From positions 1-64,000 of the forward strand of contig CALJAM010000015.1 of the NCBI GenBank assembly GCA_938027685.1: 64,000 bases of DNA, given 5' to 3'. The notes below the pieces were generated by a model. It searched no databases and had not been told where the DNA came from. It saw only the letters and a list, made by a program, of their open reading frames with translations. Below are positions 1 through 64,000 of this stretch, piece by piece (the first letter of the stretch is position 1; every line of letters begins with the position of its first letter). The translations under genes and the position numbers were made by a program. Source of the stretch: an uncultured Bryobacteraceae bacterium (lineage in GTDB: Bacteria > Acidobacteriota > Terriglobia > Bryobacterales > Bryobacteraceae).

Positions 1-129
1 GCCGCCGGCCAGGTCGGCGTGGTCGCCCTGCACCTGCGCCTGCCCGCCGACCTGCCCCCAGGCCCCCTCACCCTCACCGCCCTCAGCAACGGCAAACCCT
101 CCAACCCCGTCACCCTGCCCCTGGAGTAG
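1..129 (+). CDS. C-terminal fragment of a secreted TIGR03437-like protein
   Basis: The open frame runs in from the left edge and ends at TAG (127-129), giving 42 residues. The fragment is rich in Pro, Leu and Thr and ends in an alternating pattern like the C-terminal beta domain (TIGR03437 family) found on many acidobacterial secreted proteins, with a short stretch reading LPADLPPGPLTLTALSNG. The start and the main domain lie outside the window, so the function of the whole protein cannot be told. Family assignment is a resemblance only. Confidence 0.5.
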   Translation, partial: AAGQVGVVALHLRLPADLPPGPLTLTALSNGKPSNPVTLPLE

Positions 130-740
130 CCGACTGCCGGCGCCAGTGAGCGCGGCCACCGGACCCGATGGCGCCGCACCTTCACGACCGGTGTACAGCG
201 CCGAGCTGCAAGCCGCACCAGGCAGACGTGAAGGAAGCTCCGCGCTCGATGCAACCCCCACTCGCAAGCCCCGAACCCAGACAGCAGACCGAGGCCGACC
301 GCTCCACCGGTTTCGGTTCTGCGACGAGAGGGCCGTCTCGCACTGCCGGTATAGGCCGCACAGCGGAATTGCCGGTAGGGAAATCAACGAGCATGCACCC
401 TTGGCGCGGATCCGCCCGAATGGCGCGGCTTGCTCGCGGCTCCTGAGCGGCGTAGCCGCGGAGAGCGATGACCGGACCGAACGGGAGGGGCCGGGGTGCC
501 CGCCCGTAGAGCTGCCGCCAAAGCGAATAGCGCCGCGGCGGCGAGGCGCAGTGGCCTGAACCCTAATCCGTTGCCTGCCGCGTGCAGCACGGCCTTGCAT
601 CGACCGGCAAGGCGGAACATCAGAGCCACAGCACGGGACGAAACAGCGAAGCGCAGTTAGGGACGGCCCCGACTCACCTGTCGTGCAAACCACCTACAGA
701 CATCCAGCAGGGCTAATATGGCACGTGGAGGATCGATACG
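130..740. other. Non-coding stretch upstream of the sulfatase
   Basis: About 610 bases without a convincing gene. The open frames here have compositionally odd, Arg/Pro/Ser-rich translations and no recognisable domain. The only functional hints are at the right end: a TAATAT hexamer at 714-719 that could be a -10 box, and a GGAGG ribosome binding site about eight bases before the GTG at 741. No clear -35 box, tRNA or repeat was seen. Confidence 0.4.
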
Positions 741-2195
741 GTGGATTCCCCGCAAGTCACACCGCGCAACCTTCTCAGCAGGCGGCAATTGCTTGCCGCC
801 ACGCCTTTCATACTCGCGCCTCGCCGCCGACCCAACATCGTCTTCATCCTGGCGGACGACTTAGGGTGGGGAGACCTGGGCTGTTACGGGCAGCGATGGA
901 TTCGCACGCCCCATCTGGATCGCATGGCAAGCGAAGGAATGCGTTTCACCGATGCTTACGCAGGCTGTACCGTCTGCGCACCTTCTCGCAGCGTGCTGAT
1001 GACGGGCTATCACATGGGCCACACTTCGGTGCGCGCGAACACCGGCGGCATCCCGCTGCGTCCGGAAGACGTGACCGTCGCCGAAATCCTGCGTGAGGCC
1101 GGCTACGCCACGGGCTGCTTCGGCAAGTGGGGATTGGGCGACATAGGGACCGACGGCGTGCCGTGGAAGCAGGGCTTCGACGAGTTCTTCGGCTACCTCC
1201 ATCAGATTCATGCGCACTTTTACTACCCGCCTTTCCTATGGCATAACGACCGCAAGGTTGCGCTGCCGGGCAACGAAGGCGGCGGGCGGACCACGTACTC
1301 GCACGACGTGATCGCCGAGCGTGCGCTGGATTTTATCCGCCGCCATCGCGATCGGCCCTTCTTCTGCTATATCCCCTTCACCATCCCGCACCTCGAACTA
1401 TTAGTGCCCGAGGATTCGCTGGCGGAATACCGTGGCAAGATTCCCGAGGAAAAGCCGTATCGTGATCCGCGCGGGCACTATGCCGAGCAGGACAGTCCGA
1501 GAGCCGCGTACGCGGCCATGGTGACACGCATGGACCGTGATGTGGGCAGGATCCTGCGTCTTCTCGCCGAGCTGGGAATCGAGCAGGACACCGTGGTGTT
1601 CTTCGCCAGCGACAACGGCGGCGCGCAGCGGCTTTGGGGCGACGAGTTCTTCCGGAGCTGGGGACCCTTCCGCGGCCACAAGCAAAACCTATATGAGGGC
1701 GGCATCCGCGTGCCGATGATCGTGCGGTGGCCGGGGCGGGTGCCGGCGGGCAGGGTGAGCGATTTCGCATGGTCGTTCGAGGACGTGCTACCCACGCTGG
1801 CCGAGATCGCAGGCGTCCGAGCGCCTGCGGGCCTCGACGGCGTCTCCGTGCTTCCCACGCTGCTCGGCGGCAGACAGAAGCCGCACGAGTACTTGTATTG
1901 GGAGCTGCCGCGGTATCAGCGCGACAAGGGCACTTTTGCGGATGAGCTGCCCATGCAGGCCGTGCGCATGGGCCGCTGGAAAGGCGTGCGCCCGGCTCCG
2001 AATGCGTCGATCGAGGTCTACGATCTGGAGCGCGACCCAGGCGAGACCACCGATCTGGCCGCGCGCCGCGCGGAGCTGAGGCGGCGGCTGGAAGACCTAA
2101 TGAAGCAGGCCCGCACACCGCCGCGGCCGCAATACGAACCCGCGTCCGAATGGACGATTCCCATGCCTCGACCCGCGGGGCGAGCGCAACAGTAG
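741..2195 (+). CDS. Type I sulfatase (arylsulfatase family), exported
   Basis: 484 residues. It hydrolyses sulfate esters, probably on sulfated carbohydrates, outside the cytoplasm. The sulfatase signature C-A-P-S-R is at residues 79-83, where Cys79 must be oxidised to formylglycine by a maturase not seen in this window. Metal ligands Asp39-Asp40 lie in the opening strand (ILADDLGWGDLG) and a second metal site is at Asp291-Asn292 (SDNGG). The N-terminus carries SRRQLL followed by a short hydrophobic stretch, a Tat-like leader. The start is GTG, chosen because GGAGG precedes it and it gives the leader. The gene stands alone on this strand and faces the permease that ends at 2206. Substrate unknown. 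Confidence 0.9.
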   Translation: MDSPQVTPRNLLSRRQLLAATPFILAPRRRPNIVFILADDLGWGDLGCYGQRWIRTPHLDRMASEGMRFTDAYAGCTVCAPSRSVLMTGYHMGHTSVRANTGGIPLRPEDVTVAEILREAGYATGCFGKWGLGDIGTDGVPWKQGFDEFFGYLHQIHAHFYYPPFLWHNDRKVALPGNEGGGRTTYSHDVIAERALDFIRRHRDRPFFCYIPFTIPHLELLVPEDSLAEYRGKIPEEKPYRDPRGHYAEQDSPRAAYAAMVTRMDRDVGRILRLLAELGIEQDTVVFFASDNGGAQRLWGDEFFRSWGPFRGHKQNLYEGGIRVPMIVRWPGRVPAGRVSDFAWSFEDVLPTLAEIAGVRAPAGLDGVSVLPTLLGGRQKPHEYLYWELPRYQRDKGTFADELPMQAVRMGRWKGVRPAPNASIEVYDLERDPGETTDLAARRAELRRRLEDLMKQARTPPRPQYEPASEWTIPMPRPAGRAQQ

Positions 2196-2205
2196 CGCGG
2201 TTCCT

Positions 2206-3645
2206 CTACGAGCGCGCGCGCAGCAGACTGTGATGCCGGCTGTAGCCGAAGTAAATCGCGTAGCCGATGGCCAGCCAGCCGATGAGCCGCGCCCAATTCG
2301 GCCAGCCCAGCCCGAACATCATCGCCAGGCAGGTCAGGATGCCCAACGCCGGCACCAGCGGCACCAGGGGCGTGCGGAAGGGACGCGGCGCATTGGGGTT
2401 CGTACGCCGCATCACGAGAACGCCGGCACAGACAATGACGAAGGCCAACAGCGTCCCGATCGAAGTCATTTGCCCGACCAACGAGATGGGTGCAAACGCC
2501 GAGAAAAGGCTCACGAAAACCATCAGGATGAGATTGGACTTCCACGGCGTGCGCCACCGCGGGTGAATATCGCAGAACACCTTGGGCAGCAGGCCGTCGC
2601 GCGCCATTGAAAAGAAAACGCGTGACTGACCGAGCAGCATCACCAGAATGACCGAAGTCAGCCCTGCGATGGTCGCCAGTTTGATCGAGCCTTTCAACCA
2701 TTCGTAGGGCGTGGCGGCGATGGCCAGCGCAACGGGCGCCGCGTTGCCGCGGAAGCGCGTGTAGTGCTCGAGCCCGGTCATGACGTAGGCGAACAGTACA
2801 TAAAGAACGGTGCAGATGGCCAGCGAACCGATGATCCCGATGGGCATGTTGCGCTGCGGGTTGCGCGCTTCCTGGGCCGCCGTGGAAACCGCGTCGAACC
2901 CGATGTAGGCGAAAAAGATGATGCCCGCCGCGCGGAGAATGCCGCTCCAGCCGAACTCGCCGAAACGACCGGTGTTCGGCGGGATGAACGGCACGTGATT
3001 CTCCGGACGCATGAACGCCCATCCAGCCAGGATGAAGATCACCACTACGCTGACCTTGATGATGACCATGACGGCCGTGGCGCGCGCCGACTCGCGGATC
3101 CCGGTCATCAGCAGGATCGAGATCAGCACCACGATGAAAACGGCGGGGAGGTTGACCATGCCGTGCACGAGCACGCCGCTGGGCAGCATCACCGGTTGCC
3201 ACGGCGAGGCGATCAATTGGTAGGGCAGGTCGAGACCCCAATCGTGCAGCAGCGACACCATGTAGCTGGACCAGGAGATGGAGACGGTGGCGGCGCCGAT
3301 GGCGTACTCCAACACGAGGCTCCAGCCGATGGTCCAGGCCAGAAACTCACCCATGGTGGCGTAGGCGTAGGTGTAAGCCGACCCCGCGACCGGAATCATC
3401 GTAGCGAACTCGCTGTAACAAAGGCCTGCAAAGGCGCAACCAATGGCGGCGAAGACGAACGAGAGCACCACGGCGGGCCCCGCGTACTCGGCCGCAGCGA
3501 TGCCGGTCAGCGAAAACAATCCGGCGCCAATGATGGCGCCGATTCCTAGGGAAATGAGACTCCACGGTCCCAAAGCCCGTCTGAGCGTGGGTGTCTCGGC
3601 TTCCCGTTGCAGATCACCCAGCGGCTTGGTGGCGAACAGGCTCAT
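2206..3645 (-). CDS. APC-superfamily amino acid permease (cationic amino acid transporter type)
   Basis: 479 residues with about 12 hydrophobic helices. The first helix carries the APC signature around residues 30-45 (SLGIGAIIGAGLFSLTG), the unwound substrate-binding segment of APC transporters. The sequence resembles the CAT/YfnA branch, which moves amino acids with protons across the inner membrane; the actual substrate cannot be read from sequence. The ATG start has GAGGAG upstream. It is the last gene of a leftward group (thiE, permease, permease) and begins 22 bases after the preceding permease stops, so the two are probably co-transcribed. Confidence 0.88.
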   Translation of the reverse strand: MSLFATKPLGDLQREAETPTLRRALGPWSLISLGIGAIIGAGLFSLTGIAAAEYAGPAVVLSFVFAAIGCAFAGLCYSEFATMIPVAGSAYTYAYATMGEFLAWTIGWSLVLEYAIGAATVSISWSSYMVSLLHDWGLDLPYQLIASPWQPVMLPSGVLVHGMVNLPAVFIVVLISILLMTGIRESARATAVMVIIKVSVVVIFILAGWAFMRPENHVPFIPPNTGRFGEFGWSGILRAAGIIFFAYIGFDAVSTAAQEARNPQRNMPIGIIGSLAICTVLYVLFAYVMTGLEHYTRFRGNAAPVALAIAATPYEWLKGSIKLATIAGLTSVILVMLLGQSRVFFSMARDGLLPKVFCDIHPRWRTPWKSNLILMVFVSLFSAFAPISLVGQMTSIGTLLAFVIVCAGVLVMRRTNPNAPRPFRTPLVPLVPALGILTCLAMMFGLGWPNWARLIGWLAIGYAIYFGYSRHHSLLRARS

Positions 3646-3667
3646 TCCGTCTCCTCGCGCAGGCGGC

Positions 3668-5074
3668 TCAGTCCGCGCCGGACGGCCTCGCGACGCGCCG
3701 CTTCCAGATCCAGAAGAAGGGAACCCCCAGGAGGACGATCAACAGGCCGGGCCAGGTGTAGCGAGGCTTGTAAAGCAGCAAGAGGATCTCGATCAGCCCG
3801 GCCAGAGCGATGTACAGAGCAGGCAACACGGGGTAGCCGACGGCGCGGTAAGGCCGCTCCATCTTAGGACGTTTCCGGCGAAGCACAAAGACGCCCGCAA
3901 TGGTAAGGATGTAAAAGAGTAGAACCGCGAATATAACATAGTCGAGCAGATCGCTGTAGGTTCCCGAAAGCGTCAGAGCGCAGGCCCAGACACATTGCGC
4001 CGCCAGCGAGAGATTGGGGGTGTGGCGCACCGGGTCCAGACGCGCCAGCGAGCGGAACAGCAGGCCGTCGCGGGCCATGGCGTAGTAGACGCGTGCACCC
4101 GCCAGGATCATGCCGTTGGCGCAACCGAACGTGGACACCATGATGGCGGCGGCCATCGCGTACACCGCAACGGGACCCAGGATGCGCTGGGCCGCCGCCG
4201 TGGCCACGCGGTCTTCAGGGGCCTGTTGGATGGCCTCCAGCGGCAGCACGCTCAGGTACACGAAGTTGCACGCCAGGTAGAGTGCGGAGACGATGGAAAC
4301 GCCGAGCGCGAGCGCCAGCGGCACGTTGCGCCGCGGGTTGCGGATCTCGGCTGCGGCAAACGTCACGTTGTTCCAAGCGTCGGAAGAAAACAGTGCACCC
4401 ACCATGGCGACCCCGACCAGCCGCACGGCCGTGAAATCCCAGCCTGCGCCCTGCCAGAAGGCGCCGAAGTTGCGCGCCACCGCTTCCGGATCGCGCCCGA
4501 AAAAGATACCCAGGGCAATCAGTCCGAGCAGGGCGACGGTCTTGGTGAAGGTGAAGATGTTCTGAACGAGCGCCCCCGCCCGCACGCCGCGCGTGTTGAT
4601 CCAGGTCAGCCCGGTCAGCACGGCGATGGCGACCAGTTGCTGGGTGTTGACGCCTAACGATCCCACGCGCACCAGCCAGCGGTCCGCCGCGATCCAGGGC
4701 AGAAAAACACCGGCGAACTTGGCAAAGGCCACGGCCACGGCAGCAATGGTGCCGGTCTGGATTACCAGCAGCAGCGTCCAACCATAAAGGAAGCCGCAAA
4801 GCGGTCCGAACGCCTCCCGCAGGTAAACGTACTGACCTCCGGCTTGCGGCATGGCCGCGGCCAGCTCCCCGTAAGTCAGCGCAGCGATCAGCGTGAGGAC
4901 AGCCGTCGCCACCCAGGTCATGATGAGCAGGCCGGGCGAATTGACCTGCCGCGCGATGTCGGCGGACACGATGAAGATGCCGGAGCCGATCATCGAGCCC
5001 ATCACCAGGGTGGTGGCGTCGAGCAGGCCCAGCCCTTGAATCAATCCGGTATCGGCGGTAGCAGGTCGAGCCAT
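3668..5074 (-). CDS. APC-superfamily amino acid permease (second copy, different subfamily)
   Basis: 468 residues from the ATG at 5074; a TTG at 5110 would add 12 residues and is less likely. The helix-1 motif GSMIGSGIFIVSADIA is typical of the LAT/PotE-like APC transporters, and about 12 membrane helices follow. It differs clearly from the neighbouring permease, so the pair is not a recent duplication. Its start lies inside the end of thiE (34-base overlap), which implies translational coupling. Substrate unknown; a neutral amino acid exchanger or polyamine-type carrier are both possible. Confidence 0.87.
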   Translation of the reverse strand: MARPATADTGLIQGLGLLDATTLVMGSMIGSGIFIVSADIARQVNSPGLLIMTWVATAVLTLIAALTYGELAAAMPQAGGQYVYLREAFGPLCGFLYGWTLLLVIQTGTIAAVAVAFAKFAGVFLPWIAADRWLVRVGSLGVNTQQLVAIAVLTGLTWINTRGVRAGALVQNIFTFTKTVALLGLIALGIFFGRDPEAVARNFGAFWQGAGWDFTAVRLVGVAMVGALFSSDAWNNVTFAAAEIRNPRRNVPLALALGVSIVSALYLACNFVYLSVLPLEAIQQAPEDRVATAAAQRILGPVAVYAMAAAIMVSTFGCANGMILAGARVYYAMARDGLLFRSLARLDPVRHTPNLSLAAQCVWACALTLSGTYSDLLDYVIFAVLLFYILTIAGVFVLRRKRPKMERPYRAVGYPVLPALYIALAGLIEILLLLYKPRYTWPGLLIVLLGVPFFWIWKRRVARPSGAD

Positions 5075-5697
5075 TCGCGCACTCTCTGGCGGAGCGAGTC
5101 CGCGCTGCAAGGATCGGGGTAGAGATCGGCGATGACAGCCAGCGAGTCGGCTCCCGCGGCGAGAACTTCAAGGGCACGCTCGCGTGTGATGCCGCCGATG
5201 GCGACCAGTGGGCGGCTGGCAGCATGGGCCCGTGCGGCGAGCTCAGGCAACTGCGCAAGGCCGACGACCGGATCGGGGTTCAGCTTGGAGCCTGTCGCGA
5301 AAATAGGACCGAATGCCACGTAGTCCACGGGTTCCGCCAGCGCGGAGGCCAATTGCTGCGGGGTATGCGTCGAAAAGCCGATCACGCGTCCGGAGCCCAG
5401 CAGTCTGCGCGCCTCGGCAGGGGGCAGGTCGTCCTGACCCACGTGCAAGCCGGCGCCGACCAGCAAAGCGATGTCCGCGCGGTCGTTGACGATGAACCAG
5501 GCTCCGTAACGACGGCACAGAGCGGCAATGTGGCCGGCGACCTCGAAAAGCCTGCGCGTGAAAAATCCCTTATGGCGCAGCTGCAGGATGCGTGCGCCCG
5601 CTTCCAGAATCGCCTCCGCCGCTTGCTCCGGCTCGAGACCGCGGCGCGCGAGCGTGGCCGTGTCCAGAACGGGATAAAGGCGCGGCAGGCGAAGCAT
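5041..5697 (-). CDS. thiE: Thiamine-phosphate synthase-like protein (ThiE/TenI)
   Basis: 218 residues, a TIM-barrel of the ThiE/TenI family. ThiE joins HMP-pyrophosphate and thiazole phosphate to form thiamine phosphate. Visible motifs are the early QLRHKG, the phosphate-loop region HVGQDDLPPAEAR, GFSTHT, DYVAFGPIFATGSK and the final VAIGGI. The start was set at the ATG at 5697 because the protein then begins directly with the first barrel strand (LPRLYPVLD); an upstream extension in the same frame is Arg-rich and has no counterpart in the family. No other thi genes are nearby, so a TenI-like role cannot be ruled out. Confidence 0.82.
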   Translation of the reverse strand: MLRLPRLYPVLDTATLARRGLEPEQAAEAILEAGARILQLRHKGFFTRRLFEVAGHIAALCRRYGAWFIVNDRADIALLVGAGLHVGQDDLPPAEARRLLGSGRVIGFSTHTPQQLASALAEPVDYVAFGPIFATGSKLNPDPVVGLAQLPELAARAHAASRPLVAIGGITRERALEVLAAGADSLAVIADLYPDPCSADSLRQRVREWLDLLPPIPD

Positions 5698-6005
5698 CCA
5701 GGGCTCTATGATAGCGTGAGGTCTTGGAAGGCTGCACATGATGGAAGCCGCGCAGAGCTGCGGTCTCGCACGCCTCCGCGCGGAGTCGCGCCAGGCGGAG
5801 CGGTTGCACGCCCGAGGCGCGAAGGTATCGATGAGGCAGGGGGTCGATGCGCTCGCGGATCGCTCATCCGTCTTCGCTACGCGCCCGAGTGCACGGGCCT
5901 GCCGTCGAACGAGCGGCAAATGTGCGGAAAACGCTAGGACCAGCCCGCCGGTGTCGGGGCGAAGCGGCCTCCCGCCAGGCGGGTGGAATCTACGCGGAGG
6001 AAAAC

Positions 6006-6995
6006 ATGGAAAGAGCAACGCAAATGAGTCGCCGTGATGTTCTGAAAGTCTCCAGCCTTTCGGCGGCCGGTTTCGCAGCCGGCCGAACGCAGGCGCCGGC
6101 GCCGACCGGCAAGACCCGAGTCGCAGTGGTCCGCACCGAGGACCGCGTCAAAGGAGTCGCGGAGGTCCTGCGGCTGCTGGAGTTTCCTTCGCCTGAAGGC
6201 AAAGAGGTTCTACTAAAGCCCAACTTCAATACCGCGGATCCCGCACCCGGTTCCACGCACAACGACACCCTGCGCGAGCTCGTCTCCCAACTGCGCAAGC
6301 GCGGCGCGCGGGCTATTACGATCGGCGAGCGAAGCGGGCCGCCGCCCACTCGCAAGGTCATGGAGGAGAAGGGCATTTTCGACCTCGCCAAAGCGCTCGA
6401 CGTTCGGCTGATCAACTTCGAGGAGTTGCCGGACGAGGATTGGGTGCACCTGAATCCTCCGGGGAACCACTGGCAGAACGGATTCTGGATACCGAAGGCA
6501 GTCGCCCAAGCGGAGTACATCGTTTCCACCTGCTGCCTGAAGACGCACGGGTTCGGCGGAGTGTTCACCATGTCGCTGAAGTTGGCTGTGGGGCTGACGC
6601 CGAAGCGGCTGATGCGCGAGCTGCACGGCAACCGCGAACATATGCGGCGGATGATCGCCGAGATCAATGTCGGCTACAGGCCGCAGGTTATCGTGATGGA
6701 CGGGGTGGAGGCGTTTGTGGACGGAGGTCCTTCACAGGGCAAGCGCGTGGCGGCTAACGTGTTCATCGGCGGCACCGACCGCATCGCGGTCGACGCGGTC
6801 GGCCTCGCGATGCTCAAGGAGCTGGGTTCCAATCCGGCGATCATGGAGCGCAAGATCTTCGAGCAAGAGCAAATCCAGCGCGCTGTCGAGCTAGGCTTGG
6901 GGGCCAGCGGACCCGAGCAGATCGAGCTGGTCGCTCCCGATCAGGCCGGCCGAGAACTGGCCGACCGGCTCCGGAAGTGGCTATCGGCGGGATAA
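6006..6995 (+). CDS. DUF362 domain protein with Tat leader
   Basis: 329 residues from the ATG at 6006, which has GGAGG six bases upstream. The N-terminus MSRRDVLKVSSLSAAGFAAG is a twin-arginine (Tat) signal, so the protein is exported folded. The rest matches DUF362: KPNFNTADPAPGSTHN near residue 75, an ERSGPP segment, and CCLKTHGFGGVFTMSLK, followed by AVDAVGLAMLKELG. Many DUF362 proteins carry two 4Fe-4S ferredoxin motifs; none is visible here, so this is the cluster-free type. The biochemical function of the family is unknown. Confidence 0.82.
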   Translation: MERATQMSRRDVLKVSSLSAAGFAAGRTQAPAPTGKTRVAVVRTEDRVKGVAEVLRLLEFPSPEGKEVLLKPNFNTADPAPGSTHNDTLRELVSQLRKRGARAITIGERSGPPPTRKVMEEKGIFDLAKALDVRLINFEELPDEDWVHLNPPGNHWQNGFWIPKAVAQAEYIVSTCCLKTHGFGGVFTMSLKLAVGLTPKRLMRELHGNREHMRRMIAEINVGYRPQVIVMDGVEAFVDGGPSQGKRVAANVFIGGTDRIAVDAVGLAMLKELGSNPAIMERKIFEQEQIQRAVELGLGASGPEQIELVAPDQAGRELADRLRKWLSAG

Positions 6996-7444
6996 TCGGC
7001 GCGAGCGGGCCGGAACGTGCAAATTCGAACGGCCTGCGGGCAGCAGGCCTCCACTCAGGGCGGTCGAGTCCATGGCGAGCCGGGCGGCAAAGGAGCTAAT
7101 CCCCGGTGGCGAGGGACACCCGGGCGCCGACGCAAAAGGTCCGCTCAACGCCGTGACGAGTCGAAGAGCCTAGGACTCGGGTTTCCGAAGTGCGCCGACG
7201 TCGGCCTCTTTGTTGGAAAAAGTGAGTTCGAGAACCCGCGCCGACGGCTCGTCCCTGATCGCCGCGAGGCAGTTCGCGCCGCGGCGCACGGGGGCGCGAT
7301 TCGCCGAGCCCCTCCCTCATCCCCGAGAGGCAGCCGGAGGGGCCTTCCAGGCAATCGCCCTGCGGTTTCCGAGGCAGGGGCTTAGGGACGGGAGACCAGG
7401 GTTGGAGTCCGGGCGGGACGCTGTTTGTGGTAGGGTGAGACGTG
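6996..7444. other. Intergenic region with paired hairpins before the iolB operon
   Basis: About 450 bases without a convincing gene. Towards the right are two strong inverted repeats: GCCCCTCC at 7308-7315 with GGAGGGGC at 7336-7343, and CCCTGC at 7358-7363 with GCAGGG at 7374-7379. A TAGGGT hexamer just before the iolB start could be a -10 box, but no -35 box is well placed. The hairpins may be part of a leader or a terminator remnant. Confidence 0.4.
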
Positions 7445-8254
7445 ATGAGGCTGCACATCAAGTCAGATGGAGAATCGTTGGGCGTACGGGAAATTGCGCG
7501 CCGGGGCCGAGAGTTGAAATACCTTTCTTTCAGGACCGTTCAGTTGGGCGAGGGATTACGCAGCGTCGAGCTCGACAGCGGCGAAGAAGAGTTGGCGCTG
7601 GATTTCTTCCGCGGTCCGGTTCGGGTCGAGGTCGTCTTTGACGGCGGTGAGTGGACGGCCGAAATCGGACGTCGCCCCAGTCTGAAAGATCCCTGGCCGA
7701 TGATCTACGTTCCGCAAGGCTCGAAAGTGAAACTGACGGCCGCCGGAGGCTTCTGCCGGATCCTCGTGGCGGGCGCGCCAGGCAAGCCCGGCGGAAAGCC
7801 CGTGCTAATCGGACTCGACCGGATCGTGGCGAAGGAAGTTGGCCGCGACAACTGGACGCGCACCGTTTACACGCACATTGCCGATAACGTAGACGCGGCC
7901 CACCTGATCGCCGGCGAGACCGTGAACCGGCCGGGTGGATGGTCGAGCTACCCACCCCACAAACACGACCGCCTGGCGGGCGGCGAGGTGCCGATGGAGG
8001 AGGTGTACTACTTCCAGGTGGAGCCGGCGCAAGGCTTCGGTTTCATTCGCGTCTACACGGACCCGGAAGATCCGGAGCCGTTCGACTACGCGTTTGCGGT
8101 CGAGGACGGGGACACGGTCTTGATCCCGCGGGGCTATCACCCGGTGAGTTGCTCTCCCGGTTACACGCTGAACTACGCCTGGTTCCTGGCGGGCGAAGGC
8201 CGCAGCTACGGCGCCTGGCGGGACGACCCGCGCCATGCCTGGGTCAAGGGTTGA
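7445..8254 (+). CDS. iolB: IolB-like 5-deoxy-glucuronate isomerase (KduI/IolB family)
   Basis: 269 residues from the ATG at 7445 (a GTG lies one codon earlier). IolB converts 5-deoxy-D-glucuronate to 5-dehydro-2-deoxy-D-gluconate in myo-inositol breakdown. The double-cupin signature is clear in the second half: GGWSSYPPHKHD, then EEVYYFQ, which supply the metal-binding His and Glu residues, and IPRGYHPVS. No other iol genes are in the window. It is the first gene of a tight operon with a sulfatase, a beta-helix protein and an aldolase, so the substrate may be another uronate-like sugar. Confidence 0.85.
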   Translation: MRLHIKSDGESLGVREIARRGRELKYLSFRTVQLGEGLRSVELDSGEEELALDFFRGPVRVEVVFDGGEWTAEIGRRPSLKDPWPMIYVPQGSKVKLTAAGGFCRILVAGAPGKPGGKPVLIGLDRIVAKEVGRDNWTRTVYTHIADNVDAAHLIAGETVNRPGGWSSYPPHKHDRLAGGEVPMEEVYYFQVEPAQGFGFIRVYTDPEDPEPFDYAFAVEDGDTVLIPRGYHPVSCSPGYTLNYAWFLAGEGRSYGAWRDDPRHAWVKG

Positions 8255-8271
8255 GCGGCCGAGGAGGAATC

Positions 8272-9678
8272 ATGCTGACGAGACGGGCGTTTTTCGGAGC
8301 GGCGCCTGCCGTGCTCGTGCGCCGGGCACGGCCCCTCAACGTACTCTTCGTCGTCGCCGACGATCTGAACATCGCGCTCGGTTGTTACGGCCGGCCTGTC
8401 CGCACCCCGTGGATCGACCGTCTGGCTTCGCGCGGCGTGCTCTTTGAACGCGCTTACTGCCAGTTCCCGCTTTGCCAGCCGTCACGCGCCTCGTTTCTGA
8501 GCGGCCTGCGCCCGGAAACTACACGGGTCTGGACCCTGGAAACGCCCACGCGGCAATACGTGGGTGACCATGTGTTCCTGCCGGAGTACTTTCGGCGCAA
8601 CGGATGGTACACGGCGATGGTGGGCAAGGTGTATCACACGGGCGAATGCTGCGAGGATCCGCGGTCGTGGGACGAGGAGCATCGTGAGTTCGGCAAGAAT
8701 CCGCCAGCTGAGGAAATCATCCGTCTGGTAAAAGCCGAGGGCCCCCGTGGGCATACCTTCGAGTGGGCTACTCTGAGAACGCCCGACGAGAAGACGCCCG
8801 ATGGGATCGTAGCCCGCCGCGCTGTGGAGATCATGGAGAAAGTTCGCCGCACGGGCCGTCCGTTCTTCCTCGGCGTGGGATTCCGCCGTCCTCACGCCCC
8901 TTACGCCGCGCCCGCGAAATACTTCGACCTTTATCCGCCCGAAAAAATTGCTCTGCCTCCCGCACCGCCCAAAGGATACCGCCTCCTGCCCGCCGCCCTG
9001 AATCACGAGCCGCCGCCAAAGCCACTGAGCGCGCAGCAGATTCGCGAATTCATTGCCGCCTACTATGCCACGGTCAGCTTCATGGACGCTCAGTTCGGCG
9101 TGATCCTGGAAGCGATGGACCGGATGGGTTTGTGGGACGAGACTGTGGTCGTGTTCTTCGGCGACAACGGCTACCATCTTGCCGACCACGGCGGGCTTTG
9201 GCACAAGAACACGCTCTTCGAGGAATCGACGCGCGTGCCGCTGATCGTGTGGGCGCCCGGCCGTCGCGGGATGGCGTCTCGGTCGCCGCGGCTGGTCGAA
9301 TTGGTGGATCTTTATCCGACGCTAGCGGAACTCTGCGGTCTCCCGCAACCCGGGGGTCTCGAAGGGTCGAGCTTCGTTGCCCTCCTGGACGAACCGACTC
9401 GCACCTGGAAACGCGGAGCTTTCAGCCTGCAGGCCCGCGGCAAGGAGCGCACCGAGGCGGCACGTGAGGTGCTTTTCATAGGACGCTCCGTCCGGACCGA
9501 GCGCTGGCGGTACACCGAGTGGGACGAAGGGCGCCAGGGAGTGGAGCTGTACGACCACTTGCGCGATCCCGGCGAACTCCGCAATCTAGCCGACAGCTCG
9601 GCCCACCGGTCCGTTCAGCGTGAGCTGCAGGCGCTGCTGCACGGCGGATGGCGCGCGGCGCTTCCGGCCGGCACCTGA
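8272..9678 (+). CDS. Sulfatase, iduronate-2-sulfatase-like
   Basis: 468 residues from the ATG at 8272, with GAGGAGGA upstream. The sulfatase motif C-Q-P-S-R is at residues 68-72 (Cys68 becomes formylglycine) and metal ligands Asp30-Asp31 are in VVADDLN. The segment LGCYG...TPWIDRLASRG and the later GDNGYHLADHGGLWHKNT match the iduronate-2-sulfatase/choline sulfatase branch more than the other sulfatase in this window. A Tat-like leader (TRRAFFG plus hydrophobic stretch) marks it for export. It lies 17 bases after iolB and two bases before the beta-helix gene, so it is translated as part of one operon. Confidence 0.9.
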   Translation: MLTRRAFFGAAPAVLVRRARPLNVLFVVADDLNIALGCYGRPVRTPWIDRLASRGVLFERAYCQFPLCQPSRASFLSGLRPETTRVWTLETPTRQYVGDHVFLPEYFRRNGWYTAMVGKVYHTGECCEDPRSWDEEHREFGKNPPAEEIIRLVKAEGPRGHTFEWATLRTPDEKTPDGIVARRAVEIMEKVRRTGRPFFLGVGFRRPHAPYAAPAKYFDLYPPEKIALPPAPPKGYRLLPAALNHEPPPKPLSAQQIREFIAAYYATVSFMDAQFGVILEAMDRMGLWDETVVVFFGDNGYHLADHGGLWHKNTLFEESTRVPLIVWAPGRRGMASRSPRLVELVDLYPTLAELCGLPQPGGLEGSSFVALLDEPTRTWKRGAFSLQARGKERTEAAREVLFIGRSVRTERWRYTEWDEGRQGVELYDHLRDPGELRNLADSSAHRSVQRELQALLHGGWRAALPAGT

Positions 9679-9680
9679 CC

Positions 9681-11369
9681 ATGCGCTGGGCGCTCACGTG
9701 GCTGGCCGCGGCAGTGGCCGCGCAGGGCCCGCGTACGGAGGCGATCCCGGAAGCCGAGTACGCCGCCGTTTTCCACGTCTCGACATCGGGCTCGGACACC
9801 GCGGGGGACGGAAGCATCAGCAGGCCCTGGCGCACGATCCGGCGCGCCATGTACGGCTGTCGCGAGGCCGGGCCGCACAAGCGTTGTGCAATCAAGGTGG
9901 CTGCCGGCGAGTATCGCGAGGGGACCCTGACTCTCCGCGCCCACATCGACCTGTATGGCGGTTTCGATCCCGTCAGTTGGAAACGGCAGATCGAGGCGTT
10001 TGCGACCGTTCTGGCGGGCGCCGGCGAGGACCGCCTCGCGATCGGGGCCGATCATGCGCGCCTTGACGGTTTCGTGTTGCGCGGCGGAAGGGCGCGCGGC
10101 CCGGGCGGAGCCGTCCTATGCGATGGCAGCTCGCCCGTCCTACGCAACAACGTCTTTGTCGGCAACGGTACTCTCGCACCCCGGCCTTGGACTCCCACAG
10201 AACTGCACGAAACTGCTCACGACGGCGGCGCCATCGCCTGCCTCAACGGCGCCCGGCCCTCGATCGAACACAATCTCTTCGCAGACAATTTCACGGAGGT
10301 GGGGCGAGGCGGCGCGGTCGCGTACTGCCGCTCGGGAGGCGTCCTGCGGAGCAACGTTTTTCTCGAGAACCGTACCGGTCTGGCGGACCCCATGCGTTCG
10401 AGCGACGGCGGCGCTATTTCCGTCTGGGACTGGTCGCATCCGGAAATCGCCGACAACCTGGTTCTCAATAACCGGGCGCTGGCGCGTAACGACGGCGGCG
10501 GCATCTTTGTTGCTCTCTGGGCCGCGCCGTGGATCCGCCATAACGTCATTGCCGGAAACTACGCAGATGACGACGGCGGCGGCCTGTTTGTGGGAGGCCA
10601 GAAACATCATTACAGTACGCCGCCGGATCCGGTGCCGCCGGCCGATAAGTACCTCGTACGCATTCTAGGTAACTTCATTGCCGGCAATTTCAACCGTGCG
10701 GCTGCTTCCGGCGCGCTACGAGTTACGATGGAAAGCCGCGTGCTCTTCGTGAATAACGTCGTAGCCGAGAACCTTGGGCCCGCTCGTTTCCAGCGCTCGC
10801 AGGTCAGAGTGGTCCATAACACCTTTCTCGACCCTGTCCGTTACGAAGAAGTGAGCGAAAAATTCGGTCTACCCGTATTTGCCAATAACATCTTCAACCG
10901 GGGCTTCAGTGCGCCGCCGGGAGTTACACCTGCGGCTTCGCCGTTTCGGGAAGAATCCTCGGGTGACGCCGGCCTCGACCGTGGCTGCCAATTCGAGGAA
11001 CAGGCGCAATTGGTGTTGGCGTCTCGTGCGACTTATCGGACGGAGGTTTATCAGACGGAGCTGGAGGTATCAGAACCCGCTAAGCGGAAGCTTCGGCCCG
11101 GTCGGATCGTGAGGGCGGGTGAGCGCTGGACCGTGGTGGCGCGCGCCGACGACGACGGCGTGTTTGTATGGGGGGACCTGGCGGGAGCGCGTTCCCTGGA
11201 GGTAGTCCCCTGGTTTCGCCTGCGGCCCGGCTCGCCTTGTATCGATGCGGGTGACGACCGTTATGCGGTCGGCGAGGACCGCGAAGGTCGCACACGGCCG
11301 CTGTACGGCGGGAGAGCCGTCCGTGTGGATCCCGGCGCGTACGAGTTCGACCCGCGGGAAAGGAGGTAA
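9681..11369 (+). CDS. Secreted right-handed parallel beta-helix protein
   Basis: 562 residues from the ATG at 9681, two bases after the sulfatase stop. A short signal peptide (MRWALTWLAAAVAAQG) is followed by a DUF1565-like opening (VSTSGSDTAGDGSISRPWRTI) and then repeated short strands with Asn/Gly turns (NNVFVGNG, HNLFADNFTE, SNVFLENR, DNLVLNNRA, HNVIAGNYADDDGGG) typical of pectate-lyase-like beta helices. Such proteins bind or cleave polysaccharides, but no catalytic residues can be assigned. Its place between a sulfatase and an aldolase suggests polysaccharide handling outside the cell. Confidence 0.82.
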   Translation: MRWALTWLAAAVAAQGPRTEAIPEAEYAAVFHVSTSGSDTAGDGSISRPWRTIRRAMYGCREAGPHKRCAIKVAAGEYREGTLTLRAHIDLYGGFDPVSWKRQIEAFATVLAGAGEDRLAIGADHARLDGFVLRGGRARGPGGAVLCDGSSPVLRNNVFVGNGTLAPRPWTPTELHETAHDGGAIACLNGARPSIEHNLFADNFTEVGRGGAVAYCRSGGVLRSNVFLENRTGLADPMRSSDGGAISVWDWSHPEIADNLVLNNRALARNDGGGIFVALWAAPWIRHNVIAGNYADDDGGGLFVGGQKHHYSTPPDPVPPADKYLVRILGNFIAGNFNRAAASGALRVTMESRVLFVNNVVAENLGPARFQRSQVRVVHNTFLDPVRYEEVSEKFGLPVFANNIFNRGFSAPPGVTPAASPFREESSGDAGLDRGCQFEEQAQLVLASRATYRTEVYQTELEVSEPAKRKLRPGRIVRAGERWTVVARADDDGVFVWGDLAGARSLEVVPWFRLRPGSPCIDAGDDRYAVGEDREGRTRPLYGGRAVRVDPGAYEFDPRERR

Positions 11370-11372
11370 ACC

Positions 11373-12320
11373 GTGTTACGCCGTTGCTTCCTCTCCTATT
11401 TGTTCTCGTCCTCGATCGCCGGCTGGGCTCAGCCCCAGGCAAGCTGGACTCCTAAGCGCGTGAACAAGTGCATCGAACTGCTGGAAATGGGGCAGCCCAT
11501 TTACTACACGGTAGCTTACGGAGGCTACGAAGAAGGACGCAAGCTGGCGAAGACGTGGGCCGATTACATCACCTACGACATGGAGCACAACCCGTTGGAC
11601 TTCGCCAAGCTGCGAGAATTCATGCGAGGCTTGGTGGACGGCGGGCCGACGCCCAGCGGCCACCGCACCCCGGCGGTCATCGTGGTGCTGCCCGTGTTGG
11701 GTTTGGACGGCCCGAGCATGCAAGCCGGTGCCTGGATGGTTCAGCAGGCGCTCGCCCAAGGAGTCCACGGGGTGCATCTGGCGCGAGCGCGCGACCCGGA
11801 AGCCGTGAAACGTTTCGTGCAGGCCGCGCGATACCCTTTCCAGAAGCGCGCCGTGGAGATTCTAGGTTGGGGTACGCGCGGCTGGGGCAGCCAGGAATTC
11901 GCGGCCTGGGTCTGGGGAGTGACGCCCAAGCGTTATTTGGAGATCGCCGATGTCTGGCCTTTGAATCCCGAGGGCGAGCTGATGCTGGGGGTGAAAATCG
12001 AGGACTGGCAGGCCCTCGAACGTGCGGAGGAAACCTTGGCGGTCCCCGGCATCGCTTTCGCCGAGCACGGTCCGCGCGACATGGGCCTATCCTACGGCTA
12101 CCTTGAAGGCCGTGCCGATCCGCCGGTACCGGAGGAGGTACGAAGAGCCGGTGAGCGGGTGCTGGCCTTGTGCAAGAAATACAAAATCGCCTTCCTGGAT
12201 AACGTGCTTCCCGAGAATGTCATCCGGCGTATTCAGGAGGGCGTCATGATCGGCGCGGGGCGGAGGCAGGATTCAGCTGAGGTAGGACGGCGCTATACGA
12301 AACGCCCCATGCCGTGGTAA
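11373..12320 (+). CDS. HpcH/HpaI aldolase family protein, exported
   Basis: 315 residues from the GTG at 11373, three bases after the previous stop with AGGAGG in front. HpcH/HpaI enzymes are class II aldolases that cleave 2-keto-4-hydroxy acids into pyruvate (or tartronate semialdehyde) and an aldehyde. The metal-site pattern is visible as KIEDWQALE and AEHGPRDMGLSYG, corresponding to the Glu and Asp ligands of the family. An N-terminal hydrophobic stretch ending in WAQPQA looks like a signal peptide, which is unusual for a cytoplasmic aldolase but common in acidobacterial and planctomycete copies. It is the last gene of the iolB operon. Confidence 0.8.
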   Translation: MLRRCFLSYLFSSSIAGWAQPQASWTPKRVNKCIELLEMGQPIYYTVAYGGYEEGRKLAKTWADYITYDMEHNPLDFAKLREFMRGLVDGGPTPSGHRTPAVIVVLPVLGLDGPSMQAGAWMVQQALAQGVHGVHLARARDPEAVKRFVQAARYPFQKRAVEILGWGTRGWGSQEFAAWVWGVTPKRYLEIADVWPLNPEGELMLGVKIEDWQALERAEETLAVPGIAFAEHGPRDMGLSYGYLEGRADPPVPEEVRRAGERVLALCKKYKIAFLDNVLPENVIRRIQEGVMIGAGRRQDSAEVGRRYTKRPMPW

Positions 12321-12325
12321 GGAAA

Positions 12326-12358
12326 GGGCGGGGCCGAGGCTTCACCTCGACCCCGCCC
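12326..12358 (-). terminator. Strong hairpin terminator behind the TonB receptor gene
   Basis: A 14-base-pair stem (arms 12326-12339 and 12345-12358, loop of five) lies ten bases past the receptor stop and six past the aldolase stop. Read leftward the only imperfect pair is a G-U wobble and the stem is followed by TTTCCTT, so it fits an intrinsic terminator for the leftward receptor gene. Read rightward the same position is a C-A mismatch and there is no T-run, so it is weaker for the aldolase operon. Confidence 0.75.
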
Positions 12359-12367
12359 CGACGGGTT

Positions 12368-15300
12368 TCAGAAGTACAGCTTCAGCGAAAGCTGGATAAT
12401 CCGCGCATCGCGCGCTCCGGTGAAGGCGCCCACGTTCGGGTTCTGGTTGACGCCCTGCGGATCGAACCGGAACCCGGCGTCGAGGCTGGAGAACTGCGTA
12501 TGGTTCCAGGCGTTGAACATCTCGGTGCGGAACTGGATGAAACGCTCCTCCGAGAACAACGGGACGCGCTTGGAAACGGCGATGTCCCAGTTGTTGACTC
12601 CCGGACCATGCAGGTAATTCAGCCCGCTGTTACCGAAGTCGCGCTGCGGCGTGCGGCGGAACACGTCGGTGTTGAAGTTCCGGTAGAAGTTCTTCTCGCT
12701 CTTCTTGAGCCGCGGGTTGCCAACCACCGTGATCCGTGCGCCCTCGCTGGAGCCGGTTATGTCCATGCCGTCGGTGGTCGAAAAACCGGGCGTGAAGGGC
12801 GCGCCGGTCATGAAAGTGGTCATGCCGGAGATCTGCCAGTTGTCCAGCACCCAGCCCAGCGGCTTGATGCCTGCGCGCTGGCCGACCTTTGGCAAGTCCC
12901 AAATGTAGTTGAGCACGAAGACATGCGGGCGATGCCAGGCCAGCGGCCCGTAATTGCGCTTACGCGGCGAGAAATACGGACTGATGGACGAGTAGTCATC
13001 GCCCACGATGCCGAGCGTCTTCGAGAAGGTGTAGGCCACGCCGAACTGCAGCCCCCGGGTGTAGCGGCGATTGGCGGAGACTTGCAGCGAGTTGTAGTTG
13101 GAAGTAGCGGAAAACTCCTGCAGGTTGATGTCGCCGTAACCCTTGATCGGCCGCAGGAAATTGTCCGGTAGAGGCCGGCCCGGTTGCGTAGGATCCTGGT
13201 TTGCGGGATCGAAGCGCGCGTACATAGGAATGGGGTTGAGGTTGCGCCGGATGATCAGGTGCCTCCCCAGGGTGCCCACGTAGGACACGTCGATCGTCGT
13301 GCTCCAGATCTGATGCTGGATGCCGAAGCTGTAGTTCATCGTAGTAGCCAACTTGTTGTGCCCGAGCAACGTGAGCAGGCTGGAGGGACCGATGGCGCCG
13401 GCCGAAGTGGCGTAGGTGTCCAGGTTGCCGTAGTACGCCGTCGGTTGGTAGGAGATAGGCGGGTTTCCGTTGGCGTAGAAGGTGGGGTTGCCCTGCGGAC
13501 GGTCCTTGAACATGCCGAAGCCGCCCCTCAGCGCGGTCTTGCCGTTGCCGAATACGTCATAGGCGAAGCCGAACCGAGGCCCAAAGTGCAACCACGGTGC
13601 CGTGAACAGGCCGGGCGGATAGCCGTCCACGCCTCCCACCTTCATGCCGTTGGCGGGATCGCCCGAACCAGGCACGTACATGCCGATCAGAGGCACCGGA
13701 GCAAAGGCTTTCGAGATCGGATCCTGCGCCACGCGCCGACCCTGCGGGTCACGTGCGGGAACGTAAAGGGCCGGGGCCTTCCGGATGTCATAGTACGCAG
13801 GATCCCAGGTGGCAATGGTCCGGTTCAGATCCTCCATCGGCGGCAGATGATAGAAGCGGACTCCGATGTCCAGCGTGAGCCGGCGGTTCACGCGCCAGTT
13901 GTCCTGCACGTACCATTCCACGTTCCAGAACCACCAGTCGCCGTCCACGCGCGCCGTAGCTTCCGTGTAGGACTGGAAGTTGCCCAGCAGCGCGTTGGCG
14001 AAGCTGTGATTCGAATCGAACGGGTTATTGGTGTCGCGCGAGAAGCTGAACGCGCCGCGATAGTTCCGGCCGCCGACCTGGAATTTGCCGGTGCGCTCGA
14101 TGTAAATGCCCGCCTTGAAGTTGTGCGAGCCCCATACTTTGCTCACATTGTTGACGAAACTGTAAATGTCATTGTAGTTGAGATAGGGCACATTACCCAG
14201 TCCGAAGGCAATCGGGTTGGCCGGCTGCCCGCCGAAGGTCACGTTCGGCGCGTAATTGGAGGAGGCCGCCGGCAGATACGTCCGTGGACCGGCCTGGTCG
14301 CGGAACCACTGGGGCGGATTGCCCATCCGTGAGCGGTCCACCAGGTTCTTGTCCACCGGGTCGAAATACAGATTGTTCCGGCTCTTGCCGAAAATGAATT
14401 CGTTGATCAGAGTGGGCGAGAAGGTCTTGGTGATGTGGACCACCTGGCCCTTGCCCGGCTGGCCGAAACGCACCGGCGTCAGATAGTAATTGATCGCGCC
14501 GTTGACCCACATCCCGTACGGAGTGTCTTGTTCGTCGTTGTCTTTGATGTAGCGCCAATAGGCGCGCAGGGAAGGCCAGAAATTGGAGTCGATGCGCACC
14601 ATGTCCTGGCGCTTGGGGTAAGCGCCGCTGTAAGCCGACTTATGGTTACGCTGGTACACCAGCCTGGGATCGGGATCGGTGTAATTGGGTAGCGGGAAGA
14701 AGTTGAGGATGGCCTGGCCCAGCTTGTTGATACGATCCTTGGGAATGATGTTTCCGGGGAACGGTTGGCCGGTCAGCGGGTCACGTACGGGAATCAGAGC
14801 GCCGTTGACGTCACGGCTGTTGGAGAAATTGCCCTCGCGCTCCGGCGCGGTCGGCGTGTTGACGAACCGCGTGCCGTAGTCCCTCTTCATCCCGATGTAT
14901 TCCTGCGAGAAGAAGAAGAAGAGCTTGTCCCGGTCGGTGTTGAACTTCCTTGGGATGTAAACGGGCCCGCCGATCGAAAAGCCGCTGATCCGGTAGCGGT
15001 AGGGCGATTTAGGCGTCGCGGTGCGGTTATTGAAAAAGTTGTTAGCGTTCAGGCTCTCGTGACGGTAGAAATTGTATGCGGTGCCGTGGAAGTCGCGCGT
15101 TCCGGACTTCGTCACGACCGTGATGACGCCGGCGCCGTTGCGGCCGAACTCCGCCTGGTAGTTCGAGGTCATGATCTTGATCTCGGCAATGGCGTCCATG
15201 TTCGGCTGGAAGTGCACGGTGGAATTCGACCCGGTGTCCAGGTCGGTGATGCCGTCGATGGTGAGGTTCTTCTGGTTTTCGCGGCCGCCGTTGATGAAAG

Positions 15301-15838
15301 TGCCCCGGATGGAATCGGGCGACAACGTCTCACGACGCTGGCTGAAGTTGTCCACCACGCCGGGCACGGTCAGCAACAGGGCGAAGAAATCCCGCCCCTT
15401 GACGGCGATGTTCTGGATCTGGTCGCTGGTGATGGTCCCGGATTTCTCGGCGCTGGCAAGCTGGATGGCCGCAGCCTCCGCAGCGACGCTGACGGTCTCG
15501 CGGACCTCACCGAGCTGCAGAGTCAAGTTGCCCAAGGCGCGCACCTGGTTGGCCGTGACGACGATGTCCTTGGTCTCCAACGTCTTGAAGCCGGTCGCCT
15601 CCACACGCAGGGTGTAGGTGCCAGGCAAAACGTTGGGGAACACGAACGAGCCGTCGGCGGACGAGGCCGCCTTGAGCGTGGCGCCCGTGGCCTGGTTGAT
15701 CAAGGTGCACTGACCACCCGGAATGGCTGCGCCGGTGGGATCCACCAGAACGCCGCGCACGGAGCTCGAGACGACCTGCCCGTAGACGATCGAGCAGGCT
15801 AAAAGCAGCAGGAGTAAACCCTTTACGGCTTGCTTCAC
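12368..15838 (-). CDS. TonB-dependent receptor, Oar-like
   Basis: 1156 residues from the GTG at 15838, chosen because AAGGGGG precedes it and the protein then starts directly with a signal peptide (KQAVKGLLLLLLACSIVYGQ). Next comes a carboxypeptidase-regulatory beta-sandwich (VRGVLVDPTGAAIPG to about residue 100), a plug domain and a large outer-membrane barrel ending in aromatic LKLYF, as expected for a barrel recognised by the Bam machinery. Such receptors import large substrates, often oligosaccharides, using TonB energy. It faces the iolB/sulfatase operon, so a role in taking up its substrate is possible but not shown. Confidence 0.92.
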   Translation of the reverse strand: MKQAVKGLLLLLLACSIVYGQVVSSSVRGVLVDPTGAAIPGGQCTLINQATGATLKAASSADGSFVFPNVLPGTYTLRVEATGFKTLETKDIVVTANQVRALGNLTLQLGEVRETVSVAAEAAAIQLASAEKSGTITSDQIQNIAVKGRDFFALLLTVPGVVDNFSQRRETLSPDSIRGTFINGGRENQKNLTIDGITDLDTGSNSTVHFQPNMDAIAEIKIMTSNYQAEFGRNGAGVITVVTKSGTRDFHGTAYNFYRHESLNANNFFNNRTATPKSPYRYRISGFSIGGPVYIPRKFNTDRDKLFFFFSQEYIGMKRDYGTRFVNTPTAPEREGNFSNSRDVNGALIPVRDPLTGQPFPGNIIPKDRINKLGQAILNFFPLPNYTDPDPRLVYQRNHKSAYSGAYPKRQDMVRIDSNFWPSLRAYWRYIKDNDEQDTPYGMWVNGAINYYLTPVRFGQPGKGQVVHITKTFSPTLINEFIFGKSRNNLYFDPVDKNLVDRSRMGNPPQWFRDQAGPRTYLPAASSNYAPNVTFGGQPANPIAFGLGNVPYLNYNDIYSFVNNVSKVWGSHNFKAGIYIERTGKFQVGGRNYRGAFSFSRDTNNPFDSNHSFANALLGNFQSYTEATARVDGDWWFWNVEWYVQDNWRVNRRLTLDIGVRFYHLPPMEDLNRTIATWDPAYYDIRKAPALYVPARDPQGRRVAQDPISKAFAPVPLIGMYVPGSGDPANGMKVGGVDGYPPGLFTAPWLHFGPRFGFAYDVFGNGKTALRGGFGMFKDRPQGNPTFYANGNPPISYQPTAYYGNLDTYATSAGAIGPSSLLTLLGHNKLATTMNYSFGIQHQIWSTTIDVSYVGTLGRHLIIRRNLNPIPMYARFDPANQDPTQPGRPLPDNFLRPIKGYGDINLQEFSATSNYNSLQVSANRRYTRGLQFGVAYTFSKTLGIVGDDYSSISPYFSPRKRNYGPLAWHRPHVFVLNYIWDLPKVGQRAGIKPLGWVLDNWQISGMTTFMTGAPFTPGFSTTDGMDITGSSEGARITVVGNPRLKKSEKNFYRNFNTDVFRRTPQRDFGNSGLNYLHGPGVNNWDIAVSKRVPLFSEERFIQFRTEMFNAWNHTQFSSLDAGFRFDPQGVNQNPNVGAFTGARDARIIQLSLKLYF

Positions 15839-15868
15839 GAAAACCCCCTTCAGCATTCTTCTTTGCGT

Positions 15869-15926
15869 GGCCGGGAACCCCTCCCCGGCCACACCGTAGT
15901 ATATGCGAACCACCGCTGGCAGTCAA
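15869..15926 (-). promoter_or_regulatory. Sigma70-type promoter and 5-prime hairpin for the TonB receptor gene
   Basis: Read leftward, -35 TTGACT (15926-15921) and -10 TATACT (15903-15898) are separated by exactly 17 bases, one of the best promoter matches in the window. The predicted RNA start is near 15891. The transcript then begins almost at once with a 9-base-pair stem (15890-15882 with 15877-15869, loop GGGG on the RNA, one G-U pair), followed by the ribosome binding site and the GTG start. The 5-prime hairpin could protect the mRNA or tune translation. Confidence 0.75.
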
Positions 15927-16384
15927 GACGTACTCGGACGGCCGTGTCCAACTGCGAAGTCGATTAGTCGGCTTTTGCGTCTATATTCTGTCCGCGTGCC
16001 AAAAAACACCCCGAGTTATACTCCCAGGCCGCCCAGGCTCGGCCTGCGTGCAGGCATGCGATCCCGTCCAAGTCGTCTGGGCCGAAGCCCTCCTCACGGG
16101 GTGTTGGAGGACCGTACGGACGGGTAGCGTAAGTGAGGACGAATAGAAGGCGAAAGCCGGCGGTGCCCGCCCTTGCTGAGGGAAGCCGCAAACACGACGC
16201 CTGGACGCCGTGTGGACCGGGCGAACCCAGCCCCTGCACGGCAGTAGCGGCGGCAGCGCCCCTTCGGATCTGCCCTCGCTCGGTCGCACGGCGCCATCGG
16301 GCTGTAACCGGTCGTCGTGACCCCGGCTGACCGACTTGACGGGCGGGAGTCTGGTGGGATAAAAGGGTGGCGGGGGTTGACAAT
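15927..16384. promoter_or_regulatory. Divergent control region and likely promoter of the second TonB receptor
   Basis: No gene is visible between the two receptor starts (about 546 bases in all). Besides the leftward promoter and the structured-RNA candidate, a rightward promoter is plausible for the gene starting at 16385: -35 TTGACG at 16336-16341 and -10 GATAAA at 16358-16363 with a 16-base spacer, giving a very short leader. The middle, about 16110-16330, is GC-rich and shows nothing recognisable. Confidence 0.45.
16003..16107 (-). ncRNA. Candidate structured RNA between the two TonB receptor genes
   Basis: Read leftward, a closing stem of nine pairs (AACACCCCG at 16105-16097 with CGGGGTGTT at 16012-16004) encloses about 85 bases and is followed by a run of T (about 16004-15999). 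Inside are a perfect hairpin with the very stable C(UUCG)G loop (GGGC-UUCG-GCCC, 16091-16080) and a second hairpin GCCUG-CACG-CAGGC. The UUCG loop and terminal T-run both point to the minus strand. It does not match the hallmarks I know of 6S RNA, SRP RNA, tmRNA or a cobalamin riboswitch. No clear promoter was found in front of it. Confidence 0.35.
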
Positions 16385-19300
16385 ATGCGGTTGCATGGCA
16401 CGTTTGCAACCTTTGCTTGTGCTTTCCTGATGGCGGTCTGCACCCTCGCCCAGGATCCGCGCGGGCGCATCGTTGGACTGGTGACCGACTCGTCCGGGGC
16501 CGTCATTCCCGACGCCTCCGTTACCGCCATCCACCTCGAGATGAACACGCGCTTTGTCACGCGGAGCAACGCGGCGGGCAACTACGAGCTCCCCTATCTG
16601 CTGCCGGGCAAATACCGGCTGGTCGTGGAGGTGCAAGGCTTCAAGCGCTACGAGCGCGAACCCATCGAGGTGCGCGTGGGCGAAACGCTCACGCTGGATG
16701 TCTCGCTGGAAGTCGGCACGGTAGGGGAGACGGTGACCGTTACGGCAGAGGCGCCCATGCTGGAATCGGCCTCGGCCAGCGTCAGCATGGTCATCGAGAG
16801 GCGCTTACTCGAGGACCTGCCCATAGCCGGCGGAAGCGTTACGTATCTGGCGCGGCTGGCTCCGGGCGTCACCTCCGGACAGCCGCCCGGCCACAACTGG
16901 CTGCCGAGTGCCGTCGATGTGCTTTCCAACTTTGCCGTCGCGGGAACGGAAACCGGCGCGAACGAGTTTACGCTCGACGGCATTCCAAACATGACACGGA
17001 CCATGATCTCGTTCGTGCCGCCCGCCGACATGGTGCAGGAGTTTCGCATCGATGCAGTCAATTACGACGCTGGGCAGGGGCATGCATCGGGCGCTACGAT
17101 CGCCATGAGCCTCAAGGCCGGCGGCAACAAGCTAAGCGGAACGGCTCTGTGGGAAGTGGCCCCTAACCCTTGGCAGGCGACCGACTTCTTTTCCAACAAG
17201 CGTCTCTACGATCTGAGCACCGGACCCGTCACGCCCGAGAAGCGCCGGGCGCTGATTCCGCCACGGAAGGTAAACCGGTACTCCGCGACAACCGGCGGTC
17301 CTGTTCTGCTGCCGGGCCTTTACGACGGGCGCAGCCGCACGTTCTGGACGTACGGCTTCCAGGGTTTCAATCGCCGGAATCCGTTCAATTCCTACTACAC
17401 GATCCCCACCCTCGCACAGCGCGAGGGCGATTTCTCCGCCCTGCTCGCGCTAGGCTCGGTCTATCAGATATACGATCCGGCCACCATCAAACCCGCCCCC
17501 GGCGGCCGCTTCAGCCGCGAGCCCTTCCCCGGCAATCGCATCCCTGCCTCGCGGATCGATCCGCTGGCGAGGAAGTTCCTTTCCTACTACCCGGCGCCCA
17601 ACACCGCAGGCACGGCGGACGGGCGGAACAATTACGCGCTTTCTGAGACTAACTCGAACGATTTCATCCAAAACATGGCGCGGATCGACCACCACTTCAG
17701 CGAGAAGCATCGCCTGTTCGGACGTTTCACGCACTCCTGGCTGCACTTTTACCGCGGAAACATTTTTCCCAATGAGTCCCGAGGGCTGGACCGTTACCGC
17801 AAGCAGAGGGGACTGGCCCTGGATGACGTGTACGTGATTTCCCCCTCTACTCTGCTGAACCTTAAGTACGGATTCACTCGCTTCCTGCAATCCGATTGGC
17901 CGCAAAGCCGCGGTTTTGACCTTTCGGTTCTCGGCTGGCCCTCATCCCTGCTGGCGCAATTGCACAAACAGGCCATCGCCTTCCCGCAAATCTCGCCCGA
18001 AGGCTATGCTGCGCTGGGCGAGAGTACGAACTATCTGTGGGCTACCAACTATCACAACATCGCGGCCAACCTGTCCTGGTTGCGCGGCAATCATAGCCTG
18101 CGGTGGGGTTGGGAAGGGCGCCTGTTGCGCGACCACAACTACAACTGGGGTAACGCCGCTCCGGCCATCTCTTTCAGCAGCACTTGGACCCGTGGGCCGC
18201 TGGATAACTCGCCGGCTGCTCCGATCGGCCAGGGACTGGCTTCGCTGGTGTTGGGACTTCCCACGGGAGGAGGCATTGACAACAACGCCTCGTACGCGAT
18301 CCAATCTTGGTTCACAGGGCTGTACTTACAAGACGATTGGAAGGCAGCGCGGAACCTGACGCTGAACCTGGGTTTGCGCTGGGAGTATGACTCGCCGATC
18401 ACCGAGCGGTATAACCGGGCGGTGTCCACTTACGATTTCACGACCCCAAATCCGGTGGAGGCGGCGGCGCGCGCGGCCTATGCACAGGCGCCGATCCCCG
18501 AAGTCCCTGTCGCAGAGTTCCGCACCACGGGCGGACTGACGTTCGTCGGTCGCGCCGGTAGGCCCCGCGGCGTGTTCCGCACGCCGAAAGGCGGAATGAA
18601 TCCGCGGTTCGGCTTCGCCTGGAAGGCCTGGCCGCAAATGGTCGTGAGGGGCGGTTATGGTGTCTTCCGGAACCCGCTCGGGGTCGATCGCCAGGGCATC
18701 AGTCAACCCGGCTTCAGCGTACGCACCAACCTGATTCCCAGTCTGGACAACGGGCTTAGCTTTCGTGCCACGCTGCAGAACCCCTTCCCGGAAGGCGTCC
18801 AACAGCCCGCGCCTGTAAGCCTGACCACATTTCTGGGGCGGGGAGTATCTTTCGCCCCGGAGTTTCGCAAGACGGGTTATCAGCAGCGCTGGAGCCTCTC
18901 GATCCAGAGAGAACTTCCCGGACGCATGCTGGGCGAGATAGGGTATGTAGGGGCCCGGGGAACGCGGCTCGGCGTATCCCGCGAGTTCGACCCAGTGCCG
19001 CGTCAATACTACTCGACTTCATCGGAGCGTGACCAGGCTGTAATCGACCGGATGAGCGCGGCCGTCCCCAATCCCTTCTTCGGACTGCCCGAATTTGCGG
19101 GGACCGGCCTCTCCGGGCGCACGGTAAATCGCGCGCAACTTACCCGGCCATATCCGCATTTCACTTCGCTGACGTCGGTAGACGACGTGGGTTTTAGCTG
19201 GTACCACTCCCTACAGGTGCGCTTCGAGAAGCGGTTCTCACGAGGTCTTGCCTTCAACGCAAGCTACACATTCTCAAAGTTGATGGAAGCCACCAGCTTC

Positions 19301-19882
19301 CTCAACGACACCGATCCCATACCCGAGGCGGTGATCTCCGATTCGGACCGTCCCCACCGCTTCGCCACGGCGGCCGTCTGGGAGGTGCCGGTGGGACGCG
19401 GACGGCGTTATGGAGCGCGACTTCACCCGTGGCTTAATGCCGCGGTCGGGGGCTGGCAGTTGCAGGTGATCTACCAGGCGCAAAGCGGTCCCGCCCTCGG
19501 CTTCGGCAATATCATCTACCGAGGCCACCTTCACGACATCGTGCTCCCGCGTAACCAACGCACGATCGACCGGTGGTTCAATACCGAAGCACCCTTCGAG
19601 CGCGATCCGCGCCGCCAACTCGCCTGGAACATACGCACGTTCCCGACTCGTTTGACCGGCCTGCGCGGGCCCGGGGACAACTACTGGGACGCGTCGCTGG
19701 CGAAGGTTTTCCCGATAGGCGAGCGGGTGCGCTTGCAGTTGCGAACCAACTGGGAAGGCGCCACCAATACCCCGCAGTTCGGCAACCCCAACACCAGCGT
19801 CACCAGCACCCTGTTCGGCATGATCACGTCGACGCGCGGCGAAGCGCGTCGGATTTATGTAGGCGCGAAGCTGATGTTTTGA
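16385..19882 (+). CDS. TonB-dependent receptor, Oar-like (second copy)
   Basis: 1165 residues from the ATG at 16385. A signal peptide (MRLHGTFATFACAFLMAVCTLAQ) is followed by the carboxypeptidase-regulatory domain (GRIVGLVTDSSGAVIPDASV...LLPGKYRLVVEVQGF), a plug with GETVTVTAEAPMLES, and a long barrel ending in GAKLMF. The layout is the same as the receptor on the other side, but the sequences are diverged, so this is an old paralogue with a different ligand. No partner lipoprotein or enzyme gene is adjacent on this side. Function: TonB-driven import across the outer membrane. Confidence 0.92.
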   Translation: MRLHGTFATFACAFLMAVCTLAQDPRGRIVGLVTDSSGAVIPDASVTAIHLEMNTRFVTRSNAAGNYELPYLLPGKYRLVVEVQGFKRYEREPIEVRVGETLTLDVSLEVGTVGETVTVTAEAPMLESASASVSMVIERRLLEDLPIAGGSVTYLARLAPGVTSGQPPGHNWLPSAVDVLSNFAVAGTETGANEFTLDGIPNMTRTMISFVPPADMVQEFRIDAVNYDAGQGHASGATIAMSLKAGGNKLSGTALWEVAPNPWQATDFFSNKRLYDLSTGPVTPEKRRALIPPRKVNRYSATTGGPVLLPGLYDGRSRTFWTYGFQGFNRRNPFNSYYTIPTLAQREGDFSALLALGSVYQIYDPATIKPAPGGRFSREPFPGNRIPASRIDPLARKFLSYYPAPNTAGTADGRNNYALSETNSNDFIQNMARIDHHFSEKHRLFGRFTHSWLHFYRGNIFPNESRGLDRYRKQRGLALDDVYVISPSTLLNLKYGFTRFLQSDWPQSRGFDLSVLGWPSSLLAQLHKQAIAFPQISPEGYAALGESTNYLWATNYHNIAANLSWLRGNHSLRWGWEGRLLRDHNYNWGNAAPAISFSSTWTRGPLDNSPAAPIGQGLASLVLGLPTGGGIDNNASYAIQSWFTGLYLQDDWKAARNLTLNLGLRWEYDSPITERYNRAVSTYDFTTPNPVEAAARAAYAQAPIPEVPVAEFRTTGGLTFVGRAGRPRGVFRTPKGGMNPRFGFAWKAWPQMVVRGGYGVFRNPLGVDRQGISQPGFSVRTNLIPSLDNGLSFRATLQNPFPEGVQQPAPVSLTTFLGRGVSFAPEFRKTGYQQRWSLSIQRELPGRMLGEIGYVGARGTRLGVSREFDPVPRQYYSTSSERDQAVIDRMSAAVPNPFFGLPEFAGTGLSGRTVNRAQLTRPYPHFTSLTSVDDVGFSWYHSLQVRFEKRFSRGLAFNASYTFSKLMEATSFLNDTDPIPEAVISDSDRPHRFATAAVWEVPVGRGRRYGARLHPWLNAAVGGWQLQVIYQAQSGPALGFGNIIYRGHLHDIVLPRNQRTIDRWFNTEAPFERDPRRQLAWNIRTFPTRLTGLRGPGDNYWDASLAKVFPIGERVRLQLRTNWEGATNTPQFGNPNTSVTSTLFGMITSTRGEARRIYVGAKLMF

Positions 19883-20146
19883 GCAGCCTTCGGCTCGTTC
19901 GGCCTCCGGCGGTATTTTGAGGCGGGCGTAACGTAGCTGCCTGCTGTCGATGCCGGCGCCTTTACCTGAAAACGCAAATCCAAGACCTGCCGGGGATGGC
20001 CCCCGGTTCTGATCGGCACGCAACTTGGGCGCCTGAGGCCGACCCAACAGCTCACGTAGCCAGTCGCCGGGAGGATCTGCCGTACTCCAATCGAGCGTCG
20101 CCGAAGAACTAGGTCGGCAGTCGACCGCCGCGATCGCATCCCGGAA

Positions 20147-20980
20147 TCAACGGCCGAGCCACTGCTGGAAGGCTTCCAGGACCGTTTGGCCGCGGTAGAC
20201 GCGCGGGGGGACCTGCTCGAGCTGGCCGGTCTCGGTCTTGCGCGGATGGAACTCGAAGCGCATCTCGACGGGCCCCTCGATGATCCACGGAGAAAACTCC
20301 CGGATGCGGCGGACAGCCCGACGCGCGGCGGCGCGGATCGCGTCACACGCCTCTGCGTGAGACAGGCTGAGTGCGGAGGCTTTGCCAACCAGCTTCTTGA
20401 CGGCCACGGTTTCGCCCTTCGGTTGGAGCTCGACAAACTCTTCGCAGGCCGCTTGATCACCCGCTACCATGATGACGGGGATGCGGAAGTGGCCGGCTAT
20501 GGCAGCCACCTGACCGATCTCGCCCACCGATCTGCCGTTGATGGTGATGTCACGGACGCTCAGGCTTTGTGAGTGCGCGAGTAGGCCGTTAGGCGTACCG
20601 GCCTTGGCGTGCTGACCAATGAAGATGATGCCGTGGTAAGGGCGTTCGCTGAGGTAATAATCGGCGGGGGTGGGCCGACCCTGAATGAGTTTTGCCTTCG
20701 GATGGATGACGTCTACCGAAAGGGTCCGGCTGCCGTCATGACCGTCCCAGATGACGACTTCCGAGGCGCCGCCTTCGAGCGCTCCTTCGACGGCAGCATT
20801 GACCTCGCCCGCCAGAAGACGGCGAGACTCCTCGAACCGCCGTTGTCCGGGACTTACCTGTTCGTCCCAATTGTTGACGCCGCCGACGCCTTCCATGTCG
20901 GTGACGATGAAGATGCGCGGCCCCTGGGCGGGCGGTTGCAGTAGAGAAACGAATGCCAACGCGAGCAGCGAGGGTTTCAC
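20147..20980 (-). CDS. M55-family metallopeptidase (D-aminopeptidase DppA-like), secreted
   Basis: 277 residues from the GTG at 20980, with GAGGAGG upstream. A signal peptide (KPSLLALAFVSLLQPPAQG) precedes the M55 core: FIVTDMEGVGGV at the start holds the first metal ligands (Asp-x-Glu), then VIWDGHDG, GIIFIGQHAKAGT and the late VAVKKLVGKASALSLSHAEA. DppA cleaves D-amino acid peptides with two zinc ions. The secreted form suggests work on peptidoglycan peptides or D-peptides in the periplasm. It stands alone, leftward, and a TATGAT hexamer at 21020-21025 (read leftward) may be its -10 box. Confidence 0.85.
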   Translation of the reverse strand: MKPSLLALAFVSLLQPPAQGPRIFIVTDMEGVGGVNNWDEQVSPGQRRFEESRRLLAGEVNAAVEGALEGGASEVVIWDGHDGSRTLSVDVIHPKAKLIQGRPTPADYYLSERPYHGIIFIGQHAKAGTPNGLLAHSQSLSVRDITINGRSVGEIGQVAAIAGHFRIPVIMVAGDQAACEEFVELQPKGETVAVKKLVGKASALSLSHAEACDAIRAAARRAVRRIREFSPWIIEGPVEMRFEFHPRKTETGQLEQVPPRVYRGQTVLEAFQQWLGR

Positions 20981-21385
20981 GACGCCGTTCCTCCTCGATC
21001 GACACTCCGAGCGGGTCCTATCATACACGCCAAGCCTGGGCGCGCGGCGGCTGTCGGAGAGAATGACCTCCCTGCGCCGCCATCGCGAACACGATACCGG
21101 TACGACACACGAGCTGGTTCCGAAGAGGGGCTTACGGGTGCCCCCAATTGCTCGCGCTGAGCAGCGGCGCGGATTGTTTTCCCGCTGCTCAATGTCTTGC
21201 GCCCCCAGTTTCTGTGGCTCATCGGCGCGAGAGATTTCGTCGCGGCTCGGCGCCGCCGGGATGGGATGCGGCCGTCGTCACGACGCCGGCGGCTTCCCCC
21301 CGTTGCGCCGCCTTTGACGGCGCAGGCTCACCGACAGGATGGCCGATGCCGCTGTGCGCGGCGCGTCATCGTACTTTCGCAGCGG
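20981..21385. other. Intergenic region between peptidase and glycosidase genes
   Basis: About 400 bases. The left end carries the ribosome binding site and possible -10 box of the M55 gene. The rest shows no convincing open frame, hairpin or repeat, and no terminator with a T-run behind the glycosidase gene. Confidence 0.4.
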
Positions 21386-23833
21386 TCACGGATGCCTCAG
21401 GCGGCCTTCGAAACGTTCTGCTAACCGGCTGCGTCGCTTCGGTGCGTCGGGAGTCGTGCCGAGAAGGGCAGCGAGGTCTGTGGTGCGCCCGCGATCCCAC
21501 CCTACCCGATAACGTGAGAACTCGATCACCCGGCGCTGACGCTCGCCCTCGGCGAAATCGAAGCTGCATCGGATGATCAATCCGCCTTCACTACCCTCGC
21601 GGGCCAGGTAGAGCCCGTGCGGACGAGTCACCGCAAACCCTGCCGGCGCGCGCACGAACACGACTCCGCCGTAGCCCCGAGGTCTGGTGGCCACGATCGA
21701 CAGACGTTCGGTCTCTTGTTCCCATCGCACGTCCACGAGCTCGGCCTGTCCCTGCCTGACGTGCATGTCCGTGCCAATCACCCATGGGTGGGGACGCTCT
21801 CGCGCGATCCTCAGCAAGCGCACCGACTGCGCCGGCACGTCTACCGGAAAAGCTCCACGATGCACTCCGAGATAGCGCTCGTTCCAGAAATCCCAGACCA
21901 CGAACGGCGCCTCTACATCCAACCCGAGCCGTCCGAACTCGATCCGCTCCCGGAGCGGCTGCGAGCGGTAATTGAATACCGCAACCAGGTCCCAATCGTC
22001 CCAGTCGCGCCGCACTTTCAGGTGAAACTTTTCCGGCCATTGCGGTTCCGGCTTCTCGAACAGATCCAGCGGCCGCGCGCACTCAGGCAGGCGCGGGAAC
22101 ACCCGCTTGACGAACTCCAACCGCTCCTCGCTCATGCGCGCGATGTCGTCGCCCAGCATCACCGGGCCGCCGTTGATCCCGAAGATCGTTGCTGTGATTT
22201 GTGCGTCCGCGAGCGGAACCGGCTTGTCGACCGTCATCACGTTCCCCGAGTCGGCCAGATACAGTCGCCGGTGCGTGAAGTAGTTTCCGGCCAGCGCGTC
22301 GGTCGCGGCACGGTGCGAAGTCCAATGCTCCGGACGGTTGATCACAAAAGTACCCGGATAGAATCCTTTGCCGGGCCCCTCAAGAGGGCGGCCCTCGCCA
22401 TAGTCGGTGCCGACGCGAGCCGCCGGCAGCAGCCCCGCGTTCAGCAACGTCGGCCCGGTGCCTGCGAGCAGATACGTCTCGGGGCCGGCGCTTTCGGCAA
22501 TGACCCGCACGCCCGTCCGGAATGCCTGCGGACCTGGGATGAGCGAACGATCATGGTAGCCGTCCGGCAGGTGATTGCCCGGCGTAGTTCCGGAGACTGC
22601 GTCGAGAAAGTCGAGCATGAAGTAGCGTAAGCCCCACTCACGATAAGTGCGAAAAATGCCGTGCAGATACTCGTGCGTCAACGGGTGGGTGGGATCGAGC
22701 ACCCGCATCTCACCCAGCAGGCTGTGCCGGAGCGTGTAAGGTTTGCCTTCCTTGCGCAGCAGCGCCGGAGCCAACCGCTCCAGCTCACCCTCAAGTTTCG
22801 CGCTGAGCCAGAACGGGGCGGTCCACAACCCGAGCTTGTAACCCAGCGCCGCTAGATCGCGCACCAATCGCTGCGCACCCGAGGGAAAAAGCTCCTGGTT
22901 CCATCGCAGCCAATTACCAGGCAGCCTGCCCTCCAGATTCCCGATACTTACCCAGATGTATTCGATGTCCAGCCCGGGCAAGCGCGTGCGTATAGCACGT
23001 GCATTTCTCAGCACCACGTCCTCGTACCGCTCGACGTTGAAGCCGTCCACCCAGCCCCATCCCAACCAACCCGCGGGGATCTTGGGCCAGATCCTGATGC
23101 CATACTCGCGCTGGACCATCTCTGCCCAGGCCTCCAGTTGCCCGTAGGGGTCTGCGCCTTCAGCGAGCCTCAGTTTTTCCAGGCGCACCGCAGCGCCCGG
23201 CGCCAGCTCGAAGCCTTCGAAATCGCAATACACGCTTAGCGTCGGTAAGCCACGCACCGAATCCCATGCCGCCTCGTGCAGCGTCGTAATGCGATCGAAA
23301 CTGGCGAAGCCGGCTTGAAACGCCCGGCCCGAGGCTGGTTCGTAAAACTGGATTAGCGTCCTGCTTCGCCTCGGTTCCGTCAAGGACGCCAACCTGACCA
23401 CGCGGTTTGGAATCTGCCAGCCGGACAGCAACAGCGCCACCGCCTCCTCCGGTCTGGGTCCCAGCCGCAACTCGGCGCCCTCGCCTGCCGTGTCGAGCAG
23501 CCGACAGCGGCCCAGCCTGAGCTTCCGCACGCCCGCGTTGCGTATCGTGCCCGCGATAATGGCCGCGGCCGGCCCGTCTTGCCTGAACTCGAGCGCCCAC
23601 TCGATGGCCGGATCGTCCCAACGCAGAAGCACTCGCTGCGCGGTCCCGGCGGCCCATTCCTCCGCCCTCGCCTCCTCGCCCCACAACATCCTGCCGTCGA
23701 CTTCGAGCCCGAGGCGTGCGCCCGCGATCGTCGTACCAAAACTCAACCTGCGCTGGGCCACATCGACCCGGAGCGGCCCCGCCCCGTTCGCCATCCAGGC
23801 CAGAACAACTGCTAGCGCACACGCTTGCCGCAT
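21386..23833 (-). CDS. Clan GH-D glycoside hydrolase (GH36-like alpha-galactosidase)
   Basis: 815 residues with a signal peptide (MRQACALAVVLAWMANGAG). An N-terminal beta-sandwich is followed by a TIM barrel with AGWLGWGWVDGFN and GYKLGLWTAPFW, both typical of GH36/GH-D enzymes. The probable nucleophile is Asp408 in RYFMLDFLDA and the acid/base Asp477 in ARVGTDYGEG, which corresponds to the RxGxD motif of the clan. A C-terminal beta domain ends the protein. It likely removes alpha-linked galactose or a related sugar from oligosaccharides outside the cytoplasm; the exact linkage is unknown. The ATG start is preceded by a TACAAT hexamer (23855-23850). Confidence 0.78.
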   Translation of the reverse strand: MRQACALAVVLAWMANGAGPLRVDVAQRRLSFGTTIAGARLGLEVDGRMLWGEEARAEEWAAGTAQRVLLRWDDPAIEWALEFRQDGPAAAIIAGTIRNAGVRKLRLGRCRLLDTAGEGAELRLGPRPEEAVALLLSGWQIPNRVVRLASLTEPRRSRTLIQFYEPASGRAFQAGFASFDRITTLHEAAWDSVRGLPTLSVYCDFEGFELAPGAAVRLEKLRLAEGADPYGQLEAWAEMVQREYGIRIWPKIPAGWLGWGWVDGFNVERYEDVVLRNARAIRTRLPGLDIEYIWVSIGNLEGRLPGNWLRWNQELFPSGAQRLVRDLAALGYKLGLWTAPFWLSAKLEGELERLAPALLRKEGKPYTLRHSLLGEMRVLDPTHPLTHEYLHGIFRTYREWGLRYFMLDFLDAVSGTTPGNHLPDGYHDRSLIPGPQAFRTGVRVIAESAGPETYLLAGTGPTLLNAGLLPAARVGTDYGEGRPLEGPGKGFYPGTFVINRPEHWTSHRAATDALAGNYFTHRRLYLADSGNVMTVDKPVPLADAQITATIFGINGGPVMLGDDIARMSEERLEFVKRVFPRLPECARPLDLFEKPEPQWPEKFHLKVRRDWDDWDLVAVFNYRSQPLRERIEFGRLGLDVEAPFVVWDFWNERYLGVHRGAFPVDVPAQSVRLLRIARERPHPWVIGTDMHVRQGQAELVDVRWEQETERLSIVATRPRGYGGVVFVRAPAGFAVTRPHGLYLAREGSEGGLIIRCSFDFAEGERQRRVIEFSRYRVGWDRGRTTDLAALLGTTPDAPKRRSRLAERFEGRLRHP

Positions 23834-24224
23834 GGTCCGAATAACCGGGATTGTATCTGAAGGTGGGTCGGCGCTATGGGGTCGTCAACGCCTGACCTCA
23901 CAAGCGGGTCGAGAAGCAAGCTTGCCGTGCCTCGTGCGTGCGCAGTGGTGTTTGTTCAGGCCGCGGTGCGGGATCGTCCCGGGCACGCGCTCGCTTGGCT
24001 GCCGGCCCGCCGCCCCTGACTGAGCGTTGGCAGGAACGAGCCTGCCGCCGCGCACCGCCTAACGCGAGCTCCGCGCGGATTGCGAGCTCTCCCCTCAGTT
24101 GGGCCGTCCGGACCACTCCTCGCCTGCTTCTAGGATGGTTATGCTTCAGAAGTTCGACAAAACGAGAATGGGTCATGATGTTTCTGATCGGCAAAGAGTC
24201 CCGCAGGAAAGTCCGGGAGTAATC
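23834..24224. other. Intergenic region left of the IS relic
   Basis: About 390 bases with no convincing gene. It should contain the left end of the decayed insertion sequence, but I could not find a terminal inverted repeat matching the right flank. The left end includes a possible leftward -10 box (TACAAT) for the glycosidase gene. Confidence 0.35.
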
Positions 24225-25449
24225 ATGGTCCGAAACAAGCAGAATGCACAGCGAGGGAGCTGGAAAGAGGAGATTCGGCATCCGCTGCGGCCGGACACGG
24301 ACCTACTGAACGCCCTGGTCGAGTAGGGGGTGCAGCAGGTGCTGGAAGCGGAGAGGGAACAGGCCCTGGGCACCGGGAAGGGTGAACGCACGCGGAACCG
24401 GCTAGGTTGCCGGTCGGGCTACTATAGCCGCAGCCTGGTCAGGCGGGTGGGCAAGCTCAAGTTGCGGGCGCCGCAGGACCGGGAGGGACGGTTCCGGACC
24501 GAAGTCTTCGAGCGCTAGCAGCGCAGCGAGAAGGCCCTGGTGACGGCGCCGGTGCAGACGTACCTGCCAGGGGCGTCCACGCAGACAGTGAAGGCCATCA
24601 CCCAGCAGTTGTGCGGGCACCAGCTCAGCTCGGCGACGATCCGCCGGATGGTCCAGCGGTTGGATGGGGAGTGGGAGAAGTTCGCGCGGCGGCTGGAGGA
24701 GCCCCACCCGTAGCTGATCCTGGACGCACGCTACCAGAAGGTACGGGAAGGCGGGATGGTGCGCAGCCAGGTGGGGCCGGCGGCCATCGGGGTAAACGGG
24801 GAAGGGCGGCGCCGCGTGTGGGCGGTAGAGTGGGCCAACTGGGAGAGCCCCCTCGAGCGGGAAGAGACGGCACACGGGACTGTGGCAGCGGGATCTGGAG
24901 GGGGCAGTTCGTGGCAGCGAGGATCATGCCGGCTGGCGGCGGGCCATCCAAGAGGTGCTACCGGAGGTGGTCCGGCCACGCTGCGGGGGGCACTCGCTGA
25001 GGACTGCGCTGGCCTACCTGCTGCGGAGAGCCGATGACGACTGACTCATGGAGCTGCGCTGGATTCGGGGCGCCCTCGGGGCCCGGCGGGGCCTGGAGGA
25101 GGCGCGGCAGGACGTGGCGACCTGGCTGGGGAGGCGGGCCAAGCGCTATCGCAAGCTGTGCCGTTGGGTGGAAGAGAACATCGGGGAAACGCTCAGCTTC
25201 CACCGTTTACCGCGGCAGCACCACAGGCACTTGAGGTCGAGCAACGTGCTGGAGCGGCTGATAGAAGAGCTCAAGCCGCAGAGGCTGGCGGTGCGGATCT
25301 CGCCTAACGCAGCGGCCTGCCTGCGGCTGATTCGAGCGCTGGCGGTGGAGATGCACGAGAGCCGGATCGAGGCGACGCGGTATCGGAGCATGGAGCCGCT
25401 GGCGGAGCAGAAGAAGGAGGTCCTACGGCGGCTAGGCGAGGCGGCGTGA
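24225..25449 (+). pseudogene. Decayed IS256-family (mutator type) transposase
   Basis: The remains of one transposase of about 400 residues are readable in two frames. The first frame begins MVRNKQNAQRGSWKEEIR and contains RSGYYSRSLVRRVGKLKLR, TVKAITQQLCGH and LILDARYQKVREGGMVRSQ (first catalytic Asp). It is broken by three TAG codons at 24324, 24516 and 24711. Near 24880 the reading moves to the next frame, continuing RRAIQEVLPE, then a TGA at 25042, then LRSSNVLERLIEELK with the catalytic Glu and ALAVEMHESRIEATRYRSMEPL at the end. Four stops plus a frameshift show the element is long dead. Confidence 0.88.
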
Positions 25450-25846
25450 ACGCTCAGCTGTACCGGGCTACGCCCTCCCCAGCCTAGCGTCCAGCAGGAG
25501 GGAGGAACATCAGATCTGCAGAGTTTGCAGAACCTGACACGCACAACTCCCCTACCCGCGCGGCCTAGACCTGCGTCAGCTGAGCATGAAACACAGGAGA
25601 CGGGTAACTCCCGCCAAAGGGCTTGCCAATCGCGACGCGGACAGGGTCCCATGAAATCCAAGCCCCGCCGTGAGGCACTGTCCGGGAATTTCATTCGAAT
25701 GGTGAAAAGGAGGCCGGCTGGTACAATTCAGCCCGTAGTGGGGCGGCGCTGGATATGAGCGGACGCGGAGGGCGTCGAAGGCATCGTCACCTCGAGCGTA
25801 TGACCAGGCGAGACCCTTTGAAGCGGCGGCTATCGCGCGGCAACCC
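25450..25846. other. Intergenic region right of the IS relic
   Basis: About 400 bases. A segment at 25521-25540 (GAGTTTGCAGAACCTGACAC) resembles the terminal inverted repeats of IS256-family elements and may mark the right end of the relic, although no matching left copy was found. A frame at 25650-25757 would code for 35 residues but has no recognisable features. A perfect palindrome CATTCGAATG lies near 25690. Confidence 0.35.
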
Positions 25847-25920
25847 TGGCTCCCCGGCAAGGATTCGAACCTCGACTCGCGGCTCCAAAGGCCGCTGTCC
25901 TACCATTAGACGACCGGGGA
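25847..25920 (-). tRNA. tRNA-Gln (anticodon UUG)
   Basis: Read leftward the sequence folds as a full cloverleaf: acceptor stem TCCCCGG with CCGGGGA, D arm with AATGGTA loop, anticodon stem GCGGC/GCCGC around the loop CTTTGGA (anticodon TTG in the usual position after T33), T arm with loop TTCGAAT, discriminator G and an encoded CCA end at 25849-25847. It decodes CAA (and by wobble CAG) glutamine codons. A TAAAAT hexamer lies about 35 bases upstream. Confidence 0.93.
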
Positions 25921-26080
25921 GTAGGAGGGGGCTCGGTCAACCCCTCTCCTCCTTGATTTTAACAGACCACCGGGCTTGGTAGGAAGTCCTCTGGCTGGGG
26001 AGGTCGTGGCGGGCCGCAGCGATCGGAGGCATTCGGCCTTGCGTGCTGGCCTTGACCCAGCGAGGGCTCGCCCGCAGGCC

Positions 26081-26272
26081 TCACGGCAACAAGCCCCACG
26101 CTTTCAGCAGAGCGAAGAGTCCAACGCAGACGAACCCCAGCAGCACCGGCGCCCAGCGCCTCCACACGAGGAACAAGCCGAGGGCGATTGCGCCGGCAAA
26201 GTAGAAAAATTCGGGATAGCTCCGGTAAAGACAACCGATCAGGCGTTCGTCGGTCGGGCAGCCGGCGATCAT
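26081..26272 (-). CDS. Small membrane protein downstream of the radical SAM gene
   Basis: 63 residues from the ATG at 26272, which has GGGAGG six bases in front; a GTG at 26308 would add 12 residues. The N-terminus MIAGCPTDERLIGCLYRSYPEFF is polar, followed by two hydrophobic helices (FYFAGAIALGLFLVWRR and APVLLGFVCVGLFALLKAW). No family recognised. It follows the radical SAM gene by 67 bases on the same strand and could be co-transcribed. Two Cys residues lie in the soluble head. Confidence 0.6.
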   Translation of the reverse strand: MIAGCPTDERLIGCLYRSYPEFFYFAGAIALGLFLVWRRWAPVLLGFVCVGLFALLKAWGLLP

Positions 26273-26339
26273 TGCAGCCTCCCGCCAACCTACGAATTTG
26301 TATAACACCCCGGAGAGTTCGCGGGCAAGCGCTTGGCGC

Positions 26340-27968
26340 TCAAGCCTCCAGCCGGATCAGCTCCGAAGGACGGCCGACGGGGACCGAATACTTGCGTTCG
26401 ATCTTTTCGCGGAAGCACGGGCCGGAGTTGTAGCTGCAGAACGGGTACAGCAGGCCGTTGGGCGCGGCGTAATGGATGATGCAGCGGCGGACACGCTCAG
26501 TGTCGTAGTTGTACAAGTCCATGAAGTGCATGCCCGCGACCATGAGCGTCTTGTACGAGAAGCCCTTCTTTTCAGCCTCGCCGCGACCGTAGCGCTTGTC
26601 CATAAGGCCTTGTAAGGTTTGGAGGAACTTCTGGAAGGTCAGACCCTCCGGAGCGCGGTCTTCATAGAAGTATTTGCGCAAGACGTTCCAGGCCTGGATC
26701 TTGGTGTAAAGCTTGACAGTCTGCTTCGTAGTTTTGCGGGCCAGCAGATCCATTTCCTGGAGCATGCCGCCGATGTCCACGAACCGCGTGACCGGGGTGC
26801 CGCGCTTCTTCGAATCCACGAACAGATAGGTACCCATCGAGCAGTGCGGGTGAGAAGTGAGCGTAGTGGTCAGCTCGCCGCGGATCGCACTGGCCAGGCG
26901 GGAGAAAGGCGCGACGCAGGAGAGCGGGAACCAGTCCTCGATCGGGTCGCAAATGCCGGTCTGCTCGTGAATGGCAAGCGCCACGTCGGCCATCGTAAAG
27001 CGCTTGGCTTCCAGCTCGCGCCGGGAAATACGACCGGTGAAGCTGACCGGCTGGTACGATATGGCGCTGACGACGTCAATGTTCTGGAGGGCGAGCTTCA
27101 GGATGTCGCCGATCTGATGATCGTTGAGTCCGCGAACGATCGTCGGCACAAAGCAGATCTTCATGCCGGCTTTGCGTACGTTTTCGATGACTTGCAGCTT
27201 GGCGTCGAGCAGCGGCCGGCCGCGCGTGCGCAGGTAAATGTCGTCGGTGACGCCGTCGAATTGCAGGTAAAGCGTATGCAGACCGGCCTCTTTGGCCCGC
27301 TGGGCGAACTCGAAATCGGTGAAGGCCAAGCCGTTGGTGGCGACCTGGATGTGCGAGAAGCCCATGTCCCGGGCCATCTCCAAAATCTCGAAGAAATTCG
27401 GGTGGATGGTGGGTTCGCCACCCGAGAACTGGATGAGCCGTCCGGCCACGGGTTGCTCGTTGCGCAGCACCTGGAGCATGCGCCGCACCTGCTCGAGCGT
27501 GGGCTCGTAGACCAAACCGGTGACGTTGGCGTTGGCGAAGCAGATCGGGCAGGTCAAATTGCAGCGATTGGTGAGATCGATGTTGGCCAAGGAGGTGTGG
27601 CTGGTGTGCATCGAGCAGAGGCCGCACTGGTCGGGACAGCGGCTAGCGTTGGGAATCTGCGGATTGCTCAGCCCGCGGTTGTCGCCGAAATTCCACTTTT
27701 CCATCTTGAGGTAAAGCCGGACGTCGCCGTAGTAGACGTCCTTGAAGTAGCCATGCTGCGGGCAGGTCTTCTCCATCATGACCTTGCCGCGCTCCTCAAA
27801 CACGCGGGCCTCGATCACCCGCACGCATTCCGGACAGAGAGACTGCGTGATCTTGGGCAATCCGCGGCGCAGGGGCTCGATGCGCGCGCCGGTGAAGGTC
27901 GTCTCGGGCTGGATGATCTGGTAGCCTTTGACCTTGGTGTCGAAGGGGGCGTAGGTGGTCGTACTCAA
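26340..27968 (-). CDS. Radical SAM protein of the MJ0619/tetraether-synthase (Tes)-like family
   Basis: 542 residues. The radical SAM motif C-x3-C-x2-C is at Cys136, Cys140, Cys143 (NRCNLTCPICFANAN), followed by QFSGGEPTIHP. An N-terminal zinc-ribbon/rubredoxin-like set (Cys45, Cys48, Cys69 in CPEC and CPQHG), a second cluster motif C-x3-C-x2-C at Cys111-Cys115-Cys118, and further Cys near the C-terminus (RRCIIHY, LLYPFCSYNSGPCF) give the multi-cluster layout of the MJ0619 family. Archaeal Tes joins lipid tails to make membrane-spanning tetraethers; bacterial relatives are proposed to make membrane-spanning lipids. The TTG start is supported by AGGAGGA seven bases upstream. Role here is inferred. 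Confidence 0.82.
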   Translation of the reverse strand: MSTTTYAPFDTKVKGYQIIQPETTFTGARIEPLRRGLPKITQSLCPECVRVIEARVFEERGKVMMEKTCPQHGYFKDVYYGDVRLYLKMEKWNFGDNRGLSNPQIPNASRCPDQCGLCSMHTSHTSLANIDLTNRCNLTCPICFANANVTGLVYEPTLEQVRRMLQVLRNEQPVAGRLIQFSGGEPTIHPNFFEILEMARDMGFSHIQVATNGLAFTDFEFAQRAKEAGLHTLYLQFDGVTDDIYLRTRGRPLLDAKLQVIENVRKAGMKICFVPTIVRGLNDHQIGDILKLALQNIDVVSAISYQPVSFTGRISRRELEAKRFTMADVALAIHEQTGICDPIEDWFPLSCVAPFSRLASAIRGELTTTLTSHPHCSMGTYLFVDSKKRGTPVTRFVDIGGMLQEMDLLARKTTKQTVKLYTKIQAWNVLRKYFYEDRAPEGLTFQKFLQTLQGLMDKRYGRGEAEKKGFSYKTLMVAGMHFMDLYNYDTERVRRCIIHYAAPNGLLYPFCSYNSGPCFREKIERKYSVPVGRPSELIRLEA

Positions 27969-27993
27969 GTCGCTTCCTCCTGCACGGTGCCCA

Positions 27994-28023
27994 GGGCGTC
28001 ACTCGCCCTCGGAGGCCATTATA
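27994..28023 (-). promoter_or_regulatory. Probable promoter -10 box and leader hairpin of the radical SAM gene
   Basis: Read leftward, a perfect TATAAT lies at 28023-28018 without a good -35 match. The expected leader of about 43 bases contains a hairpin GGGCG (28008-28004 side) paired with CGCCC (27998-27994), before the AGGAGGA ribosome binding site. Confidence 0.5.
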
Positions 28024-29021
28024 AAGAAGGAGTTCCGGATGCTCTAGGGACGCTTGTCCAACGGCCGCTTTCCGGGGTCGTAAGGGGATTATCGGGGCTA
28101 AACGGTACCGGGGGCCTGCAACTCGGGCCCGGTCCGCCCGCGATCCCGGTCGCCGCCTTCGGCACCCTGCTAACATGAATATCTGCGTCTCGGCATCCAC
28201 ACTTCAATCGCCGGTTCTCTGGATCGAGCGGTCTGGCGAGCCCAGGCTTTGGGCGCCGAGACGTTCCAGATTTTCAGCGGCAGCCCGCGGGTGTGGCCCC
28301 GCTCTGCACTGGACGGAGGTGAAGTCCGGCAGTTCCGGGCCGCGCGGGAGAAAGCTGGTTTGTGGCCCCTTGCCGTGCACGACAGTTATCTGATCAACCC
28401 GGCGTCGCCCGACCCCGTGCACAGGCATCGCTCGATCGCCGCCCTGCGGCTCGAGGTTCAACACGCTCAGCGCCTGGCCGCCGAGTACCTTGTCATTCAT
28501 CCGGGCAGCAGCTCCGGCGCGCCGCGGGAGGATGGGCTGAAGGCGGTGGCGGACGCCCTGTTGCAGGCCACCCGCCGCCTGAAGAATCGCGGTTTGACGC
28601 TGCTGCTCGAAAATACTGCCGGGGGAGGATCTTCGCTCGGGTCGACGTTCGAAGAGCTTGCCTACATCCGCGAGCTGGCTGCCGGGAGAATCGAATTCGA
28701 ACTCGGCTTCTGCCTGGACACCGCACACTGCCTCGCCGCCGGGTACGACGTCGCGAGCGCCAACGGCTTGCGTGCGACGATCGAACAGGTCGGTCGCGTG
28801 CTGGGGCTGGACCGCGTCAAGCTGATTCACGCCAACGATTCCAAGACACCGCTCGGATCCCAGCGTGATCGCCACGAGCACATCGGACGCGGCTTCATCG
28901 GCCTCGACGGCTTCCGGCGCATGGTGAACCACCCGCGGCTGTGCGGTCTGCCCTTCATCCTAGAGACCCCGCGGTCCGGCGATGCCGATGACCGCAGGAA
29001 TCTGGAAACATTGAGAGCTCT

Positions 29022-31469
<2,448 letters not shown>

Positions 31470-31479
31470 GGAGGTCGTC

Positions 31480-32781
31480 ATGTCGGACCGCAGGAGTTTT
31501 CTGGGTGCTTCCGCCGCGTGGACCACGCAGATCTTCACCGGACGACTGCGCGGAGCCAACGACCGCATCCGCATCGGCTTCATTGGCATGGGCCGGATGG
31601 GCATGGCCAATCTGAACTTCGCCATCCGCCACAATCTCGAGATCGCGGCCGTTTGCGATTGCTACCAGCCTCACCTAGACGCCGCCGTGGCTTACGCGCG
31701 CAAGAACGGACAGCAGCCCAAAGCGATCAAGGACTTCCGGGAAGTAATCGCCGACCGCTCCATCGACGCGGTCTGCATTTCGACGCCCGATCACTGGCAC
31801 GCCTACATGACGGTCGAGGCTTGCAAGGCGGGCAAGGACGTATACGTGGAGAAGCCGCTTTCAACCTACATCGTCGAAGGCCAGAAGATGGTGGAGGCGG
31901 CGCGCAAGTATAAGCGCGTCGTGCAGGCGGGCACCATGCAGCGTTCCGGCGTGCACTTCCAGCAGGCGGTCGAAATCGTGCGCAGCGGCAAGCTGGGCAA
32001 GATCACCTTCTGCCGCACCTGGAACACCAGCAACGGTCCCCGGGAAGGCATCGGCAACCCGCCCGACGAAGAGCGGATCCCCGAGGGGCTGGACTGGGAC
32101 ATGTGGCTGGGCCCCGCGCCCATGCGCCGTTTCAATGCCAACCGCTGGGGCGTGCACCCGGAAATGACGCGCAAGCCTTTTCCCTACTTCCGCTATTTTT
32201 GGGATTACGCCGGCGGCTCCTTGACAGACTGGGGCGTGCACGTGCTGGACATCGTGCACATGGCTTTCGACGAACCCATGCCGCGCTCGGTGACGGCACT
32301 GGGGGGCAAGTACTGGCTGACGGACAATCGCGAGACTCCCGACACTCTGTTAGTTACTTTCGAGTATCCCGAGGGCTTCATCGCCACCTATGAAAACCGT
32401 CTGTGCAACGCCGAAGCCCCGCTGGGACAGGGCTATGGCACCATGTTCCACGGCACCCAGGGTACACTCTACGTAAACCGAAGCTTCTACCAAATCATCC
32501 CTGAGCGCGGCTCGCGGCTGGAGCCCGTGCGCGTTGAGCGATCCAACAATGCCAACATGGACCACTGGGCCAACTTCATCGAGTGCATTCGCACGCGGCA
32601 GCGGCCGATTTCCGACGTCGAAACCTGTTACAAAACTACCGCGGCCTGCATCCTGGGCAACATCTCCCTGCGGGCCGGGATCCGCGTGGACTGGGACGCC
32701 GAGCGACAGACTACGGTCCAGCCGCAGGCGCGCGAGTACCTTTGGCGGGAATACCGCCCGCCTTGGAGACTCGAGGTATGA
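31480..32781 (+). CDS. Gfo/Idh/MocA oxidoreductase with Tat-like leader
   Basis: 433 residues, ten bases after leuS, with GGGAGG upstream. The leader DRRSFLGASAAW is twin-arginine type, so the enzyme is probably exported with its cofactor. The dinucleotide fold is at residues 33-41 (GFIGMGRMG), and the family signature EKPLST follows STPDHWHAYM. This is the large secreted oxidoreductase type common in Acidobacteriota and Planctomycetota, which act on sugars or glycosides with tightly bound NAD(P). Substrate unknown. Read-through from leuS is possible but the functions are not related. Confidence 0.9.
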   Translation: MSDRRSFLGASAAWTTQIFTGRLRGANDRIRIGFIGMGRMGMANLNFAIRHNLEIAAVCDCYQPHLDAAVAYARKNGQQPKAIKDFREVIADRSIDAVCISTPDHWHAYMTVEACKAGKDVYVEKPLSTYIVEGQKMVEAARKYKRVVQAGTMQRSGVHFQQAVEIVRSGKLGKITFCRTWNTSNGPREGIGNPPDEERIPEGLDWDMWLGPAPMRRFNANRWGVHPEMTRKPFPYFRYFWDYAGGSLTDWGVHVLDIVHMAFDEPMPRSVTALGGKYWLTDNRETPDTLLVTFEYPEGFIATYENRLCNAEAPLGQGYGTMFHGTQGTLYVNRSFYQIIPERGSRLEPVRVERSNNANMDHWANFIECIRTRQRPISDVETCYKTTAACILGNISLRAGIRVDWDAERQTTVQPQAREYLWREYRPPWRLEV

Positions 32782-32799
32782 GCCGGCCGCCGGGCGCGC

Positions 32800-33159
32800 C
32801 TACTCGCGGACGCGCTTGGCCGTCATCTCGAAGCTGCGCTCGCCAAACTCGACCGTCAGCTTGAGCTCGTCGCCGGCTACGCGGCCCTTGTAGCGAATGA
32901 GAACCTCGTTGCCGCCGAACTCGCGCACCACCACGAAGCTGATCTCGTCGCCGCTGATCTTGCCCTCCTGGATTGACGCCTCGCCGCGAGGGCTGGAGAC
33001 GCTACCCCTCAGCTTGTCTCCGTCCACCTGAAACGTAAAGATGCTGCTGCGCGTTTGTCCGTCCGGCGTTTGAAACTCGGCCTTCCACTTGCCGGCGACG
33101 TCGGCAGCCATCACGCAGGCGGCCAGCAACAGCGTGAGTAAGATGAGTCGCGTCTTCAT
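32800..33159 (-). CDS. Small secreted beta-rich protein, function unknown
   Basis: 119 residues with a signal peptide (MKTRLILLTLLLAACVMAADVAG). The mature part is a run of short polar strands (GKWKAEFQTPDGQTRSSIFTFQVDGDKLRGSV, GEASIQEGKISGDEISFVVV) like the small lipocalin-type or DUF-like beta-barrel proteins often encoded in Acidobacteriota genomes. The Cys in AAC is followed by VMAAD, so a lipoprotein is possible but the lipobox is weak. It is convergent with the oxidoreductase gene and divergent from the pseudogene at 33313. Confidence 0.78.
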   Translation of the reverse strand: MKTRLILLTLLLAACVMAADVAGKWKAEFQTPDGQTRSSIFTFQVDGDKLRGSVSSPRGEASIQEGKISGDEISFVVVREFGGNEVLIRYKGRVAGDELKLTVEFGERSFEMTAKRVRE

Positions 33160-33312
33160 GAGTGGTTCACCTTGACACCTTAGGCTCCCCTGACCCCTCC
33201 ATCATACTATCAAGACCGGCAACCCGCATCGCTGCTTCGCCGTGCGGCTACCATAAGGGCAGCCTGCGGCCCGCTCGCCGGGACCCGCAGGAGCCGCAAG
33301 AGGAGTCGGGCG

Positions 33313-34587
33313 ATGGACAAGTCCAACCGGAGGTTGTTTCTGATGGGCTCGGCCGGGCTTGCCTGTACGGCGATGGTCACGCCGGGCGCCAACGAACAGG
33401 TAGTGCTGGCGCTGATCGGCGCACGCAACCAGGGCCGTAACGACGCCCTGAGCGCCATCCGGGCGGGAGGCTGATTCAAGACGATCTGCGACGTTGACGA
33501 CGCGGTGATCGCCAAGGTCGGCCCCGAACTGGAACGTGCGCAGGGTCGGCCGCTGAAAGCGGAAAAGGACTTCCGCCGCGTGTTGGAGGACAAGGACATT
33601 GACGCCGTGGTCATCGCCACGCCGGATCACTGGCACGCGATCCCCACCATTCAGGCTTGTCAGGCGGGCAAGGACGTTTACGTCGAGAAGCCGCTTTCGC
33701 AGACCATCGCCGAGGGGCGGCGGATGCGCGACGCGGCGCGCAAGTATGGGCGCATCGTGCAGGTGGGCTTGCAGCGTCGCAGTGCCGAACATTTCCGGAG
33801 CGCGATTGAATACGTGGCTTCGGGCAAGCTGGGCAAGATCTGCATGATCCGAGCCTGGATGCATCAGGTGCGTGCCTCGATAGGCCGGCCCGCGGACGAG
33901 CCCGTTCCCGCGGGCGTAGATTACGACATGTGGCTGGGACCCGCGCCGCAACGGCCCTTCAATCGCAACCGATTCCATTACAATTGGCGTTTCTTCTGGG
34001 ATTACGGCACCAGCGAGCTGGGCAATCAGGGCGTGCACATGCTGGACATCGCGATGTGGGCCATCGCGCTGATGCGCGGGCCGGATCGCTGCCTGCCGCG
34101 TCGGGTCTCCAATCAGGCGGGTATTTACTGGCTGGACGATGCCAAGGAGATCCCCGACACGCAGGTGACCACGTACGACTAAGGTGATTTCATGCTGGTG
34201 TGGGAGTTGGTGAGCTTCCAGCGTGGCCGGCCGCCGGAAGGTACGGAAGCGGGCACCGCCTTCTATGGCGTGGACGGCGTGCTCGTGGTGGACGGGCGCG
34301 GGTGGGTCGTCTACGCTCCTAAAGGCGAACTTACCGCGAGCGCCAAGGCCTCGGGCGGCTCACACGCCGCCAACTTCCTCGAATGGGTAAAGACCCGTCA
34401 CCGTCCCAACGCGGACGTAGAGATCGGGCGTCTATCGACGATGCTGTGCCATCTCGGCAACATTGCCACGCGCCTGGGCCGCGACTTGCTGTTCGCCCCC
34501 ACGACCGAATCGTTTCCGGCCGATGAGGAAGCGAATCGCCGGATCCGCAAGTCGTACCGCAGACCGTGGGACTTGCCTGCGGTGTGA
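33313..34587 (+). pseudogene. Gfo/Idh/MocA oxidoreductase pseudogene with two nonsense codons
   Basis: One continuous frame of 425 codons encodes a full oxidoreductase but is interrupted by TGA at 33472-33474 and TAA at 34180-34182. GAGGAG precedes the ATG at 33313. The leader MDKSNRRLFLMGSAGLA is Tat-like, and the body contains ATPDHWHAIP, YVEKPLSQT, LGPAPQRPFN and the C-terminal SYRRPWDLP. Both stops are single-base changes; nothing else is lost and no frameshift is present, so the gene broke recently or the stops are sequencing errors. It is a paralogue of the intact gene at 31480. Confidence 0.85.
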
Positions 34588-34647
34588 TTTGACGGCGCCC
34601 CGGCGTGAGTCGGCGATCCGAGGCGCCGACAGCCGCGCATCGGCGTC

Positions 34648-34746
34648 TCAACCCGAGAGCTTGCGCTTGCGGCGGCGCAGAACCAGCAGCACGAGCACTC
34701 CACCCGCCGCAATCCAAAGAATTGCCGAAAGCACCGTGTTGTCCAT
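34648..34746 (-). CDS. 32-residue single-span membrane microprotein at the end of the Tad operon
   Basis: A short frame reading MDNTVLSAILWIAAGGVL, then VLLVLRRRKRKLSG, preceded by AGGAGAGG. It is one hydrophobic helix with a strongly positive cytoplasmic tail (RRRKRK), so it should sit in the inner membrane with the tail inside. It begins 62 bases after tadC on the same strand. No family recognised. Coding is likely from the ribosome binding site and helix-plus-tail design, but the length keeps confidence moderate. Confidence 0.6.
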   Translation of the reverse strand: MDNTVLSAILWIAAGGVLVLLVLRRRKRKLSG

Positions 34747-34808
34747 CTGCCTCTCCTTTCTTTGCGATCCCTTGTGATGGCCCTTCCCGCGTAGGGCGGG
34801 GCAGGCCG

Positions 34809-35744
34809 CTACATCTGGAACGACTTCATCATCGGGAACAGGTTCTTGAAGAGCTGAAGTAAACCAGGTCCGGCCGCCACCACCAACATGGCCGGCAGGA
34901 TGAAGAAAAAGATTGGAAAGACCAATTTCACGCCGACCTTGGCCGCCCGCTCCTCGGCCTGCTGGCGTCTGCGCACGCGAAGATAGTCCGAGTGCGTTCG
35001 CAGCGAATCCGCAATGCTGGTTCCGAAGCGATCGGCCTGGATGAGCGTGGCCACCAACTTCCGGATCTCAGGTTCGCCCGTCCGGTCCGCCAGGTTCTTC
35101 AGGGCCTCCAGGCGCCGCTTGCCCGCCCGCATCTCGAGGTTCACAAGTTTGAGTTCTTCGCTGATCTCCGGGTGAGTCAACTCGAGCTCGCGCGACGTGC
35201 TGAGGATGGCCTGATCGAGGCCCAAGCCGGCCTCCATGCACACGATCATGAGATCCAGGGCATCAGGCAACGACAGGCGCAGCTTCTCCTGTCGCCGCGT
35301 GACCAGGTGATCGAGAACCATGTTGGGCGCGAAGAAGCCGGCCAGGGCGGCAGCGACCACCAGCACCACGCGCAGGACGGGACTATCGGTTATGGAATCA
35401 CGGATCAGCAGGGCCGCGATCAAGAAAGCCACGCATAGAACGACCTTCAGCCCGTAGTAAATCTTTGGCGCAATTTCCGAGCGTAACCCCGCCGCGATCA
35501 GATATCGGCGGGTCATGGAGACTTCCTGAGGCGAGATGGGCACCGATTCGCCCACCTTTTCGACCACCCGAATCAGGAAAGGCTTGCCCCTCGGCGCTTC
35601 CAGAGCGGCCGCCGCCTCGGCGCCGCCCACCGGGGCGCCCAACTGCTCGTAGAATCGGCGCGGACGGACGTAAAGCCGGTAGCCGTAAGCAGTGATGCTG
35701 AGGCTCAGCACCACGAACAGGGCCAGCGAGATCAGCGCGGGCAT
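34809..35744 (-). CDS. tadC: Tad pilus inner-membrane platform protein TadC
   Basis: 311 residues with a T2SS-F domain. TadC and TadB form the inner-membrane platform on which the TadA ATPase works. An N-terminal helix (MPALISLALFVVLSLSITAYGY) is followed by a cytoplasmic part with SLPDALDLMIVCMEAGLGLDQAI and RFGTSIADSLRTHSDYLRVRRRQQAEERAAKVGVK, the usual T2SS-F signature, and a final pair of helices. It starts four bases after the tadB stop. Confidence 0.9.
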   Translation of the reverse strand: MPALISLALFVVLSLSITAYGYRLYVRPRRFYEQLGAPVGGAEAAAALEAPRGKPFLIRVVEKVGESVPISPQEVSMTRRYLIAAGLRSEIAPKIYYGLKVVLCVAFLIAALLIRDSITDSPVLRVVLVVAAALAGFFAPNMVLDHLVTRRQEKLRLSLPDALDLMIVCMEAGLGLDQAILSTSRELELTHPEISEELKLVNLEMRAGKRRLEALKNLADRTGEPEIRKLVATLIQADRFGTSIADSLRTHSDYLRVRRRQQAEERAAKVGVKLVFPIFFFILPAMLVVAAGPGLLQLFKNLFPMMKSFQM

Positions 35745-35748
35745 GGCG

Positions 35749-36711
35749 TCACACCTTGATGTCCACGATCTTGCGAATGGTCAGGTGACCGAGCAGCAAT
35801 CCCAGGACCGCTGCGCCGACGATGTACTTGCCGTCGGGGTCGTTGAACATCGATTGCAGGTAGCCGGGGGCCACCACCATCAGGCCGAGCATGAGCACGA
35901 TGGGCATGATGGTGAGCACGGCCCCTGTCACGCGGCCGTGGGCGCTGGCGGCGCGGACCTGCCCCTTGAGCTGGAAGCGCTCGCGTATGATGCGGGCCAG
36001 CTTGGTCAACACTTCAGCTAGGTTGCCTCCGGTTTCCCTCTGTAGCAACACCGCCGAAACGAAAAATTTCACATCCAGCAGGGGCACGCGCACGGCAAGG
36101 TTCTTCAGAGCCACGTCTATGGGCAAGCCGAGATTATGCTCGTTGAAAACCTTGCGGATCTCGACGCTCAGCGGGGGCGAGGACTCATCGGCCAGCATCT
36201 CGAGGCTGATCGAGAAGGCATGGCCCGCCCGCATGGCTCGGGCAAGAAAATCCAGTGCCTCGGGGAATTGTTCCTCGAAAGCCGCCAGTCGCCGTTTGCG
36301 CTGGCGCAGAACCATCAAGTAGGGGGCCGCCCCGCCGGCCACTCCGCCCGCCACAGCGCTCAACCAAGGCACCGCCAGCGGGTGCAACCACAGACCGAGC
36401 AAGCCCCCGACGAAAGAAGCCAGCAGCATCTGCGTCAACAGAGCGCCCGGCGTCAGCGTCATGCCGGCCTGCTGAATGTGGGTTTCCATCTTGCGGATCA
36501 GGTCGAAGCGCTCGAGCAGGCGCGCCACCCAAGGCGACTCGGACGGCTCCAGCAGCACCGTCGTCACCGTAGTTTGCCCTGCGGGGCCGGCGCTCTCCAA
36601 CATGCCGGCCAACTTCTTCCGCCGCTGCCCTTCCAAATAGCGGAAGCCCAGCCCCAGCGTGAGCGCCACGAGCGCAAAAATCAGCAGGAAGGTAAGTATC
36701 GCAGCACCCAT
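35749..36711 (-). CDS. tadB: Tad pilus inner-membrane platform protein TadB
   Basis: 320 residues, T2SS-F domain. Two helices at the start and middle (GAAILTFLLIFALVALTLGLGF; LLASFVGGLLGLWLHPLAV) are followed by FPEALDFLARAMRAGHAFSISLEMLADE and VLTKLARIIRERFQLKGQVRAASAHGR, the F-domain signature. It partners TadC. It begins six bases after tadA and directly precedes tadC, the normal order of the system. Confidence 0.9.
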   Translation of the reverse strand: MGAAILTFLLIFALVALTLGLGFRYLEGQRRKKLAGMLESAGPAGQTTVTTVLLEPSESPWVARLLERFDLIRKMETHIQQAGMTLTPGALLTQMLLASFVGGLLGLWLHPLAVPWLSAVAGGVAGGAAPYLMVLRQRKRRLAAFEEQFPEALDFLARAMRAGHAFSISLEMLADESSPPLSVEIRKVFNEHNLGLPIDVALKNLAVRVPLLDVKFFVSAVLLQRETGGNLAEVLTKLARIIRERFQLKGQVRAASAHGRVTGAVLTIMPIVLMLGLMVVAPGYLQSMFNDPDGKYIVGAAVLGLLLGHLTIRKIVDIKV

Positions 36712-36717
36712 AACGGC

Positions 36718-38076
36718 CTACTTGATCTCGACCACGGTCTGGAATATGGAGGAGGGAAGCTGAATTCCAGCCGCCTTTAATCGCTCGCTGAACTTCGGAC
36801 GGATTCCGGTCGGACGGAACCGCCCCAGCACCTTGCCGTCCTCGCGGACGCCGGTTTTTTCGAAGACGAAGATGTCCTGGCCGGTGACCTGATCGCCCTC
36901 CATGCCCACGCACTCCATCAGGTGGGTGACGCGACGGGTGCCGTCGCTGAAGCGGGCGATCTGCACGAACAGGTCGATGGCGGAACTGATCTGCTGCCGG
37001 ATGGCGCGGACGCCCATATTGGCGTTGGCCATGCCGACCATGACCTCCAGGCGGCTGATGGCGTCGCGCGGCGAGTTGGCGTGAATCGTGGTGAGCGAGC
37101 CGTCGTGCCCGGTGTTCATGGCCTGGAGCATGTCGAGCGCCTCCTCGCCCCGCACCTCGCCCACGATGATGCGATCCGGCCGCATGCGCAGCGCGTTGAT
37201 GACGAGTTGCCGGATCTTGATCGCGCCCTGCCCTTCGAGGTTGGGGGGACGCGCCTCCATGCGGGCCACGTGGATCTGGCGCAACTGCAACTCGGCTGCG
37301 TCTTCGATGGTGACGATGCGCTCGTCCTCGGGAATGAAGCCCGAGAGCACGTTCAGGAGCGTCGTCTTGCCCGCCCCCGTGCCGCCCGAGATGACGATGT
37401 TGAGACGCGCGCGCACGCAAGCCTTGAGCACTTCGAGCATTCCCTCGGTCAGGGTGAGGTTGCGCACCAACTCCTCGGCCGTGATGGGATCGCGCCGGAA
37501 GCGGCGGATCGACAGCAGCGGCCCGTCCACGGCTACGGGCGGGATGACCGCGTTGACGCGCGATCCGTCAGGCAACCGGGCATCTACCATGGGCGACGAC
37601 TCGTCCACACGCCGGCCCACTCGCGCCACGATTTTCTCGATGATACGCAACAGGTGCTGGTCGTCCTTGAATTCGACCGGAGTGCGCTGGAGCTTGCCGT
37701 GACGCTCGACGTAGACCAGTCGCGGCGTGGTCACGAGGATGTCCGAAACGGTCGGATCCTGGAGCAAGGGCTCGAGCGGGCCCAACCCGAACACCTCATT
37801 GAGAACCTCCTCGGTGATGCGCTCCTTTTCGGCGAGGCTCAGGGGGGTACGTTCTTCCTCGACCAGCCGGGCCACCGCCAGGCGCACCTCCGTGCGCACG
37901 CGCTCCCCAGCCAGCGCACCGAGAGCCTCCAGGTTGATGCGCTCCAGAAGCTTGCGGTGCAACGCGAACTTCAGCTCCTGGTATTCGGGTGTGGTCGCCC
38001 GGTACTCGGAGACACGGGCGGCCCAACTGGTGTCCATCGCCGTTCGCGTTCCCAATGCGGTCATGTCGCTCGCCAT
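36718..38076 (-). CDS. tadA: Tad pilus secretion ATPase TadA (CpaF)
   Basis: 452 residues. TadA is a hexameric ATPase that drives pilin polymerisation and retraction. The Walker A motif GGTGAGKT is at residues 231-238, followed by the Asp box ([12 protein letters not shown]), the Walker B region ([19 protein letters not shown]) and the His box ([13 protein letters not shown]). The N-terminal domain with [20 protein letters not shown] is typical of CpaF. The ATG is backed by AAGGAGAG. It lies 36 bases after tadZ. Confidence 0.96.
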
Positions 38077-38112
38077 CGCTCACTCTCCTTGGCCTGCGTA
38101 TGCACTCTCTCG

Positions 38113-39288
38113 TCAGAAGAATATGCCCAGCCGGGATTTGGCCTTCTCAGCCTTCTCCTCGGGCAAGCCGGCCACTCGGGCGGCCAGCTTCGCGAATTGC
38201 CGACCCAGTTCGCTGGCCGGCGGCAGAAGATTCCCCTCCGAGTACGCCTCGTAAAGTTCGGCGTAAGCGCTCGGAAGACCGGCAAAAATCTCCAAGCCCA
38301 AAACTCTCTCCAGCTCCGACGGTGTCAGATCCGGCTGACGCGGCATGCGGTTGAGAATCAACTGGAATCGCTTCTGCCCGTAGCCGAAATCGAGCAGGTT
38401 CTGCACCAGTTGCTTGACCCGTTGCAACGCGAGGACGTCGAACGTGGCCACGAGAAAGGCCTGATCCAAGTCCGATAAAACGGCCAGCGTGACGGGGTTC
38501 AGGCCCCGCCCCAGATCCACGATCACCCAGTCGTAAAGGGTGCGCGCGAAACGCACCACTTGACGAAAGGCGTCCGTGGGCAACGGCTCGTTGGGATCCA
38601 CGAGCCGCGGCGCCGCGATAACGTGCAGGCGCGAGTGCCCGTTCGCGACCAGCCCTTTCCAGTAACTGGCGTCGAGCCGATGGATGTTGCGCACGGCGTC
38701 CAGAACGGAGTACTGGCCGTTAGCCTTCATCAGAAAGCTCAGGATGCCGCCGTCCAGATCGAGATCCGCCAGCAGCACCTCCTGGGCCGTTTGCCGATGC
38801 AGTTCCGAACCCACGTGACAGGCGATCGTCGTGGCCCCGCAGCCTCCTTTGGCGGAGACGAACCCCAGGACCTTGCCCGGCTCGCGCGCCGGTTGAACCT
38901 GGCGGGCGCGTTCGCTGACCAGCCGTATGAGAGCCTTTTCGAGGGCGCCTTCGAGCGGCGGGTACAGATACTCGCTCGCTCCTGCCCGGATGGCCGCCAA
39001 AATAGTTTCCGGTTCTACCACGGTATGCAGCGCGATCACGATCGGCTGCGAGATGCTGGAGCGAATGCGACGGATCGGCTCCGCGAAGGAGGAGCCGAGC
39101 GCGCTCAGATCCACAAGCACGACGTCGGGGCGAATGCGATCGATCTCATCGAGAAAGCGCCCCCAATCCCGGATCGCCGGCTGATCGAATACGATGCGTG
39201 CAGGCGAGCCGCGCAGGGCAAGCTGGACCTGCGTGCGCAACTCGCGCTGTGCAACGATCAAGCCGATCTTGACGTCCGTGCCCAGCAT
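38113..39288 (-). CDS. tadZ: TadZ/CpaE pilus localisation ATPase
   Basis: 391 residues from the ATG at 39288 (a TTG lies two codons earlier). An N-terminal receiver-like domain (VKIGLIVAQRELR...DVVLVDLSALG...GASEYLYPP) is joined to a MinD/ParA-type ATPase. The deviant Walker A is AKGGCGATT: the signature Lys147 is present, but the second Lys is replaced by Ala, as is usual in TadZ. TadZ places the pilus machine at the pole or another site. It lies between cpaC and tadA, as in other Tad loci. Confidence 0.9.
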   Translation of the reverse strand: MLGTDVKIGLIVAQRELRTQVQLALRGSPARIVFDQPAIRDWGRFLDEIDRIRPDVVLVDLSALGSSFAEPIRRIRSSISQPIVIALHTVVEPETILAAIRAGASEYLYPPLEGALEKALIRLVSERARQVQPAREPGKVLGFVSAKGGCGATTIACHVGSELHRQTAQEVLLADLDLDGGILSFLMKANGQYSVLDAVRNIHRLDASYWKGLVANGHSRLHVIAAPRLVDPNEPLPTDAFRQVVRFARTLYDWVIVDLGRGLNPVTLAVLSDLDQAFLVATFDVLALQRVKQLVQNLLDFGYGQKRFQLILNRMPRQPDLTPSELERVLGLEIFAGLPSAYAELYEAYSEGNLLPPASELGRQFAKLAARVAGLPEEKAEKAKSRLGIFF

Positions 39289-39315
39289 AACCAAGGCTTA
39301 CCCGCCCGACCTCAA

Positions 39316-40824
39316 CTAGGGGTTCGGCGTTCCCTCCATGCGCGGCCTCTCGGGCGCGGGGGCCGGAACAATCTGGACTGCCGGCGCCGCCGCCGGTGAC
39401 GGTCCTCCCTTCGGCCCTAAGAGCTGCTCGATAGGAACCCTCTCCTGCGCCGGTTTCACCGGCACTTCACCCGTCACGTCCATTCCCGGCGTGCGGGGCG
39501 CAGCTTTCGGCGCATCTTTCATGAATTCGCGTGGCATGGCGATATCCGGGACCGGCTGTCCCTTAGGAATGGGCCGCACCAGCTCCGGCGTGACCGCCAC
39601 CAGCAGCTCCGTGTTGCTCTTCGAAAGCGAACGCGACTGGAAGAGCTTGCCGATCACCGGGATGTCGCCGATGCCGGGGATCTTGCTGAAATTCTCGATC
39701 ACCCGGTTATCCAGCAGGCCCGCGATCAGGAAACTCTGTCCGGACTCCAACTCGATCTCCGTCTGCACGCGGCGAGTCGAGATGGCGGGAATCGTGAAGC
39801 CCTGGAAGGTTAGTGCGTTGGCGTAATCGAGCGAGCTGACCTCCGGCGCAACTCTCAGACGAATCGTACCCCGGGGCGTGATCGTCGGTACGAAATTGAT
39901 GCGAACGCCGAATTCCCGCCACTGGATGGTGACCGCGCCCGCGCCCGCGATGCCGGATTGCACCACAGGGATGGGGAACTCGCCGCCGGCGAGGAAACTC
40001 GCCTGCTGCCCGTCCATCGCCAGCAGGTTCGGCTCCGCCAGGATTTCGAGCAGCCGCCTGCTTTGCAGAGCGCGGATGGTGGCGGCCAAATCCAGATCGG
40101 GTCGGAACAGGAAGATGTTCAAGGCGTCGGTCAGGTTGAAGCTCGTGCCCTGGGGGCCCGCGAACTGCACCTGCGGCGGCTGGTACTGCTGGGTGGTGAT
40201 CATCCCCGCCGTGTTCAGCGCGCCCAACGACATGAAGTTGGCGCCGAGGTCCTGCGCCGCCGCGCGGTCGACGTTTGCGAAGCGGACCTTGAGCAGGATC
40301 TGCCGTTCGGCGGGCGGCGTCTTGACGTACAGGAGGTTGACCACCTTACCCAGCGTTCCGGCAATCTCGGCCGCGCGCTCCGCAGCGATGCGGTCGTTCA
40401 CCGTCCCGCGCAAAAAAACATTTTCGCCTTCGAGCGTAACGCTCACGTCCTGGCCGGGCAGTTCCTTCTCCAGCTCCTGACGCACGACTTCCAGTCTGGC
40501 CGTGCTGGGCCGCACCTTCAGGTCGAACAACAGCCGGTTGCCGCCCTGTTGCCAGATGATGAGACTGGTCTCGCCGGGTTCGAGACCGTTGATCAGGACC
40601 TCCTTGGGGTTGATGACCACCGCCTCGGCCACTTTCGGGTTCGCGACGGAAACGCGCTGAATGACCACGGGGCTTTCCACCACCAGCGATTTGCCCGCAG
40701 TCAGGAACAGATCGCGCGCCCCGGCCTGCTGAAGCGCCCAGAGCGGCGGCCGCAACGGCAAAAGCGCGCCGATCAACAGCACCCAAGTCCATGCAAGCGG
40801 GAGATCAGGTTGCTGCGCCTTCAC
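39316..40824 (-). CDS. cpaC: Tad pilus outer-membrane secretin CpaC (RcpA)
   Basis: 502 residues from a GTG that overlaps the cpaB stop by four bases. After a signal peptide, the N-terminal domain contains VINPKEVLINGLEPGETSLIIWQ, a BON-like segment (VSVTLEGENVFLRGTVND) and the secretin core with LLEILAEPNLLAMDGQQASFLAGGE, VPTITPRGTIRLRVAPEVSSLD and SRSLSKSNTELLVAVTPELV. The last 60 residues are Pro/Ala-rich. It forms the outer-membrane pore through which the Flp pilus passes. Confidence 0.94.
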   Translation of the reverse strand: MKAQQPDLPLAWTWVLLIGALLPLRPPLWALQQAGARDLFLTAGKSLVVESPVVIQRVSVANPKVAEAVVINPKEVLINGLEPGETSLIIWQQGGNRLLFDLKVRPSTARLEVVRQELEKELPGQDVSVTLEGENVFLRGTVNDRIAAERAAEIAGTLGKVVNLLYVKTPPAERQILLKVRFANVDRAAAQDLGANFMSLGALNTAGMITTQQYQPPQVQFAGPQGTSFNLTDALNIFLFRPDLDLAATIRALQSRRLLEILAEPNLLAMDGQQASFLAGGEFPIPVVQSGIAGAGAVTIQWREFGVRINFVPTITPRGTIRLRVAPEVSSLDYANALTFQGFTIPAISTRRVQTEIELESGQSFLIAGLLDNRVIENFSKIPGIGDIPVIGKLFQSRSLSKSNTELLVAVTPELVRPIPKGQPVPDIAMPREFMKDAPKAAPRTPGMDVTGEVPVKPAQERVPIEQLLGPKGGPSPAAAPAVQIVPAPAPERPRMEGTPNP

Positions 40825-41711
40825 GGCTTCGCCTCCCCTGCGACACCGAACTTGGTTTCGGCGCGCTGGGCGCCGTGCAGCACCTCGACCACGACGGGCG
40901 GCGGCTCAGCTTTCGGCTCCTCTTGAGGAGGGGCTTTTGCGGGGGCCGCAGCCCGCCGCACCGGGACCGCCTGCTGGGCCTGAACCGGATTGACGAACGG
41001 TTGTCCGCTGAAGAGATTGGCCACCGCGGTCCCTTTGGTCTTGGCGATTTCGGTATCCAGCGGATTCCGCAGGACAAGCTGGATGCGCGCTTCGTTGCCG
41101 GCCAACGTGAGGATTTCGGCCTGTTCAGGAGTCACCAACAGGTTCACCACAGGCACCGAGACCGGCTTGCCCTCCGCATCCTTCTGAATGTTCTGTCCGG
41201 CTGAGAGCACCTCGATATTCTGGAGCACGGTGCGCGCGATCGTCCCTATGTTGGAAGGGGCGCCGGGTGGGTTTCCCGAAACGATCACGTCCACGCGCAT
41301 ACCGGGAACGACGAAACCGCCCACCCCCACGACTTCGTTCACGCGCACGGCGACCGCGCGCATGCCCGGCGGGATGGTGGCAGCCAGCCCTGCGCCTGCG
41401 CCCTTGGGAGCCAGGCGGCTCTCGAGGATAGGTTCGTCCTGGTAGATCGTAGACACCACACCCCGGCCCACGATATCTTCGCGCTTCAGCAGCGCGTTGG
41501 CCGGCACGGGGCCTGCCCACTCCAGCTGTTTCAGATCCGGGTCGCGAATCAGCGTGCCGACCGGGAGGTTGCGGGCCGCCACGAACACCAGCGTCGTGGC
41601 GGGTTTGGCCGGCTGGGCGAGACGGCTGGCAGTCAGGCGATACACCAGGTAGCTGGCGACGCCCGAGACCACCAGCGCAAAAATCAGAACCGAGACGAAA
41701 CGTTTGTTCAT
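40821..41711 (-). CDS. cpaB: Flp pilus assembly protein CpaB (RcpC)
   Basis: 296 residues with an N-terminal membrane anchor (VSVLIFALVVSGVASYLVYRL) and a SAF domain (VFVAARNLPVGTLIRDPDL, GRGVVSTIYQDEPILESRL), then the CpaB beta domain (GMRAVAVRVNEVVGVGGFVVPGMRVDVIVS). CpaB is thought to act with the secretin in the periplasm. The C-terminal 60 residues are Pro/Ala-rich and would cross the periplasm. It is separated from the pilin gene by a terminator-like hairpin. Confidence 0.92.
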   Translation of the reverse strand: MNKRFVSVLIFALVVSGVASYLVYRLTASRLAQPAKPATTLVFVAARNLPVGTLIRDPDLKQLEWAGPVPANALLKREDIVGRGVVSTIYQDEPILESRLAPKGAGAGLAATIPPGMRAVAVRVNEVVGVGGFVVPGMRVDVIVSGNPPGAPSNIGTIARTVLQNIEVLSAGQNIQKDAEGKPVSVPVVNLLVTPEQAEILTLAGNEARIQLVLRNPLDTEIAKTKGTAVANLFSGQPFVNPVQAQQAVPVRRAAAPAKAPPQEEPKAEPPPVVVEVLHGAQRAETKFGVAGEAKP

Positions 41712-41764
41712 GGCTCGTCCTCCACCCTGCCGGACAGATTACCGCAACCCAGCCGGAAAAGAAA

Positions 41765-41790
41765 GGGGGCATGTGTGGGGGCATGCCCCC
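41765..41790 (-). terminator. Intrinsic terminator between the pilin gene and cpaB
   Basis: Read leftward, GGGGGCATG (41790-41782), an 8-base loop and CATGCCCCC (41773-41765) make a 9-base-pair stem followed at once by TTTCTTTT. It sits in the 99-base gap after the Flp pilin gene. An overlapping 14-base palindrome (41777-41790) gives an alternative fold. Placed here it would end most transcripts after the pilin and let a minority continue. Confidence 0.75.
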
Positions 41791-41810
41791 GCGAGGAAGC
41801 CAGGGGGTTA

Positions 41811-42005
41811 TCAGCTGCCGCCAGCTTGCGCAGACTTGGCGGCTTGGTTGAGAGTGGTATTAGCAATGTTCCAGATACCGCTGATGCTCCCTCCAGCACT
41901 GATAAACAACGCTGCGGACGCAATGGCGACGAATGCCAGCAACAGCGTGTACTCGACCAAATCCTGGCCGTGCTCGTCCTTGAGAAAATTCTTCAGCAAG
42001 TTCAT
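41811..42005 (-). CDS. flp: Flp-family type IVb pilin
   Basis: 64 residues. The prepilin motif is clear: cleavage after Gly13 leaves QDLVEYTLLLAFVAIASAALF with Glu at position +5 and Tyr at +6, the Flp signature. The short mature part of about 51 residues is mostly one hydrophobic helix. It is the major subunit of the Tad pilus used for adhesion. The prepilin peptidase (CpaA/TadV) is not in this window. The gene begins four bases after the membrane protein gene and has AGGAG upstream. Confidence 0.95.
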   Translation of the reverse strand: MNLLKNFLKDEHGQDLVEYTLLLAFVAIASAALFISAGGSISGIWNIANTTLNQAAKSAQAGGS

Positions 42006-42009
42006 GCTC

Positions 42010-43731
42010 CTACTCTCCTCGCATGAGTTGTGGCGATCCCTGGATCGCGGCCAGAGCCGGCGCGAGACCCCGTTGCGCGGCCTGGCCGCAGCCAGGGACC
42101 TCCGGGTTACGGTTTCGTGATCCCGCGATCACGTCGGCCGCCTCGCGCGAGGCGACCCGAACTTGGCGGACCTCGGCGCCCGCCCTCCGAAACACGATGG
42201 CAATGCCGTCGTCGTACATGACCCGCCATCGCCCGGATTCCTTCATCAGGCTGGCTAGGGCCGAGTCGGCCCGCAGGACGGCCGTTTGCGGCCCGTGCCG
42301 GTCGAGAATTTTCTTCCAGTCGTAACGCCCCCGGAACAGCCCGAGAGTCTCTTCGCCGAACTTCGAGCCGTAGAAATCGCTGCGTCCGTCGATGAACACG
42401 CGCGCGGTCGGGTGAAGGCGATAGATGAGGTAATCGCCCCATTCGTCGTCGCTGAGGATGGTGCCGGCAAGATACTCCGGACCCAGAGCATCGACGGCCG
42501 CGGCCGGGTATTTCTTTGGGTCGTACTCGGCGCGGAATTTCTCCGCCGCATTCGGCGCGTACATCAGCGCAGCCACGACAAGGAGACCGACCGCGCTCGC
42601 CCACGGCGCGCGCGACGCCCGGTCCATGCTCGTGATCTCCGAGGCGAAAACGGACCAGCCCGAGGCCGCGCGGCGCAGCCATCCCGCGACGCCGGCTTGC
42701 CGCATGTGCTCGATCCCTTCTTTGACAACCGCCGCAATCGCGGGGGCCGATAGGATGGCGTAAATGGGAATGTTACGCGCCGCCACGAGCGCAAGGTGAG
42801 CCCAGCTGACGATCAGCAGCGTCTCGGCGTAGCGCCTGCGCATCAGGCTGTGCAGCGCCGCGATGGCGCCGGCGGCCAGCAAAATTTCGAAGTAAATGGC
42901 CGCCTTGTGATGGAAACTCAGCGAAAGGAATTCGGTGATGTTCTCGCGATGATAGGAATCGGTAAGATATCGGATGATGTGGGCGTGCAGGCGCCAGCCG
43001 TAGGGATTGATGAAACTGGCGAGCAGGCAGCCTCCGGCTGCAAGCGAGTAGCGCCGGAAGTTGCCAAGGTAACGGGTGCGGTCCGCCCCCTCGGGCTCGA
43101 ACAGCCACGCTGCCAGTTCGCCGACCGCATAAGTCCCGATGAGGACAATGCCCAGGAAGAATCCGCCGTGCAGGTTCGTCCACAGGATCGTCAGCGCCGG
43201 CAGCCACCCGAGAAGCCGGGTGCGACCGCGGGCGGCGCGCTCCAGGATGTCGTAGAAGACGAGAACGAACAGGAGCGTGAACAGGTGCGGACGCGCCAGC
43301 CAGTGGATGGAAGAGGCCGCTACGGCGACGAAGGTCACGGCGATGGCGACGAGCGAGTCTCCCGCCCGCCGCCGCACCAGGCCGTAGAGGATCCTGCCGG
43401 CGGTGCAGATCACCAGCAGGCTTGCGAGCACCACCGCCGCCATTCCCCACTTCAGGTGGAGCCAGCCGAAAACCAAGTCCCATAGCCACTCCCACGCATA
43501 CCAGGGCTCGCCCGCCTTGGTGAAGGAAAAAATATCCCGGTCGGGCACGCGGCCGTTCGCCAGGATCCACTCGCCGGTGCGGATGTGCCAGCCAGTGTCT
43601 CCGTCATTTAAAAGGAAGCGCGCACCATTGAGCTTGGTGAAAAGCAAAATCAACGGCATGAGGAAGGCGATATCCCCCAGTGAGGGGAACCATGCCGCCG
43701 GATTGTGAGGGAACCGCCGCATGTTGATCAC
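42010..43731 (-). CDS. Polytopic membrane protein, GT-C-like, in the Tad operon
   Basis: 573 residues with about 10-12 helices and a large C-terminal soluble part. The first loop contains LLNDGDTGWHIRTGEWIL and RVPDRDIFSFT, an acidic first-loop arrangement seen in GT-C-type membrane glycosyltransferases; the C-terminal domain has HPTARVFIDGRSDFYG. GT-C enzymes move sugars from lipid carriers in the periplasm. The GTG start shares four bases with the end of the PilZ gene, and the pilin gene follows by four bases. It may decorate the pilus, but no substrate is known and the catalytic assignment is inference. Confidence 0.6.
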   Translation of the reverse strand: MINMRRFPHNPAAWFPSLGDIAFLMPLILLFTKLNGARFLLNDGDTGWHIRTGEWILANGRVPDRDIFSFTKAGEPWYAWEWLWDLVFGWLHLKWGMAAVVLASLLVICTAGRILYGLVRRRAGDSLVAIAVTFVAVAASSIHWLARPHLFTLLFVLVFYDILERAARGRTRLLGWLPALTILWTNLHGGFFLGIVLIGTYAVGELAAWLFEPEGADRTRYLGNFRRYSLAAGGCLLASFINPYGWRLHAHIIRYLTDSYHRENITEFLSLSFHHKAAIYFEILLAAGAIAALHSLMRRRYAETLLIVSWAHLALVAARNIPIYAILSAPAIAAVVKEGIEHMRQAGVAGWLRRAASGWSVFASEITSMDRASRAPWASAVGLLVVAALMYAPNAAEKFRAEYDPKKYPAAAVDALGPEYLAGTILSDDEWGDYLIYRLHPTARVFIDGRSDFYGSKFGEETLGLFRGRYDWKKILDRHGPQTAVLRADSALASLMKESGRWRVMYDDGIAIVFRRAGAEVRQVRVASREAADVIAGSRNRNPEVPGCGQAAQRGLAPALAAIQGSPQLMRGE

Positions 43732-44105
43732 ATCAGCAGGTGCTCGAATTCCTCCGCGCTTTCGACCTGCTCCTTGCTCGTCGAGCCGCTGTTACGGAAC
43801 CTCATCTGGTGAATCTGAAACGCGACAGTAATCGGGCCGCCGTCCACAGGGTCGACCCGCACGGCAGTGGCCTGGCAGTAAAGGCACTTGCGCCCGTAGG
43901 TGTGGTTGGCCGGCAACTCTACCTCGAGCTGCATGAGTTCGCCCAGCCTAGGCAGCCTTGCCGCCTCTTTGGGGTTCCATAAGACCAGCAGGCCTCCGCG
44001 ACTGATGTTGGCCGTAACTCCGACGAGCACGCGCGATTTCCCACCGAGAGCAGGCAGGTGACAGGGCAGTTGCAGCTCCAGCCGCGGATCCAGACGCCGG
44101 TCCAT
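43728..44105 (-). CDS. PilZ domain protein, first gene of the Tad operon
   Basis: 125 residues. PilZ domains bind cyclic di-GMP. The ligand motifs are present: RRLDPR at the very start (RxxxR) and NISRGG (the D/NxSxxG motif), followed by the beta-barrel strands. A C-x-x-C pair (KCLYCQA) lies in the middle. As first gene of the pilus operon it probably ties pilus or surface behaviour to c-di-GMP. The ATG at 44105 is preferred; a TTG one codon earlier is possible. Confidence 0.85.
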   Translation of the reverse strand: MDRRLDPRLELQLPCHLPALGGKSRVLVGVTANISRGGLLVLWNPKEAARLPRLGELMQLEVELPANHTYGRKCLYCQATAVRVDPVDGGPITVAFQIHQMRFRNSGSTSKEQVESAEEFEHLLM

Positions 44106-44460
44106 CAACCCGAGTATTTCGCAAGGCCCGTCTGTGCTGAAGACTGAAAATGGATGACAGGGTTTTGTTGACCGAGGTTATAGGGTTGGATACAGGGTTC
44201 TGGTACCCGCCTGGGGGTGACTGCCAGAACCGGAGTTCCGACGGGAGGTCTCCGTCGGGTGGGTATGGAACCGCCGCCGTGGAGTCCGGTTTCCGCGCTC
44301 GGGGCAAAACCTAAGTTTTATACGTACTGTTTGAAACGCCTTCTAAAAATTTTGTTTGATTTGAGCCGAACCTGTTGTATCCTACTTGCTGCCGGGATTT
44401 CCGCCGCTTCCGGCGGTGCAGGTTTCCGCCTGAAGCCGCGGTCAAACGAGGGCGTCTGTT
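44106..44460. promoter_or_regulatory. Divergent control region between the pilus operon and its regulator
   Basis: About 355 bases, clearly more AT-rich than its surroundings. Rightward promoter candidates are TTGACC (44168-44173) with TACAGG after 17 bases, and TTGATT (44356-44361) with TATCCT (44378-44383) after 16 bases. Two hairpins lie between them: GTTCTGG/CCAGAAC (44198-44204, 44224-44230) and a 7-pair stem CCGACGG/CCGTCGG (44238-44244, 44252-44258). A leftward TATAAC may serve the PilZ gene. Confidence 0.5.
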
Positions 44461-45240
44461 ATGGCGCGCGTAGCCTTGTTTACCGACGAACCAGTGCTTG
44501 CCACCGGTTTCACGACCACGCTGGCTTCGGCGCCGGGCCTGGAGCTGGTCTCCGTGGTGCAGGATCCGGAGCGCCTCCTGGCCCTGCTCGAAGAGGCCCA
44601 GCCGGACATCGCGGTCATTGACCTGATTCCGGAGATCAACTTCAGCCTGCTGGCCCAAATTCACCGGCAGGCGCCTGAGTGCCGTCTGGTCCTGTGGACG
44701 CGGGCCATCACCATGGAGCTTGCCTACCAGGTGATGGAACTGGGAGTCCGCGGAATCCTGAAGAAGACCCTGCCGCCCGAACTCGTCGTCAAGTGCCTCA
44801 CGAAAGTGGCCGAGGGCGAGCTCTGGTTCGACAAGAGCCTGACCGCCAGCTTCCTGACGGCCCGGACGGTCACGCTCACCAATCGCGAAAGCCAGCTCGT
44901 GATTCTGCTCGCGCAGGGGCTGAAAAACAAAGAGATCGCGCACGCGCTGAACATCTCGGAGGGAACGGTTAAGGTGTACCTTTCGCGGCTGTTCCAGAAA
45001 GTGGGCGTCAAGGACCGCTTCGAACTGGCGCTTTACGGGCTCCGCAACCTGCAGAATTTGCAGGCGCTTGGCGCCCCAACCGGGGAGTTGCTGCCCGTCC
45101 AGCCCTCCGGCCGCTCCCGCTCGGTCCGTTACCAACCCTTGCGCACGCTGGTGCTTGAGAGGCCGGCCGCGATGCGCAAGCCCGCCGTATTCGAGAACCA
45201 CGCCGGCCCCGCTTTTGCCATCGGCAATCAGACGCTATAA
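44461..45240 (+). CDS. NarL/FixJ-type response regulator next to the Tad locus
   Basis: 259 residues: a receiver domain (acidic pair Asp9-Glu10, phospho-acceptor Asp54 in AVIDL, conserved Lys in GILKK) and a LuxR-type helix-turn-helix (LTNRESQLVILLAQGLKNKEIAHALNISEGTVKVYLSRLFQK), then an extra tail of about 55 residues of unknown use. No histidine kinase is adjacent. Its position, divergent from the pilus operon, suggests it controls pilus genes. Confidence 0.9.
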   Translation: MARVALFTDEPVLATGFTTTLASAPGLELVSVVQDPERLLALLEEAQPDIAVIDLIPEINFSLLAQIHRQAPECRLVLWTRAITMELAYQVMELGVRGILKKTLPPELVVKCLTKVAEGELWFDKSLTASFLTARTVTLTNRESQLVILLAQGLKNKEIAHALNISEGTVKVYLSRLFQKVGVKDRFELALYGLRNLQNLQALGAPTGELLPVQPSGRSRSVRYQPLRTLVLERPAAMRKPAVFENHAGPAFAIGNQTL

Positions 45241-45257
45241 AAAGCCTTAGCCAGCTT

Positions 45258-45263
45258 ATAATG
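45258..45263 (+). promoter_or_regulatory. -10 box for the TonB-like gene
   Basis: A perfect TATAAT lies 21 bases before the ATG at 45284. No good -35 box is seen, so either an activator helps or this is an incidental match. Confidence 0.4.
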
Positions 45264-45283
45264 AGCCGAGGATCGCGCGCGCG

Positions 45284-47005
45284 ATGCTGGGGTGGTGGAC
45301 TCTAATTGCCGAGCTGGGCGCCGCCCGGGCGCGCGCCGTTCCCATCCCCACCTTCCTGCAGGAGTTACGCCTCGAGCGAGACCGCCGATGGCCCTGTTTT
45401 CTTGTTTCGGGCCTGCTCCACCTGGCGCTGCTCCTACTGCTTCCTGCTTTGGGTGACTGGCTGGAAGCCACACGGCCCGAGCACTGGGTGCGACGCTACC
45501 CTATGTTGCCTTCGGTCGAGATCCGCGTGCCCGAGCGACTTTATTTCGCCGCGAATGCGCGGCCCCTCGGAGGCCGGCGCACGGCTGGAGCCAGCGCCCC
45601 TCATCGGCGCGGGCCCCAGCCTGAGCAAAAGCTTTCCATCCGCACCGCCGCTCGTCCCGGCCCCGTTCCGCGACGACGCTTCGAGTTGCCGCGCATACCC
45701 GCCCGCCCCGTCGATCAAACCCTCTTGCAACCGGACTTTCCCGCCGACCTGCCCACTCTGGCGCGGCTTTCCCTTCCCGACCTGTTTTTCTGGGCCCCGC
45801 TACCCACCCACCCTGCCTTCCGGATTCGAAAACCTTTCGTTTCGCCCGGCAGCGCGGAACCCTTCGCCCAGCCGCCGTCCTTCGACGCGCCGCCACAACT
45901 GACGCCGCCCAACTGGGAGACCATGGCATCGGTCATGCAAGCGGCCTCGGCGAGCTCGGCGCCCTCGGATTCCCTACTGCCGCCCGCAATCAGCTTACCC
46001 ATCCGTCTGCTCGAGCTGGTGCCCAGGCCGGCAAAGAGCCACCTATCGGTGGAGCGCAACGTCGGCGATCCCCTGAGCGTGCTAGCGTTGAACCTACGGG
46101 TACGCCCCGTACGGGAAGACCTTGTCATCCCCGCCGGCAATCAGCTCGCGCTGAGCGACTCCACGGGGAGCGGCGCCGCGGGCCAGCGGGCCGGTTGGGA
46201 ATCGGGCGAACGGGACTCCACAGCGGAAGGCAGGGCCAAGACGGGCGCTCATGGGGCGTCCCCATCTGCCGGGTCTGCGAGGGAAACCGCCCAAGGCCAG
46301 GAATCAGTCATGCGTGCAGGGGGGGCGCACCCAGCGGAACCGGCGCAATATGCTGCTGAGAGTACGCGGGCTTTAGCGCACGCCGCAAATACCACAGTTC
46401 CCAACCGCGCGCCAAGTGCAGGAGGCGCCGCAGCGGTAGCAGCGTCTGCGCAGTTGACGTCCACGGATGCGCCAGCGCCGCAGACCATCGCCTCCCCCGC
46501 GGATCCGCGGCGCGAGCTCGCGTCGCCGGCCAAGCGCATCGAGCATCCGCCGCACGGCGTGGCCGATGTGGTGGTCGTGCAACCGGGCCCCATGGACGGC
46601 ATGCTCGACAGTAGCGGTGCTCTGTCCGGCCGGCCCGTGTATTCGGTTTACCTGCAGGTGGGCGCGTCCCGCGAGTGGATTCTTCAGTACTGCGTGCCTG
46701 GGGAGGATCAGAGTGTCACCATGACGGGGGGCGTCGTCCGGCTGGCCCAGCCCAGCCCCCTTGTTGCGCCTTACCCTAAGGTCACCTATTTGCCGACCCT
46801 TCAGCGCCGTTCGAACTCCTACCTGTTAATCCACGGCTATTTAGGACCGGATGGCCGTTTGGAAAACCTTCGGGCGTTGCGGTCTGCGGACCGCGAGGAA
46901 GCCGTTGCCGTCCTACCGGTCCTCGAGCAGTGGGAATTTCGGCCTGCCATGCGCGAGGGTCGGCCAGTCCGGGTTGAGATTCTGCTCGCAATTCCCCGCT
47001 CATAA
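45284..47005 (+). CDS. TonB-like energy-transducer protein in the pilus region
   Basis: 573 residues. One membrane helix near residues 38-55 (PCFLVSGLLHLALLLLLPAL), then about 400 low-complexity residues rich in Pro, Ala, Ser and Arg, then a C-terminal domain of about 100 residues (DGRLENLRALRSADREEAVAVLPVLEQWEFRPAMREGRPVRVEILLAIP) with the TonB_C pattern. This is the TonB layout, though the N-terminal helix lacks the usual SxxxH motif in clear form. No ExbB/ExbD is nearby. Its place between the regulator and a second TadZ is unusual for TonB. Confidence 0.72.
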   Translation: MLGWWTLIAELGAARARAVPIPTFLQELRLERDRRWPCFLVSGLLHLALLLLLPALGDWLEATRPEHWVRRYPMLPSVEIRVPERLYFAANARPLGGRRTAGASAPHRRGPQPEQKLSIRTAARPGPVPRRRFELPRIPARPVDQTLLQPDFPADLPTLARLSLPDLFFWAPLPTHPAFRIRKPFVSPGSAEPFAQPPSFDAPPQLTPPNWETMASVMQAASASSAPSDSLLPPAISLPIRLLELVPRPAKSHLSVERNVGDPLSVLALNLRVRPVREDLVIPAGNQLALSDSTGSGAAGQRAGWESGERDSTAEGRAKTGAHGASPSAGSARETAQGQESVMRAGGAHPAEPAQYAAESTRALAHAANTTVPNRAPSAGGAAAVAASAQLTSTDAPAPQTIASPADPRRELASPAKRIEHPPHGVADVVVVQPGPMDGMLDSSGALSGRPVYSVYLQVGASREWILQYCVPGEDQSVTMTGGVVRLAQPSPLVAPYPKVTYLPTLQRRSNSYLLIHGYLGPDGRLENLRALRSADREEAVAVLPVLEQWEFRPAMREGRPVRVEILLAIPRS

Positions 47006-47046
47006 GGGCCGCCACGGCTCGCCCGTTTGGTCCGCAATTTTGGTAC

Positions 47047-47075
47047 TTGAACCACCAGGTCACCTGTGTTAGGGT
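47047..47075 (+). promoter_or_regulatory. Possible promoter of the second tadZ gene
   Basis: -35 TTGAAC (47047-47052) and TAGGGT (47070-47075) are separated by 17 bases, 26 bases before the ATG at 47102. The -10 box is a weak match. Confidence 0.4.
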
Positions 47076-47101
47076 GTAGGCAGACCCCGCAGGCGCTTCT
47101 C

Positions 47102-48307
47102 ATGGAGTGGCTCATTTTAGCCGTCGTCGCACCCGAGGGGCCGAATAGGCACGGCCTCGCGAGCGCGCTCCGGAACCTGCCTGTGCGGGTAATTTTCGAA
47201 CCATGGTTGCCTGTAGATTGGGCAAGCTTCCTCGAGCGACTGGCCCAACTCAATGTGGGCGCCGTCCTCGTGGACTACGATCGCTTCGAAGACGAGTTTG
47301 CCGAGGTCGCGGCCCGGGTTAAAACGATCCGCCCGCCCGCCCCCGCGGTCGTTGCCGTTTCCGCCCGCGATTCCTCCGTGATTGGACGCAGGGCCGGCAC
47401 GGCCGGGGCGGACGATGTGTTGAGCATTCCCTTCGAAAGGACGCTCGGCCCGTTGCTCGAACGGCTGGCCGCCCAACGACGCACCGAGCAGGCTTCGGTA
47501 GACACGCTGGGCCGCGTGCTGGGATTCGTGGGCGCGCACGGTGGCTGTGGAACCAGCACAACGGCCTCTCTGTTGGCGCTGGCGCTCAGGCGGGTGACCC
47601 AGCGCCCTGTGCTGCTGGCCGACCTGGACGCCAGCGGCGCCATGATCGGGTTCCTCACGGGCGCACGGACGCCCTACTCGCTTCTGGACGCGGCGGCGAA
47701 CTTGCACCGGCTGGACTTAAATTACTGGAATGCACTGGTAGCAAAGCACGCCGGCGGCATCGACGTGATCCCTGCCCCGCCCGAGCCTGCCGAGCTGCGC
47801 GGAGCGGATCCTGGGCGCTTGCGCGCCGTGTTACGTTTCCTGCGAACTTGCTACTCCTGGATCGTGGCGGACCTGGGCGAGGTCTGGGACGGTGCCTGGC
47901 TTGACCTGCGGGATGACCTGGATCAACTCTGGGTTATCGCCACGCCGACCCCCGCAGGCATTCATCAGGCGCGCCGAGCTTGCGCAAAGCTCCGGACTGC
48001 CGGTTTCGAGCCTCGCCAATGGCGGCTCCTGATGAACCACGCGGGACGACCGGCCGTGACCGGGGATGAGATCGAATCGCTGGTGGGCAAGAGGCCCGAC
48101 GCATGGTTGCCCGAGGACGGGGAACTGAGAGCCGGCGCCGACAGTGATGCTCTCGTCGGGCTTCGCGGCAAGGCTGCCGGGCGGATGCTCAGGCTGGCGA
48201 TACGGCTGGCCGGAGTATCCGGTCCGTCCGCCACAGCCGCTCCGACGGTGAGAGCACTCAAGATCCTGCGCCGGGAGGGCTTGCCTCGCCTGCTTCCGAG
48301 GCTTTAA
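47102..48307 (+). CDS. Second TadZ-like protein with degenerate ATPase motif
   Basis: 401 residues from the ATG at 47102. It has the same two-domain layout as the other TadZ (receiver-like half, then MinD/ParA fold), with shared stretches such as YSLLDAAANLHRLDLNYWNALV. The Walker A reads GAHGGCGTSTT: both the signature Lys (His146 here) and the second Lys (Thr151) are gone. It is therefore unlikely to bind or hydrolyse ATP normally and may act as a regulatory partner of the intact TadZ. The end overlaps the NifU-like gene, which runs the other way, by 50 bases. Confidence 0.8.
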   Translation: MEWLILAVVAPEGPNRHGLASALRNLPVRVIFEPWLPVDWASFLERLAQLNVGAVLVDYDRFEDEFAEVAARVKTIRPPAPAVVAVSARDSSVIGRRAGTAGADDVLSIPFERTLGPLLERLAAQRRTEQASVDTLGRVLGFVGAHGGCGTSTTASLLALALRRVTQRPVLLADLDASGAMIGFLTGARTPYSLLDAAANLHRLDLNYWNALVAKHAGGIDVIPAPPEPAELRGADPGRLRAVLRFLRTCYSWIVADLGEVWDGAWLDLRDDLDQLWVIATPTPAGIHQARRACAKLRTAGFEPRQWRLLMNHAGRPAVTGDEIESLVGKRPDAWLPEDGELRAGADSDALVGLRGKAAGRMLRLAIRLAGVSGPSATAAPTVRALKILRREGLPRLLPRL

Positions 48308-48656
48308 ACTGCGCAACGACCGCACGAACGGCGTCGACCGCAAGTGCGGCTGCATGCCGTGAGGCGGCGGGCAATCCGCCCAGTTCCTGCTCCAGCCGAG
48401 CCGCATTCAAACCTGAGGCTTCCTTCAGGCTCCTTCCTTCCAACCACTCTGCCACGAGCGAGCCGCAGGCGATCGTCGGCGGGCATCCCTGCGCCTTGAA
48501 TCGGGCCTCCACGACGCGCTCATGATCGACGCGAACGGAGAGCTGGAGCACGTCTCCGCAAACGGGGTTTTCGACCCGCACGGTCAGTGCCGGCGGCGCG
48601 AGCTCACCTGCCTTGGGCAAGTTTCGGAGCCGCTCCAGCAACCGTTCGCCGTACAT
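48258..48656 (-). CDS. NifU/IscU-like iron-sulfur scaffold, third cysteine missing
   Basis: 132 residues from the ATG at 48656. IscU-type scaffolds build Fe-S clusters on three Cys. Here Cys33 (ENPVCGD) and Cys58 (QGCPPTIACGS, also Cys64) are present, but at the place of the third Cys the sequence reads PAASRHAAALAVDAV, without Cys. It may bind metal differently or act in SUF-type assembly with a partner. No suf or isc genes are in view. It is divergent from the NUDIX gene. Confidence 0.8.
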   Translation of the reverse strand: MYGERLLERLRNLPKAGELAPPALTVRVENPVCGDVLQLSVRVDHERVVEARFKAQGCPPTIACGSLVAEWLEGRSLKEASGLNAARLEQELGGLPAASRHAAALAVDAVRAVVAQFKASEAGEASPPGAGS

Positions 48657-48709
48657 ACCGGTTGTGGTGAAATGAGGTTGCTTATTATGATGATGCAAGC
48701 CGGGGCCTG

Positions 48710-49135
48710 ATGGGAGCAGCTTCCGTGGGTGTGCAACCGACAACAATCTCAGTGGTCGCAGCCGTGATCGAACGCGACGGGCGCGTTTTGATCTGTCAGC
48801 GTGCGGCGCATGACAGTCATCCGCTGAAGTGGGAGTTCCCCGGCGGCAAAGTGCGGGGCGGCGAGACGCCGGCGGAGGCGCTGCTTCGCGAGCTCCACGA
48901 AGAACTCGGAGTTCGCGCCGAAATTTGCGGTGAACTGACTCGTTATCGCTGGCAATACTCCGGCGCCGATCCGATCGAACTGGTCTTCTATCGAGCCAGA
49001 CTGCTCGAAGGCGAGCCGGTAAACCGCGTCTTTGCCCAGATCCGTTGGGAGTCTCCCGCGAAACTGGTCGAGTATGACTTTTTGGAGGCCGACCGGCAAT
49101 TCATCCTGGGGCTGGCGGCGCGCACGGAGCGATAG
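48710..49135 (+). CDS. NUDIX hydrolase, MutT-like
   Basis: 141 residues. The complete Nudix box is at residues 46-68 (G46, E52, R60-E61, E64-E65, G67), in GGKVRGGETPAEALLRELHE and following ELGV. The sequence WEFPGGKVRGGE and the short length match MutT-type 8-oxo-dGTP diphosphatases, which keep oxidised guanine out of DNA. The start ATG lies 53 bases from the divergent NifU-like start. Exact substrate is inferred from family only. Confidence 0.88.
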   Translation: MGAASVGVQPTTISVVAAVIERDGRVLICQRAAHDSHPLKWEFPGGKVRGGETPAEALLRELHEELGVRAEICGELTRYRWQYSGADPIELVFYRARLLEGEPVNRVFAQIRWESPAKLVEYDFLEADRQFILGLAARTER

Positions 49136-49159
49136 GAGGCCGGCGATTTGCCTCCGCTA

Positions 49160-49183
49160 TCCCCATCGCGCGCGGGGCTTTCT
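49160..49183 (+). terminator. Possible terminator after the NUDIX gene
   Basis: CCCC and GGGG around a 9-base loop followed by CTTTCTTAT, 25 bases after the stop. The stem is short, so the call is tentative. Confidence 0.35.
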
Positions 49184-49276
49184 TATCGGCCAGTCGCCGG
49201 AGGCTTCGAGCGGCCGGGGACCTCGGGCGAGAACATCACGGGACATGCGAACCGCGGGCCCCGCCCTGTTAGCGCA

Positions 49277-50668
49277 TCACTCGGGCGCCGGACGAAAGCC
49301 ATGACTGTCTTGACGGGCCACGATTTGTAACGCGGCCTCCCTTCCCGAACGCACACAGTCCGGTACTCCGATTCCCTCGTAGGCGTTTCCTGCCAGCAGA
49401 AGGCCCGGCCACAGTGCCAGGCGATCCCGCACCGCCCGAACACGGTCCCGATGACCAACGGTATACTGCGCCATGGATCGCGGCCAACGGGCCACCCGAA
49501 CGAAGGACGGCTCGGCGTTTACGTTCAGGATGCGCGCCAGCTCTTCGCGCACGAGGGCTGTGATTTCGCCCTCATCGGATTCCAACAGCCCGTCGCCGCC
49601 CAGGAAGCAGCGCATCAGAAACATTTCCGGGGGCACGCGGTACGCGAACTTACCGCTCACCCACGTACAGGCGACGAGTCCGCGCCGCTCGCGACCAGGA
49701 ACCAAGAAGCCGAAGCCCCGCGGCATGCGCGGTAGAACGCTCTTCACATAGCCGAGCGAAACGGTGATGGACGACGTGTAGGGAATCGTTTCGAGCAGGG
49801 TGGCAAGCTCAACGTCGAGGTTACGCAACAGGCGCGCTGCCTCCCAGGCCGGGCACGCCAGCAGCAGGTGCGCGGTCTCCAGCCATTCGCCATCCACGCG
49901 CAGCCGGTATCCGCCTCCTATCCTCTCGACTGTCTTTGCCTCGGCCTGCAGGATCTCCGCCCACCGATCGATGGATTGGGCAAGCGTCTCGATCAATCGG
50001 CCCATGCCGTCGCGCAAAGTTTGAAACAGCGGGCCCAATCTCCGGAAGGCGCCCTTGCGGCGCAGCGCCAGTAGTCCGCGCGTAAGACTGCCGTAGCGGC
50101 GTTCGAGCTCAAGAAACCGCGGCAGCACGGCGGCCACGCCGAGGCGGGAGGGATCGCCGCCGTAAACACCGGCCAGCAGCGGCTCCGCCAAATAATCCAC
50201 CGCTTCGCGACCGTAGTGTTCGGCGACGAAGTCAGCGACCGGGCGGTCCTGTCCTGCCCGGCGCGACCGGTGGAACCACTCCGTCGCCATACGCACCTTG
50301 GTGCGCAGGCTCAGCAACGAGGAGGTCGCCACCGGCCACAAACGGGTGGGCACCATCATCATCAGTCCGTCGGGCAGCGGCCTCAAGCGCCCGCGTTTCA
50401 GCACGTAGGTCACGCGCTCATGGTCATTGGAGCCGATGACCTGATCGGCGAGCCCCAGCTCGCGGATCAATTCGAGCGCCCACGGTTTTTCGGCCAGGAA
50501 GCTGTCCGGTCCCGTCTCCACCAGGCAGCCATGGATTCGCTCGGTCTGGATCACGCCGCCCAGCCGCGGGCTGCGTTCGACGAGCGTGAACGGCAATCCC
50601 GCGCGCGCCAGTTCGTAGGCAGCCGACAAGCCGGTGATGCCGCCTCCGACGATGATTACCCGTCGCAT
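49277..50668 (-). CDS. hemG: Protoporphyrinogen/coproporphyrinogen oxidase (HemY type)
   Basis: 463 residues, an FAD enzyme that oxidises proto- or coproporphyrinogen during heme synthesis (called hemY or hemG depending on author). The FAD-binding start is VIIVGGGITGLSAAYELARAG, followed by ERSPRLGGVIQTE and ETGPDSFLAEKPWAL, all typical. The end has AGNAYEGIGVPDCVRSGREAA. It starts immediately after the ferrochelatase stop and is last in the heme group. Confidence 0.93.
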   Translation of the reverse strand: MRRVIIVGGGITGLSAAYELARAGLPFTLVERSPRLGGVIQTERIHGCLVETGPDSFLAEKPWALELIRELGLADQVIGSNDHERVTYVLKRGRLRPLPDGLMMMVPTRLWPVATSSLLSLRTKVRMATEWFHRSRRAGQDRPVADFVAEHYGREAVDYLAEPLLAGVYGGDPSRLGVAAVLPRFLELERRYGSLTRGLLALRRKGAFRRLGPLFQTLRDGMGRLIETLAQSIDRWAEILQAEAKTVERIGGGYRLRVDGEWLETAHLLLACPAWEAARLLRNLDVELATLLETIPYTSSITVSLGYVKSVLPRMPRGFGFLVPGRERRGLVACTWVSGKFAYRVPPEMFLMRCFLGGDGLLESDEGEITALVREELARILNVNAEPSFVRVARWPRSMAQYTVGHRDRVRAVRDRLALWPGLLLAGNAYEGIGVPDCVRSGREAALQIVARQDSHGFRPAPE

Positions 50669-51565
50669 TCAGACCGTTTGGAGTCCCGCGCGCGCGATCT
50701 CCGCCAGCGCCGCGATAAAAGTGGGAGACGCATTCAGCGATTCAGGGCGCAACAGCCGGATGCCGCGCTCGCGCGCGTAGGTGACGAAATGAATGTCCAC
50801 GTCGTAAAGGATTTCCAGGTGGTCGGCGACGAAGCCGATGGGCGCCAGCACCGCCTCGCGAACCCGTTCCGCGGCGTAGCGATCGAGCACGGATTCGACC
50901 GTCGGACCGAGCCAAGGCTCGTCCGTGGCGCCCTGGCTCTGGTATGCGAAATCCCATTGCTCAAGTCCCAGGCGGCGTGCGACCGCCGCGGCCGTGGCGC
51001 GAGCCTCACGATCGTAGGGATCTCCCGCTTCCAGAATCCGCTCCGGCAGGCTGTGCGCGGTGAACAACACTCGGCGGCCGCCGGCCAATGGCGCTAGTTT
51101 CTCGGCATACGCTTCGACGAGTAACGGGTGATCGTGGAAAGTCCTGGTCCACACGATTTCGGCATTCATGCCGAGGTCCGTGATCGCTTCCTGAACGCGC
51201 CGGTAGTAGAGGCCGATGCTGGCGCGCGAATACTGCGGAGCCAGGCAGATGACGACCAGCCGCTCGATGCCGTCGGCACGGATGCGCGCCATGACTTCGC
51301 GGATGAACGGCCGCCAGTTGCGCATGGCGAAGTAGACGGGGACGGGGCGACCACACGCGGCCAGCCGGCGCTCGAGTGCTTCGGCCTGCTCCCGGGTGCG
51401 GGCGGTTAGCGGCGAGGCGCCCCCGATGGCTTCGTAACGGCGCCGCAGTTCGGCGCGGAGTTCGGCAGGCGCCGGCCGCCCTCCGCGGACCAGGTCCAGA
51501 TACGCATCCAGGTCTTCCATCCGCTCGGGAGCGCCGTGCGCCAGCAGCAGGACAGCCTGCCTCAC
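50669..51565 (-). CDS. hemH: Ferrochelatase
   Basis: 298 residues. It inserts iron into the porphyrin. Motifs: LLLAHGAPE at the start, YFAMRNWRPF, LAPQYSRASIGLYY, the catalytic His in FTAHSLPERIL and FAYQSQGATDEPWLGP with the conserved Glu region near PIGFVADHLEILYDVD. The GTG start overlaps the hemE stop by four bases (GTGA), so the genes are translationally coupled. Confidence 0.95.
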   Translation of the reverse strand: MRQAVLLLAHGAPERMEDLDAYLDLVRGGRPAPAELRAELRRRYEAIGGASPLTARTREQAEALERRLAACGRPVPVYFAMRNWRPFIREVMARIRADGIERLVVICLAPQYSRASIGLYYRRVQEAITDLGMNAEIVWTRTFHDHPLLVEAYAEKLAPLAGGRRVLFTAHSLPERILEAGDPYDREARATAAAVARRLGLEQWDFAYQSQGATDEPWLGPTVESVLDRYAAERVREAVLAPIGFVADHLEILYDVDIHFVTYARERGIRLLRPESLNASPTFIAALAEIARAGLQTV

Positions 51566-52584
51566 AGCTTGAATTCCCGCACGTAGCCGACTACGGCCTT
51601 CACATGTTCGACCGGCGTCTCCGGCAGGATGCCATGACCCACGTTGACGATGTGCCCGGGGCGCGAGCCGGTCCGCTTGAGCAGCTCGTGGACGCGCATC
51701 TTGATCTCCGGCAGCGGAGCGAACAGCACCGCAGGGTCGAGGTTACCTTGGATGGCGCAGCGGTAGCTGACGTCCATCCACGCCTGATCGATAGGCACGC
51801 GCCAATCCACGCCAAGCACATCGCAGCCCACGGCGTGCAGTTCCCGGTAGAAGCCGCCGGCGCCCGTACCGAAGTGGATCACGGGGACGCCGCTCGAACG
51901 CAGCCGCTCGATCAGGGCGCGCGAGTATGGGGCAACGTAGCGCGAGTAGTCCTCCGGACCCAACGCTCCCACCCAACTGTCGAAGACCTGAAGGGCGCGC
52001 GCGCCGGCGGTCACCTGAAGCAGGCCGAAATCGCCGAGCACGTCCACCAGCTTGCCCATCAGCCGGCGCCACAGCGTTTCGGCGCAGTACATCATCTGCT
52101 TGGTCTTGAGGAAATGGCGCGTCGGACCGCCCTCGATCATGTAGCTGGCGAGCGTGAAAGGCGCGCCGACGAAACCGATGACGGGCACGCGACCGGCCAG
52201 CGCTTTGACGACCATCTGGATGGCTTCGCCGACGTAGCCCAGGTCCTCGGTGTTCGAGATCGAGAGCGCGTCAATGTCTTCGGAAGTGCGCACCGGGTTC
52301 TCGATGACGGGACCCTCGCCGGCCACATAACTAAGCTTCAGCCCCATGGGCTCGACCGGCAGCAGCAGATCGGCGAAGATGATCGCCGCGTCGACATCGA
52401 GGATCTCCACCGGCTGGAGGGTGACGGCGGCGGCCAGCTCGGGCGTCTTGCATATTTCCAGCAAACTGTGTTTGGCCCGGATGGCGCGGTAGGGTTTCAG
52501 GTAACGGCCCGCCTGCCGCATGAACCACACGGGGCGGACATCGGTGGGACGGCGACGGCAGGCATCCAGAAAGCGACTGTTCAT
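51562..52584 (-). CDS. hemE: Uroporphyrinogen decarboxylase
   Basis: 340 residues from the ATG at 52584, which overlaps the apbE stop by four bases. It removes four carboxyl groups from uroporphyrinogen III. Signatures: VWFMRQAGRYLKPYR near the start, DAAIIFADLLLPVEPMG, GFVGAPFTLASYMIEGG, and the late GNLDPAVLF and VNVGHGILPETP. An upstream ATG (52599) would add five residues. Confidence 0.95.
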   Translation of the reverse strand: MNSRFLDACRRRPTDVRPVWFMRQAGRYLKPYRAIRAKHSLLEICKTPELAAAVTLQPVEILDVDAAIIFADLLLPVEPMGLKLSYVAGEGPVIENPVRTSEDIDALSISNTEDLGYVGEAIQMVVKALAGRVPVIGFVGAPFTLASYMIEGGPTRHFLKTKQMMYCAETLWRRLMGKLVDVLGDFGLLQVTAGARALQVFDSWVGALGPEDYSRYVAPYSRALIERLRSSGVPVIHFGTGAGGFYRELHAVGCDVLGVDWRVPIDQAWMDVSYRCAIQGNLDPAVLFAPLPEIKMRVHELLKRTGSRPGHIVNVGHGILPETPVEHVKAVVGYVREFKL

Positions 52585-53579
52585 GGGAGCCACGCGCATT
52601 TCAGTTCCGCTGTATCCTCGCACAAGAAGACGCGCAAGTCCTTGGGGCGGTGCCGGGCCGCCCACTGGCGGCCAAGGATGAAGAAAGGCTTGGTCCAGGC
52701 TTCGCTATCGAGCGTCCGGGGAGCAACCACGGAGACCGAGACGACGCCCTCGGCAGGGTAGCCGGTCCGCGGATCCATGATGTGGCTGTAAGTCTTCCCG
52801 GCGGCGACGAAGAACTTCTCGTAGCTGCCGGAGGTGGATATGGAGCAATTCTTCAGGCGCAGCGTTTCGATCGTTTGCGTCTCGTCACGCGGATGCCGGA
52901 TGCGCACCTCCCAACCTTCCGGATCTCCGGGCGGTGCGCCGAGCCCGTAAATGCTCGACCCGGAAGCGGAGACCAAGGCCGTGTGCACGCCATGCTCCTT
53001 GAGAATGGCGACCATGCGATCCACGGCATAGCCTTTCCCAATGCCGCCCGGATCCAGCTCGACGCCCGGCTCGGTGAAGCGGACCGTCCTTTGCTCGCGA
53101 TCGAGCAGGAGGCGTCGGTAACCCACCTTAGCCAGCGCCGCCTTGACTTCCTCGGGCGAGGGCAGGCGACCCGTGCCCCGGTAAAAGCCCCAGACTTTCA
53201 TCAGCGGCCCGACCGTGATGTCGAAGGTCCCCTCGCTGGCGCGGCTGTACTCGACGCAGGCAGCCAGCAGATCGAAAAGCTCGTCGCTGACGCGGACCGG
53301 GCGTTCGCCGGCTTCGCGGTTCAAGCGGCTCAACTCGCTGCCAGGACGGTAGTTCGAAAGCATGCGCTCCAGGCGGCGAACTTCGGCGAAGGCGGCGTCG
53401 GCGGCAGCTTCCAGTCGCTCGCGGTCCTCGCCGTAGAGCGCCACCGTGAAGGTGGTGCCCATGGCGTCCTGGCTCGCCTCCAGCCGAAGAAGGTCCTGGG
53501 CAGGCGTGCTCGCGGCGAGCGCGAACAGCAGCAGAAGCGCCGCCGGCGGGCCCGACCGACGGCGGGCATCAGGCTTCAT
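52581..53579 (-). CDS. apbE: FAD:protein FMN transferase (ApbE)
   Basis: 332 residues from the ATG at 53579, which shares four bases with the rbfA stop. ApbE attaches FMN to Thr residues of exported flavoproteins such as NqrB/C or RnfG. It has a signal peptide (PPAALLLLFALAASTPAQD), an early MGTTFTVALYG, ELDPGGIGKGYAVDRM, ASGSSIYGLG and SHIMDPRTGYPAEG with the metal-binding residues. No Nqr or Rnf genes are in the window, so the target is unknown. Its place between rbfA and hemE is odd. Confidence 0.93.
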   Translation of the reverse strand: MKPDARRRSGPPAALLLLFALAASTPAQDLLRLEASQDAMGTTFTVALYGEDRERLEAAADAAFAEVRRLERMLSNYRPGSELSRLNREAGERPVRVSDELFDLLAACVEYSRASEGTFDITVGPLMKVWGFYRGTGRLPSPEEVKAALAKVGYRRLLLDREQRTVRFTEPGVELDPGGIGKGYAVDRMVAILKEHGVHTALVSASGSSIYGLGAPPGDPEGWEVRIRHPRDETQTIETLRLKNCSISTSGSYEKFFVAAGKTYSHIMDPRTGYPAEGVVSVSVVAPRTLDSEAWTKPFFILGRQWAARHRPKDLRVFLCEDTAELKCAWLP

Positions 53580-53920
53580 TCCGGCTCCACCGGCTCGCCG
53601 CCGGTCAAGAGCTCGTCCGCCTTGTCGGAGTCTGCCTCCGCCTGGAAGTGAAATTCGGGAATTCTCCATATTCGCAGCCGTCCAGCCAATTCCCGCCGAA
53701 TCCAATGCCGGGCGCCTTCGAGCGCTTCCAGCGCCGCCTGCCGGCATGCCCCACCTCCGGCGGCGGCCACGCGTACGTCGGCACGTCGCAGGTCGCGGCT
53801 GAGCGCCACGCGGGTGACCGTTACGCCCGCCACGCGCGGGTCGCCCATCTCGAAGCCGATAAGCTCCGCCAGTTCCTGTCGCAGCGCTTCCGCAACCCTG
53901 GCCGTACGCCGCGCATCCAT
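53576..53920 (-). CDS. rbfA: Ribosome-binding factor A
   Basis: 114 residues, a KH-type fold protein that helps mature 16S rRNA in the 30S subunit. Motifs: RVAEALRQELAELI at the start, DPRVAGVTVTRVALSRDLRRADV, and RRELAGRLRIWRIPEFHFQAEADSDKADEL. It lies seven bases after the DUF503 gene in the infB operon and is followed by apbE with a 4-base overlap. Confidence 0.93.
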   Translation of the reverse strand: MDARRTARVAEALRQELAELIGFEMGDPRVAGVTVTRVALSRDLRRADVRVAAAGGGACRQAALEALEGARHWIRRELAGRLRIWRIPEFHFQAEADSDKADELLTGGEPVEPE

Positions 53921-53927
53921 CTTCGCC

Positions 53928-54215
53928 TCAAGTCAACCATTCGACGGTGGCGTCCACCAGATCGCCGCCCAGCAGCGCTGCCGCCTCGCGTTCCACCGCC
54001 TCGAGCACCATGGCCGCATGCTGGTGATCGCCCGATACGGTCACGGCCGCCACCAGCGCCCGCTGCCAGAGATCCTGGTAGTCGATCTCGGCCACAGCCA
54101 CGTTGAACTTCCGCCGCAACCGGTCCTTGAGCCCCTGGACGACCTGGCGCTTCTCCTTCAGGGAGTGGGAATTCTCGAGCCTCACCTCGAGGGTGAGCAC
54201 ACCCACCGTAGGCAT
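53928..54215 (-). CDS. DUF503 protein (YlxP-like)
   Basis: 95 residues. The family is recognised by VGVLTLEVRLENSHSLKEKRQVVQGLKDRLRRKFNVAVAE, with a final FAD-like VTVSGD region. YlxP proteins sit between infB and rbfA in many bacteria, as here, and are thought to help 30S maturation, but their action is not established. It begins nine bases after infB. Confidence 0.9.
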   Translation of the reverse strand: MPTVGVLTLEVRLENSHSLKEKRQVVQGLKDRLRRKFNVAVAEIDYQDLWQRALVAAVTVSGDHQHAAMVLEAVEREAAALLGGDLVDATVEWLT

Positions 54216-54224
54216 GGGGCCTCT

Positions 54225-57200
54225 CTACACGAGAACTTCAGCGGGAGCTTGCTCACGGACGAAGGCCTCCAAAACGTCTCCCGGCTTCACGTCGTTGAAA
54301 TTCTCGATGGCCACGCCGCACTCCAGACCGCTCCTGACCTCGCTGGCATCGTCCTTGTAGCGCTTCAGGGACGCAATGCGCCCGGTGTAGACAACGACGT
54401 TGTCGCGCAGCACGCGGACTTCGCTGTCCCGAGTAAGAACCCCATCCACCACCAGGCAGCCGGCCACGGTCCCCACCTTGGCGATGCGGAAGATCTGCTT
54501 GACTTCCGCACGGCCGCGGTAGACCTCGCGCACCACAGGCTCGAGCAGGCCTGCCATGGCGCGCTTGATCTCGTCGGTGAGCTCGTAGATCACCGAGTGC
54601 AGACGGATATCCACCTTCTCCTGTTCGGCGAGCGCGGCCGCGTTGCGATCCGGCCGCACGTTGAAGCCGATGATCACCGCATCCGAGGCCGAGGCCAGCG
54701 TGACGTCGTTTTCGGTGATGCCGCCCACGCCTGCGTGGATGACCTGGATGCGCACCTTTTCGGTGGAAAGCTTCTCCAGCGTCTCCCGGAGCACTTCCGC
54801 CGTACCGGCCACGTCCGCCTTCACGATCAGCTTGAGCTCCTTGACCTCGCCCTCCTTCAGTTGCGCGTGGAGCTGCTCGAGCGATACGCGCGGCACGCGG
54901 GCCAAAGCCTGCTCCCGAGCCTTCTGCTCGCGGTACATCACGATCTGCTTGGCCTTGGCCAGGTCCGTGACCACCTGGATCGGGTCGCCTACCTCAGGCA
55001 AAGCTTCGAGGCCCACGATCTCCACCGGGGTGGCGGGGCCGGCCTCTTCCACCCTCTCGCCGCGGTCGTCGAACATGCTACGGACCTTGCCGAGCACCGT
55101 GCCCGAGAGGACGTGGTCGCCGACCCTGAGGGTGCCGTTGGTGACCAGCACCGTGGCCACCGGACCGCGTCCCCTGTCCATGCGCGCTTCGAGCACCGTT
55201 CCCTGCGCGGGGCGGTTGGGGTTCGCTTTCAACTCCTTGAGGTCGGCGACCAGCAGGATCATCTCCAGCAAGTGATCCAGGTTCTGTTTGGTTCGCGCGG
55301 AAACCGGCACCATGGGCGTGTCGCCGCCCCAGTCGTCCGGCACCAGACCCCGCTCGCTGAGCTGGTGCTTTACGCGGTCCGGCTGCGCGTCGGGCTTGTC
55401 GATTTTGTTGATGGCCACTACGATGGGCACGTTGGCGGCGCGGGCGTGGTCGATCGCCTCCAGCGTTTGAGGCATCACCCCGTCGTCGGCGGCGACCACC
55501 AGCACGACGATATCGGTGACCTTCGCGCCGCGGGCGCGCATGCGCGTGAACGCTTCGTGGCCGGGCGTGTCGATGAAGACGATCTTGCGCTTGACCTTCT
55601 TCCGCTTCCCGTCCCGCTCTTCGTCCATCTCCACGAAGACCTGGTACGCCCCGATGTGCTGCGTGATGCCGCCTGCTTCCTTCTCGGCCACTCGGGTTTG
55701 GCGGATGGCATCGAGCAGCGTGGTCTTGCCGTGGTCGACGTGCCCCATGACGGTGACCACCGGCGCCCGGGGCTCCAACGCCTGATCCTCGGCGACCTGC
55801 TCCAGCTCGATCTGCGCGGCCGCCTCCTCTTCAAAGGTCACCTGCGAGACGTCCGCGCCCAGCTCGCGCGCGATTTCCTCGGCCAGCTTGACGTCCAACG
55901 TCTGGTTGATCGTGGCGAAGATCTTGCGGTCAACCAGCATCTTGATGATTAAGGCCGCCTTGAGCTCGAGCTTCTCGGCAAGTTCTTTGACCGTAATGCC
56001 CTCGGCGATGGTGATCTTCTTGCCCTCGGCCGGCCGGGCGGGAAGCTCCTCGCGTCGCGGAGCCGGGCGGTGCAGGACCTTCTCCTCAGGCTCGCGCTCG
56101 CGCTCTGGCGGCCGCGCGGGCTTGCGCGCGACGGCGCGGCGACCGTCGGCGGGCGGTGGAGCCACCGGGATCGGCGCGGTCGGATGAGGCCCGCGAGCCC
56201 GCGTCGCGGCAGGCCCGGCAGCGCCGGGTCGTAAAGGTTGCCCGGGCCGCACCGGGCCTTGATAAATGGGCTGCCCTGGTACGGGACGAATGGGCTGACC
56301 GGGACGCGGCAGGGGCTGCCCAGGCATGGCTCGCGTTTCAGCGAGCTTCTTTGCGAGCTCCGGATGCGGCGGGACCACAGGCCTAGGCGCCGGCTGCCCG
56401 GCGATAGACCCGGGCTGCGGCGGCTGCTGCTTTCCCACTACGACAGCTGCGGGAGGTGTAACCGGCGTACCAACGGACCCAGGTGCGGGCTGCGCCGCCG
56501 GTTTCACCGCGGGCTTGGGCGGGGTCTGCACCACTCGCAAGGTCGGAGGCACCGTCGGGCGTGGCACGCCCAGGATCTGCCCTGGCTTGGGTGGCGGGGC
56601 GGCAGGCTTCGGTTGGGGTGAGGCAGCTTTTTCAGGTGCGGGCGTTGCTACCGCCGGGGGCGCGACCTGCGCACTCGGGGGCGGGACAACCGGTGGCGTC
56701 GGCGGAGCCTCGACCGCCGACGGAGCGGGTTGCGCCGGCGGTGCGGCAGCCACGGGCGGCGCCGCGGCCGGCGGAGGCGCCATTATCGCAGCCGGAGGGG
56801 CTCCGGCGCTTCCCTGAGTCACCGTGCGGCCCGCCAAAGGCGGGCGAATGGGGCGGGCCTCGCGCGAGATGATTGCGGCCAGGTCGGGTGTTCGCGGCGG
56901 AGCAATCACCACCGCGGGAGCCTCAGGCGGCTGTTGCAAACCGGGTGCAGGTTCGCTCTCCGCTTTGGGCGCAGGCTGCGGAGGCGGCGCCTCGACGGCG
57001 ACTGCAACCGGCGCCTGCTCTGGCGCAGGCTCTTCGGGCGCGGCGACGGGCTCCGCCTGCTCGCGCTCGACGACGATGCCGAAATGCCGCCGAATCTTGT
57101 CGGCGATTTCCTCGTCTATCGAGCTGGAGTGAGTCTTTTTCTCAGTGATCCCAAACTGCGGCAGCAGCGCGAGGATCACGCTGTTAGGTTGCTCGCATTC

Positions 57201-57233
57201 GCGCGCCAGCTCGTTGATCCGGATCTTCTTCAT
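54225..57233 (-). CDS. infB: Translation initiation factor IF-2
   Basis: 1002 residues. It brings initiator tRNA to the ribosome using GTP. The N-terminal domain starts [18 protein letters not shown], then comes a linker of about 300 residues very rich in Pro and Ala, a second IF2_N motif ([22 protein letters not shown]) and the GTPase with G1 GHVDHGKT at 497-504, G3 DTPGHE and G4 NKID. The ribosome binding site GGAGG is only one base from the ATG, an unusually short spacing. Confidence 0.97.
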
Positions 57234-57340
57234 ACCTCCGTGCGACCAGACGTCACGCCCGCTCGTACGGCTTCATCGCGCCGGGTCGCCCATTGCTACC
57301 TCCCGCCAATGGAATGCGAACGGGGACTCAATCTGAGCTT

Positions 57341-58813
57341 CTATCCTAACAAATCCTGCTCGACAGCCGTGCCGGATTCATCGGATTGCGACGCGCCGCC
57401 TTGGGCCTGGGCGGCTGGATCGGCGTAAGCCTGGACATCGGCTTCGAGCCCCTCGATGTGCGCGGCCCCCTCGGTCTCCACTTGCGCGGCCCCCTCGGTC
57501 TGCACCGCCTGCTCTGCCGCCGGGGGAGATACAGCCTCCGGGGCCAAGGCTTCTTCGTACTGCGCGTAATAGTTATTGACCGCGATCTGAATGGCCTGTA
57601 CGGTCTCCAGCCCGATCCCTTCGATGGCCTCCAGTTGCTCCGGAGTCATCGCGCCCAGTTGCTCGACCGTCTCCACGCCCGCCTCCAGCAGCCGTTCGAC
57701 GATGCTCTCGTCCAACCCGTGGTCGATGAGCACGCTGACCGGCGCTCCCGGCACCACCATGGCGGCCATGGCGGACTCGGCCTCGCGCCGCTTCTCCTCC
57801 TCGCTCTTGATGTCGATCCGCCAGCCTATCAGCTTGGCCGCCAGCCTGACGTTCTGCCCTTTCTTGCCGATGGCCAGCGAGAGCTGTGAATCCTCGACGA
57901 TGACCTCCATGTGCTTCTGCTCGGGATCGAGGATCGTCACCTTGGAGATCTTCGCCGGGCTGAGGGCATGCGTGACGAAAACCACGGGATCATCGGAGTA
58001 TTCGATGATGTCAATTTTCTCGCCGCGCAGCTCCCGGATGATGGACTGCACGCGCATGCCTTTCATGCCCACGCAGGCGCCCACGCCGTCCACGTCGCGA
58101 TCGCGGCTCTGCACGGCAATTTTGGTCCGTTCGCCCGCCTCGCGCGCGCAAGCCTTGATGACTACCGTGTTGTCGTAAATCTCGGGCACCTCCTGTTCGA
58201 ACAGCCGCATCACCAGCTCGGGGGCGGCCCGCGAGACGATCACCCCCGGCGTTTTGCCGCTCTTTTCGACGCTTTTTATCACGCAGCGGATGCGGTCGCC
58301 CACGCTGTAGCTGTCCAGCTTGGATTGCTCTTTCTTAGGCAGGCGAGCTTCGGTCCTGCCCAGGTCCACGATCAAATCGCTGCCCTCGACCCGCTTGACG
58401 GTGCAGTTAACCAGCTCTCCGATGCGGCCGGCATACTCCTGATAGACGATCTCGCGCTCGGCCTCGCGCACCTTTTGCAGGATCACCTGTCGCGCCGTCT
58501 GCGCGGAGATGCGGCCCAGGTGCTCAGTGGAACGGCGCACTTTGATGACCGAGCCCACCTGCGCGGCCGGGTCCAGGCGACGCGCCTGTTCCAGCGTCAA
58601 CTCGTTGACCGGGTCCTGAACTTGCTCGACGACGCGCTTGACGGCATAGATCTGGATGCCGCCCTCCTCGAACTCCGCCACCAACTCTTCGTTGGTGCGG
58701 AACTGCTTGCGCGCCGCCGCGATCATGGCATCGCGCACCGCGTCGAGCACGATCTGCGGGTCGATGCCCTTTTCCTTGCTCAGGATCTCGATGGATTCCA
58801 GGATCGTAGCCAA
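57341..58813 (-). CDS. nusA: Transcription termination/antitermination factor NusA
   Basis: 490 residues. NusA binds RNA polymerase and controls pausing, termination and antitermination. The N-terminal domain ([20 protein letters not shown]), S1 domain ([19 protein letters not shown]), KH1 ([19 protein letters not shown]) and KH2 ([19 protein letters not shown]) are all clear, followed by a Glu-rich tail after a helix-hairpin-helix motif ([15 protein letters not shown]). The start is TTG with GGAGAAG before it. It follows rimP and precedes infB by 107 bases. Confidence 0.96.
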
Positions 58814-58841
58814 GATGACTTCTCCGGAAACTTCTGGCTGG

Positions 58842-59309
58842 TCACCACTCGAACTTCAGGTTGGCCCGTTCGATGTGCTCCAGAGGAACCTGCAACCGTC
58901 GTCCGGGGCCGGGCTCCAGGGTCACCACACCCTGGGCGAAGGAGGCCAGCACTCCCTCCCAGTAGCGCTGGTCCTCGACCGGCTTGCGCAACACCAGTTT
59001 GACCTTGCGGCCCACGAAACGTTCGAAGTCGCGCGGCCGGGCCAGCTTCCTCTCTACGCCGGGGGAACTGACCTCCAGCGTGTAACTGCCCCCGGGAACC
59101 AGATCCTCCACGTCCAGGATCGCGCTGAGCTGCTGGGAGACGTTCTCGCAATCCCGGAGCGACACGCCGTCGGGCTTGTCAATGTAGACGCGCAGCACAC
59201 GCCTGCGACCGCTGCCGTGCAGCTCGACCTCGACGACTTCCAGGCCCTCGGACTCGGCCACCCTTTCGGCCGCCTCGCGGACCCTGGCGATGATTTCTTC
59301 CCGGTTCAT
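58842..59309 (-). CDS. rimP: Ribosome maturation factor RimP
   Basis: 155 residues from the ATG at 59309; an in-frame extension upstream runs over the leader terminator and has no family match. RimP helps assemble the 30S subunit. Motifs: GLEVVEVELHGSGRRRVLRVYIDKPDGVSLRDCENVSQQLSAILD and SYTLEVSSPGVERKL are diagnostic (each quoted in parts). It is the first gene of the rimP-nusA-infB operon and lies behind a leader with a terminator. Confidence 0.93.
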   Translation of the reverse strand: MNREEIIARVREAAERVAESEGLEVVEVELHGSGRRRVLRVYIDKPDGVSLRDCENVSQQLSAILDVEDLVPGGSYTLEVSSPGVERKLARPRDFERFVGRKVKLVLRKPVEDQRYWEGVLASFAQGVVTLEPGPGRRLQVPLEHIERANLKFEW

Positions 59310-59327
59310 GGGTAACCGTCGGCCAAC

Positions 59328-59356
59328 AAAAAAGTGGGCTTTCGCCCACTCGAAAG
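59328..59356 (-). terminator. Leader terminator (possible attenuator) before rimP
   Basis: Read leftward, AGTGGGC (59350-59344), loop GAAA, GCCCACT (59339-59333) and a run of T (59332-59328) form an ideal intrinsic terminator 19 bases before the rimP start. An alternative stem, CTTTCG (59356-59351) with CGAAAG (59344-59339), overlaps it and would break the terminator. Only 19 bases separate it from the gene, too few for another promoter. Confidence 0.8.
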
Positions 59357-59374
59357 GCTCGACGCCTGAACACA

Positions 59375-59380
59375 ATTATA
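59375..59380 (-). promoter_or_regulatory. -10 box of the rimP-nusA-infB operon
   Basis: Read leftward this is a perfect TATAAT, about 66 bases before the rimP ATG. No good -35 box is seen at the right distance. An RNA start near 59368 is expected, placing the following hairpin in the operon leader. Confidence 0.55.
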
Positions 59381-59415
59381 CTACGGGGCGCCCACCCCGC
59401 CCGCGGGTCGACCTG

Positions 59416-60561
59416 TTATTCGACTTCCACCCAGCGGCCCGTCCGGGCGCTCTCCAGGATTTTCTCGAGCAGCAGCATTCCCCGCACGCCATCCTCGAAG
59501 GTGGGGAACTCGGTCGGCGCCGAGGGGTCCTCGATCTTGCGGTAGAAGCGGCGGAAGACCTGCTTGTGCGCGTCGTCGTAACCCTCGCCGTGCCCCCCGG
59601 GCAAATCGGCGAAGCCGCGGGCGCTCTCCAGCATCAACGCAGGGTCCTTCACGATGATCTGGTTGGGCGAGTTGCGTTGTCCGATCCAGAGTTCGTCGGG
59701 ACGCTCCTGATTCCAAATCACGCCCAACTTGCTGCCATAGATCTCGATCTGGAGGCGGTTCTTACAGCCGGTGTTGACCTGGCTGGCGGTGAAGCAGCCG
59801 CGCGCCCTTTCGCCCAGGCGGATCAGGACTGCGCCATAGTCCTCGGTGTCGATGGGAACCTCCTCGTAATCCTCCGGGCGCAGCGTCTTGCCGGCGAACG
59901 TCTCCACCTCCACCTTGGGCCGCTTGCGCGTTTTATGGAAGATCATCAGGTCGGCGCATAACGAGGTGATGCGCAGCCCGGTGACGTGCTGCACCATGTC
60001 CATCCAGTGCGAACCGATATCGCCCATGGCCCGCAGAGGCCCATTTTCCTTGGACTCGATGCGCCAGTTCCAGTCCGTGTCGTACAGCAGCCAGTCTTGC
60101 GAATAGGTGCCCTGCACGACCAGAATGTCGCCCAACTCTCCGGCCTCGCGCATGGCGCGCATTTGCTGCACCATCGGGTAGTAGCGCAGGTTGTGGTTCA
60201 GACAGTGCACGACGCCCGCCTTGCGTGCGGCATCGAGCAGGTCCTTGGCTTCCGCCAGCGAAAGCGTCATCGGTTTTTCGCAAAGCACGTGCTTGCCTGC
60301 CTCGACGGCTTCCTTGGCAATGGGGTAGTGCAGCGCGTTGGGCGTGCAGACATGCACCGCCTGGATTTCGGGATCTTTCAACAGCTCGCGATAGTCGGCC
60401 GTGGTCCGCGGAATGCCCATCTGTCGGCCGAAAGAGCCGGCCAGCTCCTCGGTGAGGCCGGCAACCGCCGCCACTTCGACGTTGGGCAGCCGGCGGAGGG
60501 CTTCCGTGTGCACCCGTCCCATGAATCCGGTTCCGATCACTGCAGTCTTGATGCGTGCCAT
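59416..60561 (-). CDS. Gfo/Idh/MocA family oxidoreductase, cytoplasmic type
   Basis: 381 residues without a leader, so cytoplasmic. The NAD(P) fold is at the start (VIGTGFMGRVHTEAL, glycines 10, 12, 15), followed by VCTPNALHYP and LCEKPMTLS with the catalytic-region Lys. The family oxidises or reduces sugars, inositols or related compounds; this one differs from the Tat-exported copies elsewhere in the window. Its stop is 66 bases before the leader terminator of rimP, so some transcripts could run into that region. Confidence 0.9.
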   Translation of the reverse strand: MARIKTAVIGTGFMGRVHTEALRRLPNVEVAAVAGLTEELAGSFGRQMGIPRTTADYRELLKDPEIQAVHVCTPNALHYPIAKEAVEAGKHVLCEKPMTLSLAEAKDLLDAARKAGVVHCLNHNLRYYPMVQQMRAMREAGELGDILVVQGTYSQDWLLYDTDWNWRIESKENGPLRAMGDIGSHWMDMVQHVTGLRITSLCADLMIFHKTRKRPKVEVETFAGKTLRPEDYEEVPIDTEDYGAVLIRLGERARGCFTASQVNTGCKNRLQIEIYGSKLGVIWNQERPDELWIGQRNSPNQIIVKDPALMLESARGFADLPGGHGEGYDDAHKQVFRRFYRKIEDPSAPTEFPTFEDGVRGMLLLEKILESARTGRWVEVE

Positions 60562-60692
60562 CTGTTTCGGCTACCTCCCAATCGCTTCTCGCCAGGTAGG
60601 TGCGGCGGAGCGCACCCTGTCCAATGTAACGCAAAACCTGCTAGATTGGAGGCATAGCCCGCCTGCTCGCAGGCAGACGGGCGAAAACAGGG

Positions 60693-61007
60693 ATGATTCT
60701 CCGCATCCGAGTGCGACGGGCACGGGTGCGCGTCACGGGCGGGCGCCGCCTTGCGCTGGCCCTCAGCAGCCTTCTGACCCCGGGCACCGCGGCAGCCCTG
60801 GCCTTGGCCATCTGGCGAATAGGGGCGGATCTCAAGATCATGGGCAGCTTTGTCGTCGGGGAGGGACTTTTTTCGCACTGGCAGGTCTGGCTGCTCTTGG
60901 CGGTGGCCCTGCAAGTCCTGTCGTCGGCGCTAGCCCGCTACGGGCAGGGCCGGAGCACCTCCCGCGACTCGCGAGCCATTCAGGAAGGCGATCAGGCGAT
61001 GCCGTAA
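60693..61007 (+). CDS. Conserved small membrane protein
   Basis: 104 residues with two membrane helices (LALALSSLLTPGTAAALALAIW and WQVWLLLAVALQVLSSAL) and a basic N-terminus (MILRIRVRRARVRVTGGRR). The stretch GLFSHWQVW looks conserved in acidobacterial small membrane proteins I have seen, but no function is known. A GC-rich palindrome lies about 25 bases before the start. The end overlaps the next gene, which runs leftward, by 16 bases. Confidence 0.65.
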   Translation: MILRIRVRRARVRVTGGRRLALALSSLLTPGTAAALALAIWRIGADLKIMGSFVVGEGLFSHWQVWLLLAVALQVLSSALARYGQGRSTSRDSRAIQEGDQAMP

Positions 61008-61618
61008 TCCTTGCCCAGCTCGTCACCCACCCACTCGCTCATCAACCGCCGGTAGAAGTCGCGACTGCGCCCGAGGATTTCCTGCTCGCTGCGTTCGGGA
61101 AAGGCCAGGTGTTCCATTTCGTGCAACAACACCGCCAGCAACGCGGCGCGAAAACGTAGTGGTTCAAGTCGATCGGGCGCTTCGCCCGCAGCCAGGGAAG
61201 CCAATGGCTCCGGACGCCAGGCCCGGATGCTTTCGTAAGCCAGATCGATCTCCGCCACCGGATGACCCAACTCCGAGGCGAGCCTGCGCGCCACACGCGA
61301 TTCGGCGCCCGGCGGATGATGGTGTCCCAGACACCCGCAGGGGTTCCGGTCACGCAGCTGCACCACTATGATCGCCGGCAGTGCGCCCCAAAGGTCCCGA
61401 TAGAGCTCGCGTGTCTCGGGCTTGCTCGCGGGCAAGGCGTGCACGTAAGCCCTCTCCAGCTCGGACGCTGCAGCCCCCGCGCCTCGCGGAAAGCTCACCA
61501 ACAGCAGAGGCATCTCGGCGCCGGCTCGCACCAGCCTCTGCTCGCGGCCGCGGATGCGCTCCTTCAGCCGCGCCAACAGACCCGGAACATGCACCCTCAC
61601 CGCCGGTCTTCGTCTCAC
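60992..61618 (-). CDS. Putative zinc metallopeptidase (HExxH), family unknown
   Basis: 208 residues from a GTG. The motif HEMEH at residues 166-170 sits in a helix (LLAVLLHEMEHLAFPERSEQEILGR), as in zincin proteases. A second possible metal site, NPCGCLGHHHP (92-102), has two Cys and three His. The N-terminus is basic, with no signal peptide. The family is not recognised; a Glu downstream of HEMEH (ERSEQE) could be the third ligand. A nonproteolytic role is possible. Confidence 0.6.
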   Translation of the reverse strand: MRRRPAVRVHVPGLLARLKERIRGREQRLVRAGAEMPLLLVSFPRGAGAAASELERAYVHALPASKPETRELYRDLWGALPAIIVVQLRDRNPCGCLGHHHPPGAESRVARRLASELGHPVAEIDLAYESIRAWRPEPLASLAAGEAPDRLEPLRFRAALLAVLLHEMEHLAFPERSEQEILGRSRDFYRRLMSEWVGDELGKDYGIA

Positions 61619-61683
61619 CGAAGCGCACCCTGCCCGCCGTTTCGCTTCTGCTATTCTGGCATAAGATCCTGCCCGCTAAGCTG

Positions 61684-62445
61684 ATGGCTTACGCCTATCC
61701 AAGACCGACCGGCTACTGGGGCGGGCGCCTGCCTGTCGCCGTGAAATGGTTGCTGGCCGTCAACATCACGGTTTTCCTGTTGCAGTTTTTCTCGGTGAAT
61801 CTGGCGCGCCGCGATCCGTTCGAAATCCTGGCGCTGGCGCCGTGGCAGGTGCTCGAGCGCGGCTACGTCTGGCAACTGGTCACGTATCTGTTCCTGCATG
61901 GCGGCGTGATGCACCTGGCCTTCAACATGCTCACCCTGTGGATGTTCGGGATGGATTTGGAACGCGAGTGGGGCACGCGCCCCTTCCTGCGCTTCTACTT
62001 CCTCTGCGGGGTGGGGGCCGGTCTTTGCGTGATCGCCGCGAATCTGCTCTGGGGCGATCCTTACACGCGGACGCTGGGATCCTCGGGAGCCATCTACGGA
62101 CTGCTGCTGGCCTATGGGCTGCTCTATCCCGATCGCACGGTGCTGTTCTTCTTTCTATTCCCCATCCAGGCGAAGTACTTCGTCCTCATCATCGGCGCGA
62201 TAGCGTTCTTGGGCTCAATTCAGGCTGCGGGCAGCGGGATCAGCCATGTGGCGCACCTGGGCGGCATGTTGTTCGGCTACTTTTATCTGCGGTCGCGCCT
62301 GCGTGCACGCAGGCCCCGGCTGTACGCGCGCCGCTCGCTGATCCGTCGCTTGGCGGAGCAATGGCGGCAATGGAAGATCCGCCGGGCTCGCCGCAAATTC
62401 GAGATCTACATGCGCCGGCACCATCGCGATCCCTGGAGCCGGTGA
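61684..62445 (+). CDS. Rhomboid intramembrane serine protease
   Basis: 253 residues with six membrane helices. The catalytic Ser is Ser134 in GSSGAIYG and the His is His191 in SHVAHLGG; the conserved early HGGVMHLAFNM (His72, His77, Asn81) is also present. Rhomboids cut membrane proteins within the bilayer. A basic cytoplasmic tail of about 50 residues (RSRLRARRPRL...RRARRK) follows the last helix. Substrate unknown. It is probably not in an operon. Confidence 0.9.
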   Translation: MAYAYPRPTGYWGGRLPVAVKWLLAVNITVFLLQFFSVNLARRDPFEILALAPWQVLERGYVWQLVTYLFLHGGVMHLAFNMLTLWMFGMDLEREWGTRPFLRFYFLCGVGAGLCVIAANLLWGDPYTRTLGSSGAIYGLLLAYGLLYPDRTVLFFFLFPIQAKYFVLIIGAIAFLGSIQAAGSGISHVAHLGGMLFGYFYLRSRLRARRPRLYARRSLIRRLAEQWRQWKIRRARRKFEIYMRRHHRDPWSR

Positions 62446-62495
62446 GCCGCAACAGTAGCCGGGCCGTCCTGTTATAGTGCAGTAGTGGGGGTGTT

Positions 62496-63626
62496 ATGAG
62501 GCGCTTCCAGATCCTGGCGGCTGCGGTCCTGGCATGCCTGCCGGCGGTCGACCACTTGCAGGCTCAGGCGGGTCCGAAAAAGGAAGGCAGTGAGACGGTG
62601 GCCCGTCCCCGCAAGAAGGCGGGCGGCGAAGCCGAACCGACGGAAGAGAAAATTCCATCCAAGTTCGGCAAGAAGAAGGAGGCGATCCCGCAGGAAGCTC
62701 CGTCGTTCCGCACGGAAGTCCTTACCGTGAGCCTCGACGTGGCCGTGCTGGACAACCGAGGCCAGTTCATTCCCAACATCCCGCGCGCCAACTTCCGCGT
62801 ACTGGAGGACAACGTTCCGCAACAGATCACCGGCTTCGAGATGGGCGAAGCGCCCATGACCGTCTGCATGGTGATTGAGTTCAGCAACCTTTTCCAACAG
62901 TACTGGACCGAAACCTGGTATCAGACGCTGACCGCTGCCTACGGCTTCCTGGAAACGTTGAAACCCGAGGATTACGTGGCCGTCGTGGCTTACGACATCC
63001 GGCCGGAGATCCTCTCGGACTTTTCCACCGACAAGCGGGCCGCCTACGAGGCCATGTCGCGGCTGCGGATCGCCGCCTACTCGGAATCGAATCTCTTCGA
63101 TGCGGTGACCGACGTGGCGCAGCGTATGAGCGACATCGAAGGCCGTAAGGCGATCGTGCTGATCTCTTCAGGGATTGACACATTCAGCAAGATCACGTTT
63201 TCCAAGGCGCGCGAGATCCTCCAGAACGCGGGCGTGCCTATCTACGCCATCGGGCTGATGCAGGCGCTGCGCGAGTGGTACGACGCCTACGGCATGCTGG
63301 GGCCCATTGCGCGGCTGGATTTCCTGCAAGCCGACAACCAGCTCCGCACGTTCGCCAAGGAGACCGGCGGGATGGCCTTCTTCCCCCGCTTTTATGGGGA
63401 GTTCCCCGGCATCTTTCGCTCGATCTCCCAGGCCCTGCGCAACCGCTACTACATCACCTACCAGCCCTCGAACACCAAGCGCGACGGCAAGTTCCGGCGG
63501 ATCAAGGTGGAGCTGGTCAACCCGGCCACCAACGAGCCGCTGCGCATCACGGACGAGCGTGGGCGCCCCATCAAGTACACGATCATCGCCAAGAGCGGCT
63601 ACACCGCGCCGCGCGAGGTGGAGTGA
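62496..63626 (+). CDS. Acidobacterial VWFA-related secreted protein (TIGR03436-like)
   Basis: 376 residues with a signal peptide (MRRFQILAAAVLACLPAVDHLQAQ), a Lys/Glu-rich linker and a von Willebrand A-like domain. The strands VSLDVAVLDNRGQFI and FRVLEDNVPQQITGFE before the VWA fold, and NRYYITYQPSN at the end, match the TIGR03436 type. The metal site is altered: the usual DxSxS reads VIEFSNL, with Glu in place of Asp. Function unknown. A TATAGT hexamer at 62473-62478 may be its -10 box. Confidence 0.85.
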   Translation: MRRFQILAAAVLACLPAVDHLQAQAGPKKEGSETVARPRKKAGGEAEPTEEKIPSKFGKKKEAIPQEAPSFRTEVLTVSLDVAVLDNRGQFIPNIPRANFRVLEDNVPQQITGFEMGEAPMTVCMVIEFSNLFQQYWTETWYQTLTAAYGFLETLKPEDYVAVVAYDIRPEILSDFSTDKRAAYEAMSRLRIAAYSESNLFDAVTDVAQRMSDIEGRKAIVLISSGIDTFSKITFSKAREILQNAGVPIYAIGLMQALREWYDAYGMLGPIARLDFLQADNQLRTFAKETGGMAFFPRFYGEFPGIFRSISQALRNRYYITYQPSNTKRDGKFRRIKVELVNPATNEPLRITDERGRPIKYTIIAKSGYTAPREVE

Positions 63627-63701
63627 CCGTCTGGCTAGCAGAATCCCGCGGCAAAAATCAAGCGGAAAATCTCATTTGTCTTTCAATCCGTTAACGACAC
63701 A

Positions 63702-63730
63702 TTGACATCCGCACCTACTCTCTGTTACCT
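63702..63730 (+). promoter_or_regulatory. Possible promoter of the response-regulator gene
   Basis: A perfect -35 TTGACA (63702-63707) is followed after 17 bases by the poor -10 TTACCT (63725-63730), 15 bases before the ATG. A strong -35 with a weak -10 may mean an activator is needed. Confidence 0.45.
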
Positions 63731-63744
63731 TCGCTGGGTCCGCT

Positions 63745-64000
63745 ATGCGATCCACGCCGGTTCCCGTTCCCGCACGGATTCTTCTGGTGGACGACAACGA
63801 GCTCGGTTTGGCTGCCCGGAAGGCTCTCCTGGAAGAGCAAGGCTATACGGTGAGTACGGCGACCAGCGGGGAAGCCGCGGTCGAGCTGTTCCGGCATAAG
63901 CCGTTCGACATCGTGATCACGGACTTTCGCATGCCCGGGATGAACGGGATCGAGCTGATCCGTCAGATTCGCAGCGAAAAGCCGGAGGTCCCCATCATCC
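63745..64000 (+). CDS. Response regulator, receiver domain (truncated by window end)
   Basis: The first 85 codons of a gene that runs off the right edge. The receiver fold is clear: ILLVDDNELGLAARKALLEE with the acidic pair, the phospho-acceptor Asp in DIVITDFRMPGMNG, and ELIRQIR. The output domain is outside the window, so it may be a DNA-binding regulator, a CheY-like protein or part of a hybrid kinase. Confidence 0.9.
   Translation, partial: MRSTPVPVPARILLVDDNELGLAARKALLEEQGYTVSTATSGEAAVELFRHKPFDIVITDFRMPGMNGIELIRQIRSEKPEVPII

Follow-up and report, generated by a model that had tools for sequence, protein, structure and literature searches.

Branched tetraethers are soil climate markers, widely used as proxies for past temperature and pH; to our knowledge, their makers and the enzymes involved are poorly known. 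Among the closest described systems is the archaeal tetraether synthase (Tes) MJ0619 of Methanocaldococcus jannaschii, also called GDGT-MAS, which has been solved (PDB 7TOL and 7TOM) and for which tail-coupling chemistry is reported. In Acidobacteriota, Zeng et al. (2022) listed Tes homologues in Koribacter versatilis (42% identity), Solibacter usitatus (40%) and Edaphobacter aggregans (32%) and proposed a possible role for them in branched GDGT (brGDGT) formation (PMC8941075). A brGDGT role for acidobacterial Tes is therefore not a new idea, and what is added here is a split of the family and an association with a PlsA-PlsR-like gene pair. In S. usitatus, Halamka et al. estimated brGDGT and brGTGT at 10-47% of the membrane and reported iso-C15 diethers, with iso-diabolic acid undetected; the genome has PlsAR and two Tes homologues, and the proposed route uses PlsAR and then one or both Tes homologues, while a route through iso-diabolic acid is kept possible (PMC10087280). 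K. versatilis, with its 42% homologue, reportedly makes tetraesters, which the same text elsewhere credits to S. usitatus (PMC13274423), so that having Tes does not by itself imply ether linkage. brGDGT is also made by E. aggregans, whose only Tes homologue is the one at 32% (PMC8941075), and some acidobacterial brGDGT thus probably arises without a true Tes. Bacterial Tes activity is stated to be unconfirmed (PMC11868695). The Mss of Thermotoga maritima also couples fatty-acid tails, and its models share the Tes architecture (PMC13274423). Since the T. maritima genome, one of 14 control genomes, gave no match at 1e-30 to NF045702, the NCBIfam Tes equivalog model, any relationship of Mss to Tes is a distant one at most. 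The TrsS model, used in an attempt to reach the Mss of T. maritima, gave no T. maritima match at 1e-30 and was set aside.

The gene described here lies in a window of 64,000 nucleotides, the whole stretch of DNA that was analysed, from an uncultured Bryobacteraceae bacterium. Its 542-aa open reading frame (P0001; 26340..27968, minus strand) starts with TTG, 7 nt downstream of a Shine-Dalgarno sequence, AGGAGG, read from the DNA (27976..27981, minus strand). The protein scored 587.7 bits on NF045702 (1.7e-176), above the curated equivalog cut-off of 450 bits, and Pfam placed a Radical_SAM domain and the HMPTM zinc ribbon (PF23545, 2.6e-19) on it. The closest solved chain was PDB 7tol (9.9e-140), that is MJ0619, to which the protein is 43.9% identical by BLAST. 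An AlphaFold model with a mean pLDDT of 87 was then compared with known structures using Foldseek; the predicted fold matched 7tol and 7tom with TM scores of 0.90 and 0.89 by target length and 0.82 by query, and the next match by E-value, MoaA, reached only 0.33 by query. An earlier note, made from this DNA alone, had called the protein a Tes-family radical SAM enzyme. NF045702, 7tol, Foldseek and the tree described below all agree with that call, and membership of the Tes/GDGT-MAS family is about as firm as sequence allows.

Alignment columns revealed that the residues of all four metal sites of MJ0619 are kept in the window protein, as are the SAM-loop Gln, Ser and Arg. The zinc-ribbon cysteines that had been noticed at the start of the protein belong to C45-x2-C48 (27825..27836; all residue coordinates are on the minus strand) and C69-x2-H72 (27753..27764), which by column check correspond to C9/C12 and C33/H36, the two halves of what is a rubredoxin-type iron site in MJ0619. 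The extra C-x3-C-x2-C reported at 111-118 was recovered as C111-x3-C115-x2-C118-x2-H121 (27606..27638), the N-terminal auxiliary [4Fe-4S] site with a probable histidine ligand, and the radical SAM motif at 136-143 as C136-x3-C140-x2-C143 (27540..27563), the radical SAM [4Fe-4S] site, from Pfam and conserved columns. The "Cys-rich tail" of the same reading was too strong a phrase for three cysteines and a methionine, all of which are present: C376 (26841..26843; MJ0619 C338), C496 (26481..26483; C455) and C511 (26436..26438; C470) occupy conserved columns and are likely ligands of the C-terminal auxiliary cluster, and M480 (26529..26531) is, by its conserved column and the published account, the labile Met ligand M439. 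That account names C9, C12, C33, H36, C73, C77, C80 and "a conserved histidine" as MJ0619 ligands, together with the CX3CX2C motif and Met439 (PMC9433317); from the alignment we infer that H83 would be this histidine and that C338, C455 and C470 would bind the C-terminal cluster. Y500 of the window protein is the conserved equivalent of Y459. Because the M439A and Y459 variants of MJ0619 keep activity (PMC9433317), conservation of M480 and Y500 says little about function. The N-terminal auxiliary cluster residues are found in 48/48 other bacterial and 22/28 archaeal Tes aligned and are thus not strictly universal; the six archaeal Tes from which they are absent resemble the bacterial paralogues in this respect.

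These paralogues form the second of two families into which the acidobacterial "Tes homologues" divide: true Tes, and a commoner relative without the N-terminal FeS cluster. The window genome (97% complete) has both, its paralogue being a 670-aa protein on another contig (C22; L039 11528-13540) that is 34-37% identical to Tes and scores 317 bits on NF045702, below the cut-off. Among 199 acidobacterial genomes, a Tes-model match at 1e-30 was found in 117 and a match above the cut-off in 28; in a set of 396 genomes, 39 were above it (21 of 211 genera). Within the order, a match at 1e-30 occurs in 138 of 150 genomes and a score above the cut-off in only 17, indicating that the paralogue is near-universal there. 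It shares with the window Tes the rubredoxin-type residues and is longer; all of the 21 aligned paralogues keep the radical SAM residues, the C-terminal cluster residues and the Met, and all 21 are without the N-terminal auxiliary cluster residues. We did not find this split described in the mostly open-access literature searched, and it may be in print elsewhere. Homology cut-offs in print are loose, at 20% identity (PMC8941075) or 30% (PMC11868695), and can merge two families with possibly different jobs. One genome of 2.1 Mb (G006) has two true Tes genes (L009 and L044).

We then placed the protein in a tree of 85 hand-picked rows built with IQ-TREE, which included 28 archaeal Tes, labelled Thermoplasmatota and Methanobacteriota and thus without TACK, Asgard or DPANN, and 8 paralogue rows. 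Omitted were 18 archaeal loci, to limit redundancy; L064 and L077 are absent, and several further Tes loci from Acidobacteriota, often second copies of one already represented, stand outside it. Archaeal Tes forms a single clade (100/99) with the window protein outside it, and on this ground a recent transfer from archaea was rejected. The paralogues form their own clade (100/100), separate from Tes. The window protein falls among bacterial Tes, apart from the paralogues, and the model, structure and tree results together set it apart from other radical SAM families; its clade holds 13 rows of Acidobacteriota titled Terriglobia, Bryobacterales and related names (95/96), support becoming 95/21 when a fourteenth row, L021, is added. 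With the tree rooted on the paralogues, bacterial Tes is paraphyletic and archaeal Tes is nested inside it; a single bacterial Tes clade was not rejected (AU p 0.0507). Among the best 80 matches listed, the nearest named records are metagenome-assembled genomes of Bryobacterales and other Acidobacteriota (66-72% identical), several of them from bog and palsa; a partial "Candidatus Solibacter sp." record (L074) is 67% identical, and outside Acidobacteriota the closest matches include Methanomassiliicoccales (50-52%). The K. versatilis and S. usitatus homologues belong to the same phylum and have identities to archaeal Tes in a similar range (42% and 40%); these figures and the partial record suggest that they are orthologues of the window protein.

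In two acidobacterial genomes, G203 and G330, the gene after true Tes has the same orientation and encodes a 1032-aa protein, and a PlsR-like gene comes next. The G203 protein comprises two BadF/BadG ATPase domains (PF01869) and DUF2229, and two PF01869 domains are described for Ger and PlsA relatives (PMC13274423); the partner gene is assigned as putatively PlsA-like by its architecture, namely two PF01869 plus DUF2229 and a PlsR-like neighbour. The same architecture beside a PlsR-like gene was found at L180 4181-7279 and in the window genome, where the PlsA-like copy (L193 8286-11390) and the PlsR-like gene after it form a pair on contig C8 (L193 8286-12670) that is not near Tes. Nor is PlsAR adjacent in most of the acidobacterial Tes loci examined. 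Three Phycisphaerae loci (L104, L116 and L120) have PlsA-like and PlsR-like genes upstream of Tes, the pair being recognised by tblastn only in L116 and L120 and also by Pfam in L104, where both parts lie within one reading frame. Locus L113 has a PlsR-like gene, and at L063, in the window's close clade, a PlsA-like fragment lies at the end of the contig and is oriented divergently from Tes. In all 25 loci compared that hold the PlsA-like gene, the PlsR-like gene adjoins it.

True Tes is also associated with this ester-to-ether reductase-like pair across genomes. In the window's family, with Tes presence defined as a match to P0001 at 1e-140, the ~1030-aa PlsA type occurs in 44 of 46 Tes-positive genomes (the exceptions being G543 and G646) and in 5 of 191 Tes-negative ones (G514, G579, G615, G616 and G645); the type was assigned by eye to 49 of 106 matched genomes, on pieces of 41-56% identity in ~1030-aa frames or fragments. 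Counted by genus, the figures are 30/30 and 1/46, with g252 excluded as its PlsA-like protein is 37% identical and longer. In a phylum sample of 181 genomes, a PlsA match at 1e-60 was found in 36 and the type at at least 50% identity in 15, of which 13, across 9 family codes, are Tes-positive; the exceptions are G005 and G035, the latter with only weaker hits. Only 13 of the 28 Tes-positive genomes carry that PlsA type. The other 15, a number that assumes all 28 were in the sample of 181, are six genomes of family code f4, four of g40 (G037, G085, G122 and G180), and G048, G056, G064, G069 and G101; the four g40 genomes and G069 have another PlsA-like type. Hypergeometric probabilities were 1e-39 by family genomes and 4e-11 for the phylum (N=199), both ignoring shared ancestry. 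The Tes label needs only about 5 changes in the family and yields 2 independent pairs with good support, too few for an independent-pairs test to help, and the family count is therefore in large part a product of common descent.

The reductase first chosen was another one, a PlsA-like gene beside the window genome's paralogue (L039 7936-11478). It had only a modest association with true Tes (16 genomes versus 3.7 expected; 6 genera versus 2.3, p 0.016) and was rejected, and the test of the G203-type PlsA was chosen after that result had been seen. Co-divergence of Tes and PlsA was likewise abandoned: distances correlated at r 0.75 over 22 pairs and were no longer significantly correlated after thinning to 12 rows (r 0.34, p 0.11). 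As separate observations, family code f4 contains a divergent acidobacterial Tes group (L031-L036, 472-498 bits) in which the G203-type PlsA was not found and which may use another substrate, and seven genomes of family code f23 have a longer PlsA-like protein (about 1450 aa or more), and none of the seven belongs to the 117 that match the Tes model.

The neighbourhoods of archaeal Tes differ from these. We counted neighbours at 80 named loci (46 archaeal, 34 bacterial) in flanks of at most 4 kb, often shorter. A geranylgeranyl reductase relative was present at 31/46 archaeal and 0/34 bacterial loci and a mevalonate-kinase-like GHMP kinase at 16/46 and 0/34, whereas PlsA-like and PlsR-like genes were each present at 0/46 archaeal and 4/34 bacterial loci; 29 of the 34 bacterial flanks held neither of the latter two. 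The ether-lipid genes that do occur beside Tes are of the type belonging to the Tes gene's own domain of life. At L076 (4001-7865) and similar archaeal loci, of Methanomassiliicoccales and others, Tes lies near both the geranylgeranyl reductase and the mevalonate-kinase-like gene. A search of the window genome for GGGPS (PF01884) gave none over the cut-off, two hits reaching 18.5-19.8 bits versus 23.9 needed, which makes an archaeal substrate unlikely.

Directly downstream of the window Tes is a 63-aa ORF, counted from its ATG, with hydrophobic stretches (26081..26272, minus strand). It begins 67 bases past the Tes stop, as had been stated before, when this small two-helix protein was put forward as a possible partner. 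A 61% identical copy follows Tes in G523 (L184), the one further genome of the genus that is Tes-positive. Among the loci searched, no other homologue at a meaningful E-value was found beyond the window's own sequence, and of 16 related Tes loci scanned, two have a small hydrophobic ORF downstream, both unlike the window's. Since the ORF was found beside Tes only within the genus, a general partner role is unlikely and was rejected, and the ORF probably does not belong to any conserved system. Farther downstream, about 0.9 kb from Tes, window positions 25048-25449 encode what looks like a remnant of a mutator-family transposase, its C-terminal portion (PF00872, 9.3e-21). An FHA-GGDEF type gene recurs near Tes at four acidobacterial loci (L053, L054, L045 and L058, with Pfam run on L053); as a recurring neighbour it looked non-specific and was dropped.

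Taken with the residues, the PlsA-PlsR association makes it fairly probable, in our judgement, that the window protein is a bacterial tetraether synthase that joins the iso-branched tails of PlsAR-type ether lipids to give a brGDGT-like product. Tail chemistry, ether linkage and product are all inferred. The reaction would follow that reported for MJ0619, whose metal-site residues are kept. By that analogy, two 5'-deoxyadenosyl radicals formed in succession would each abstract hydrogen from a saturated tail at its terminal carbon; a sulfur of the C-terminal [4Fe-4S] cluster would hold the first tail, and attack on it by the second radical would form the Csp3-Csp3 bond. The tails would be bacterial, most likely iso-branched C15 chains, and most likely ether-linked by a separate glycerol ester reductase of PlsA-PlsR type such as that encoded on contig C8, and the expected product would be a branched tetraether that spans the membrane and is of brGDGT type. 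Against this reading, PlsA-like or Ger-like proteins might instead make plasmalogens, a distinction that homology by itself does not settle (PMC11868695). The gene had been put forward before as a candidate enzyme for membrane-spanning lipids. Family membership and the PlsA-PlsR association favour that candidacy; a rival paralogue, and an E. aggregans that makes brGDGT with a 32% homologue, weaken it.

The paralogue is a rival for the iso-diabolic acid step since it is much commoner and in the same genome. On this explanation the C22-type protein would be the tail coupler for iso-diabolic acid and brGDGT, and the window protein would have a side role in ring closure or on another lipid. Its near-universality in the order and its retained radical SAM and C-terminal residues and Met are consistent with this, as are the occurrence of iso-diabolic acid in subdivisions 1, 3, 4 and 6 (PMC13274423) and the E. 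aggregans case. The C22 paralogue is also preceded by a second PlsA/PlsR-like pair, and in G523 that PlsA-like type is near the paralogue on the same contig. However, a PlsA-like gene of this kind was not seen in the few kb of sequence taken around 20 other paralogues, the protein is without the N-terminal auxiliary cluster residues, its model score falls well below the cut-off, and S. usitatus, with two Tes homologues, has no detectable iso-diabolic acid (PMC10087280). We regard this explanation as unlikely. The two proteins may cooperate or do related work, because in G511 and G265 the paralogue lies immediately upstream of true Tes in the same orientation, and in G121 and G073 it is separated from it by about 4 kb and about 6 kb; in the remaining Tes-positive genomes whose coordinates were inspected, the two are on separate contigs. 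On C22 (L039 6272-14632), the PlsA/PlsR-like pair, the paralogue and a further radical SAM protein stand in a row, and a 60% relative of the last lies beside the paralogue in G009 (L142).

Another explanation is that the window protein couples ester-linked (diacyl) phospholipids into iso-diabolic-acid tetraesters, the ether bond being formed later or never. Crystal density in MJ0619 was read as bacterial phosphatidic acid, with head groups bound non-specifically (PMC9433317), and tetraester formation by K. versatilis (PMC13274423) would fit. The co-occurrence and linkage of Tes with PlsA-PlsR-like genes speak against a diacyl substrate, as does S. usitatus, which is reported to have diethers and brGTGT and not iso-diabolic acid (PMC10087280), with the reservation that PMC13274423 elsewhere credits it with tetraesters. 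We consider ester coupling quite improbable. That the protein is a pterin methylase, the older reading of MJ0619 preserved in the Pfam name HMPTM for its N-terminal domain, is scarcely credible, since the MJ0619 crystallographers state that the methylase finding was not corroborated and that the long hydrophobic tunnel is unlikely for a pterin (PMC9433317).

Tetraether synthesis by the window enzyme thus remains our preferred reading, and it may extend beyond this genome. True bacterial Tes, the ~1030-aa PlsA and PlsR could form a three-gene core pathway for branched tetraethers, distinct from an ester-type route of the paralogue, a tentative proposal that we place just short of probable; equally tentatively, this core would be common to several families of Acidobacteriota and to Phycisphaerae. 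Separating true Tes from its look-alike and adding the reductase-like pair narrows a general suggestion down to defined sets of genes. If the proposal is true, the three-gene set would be a genomic marker for brGDGT producers, and the window gene is a candidate, open to testing, for the enzyme that makes the branched tetraethers of soils.
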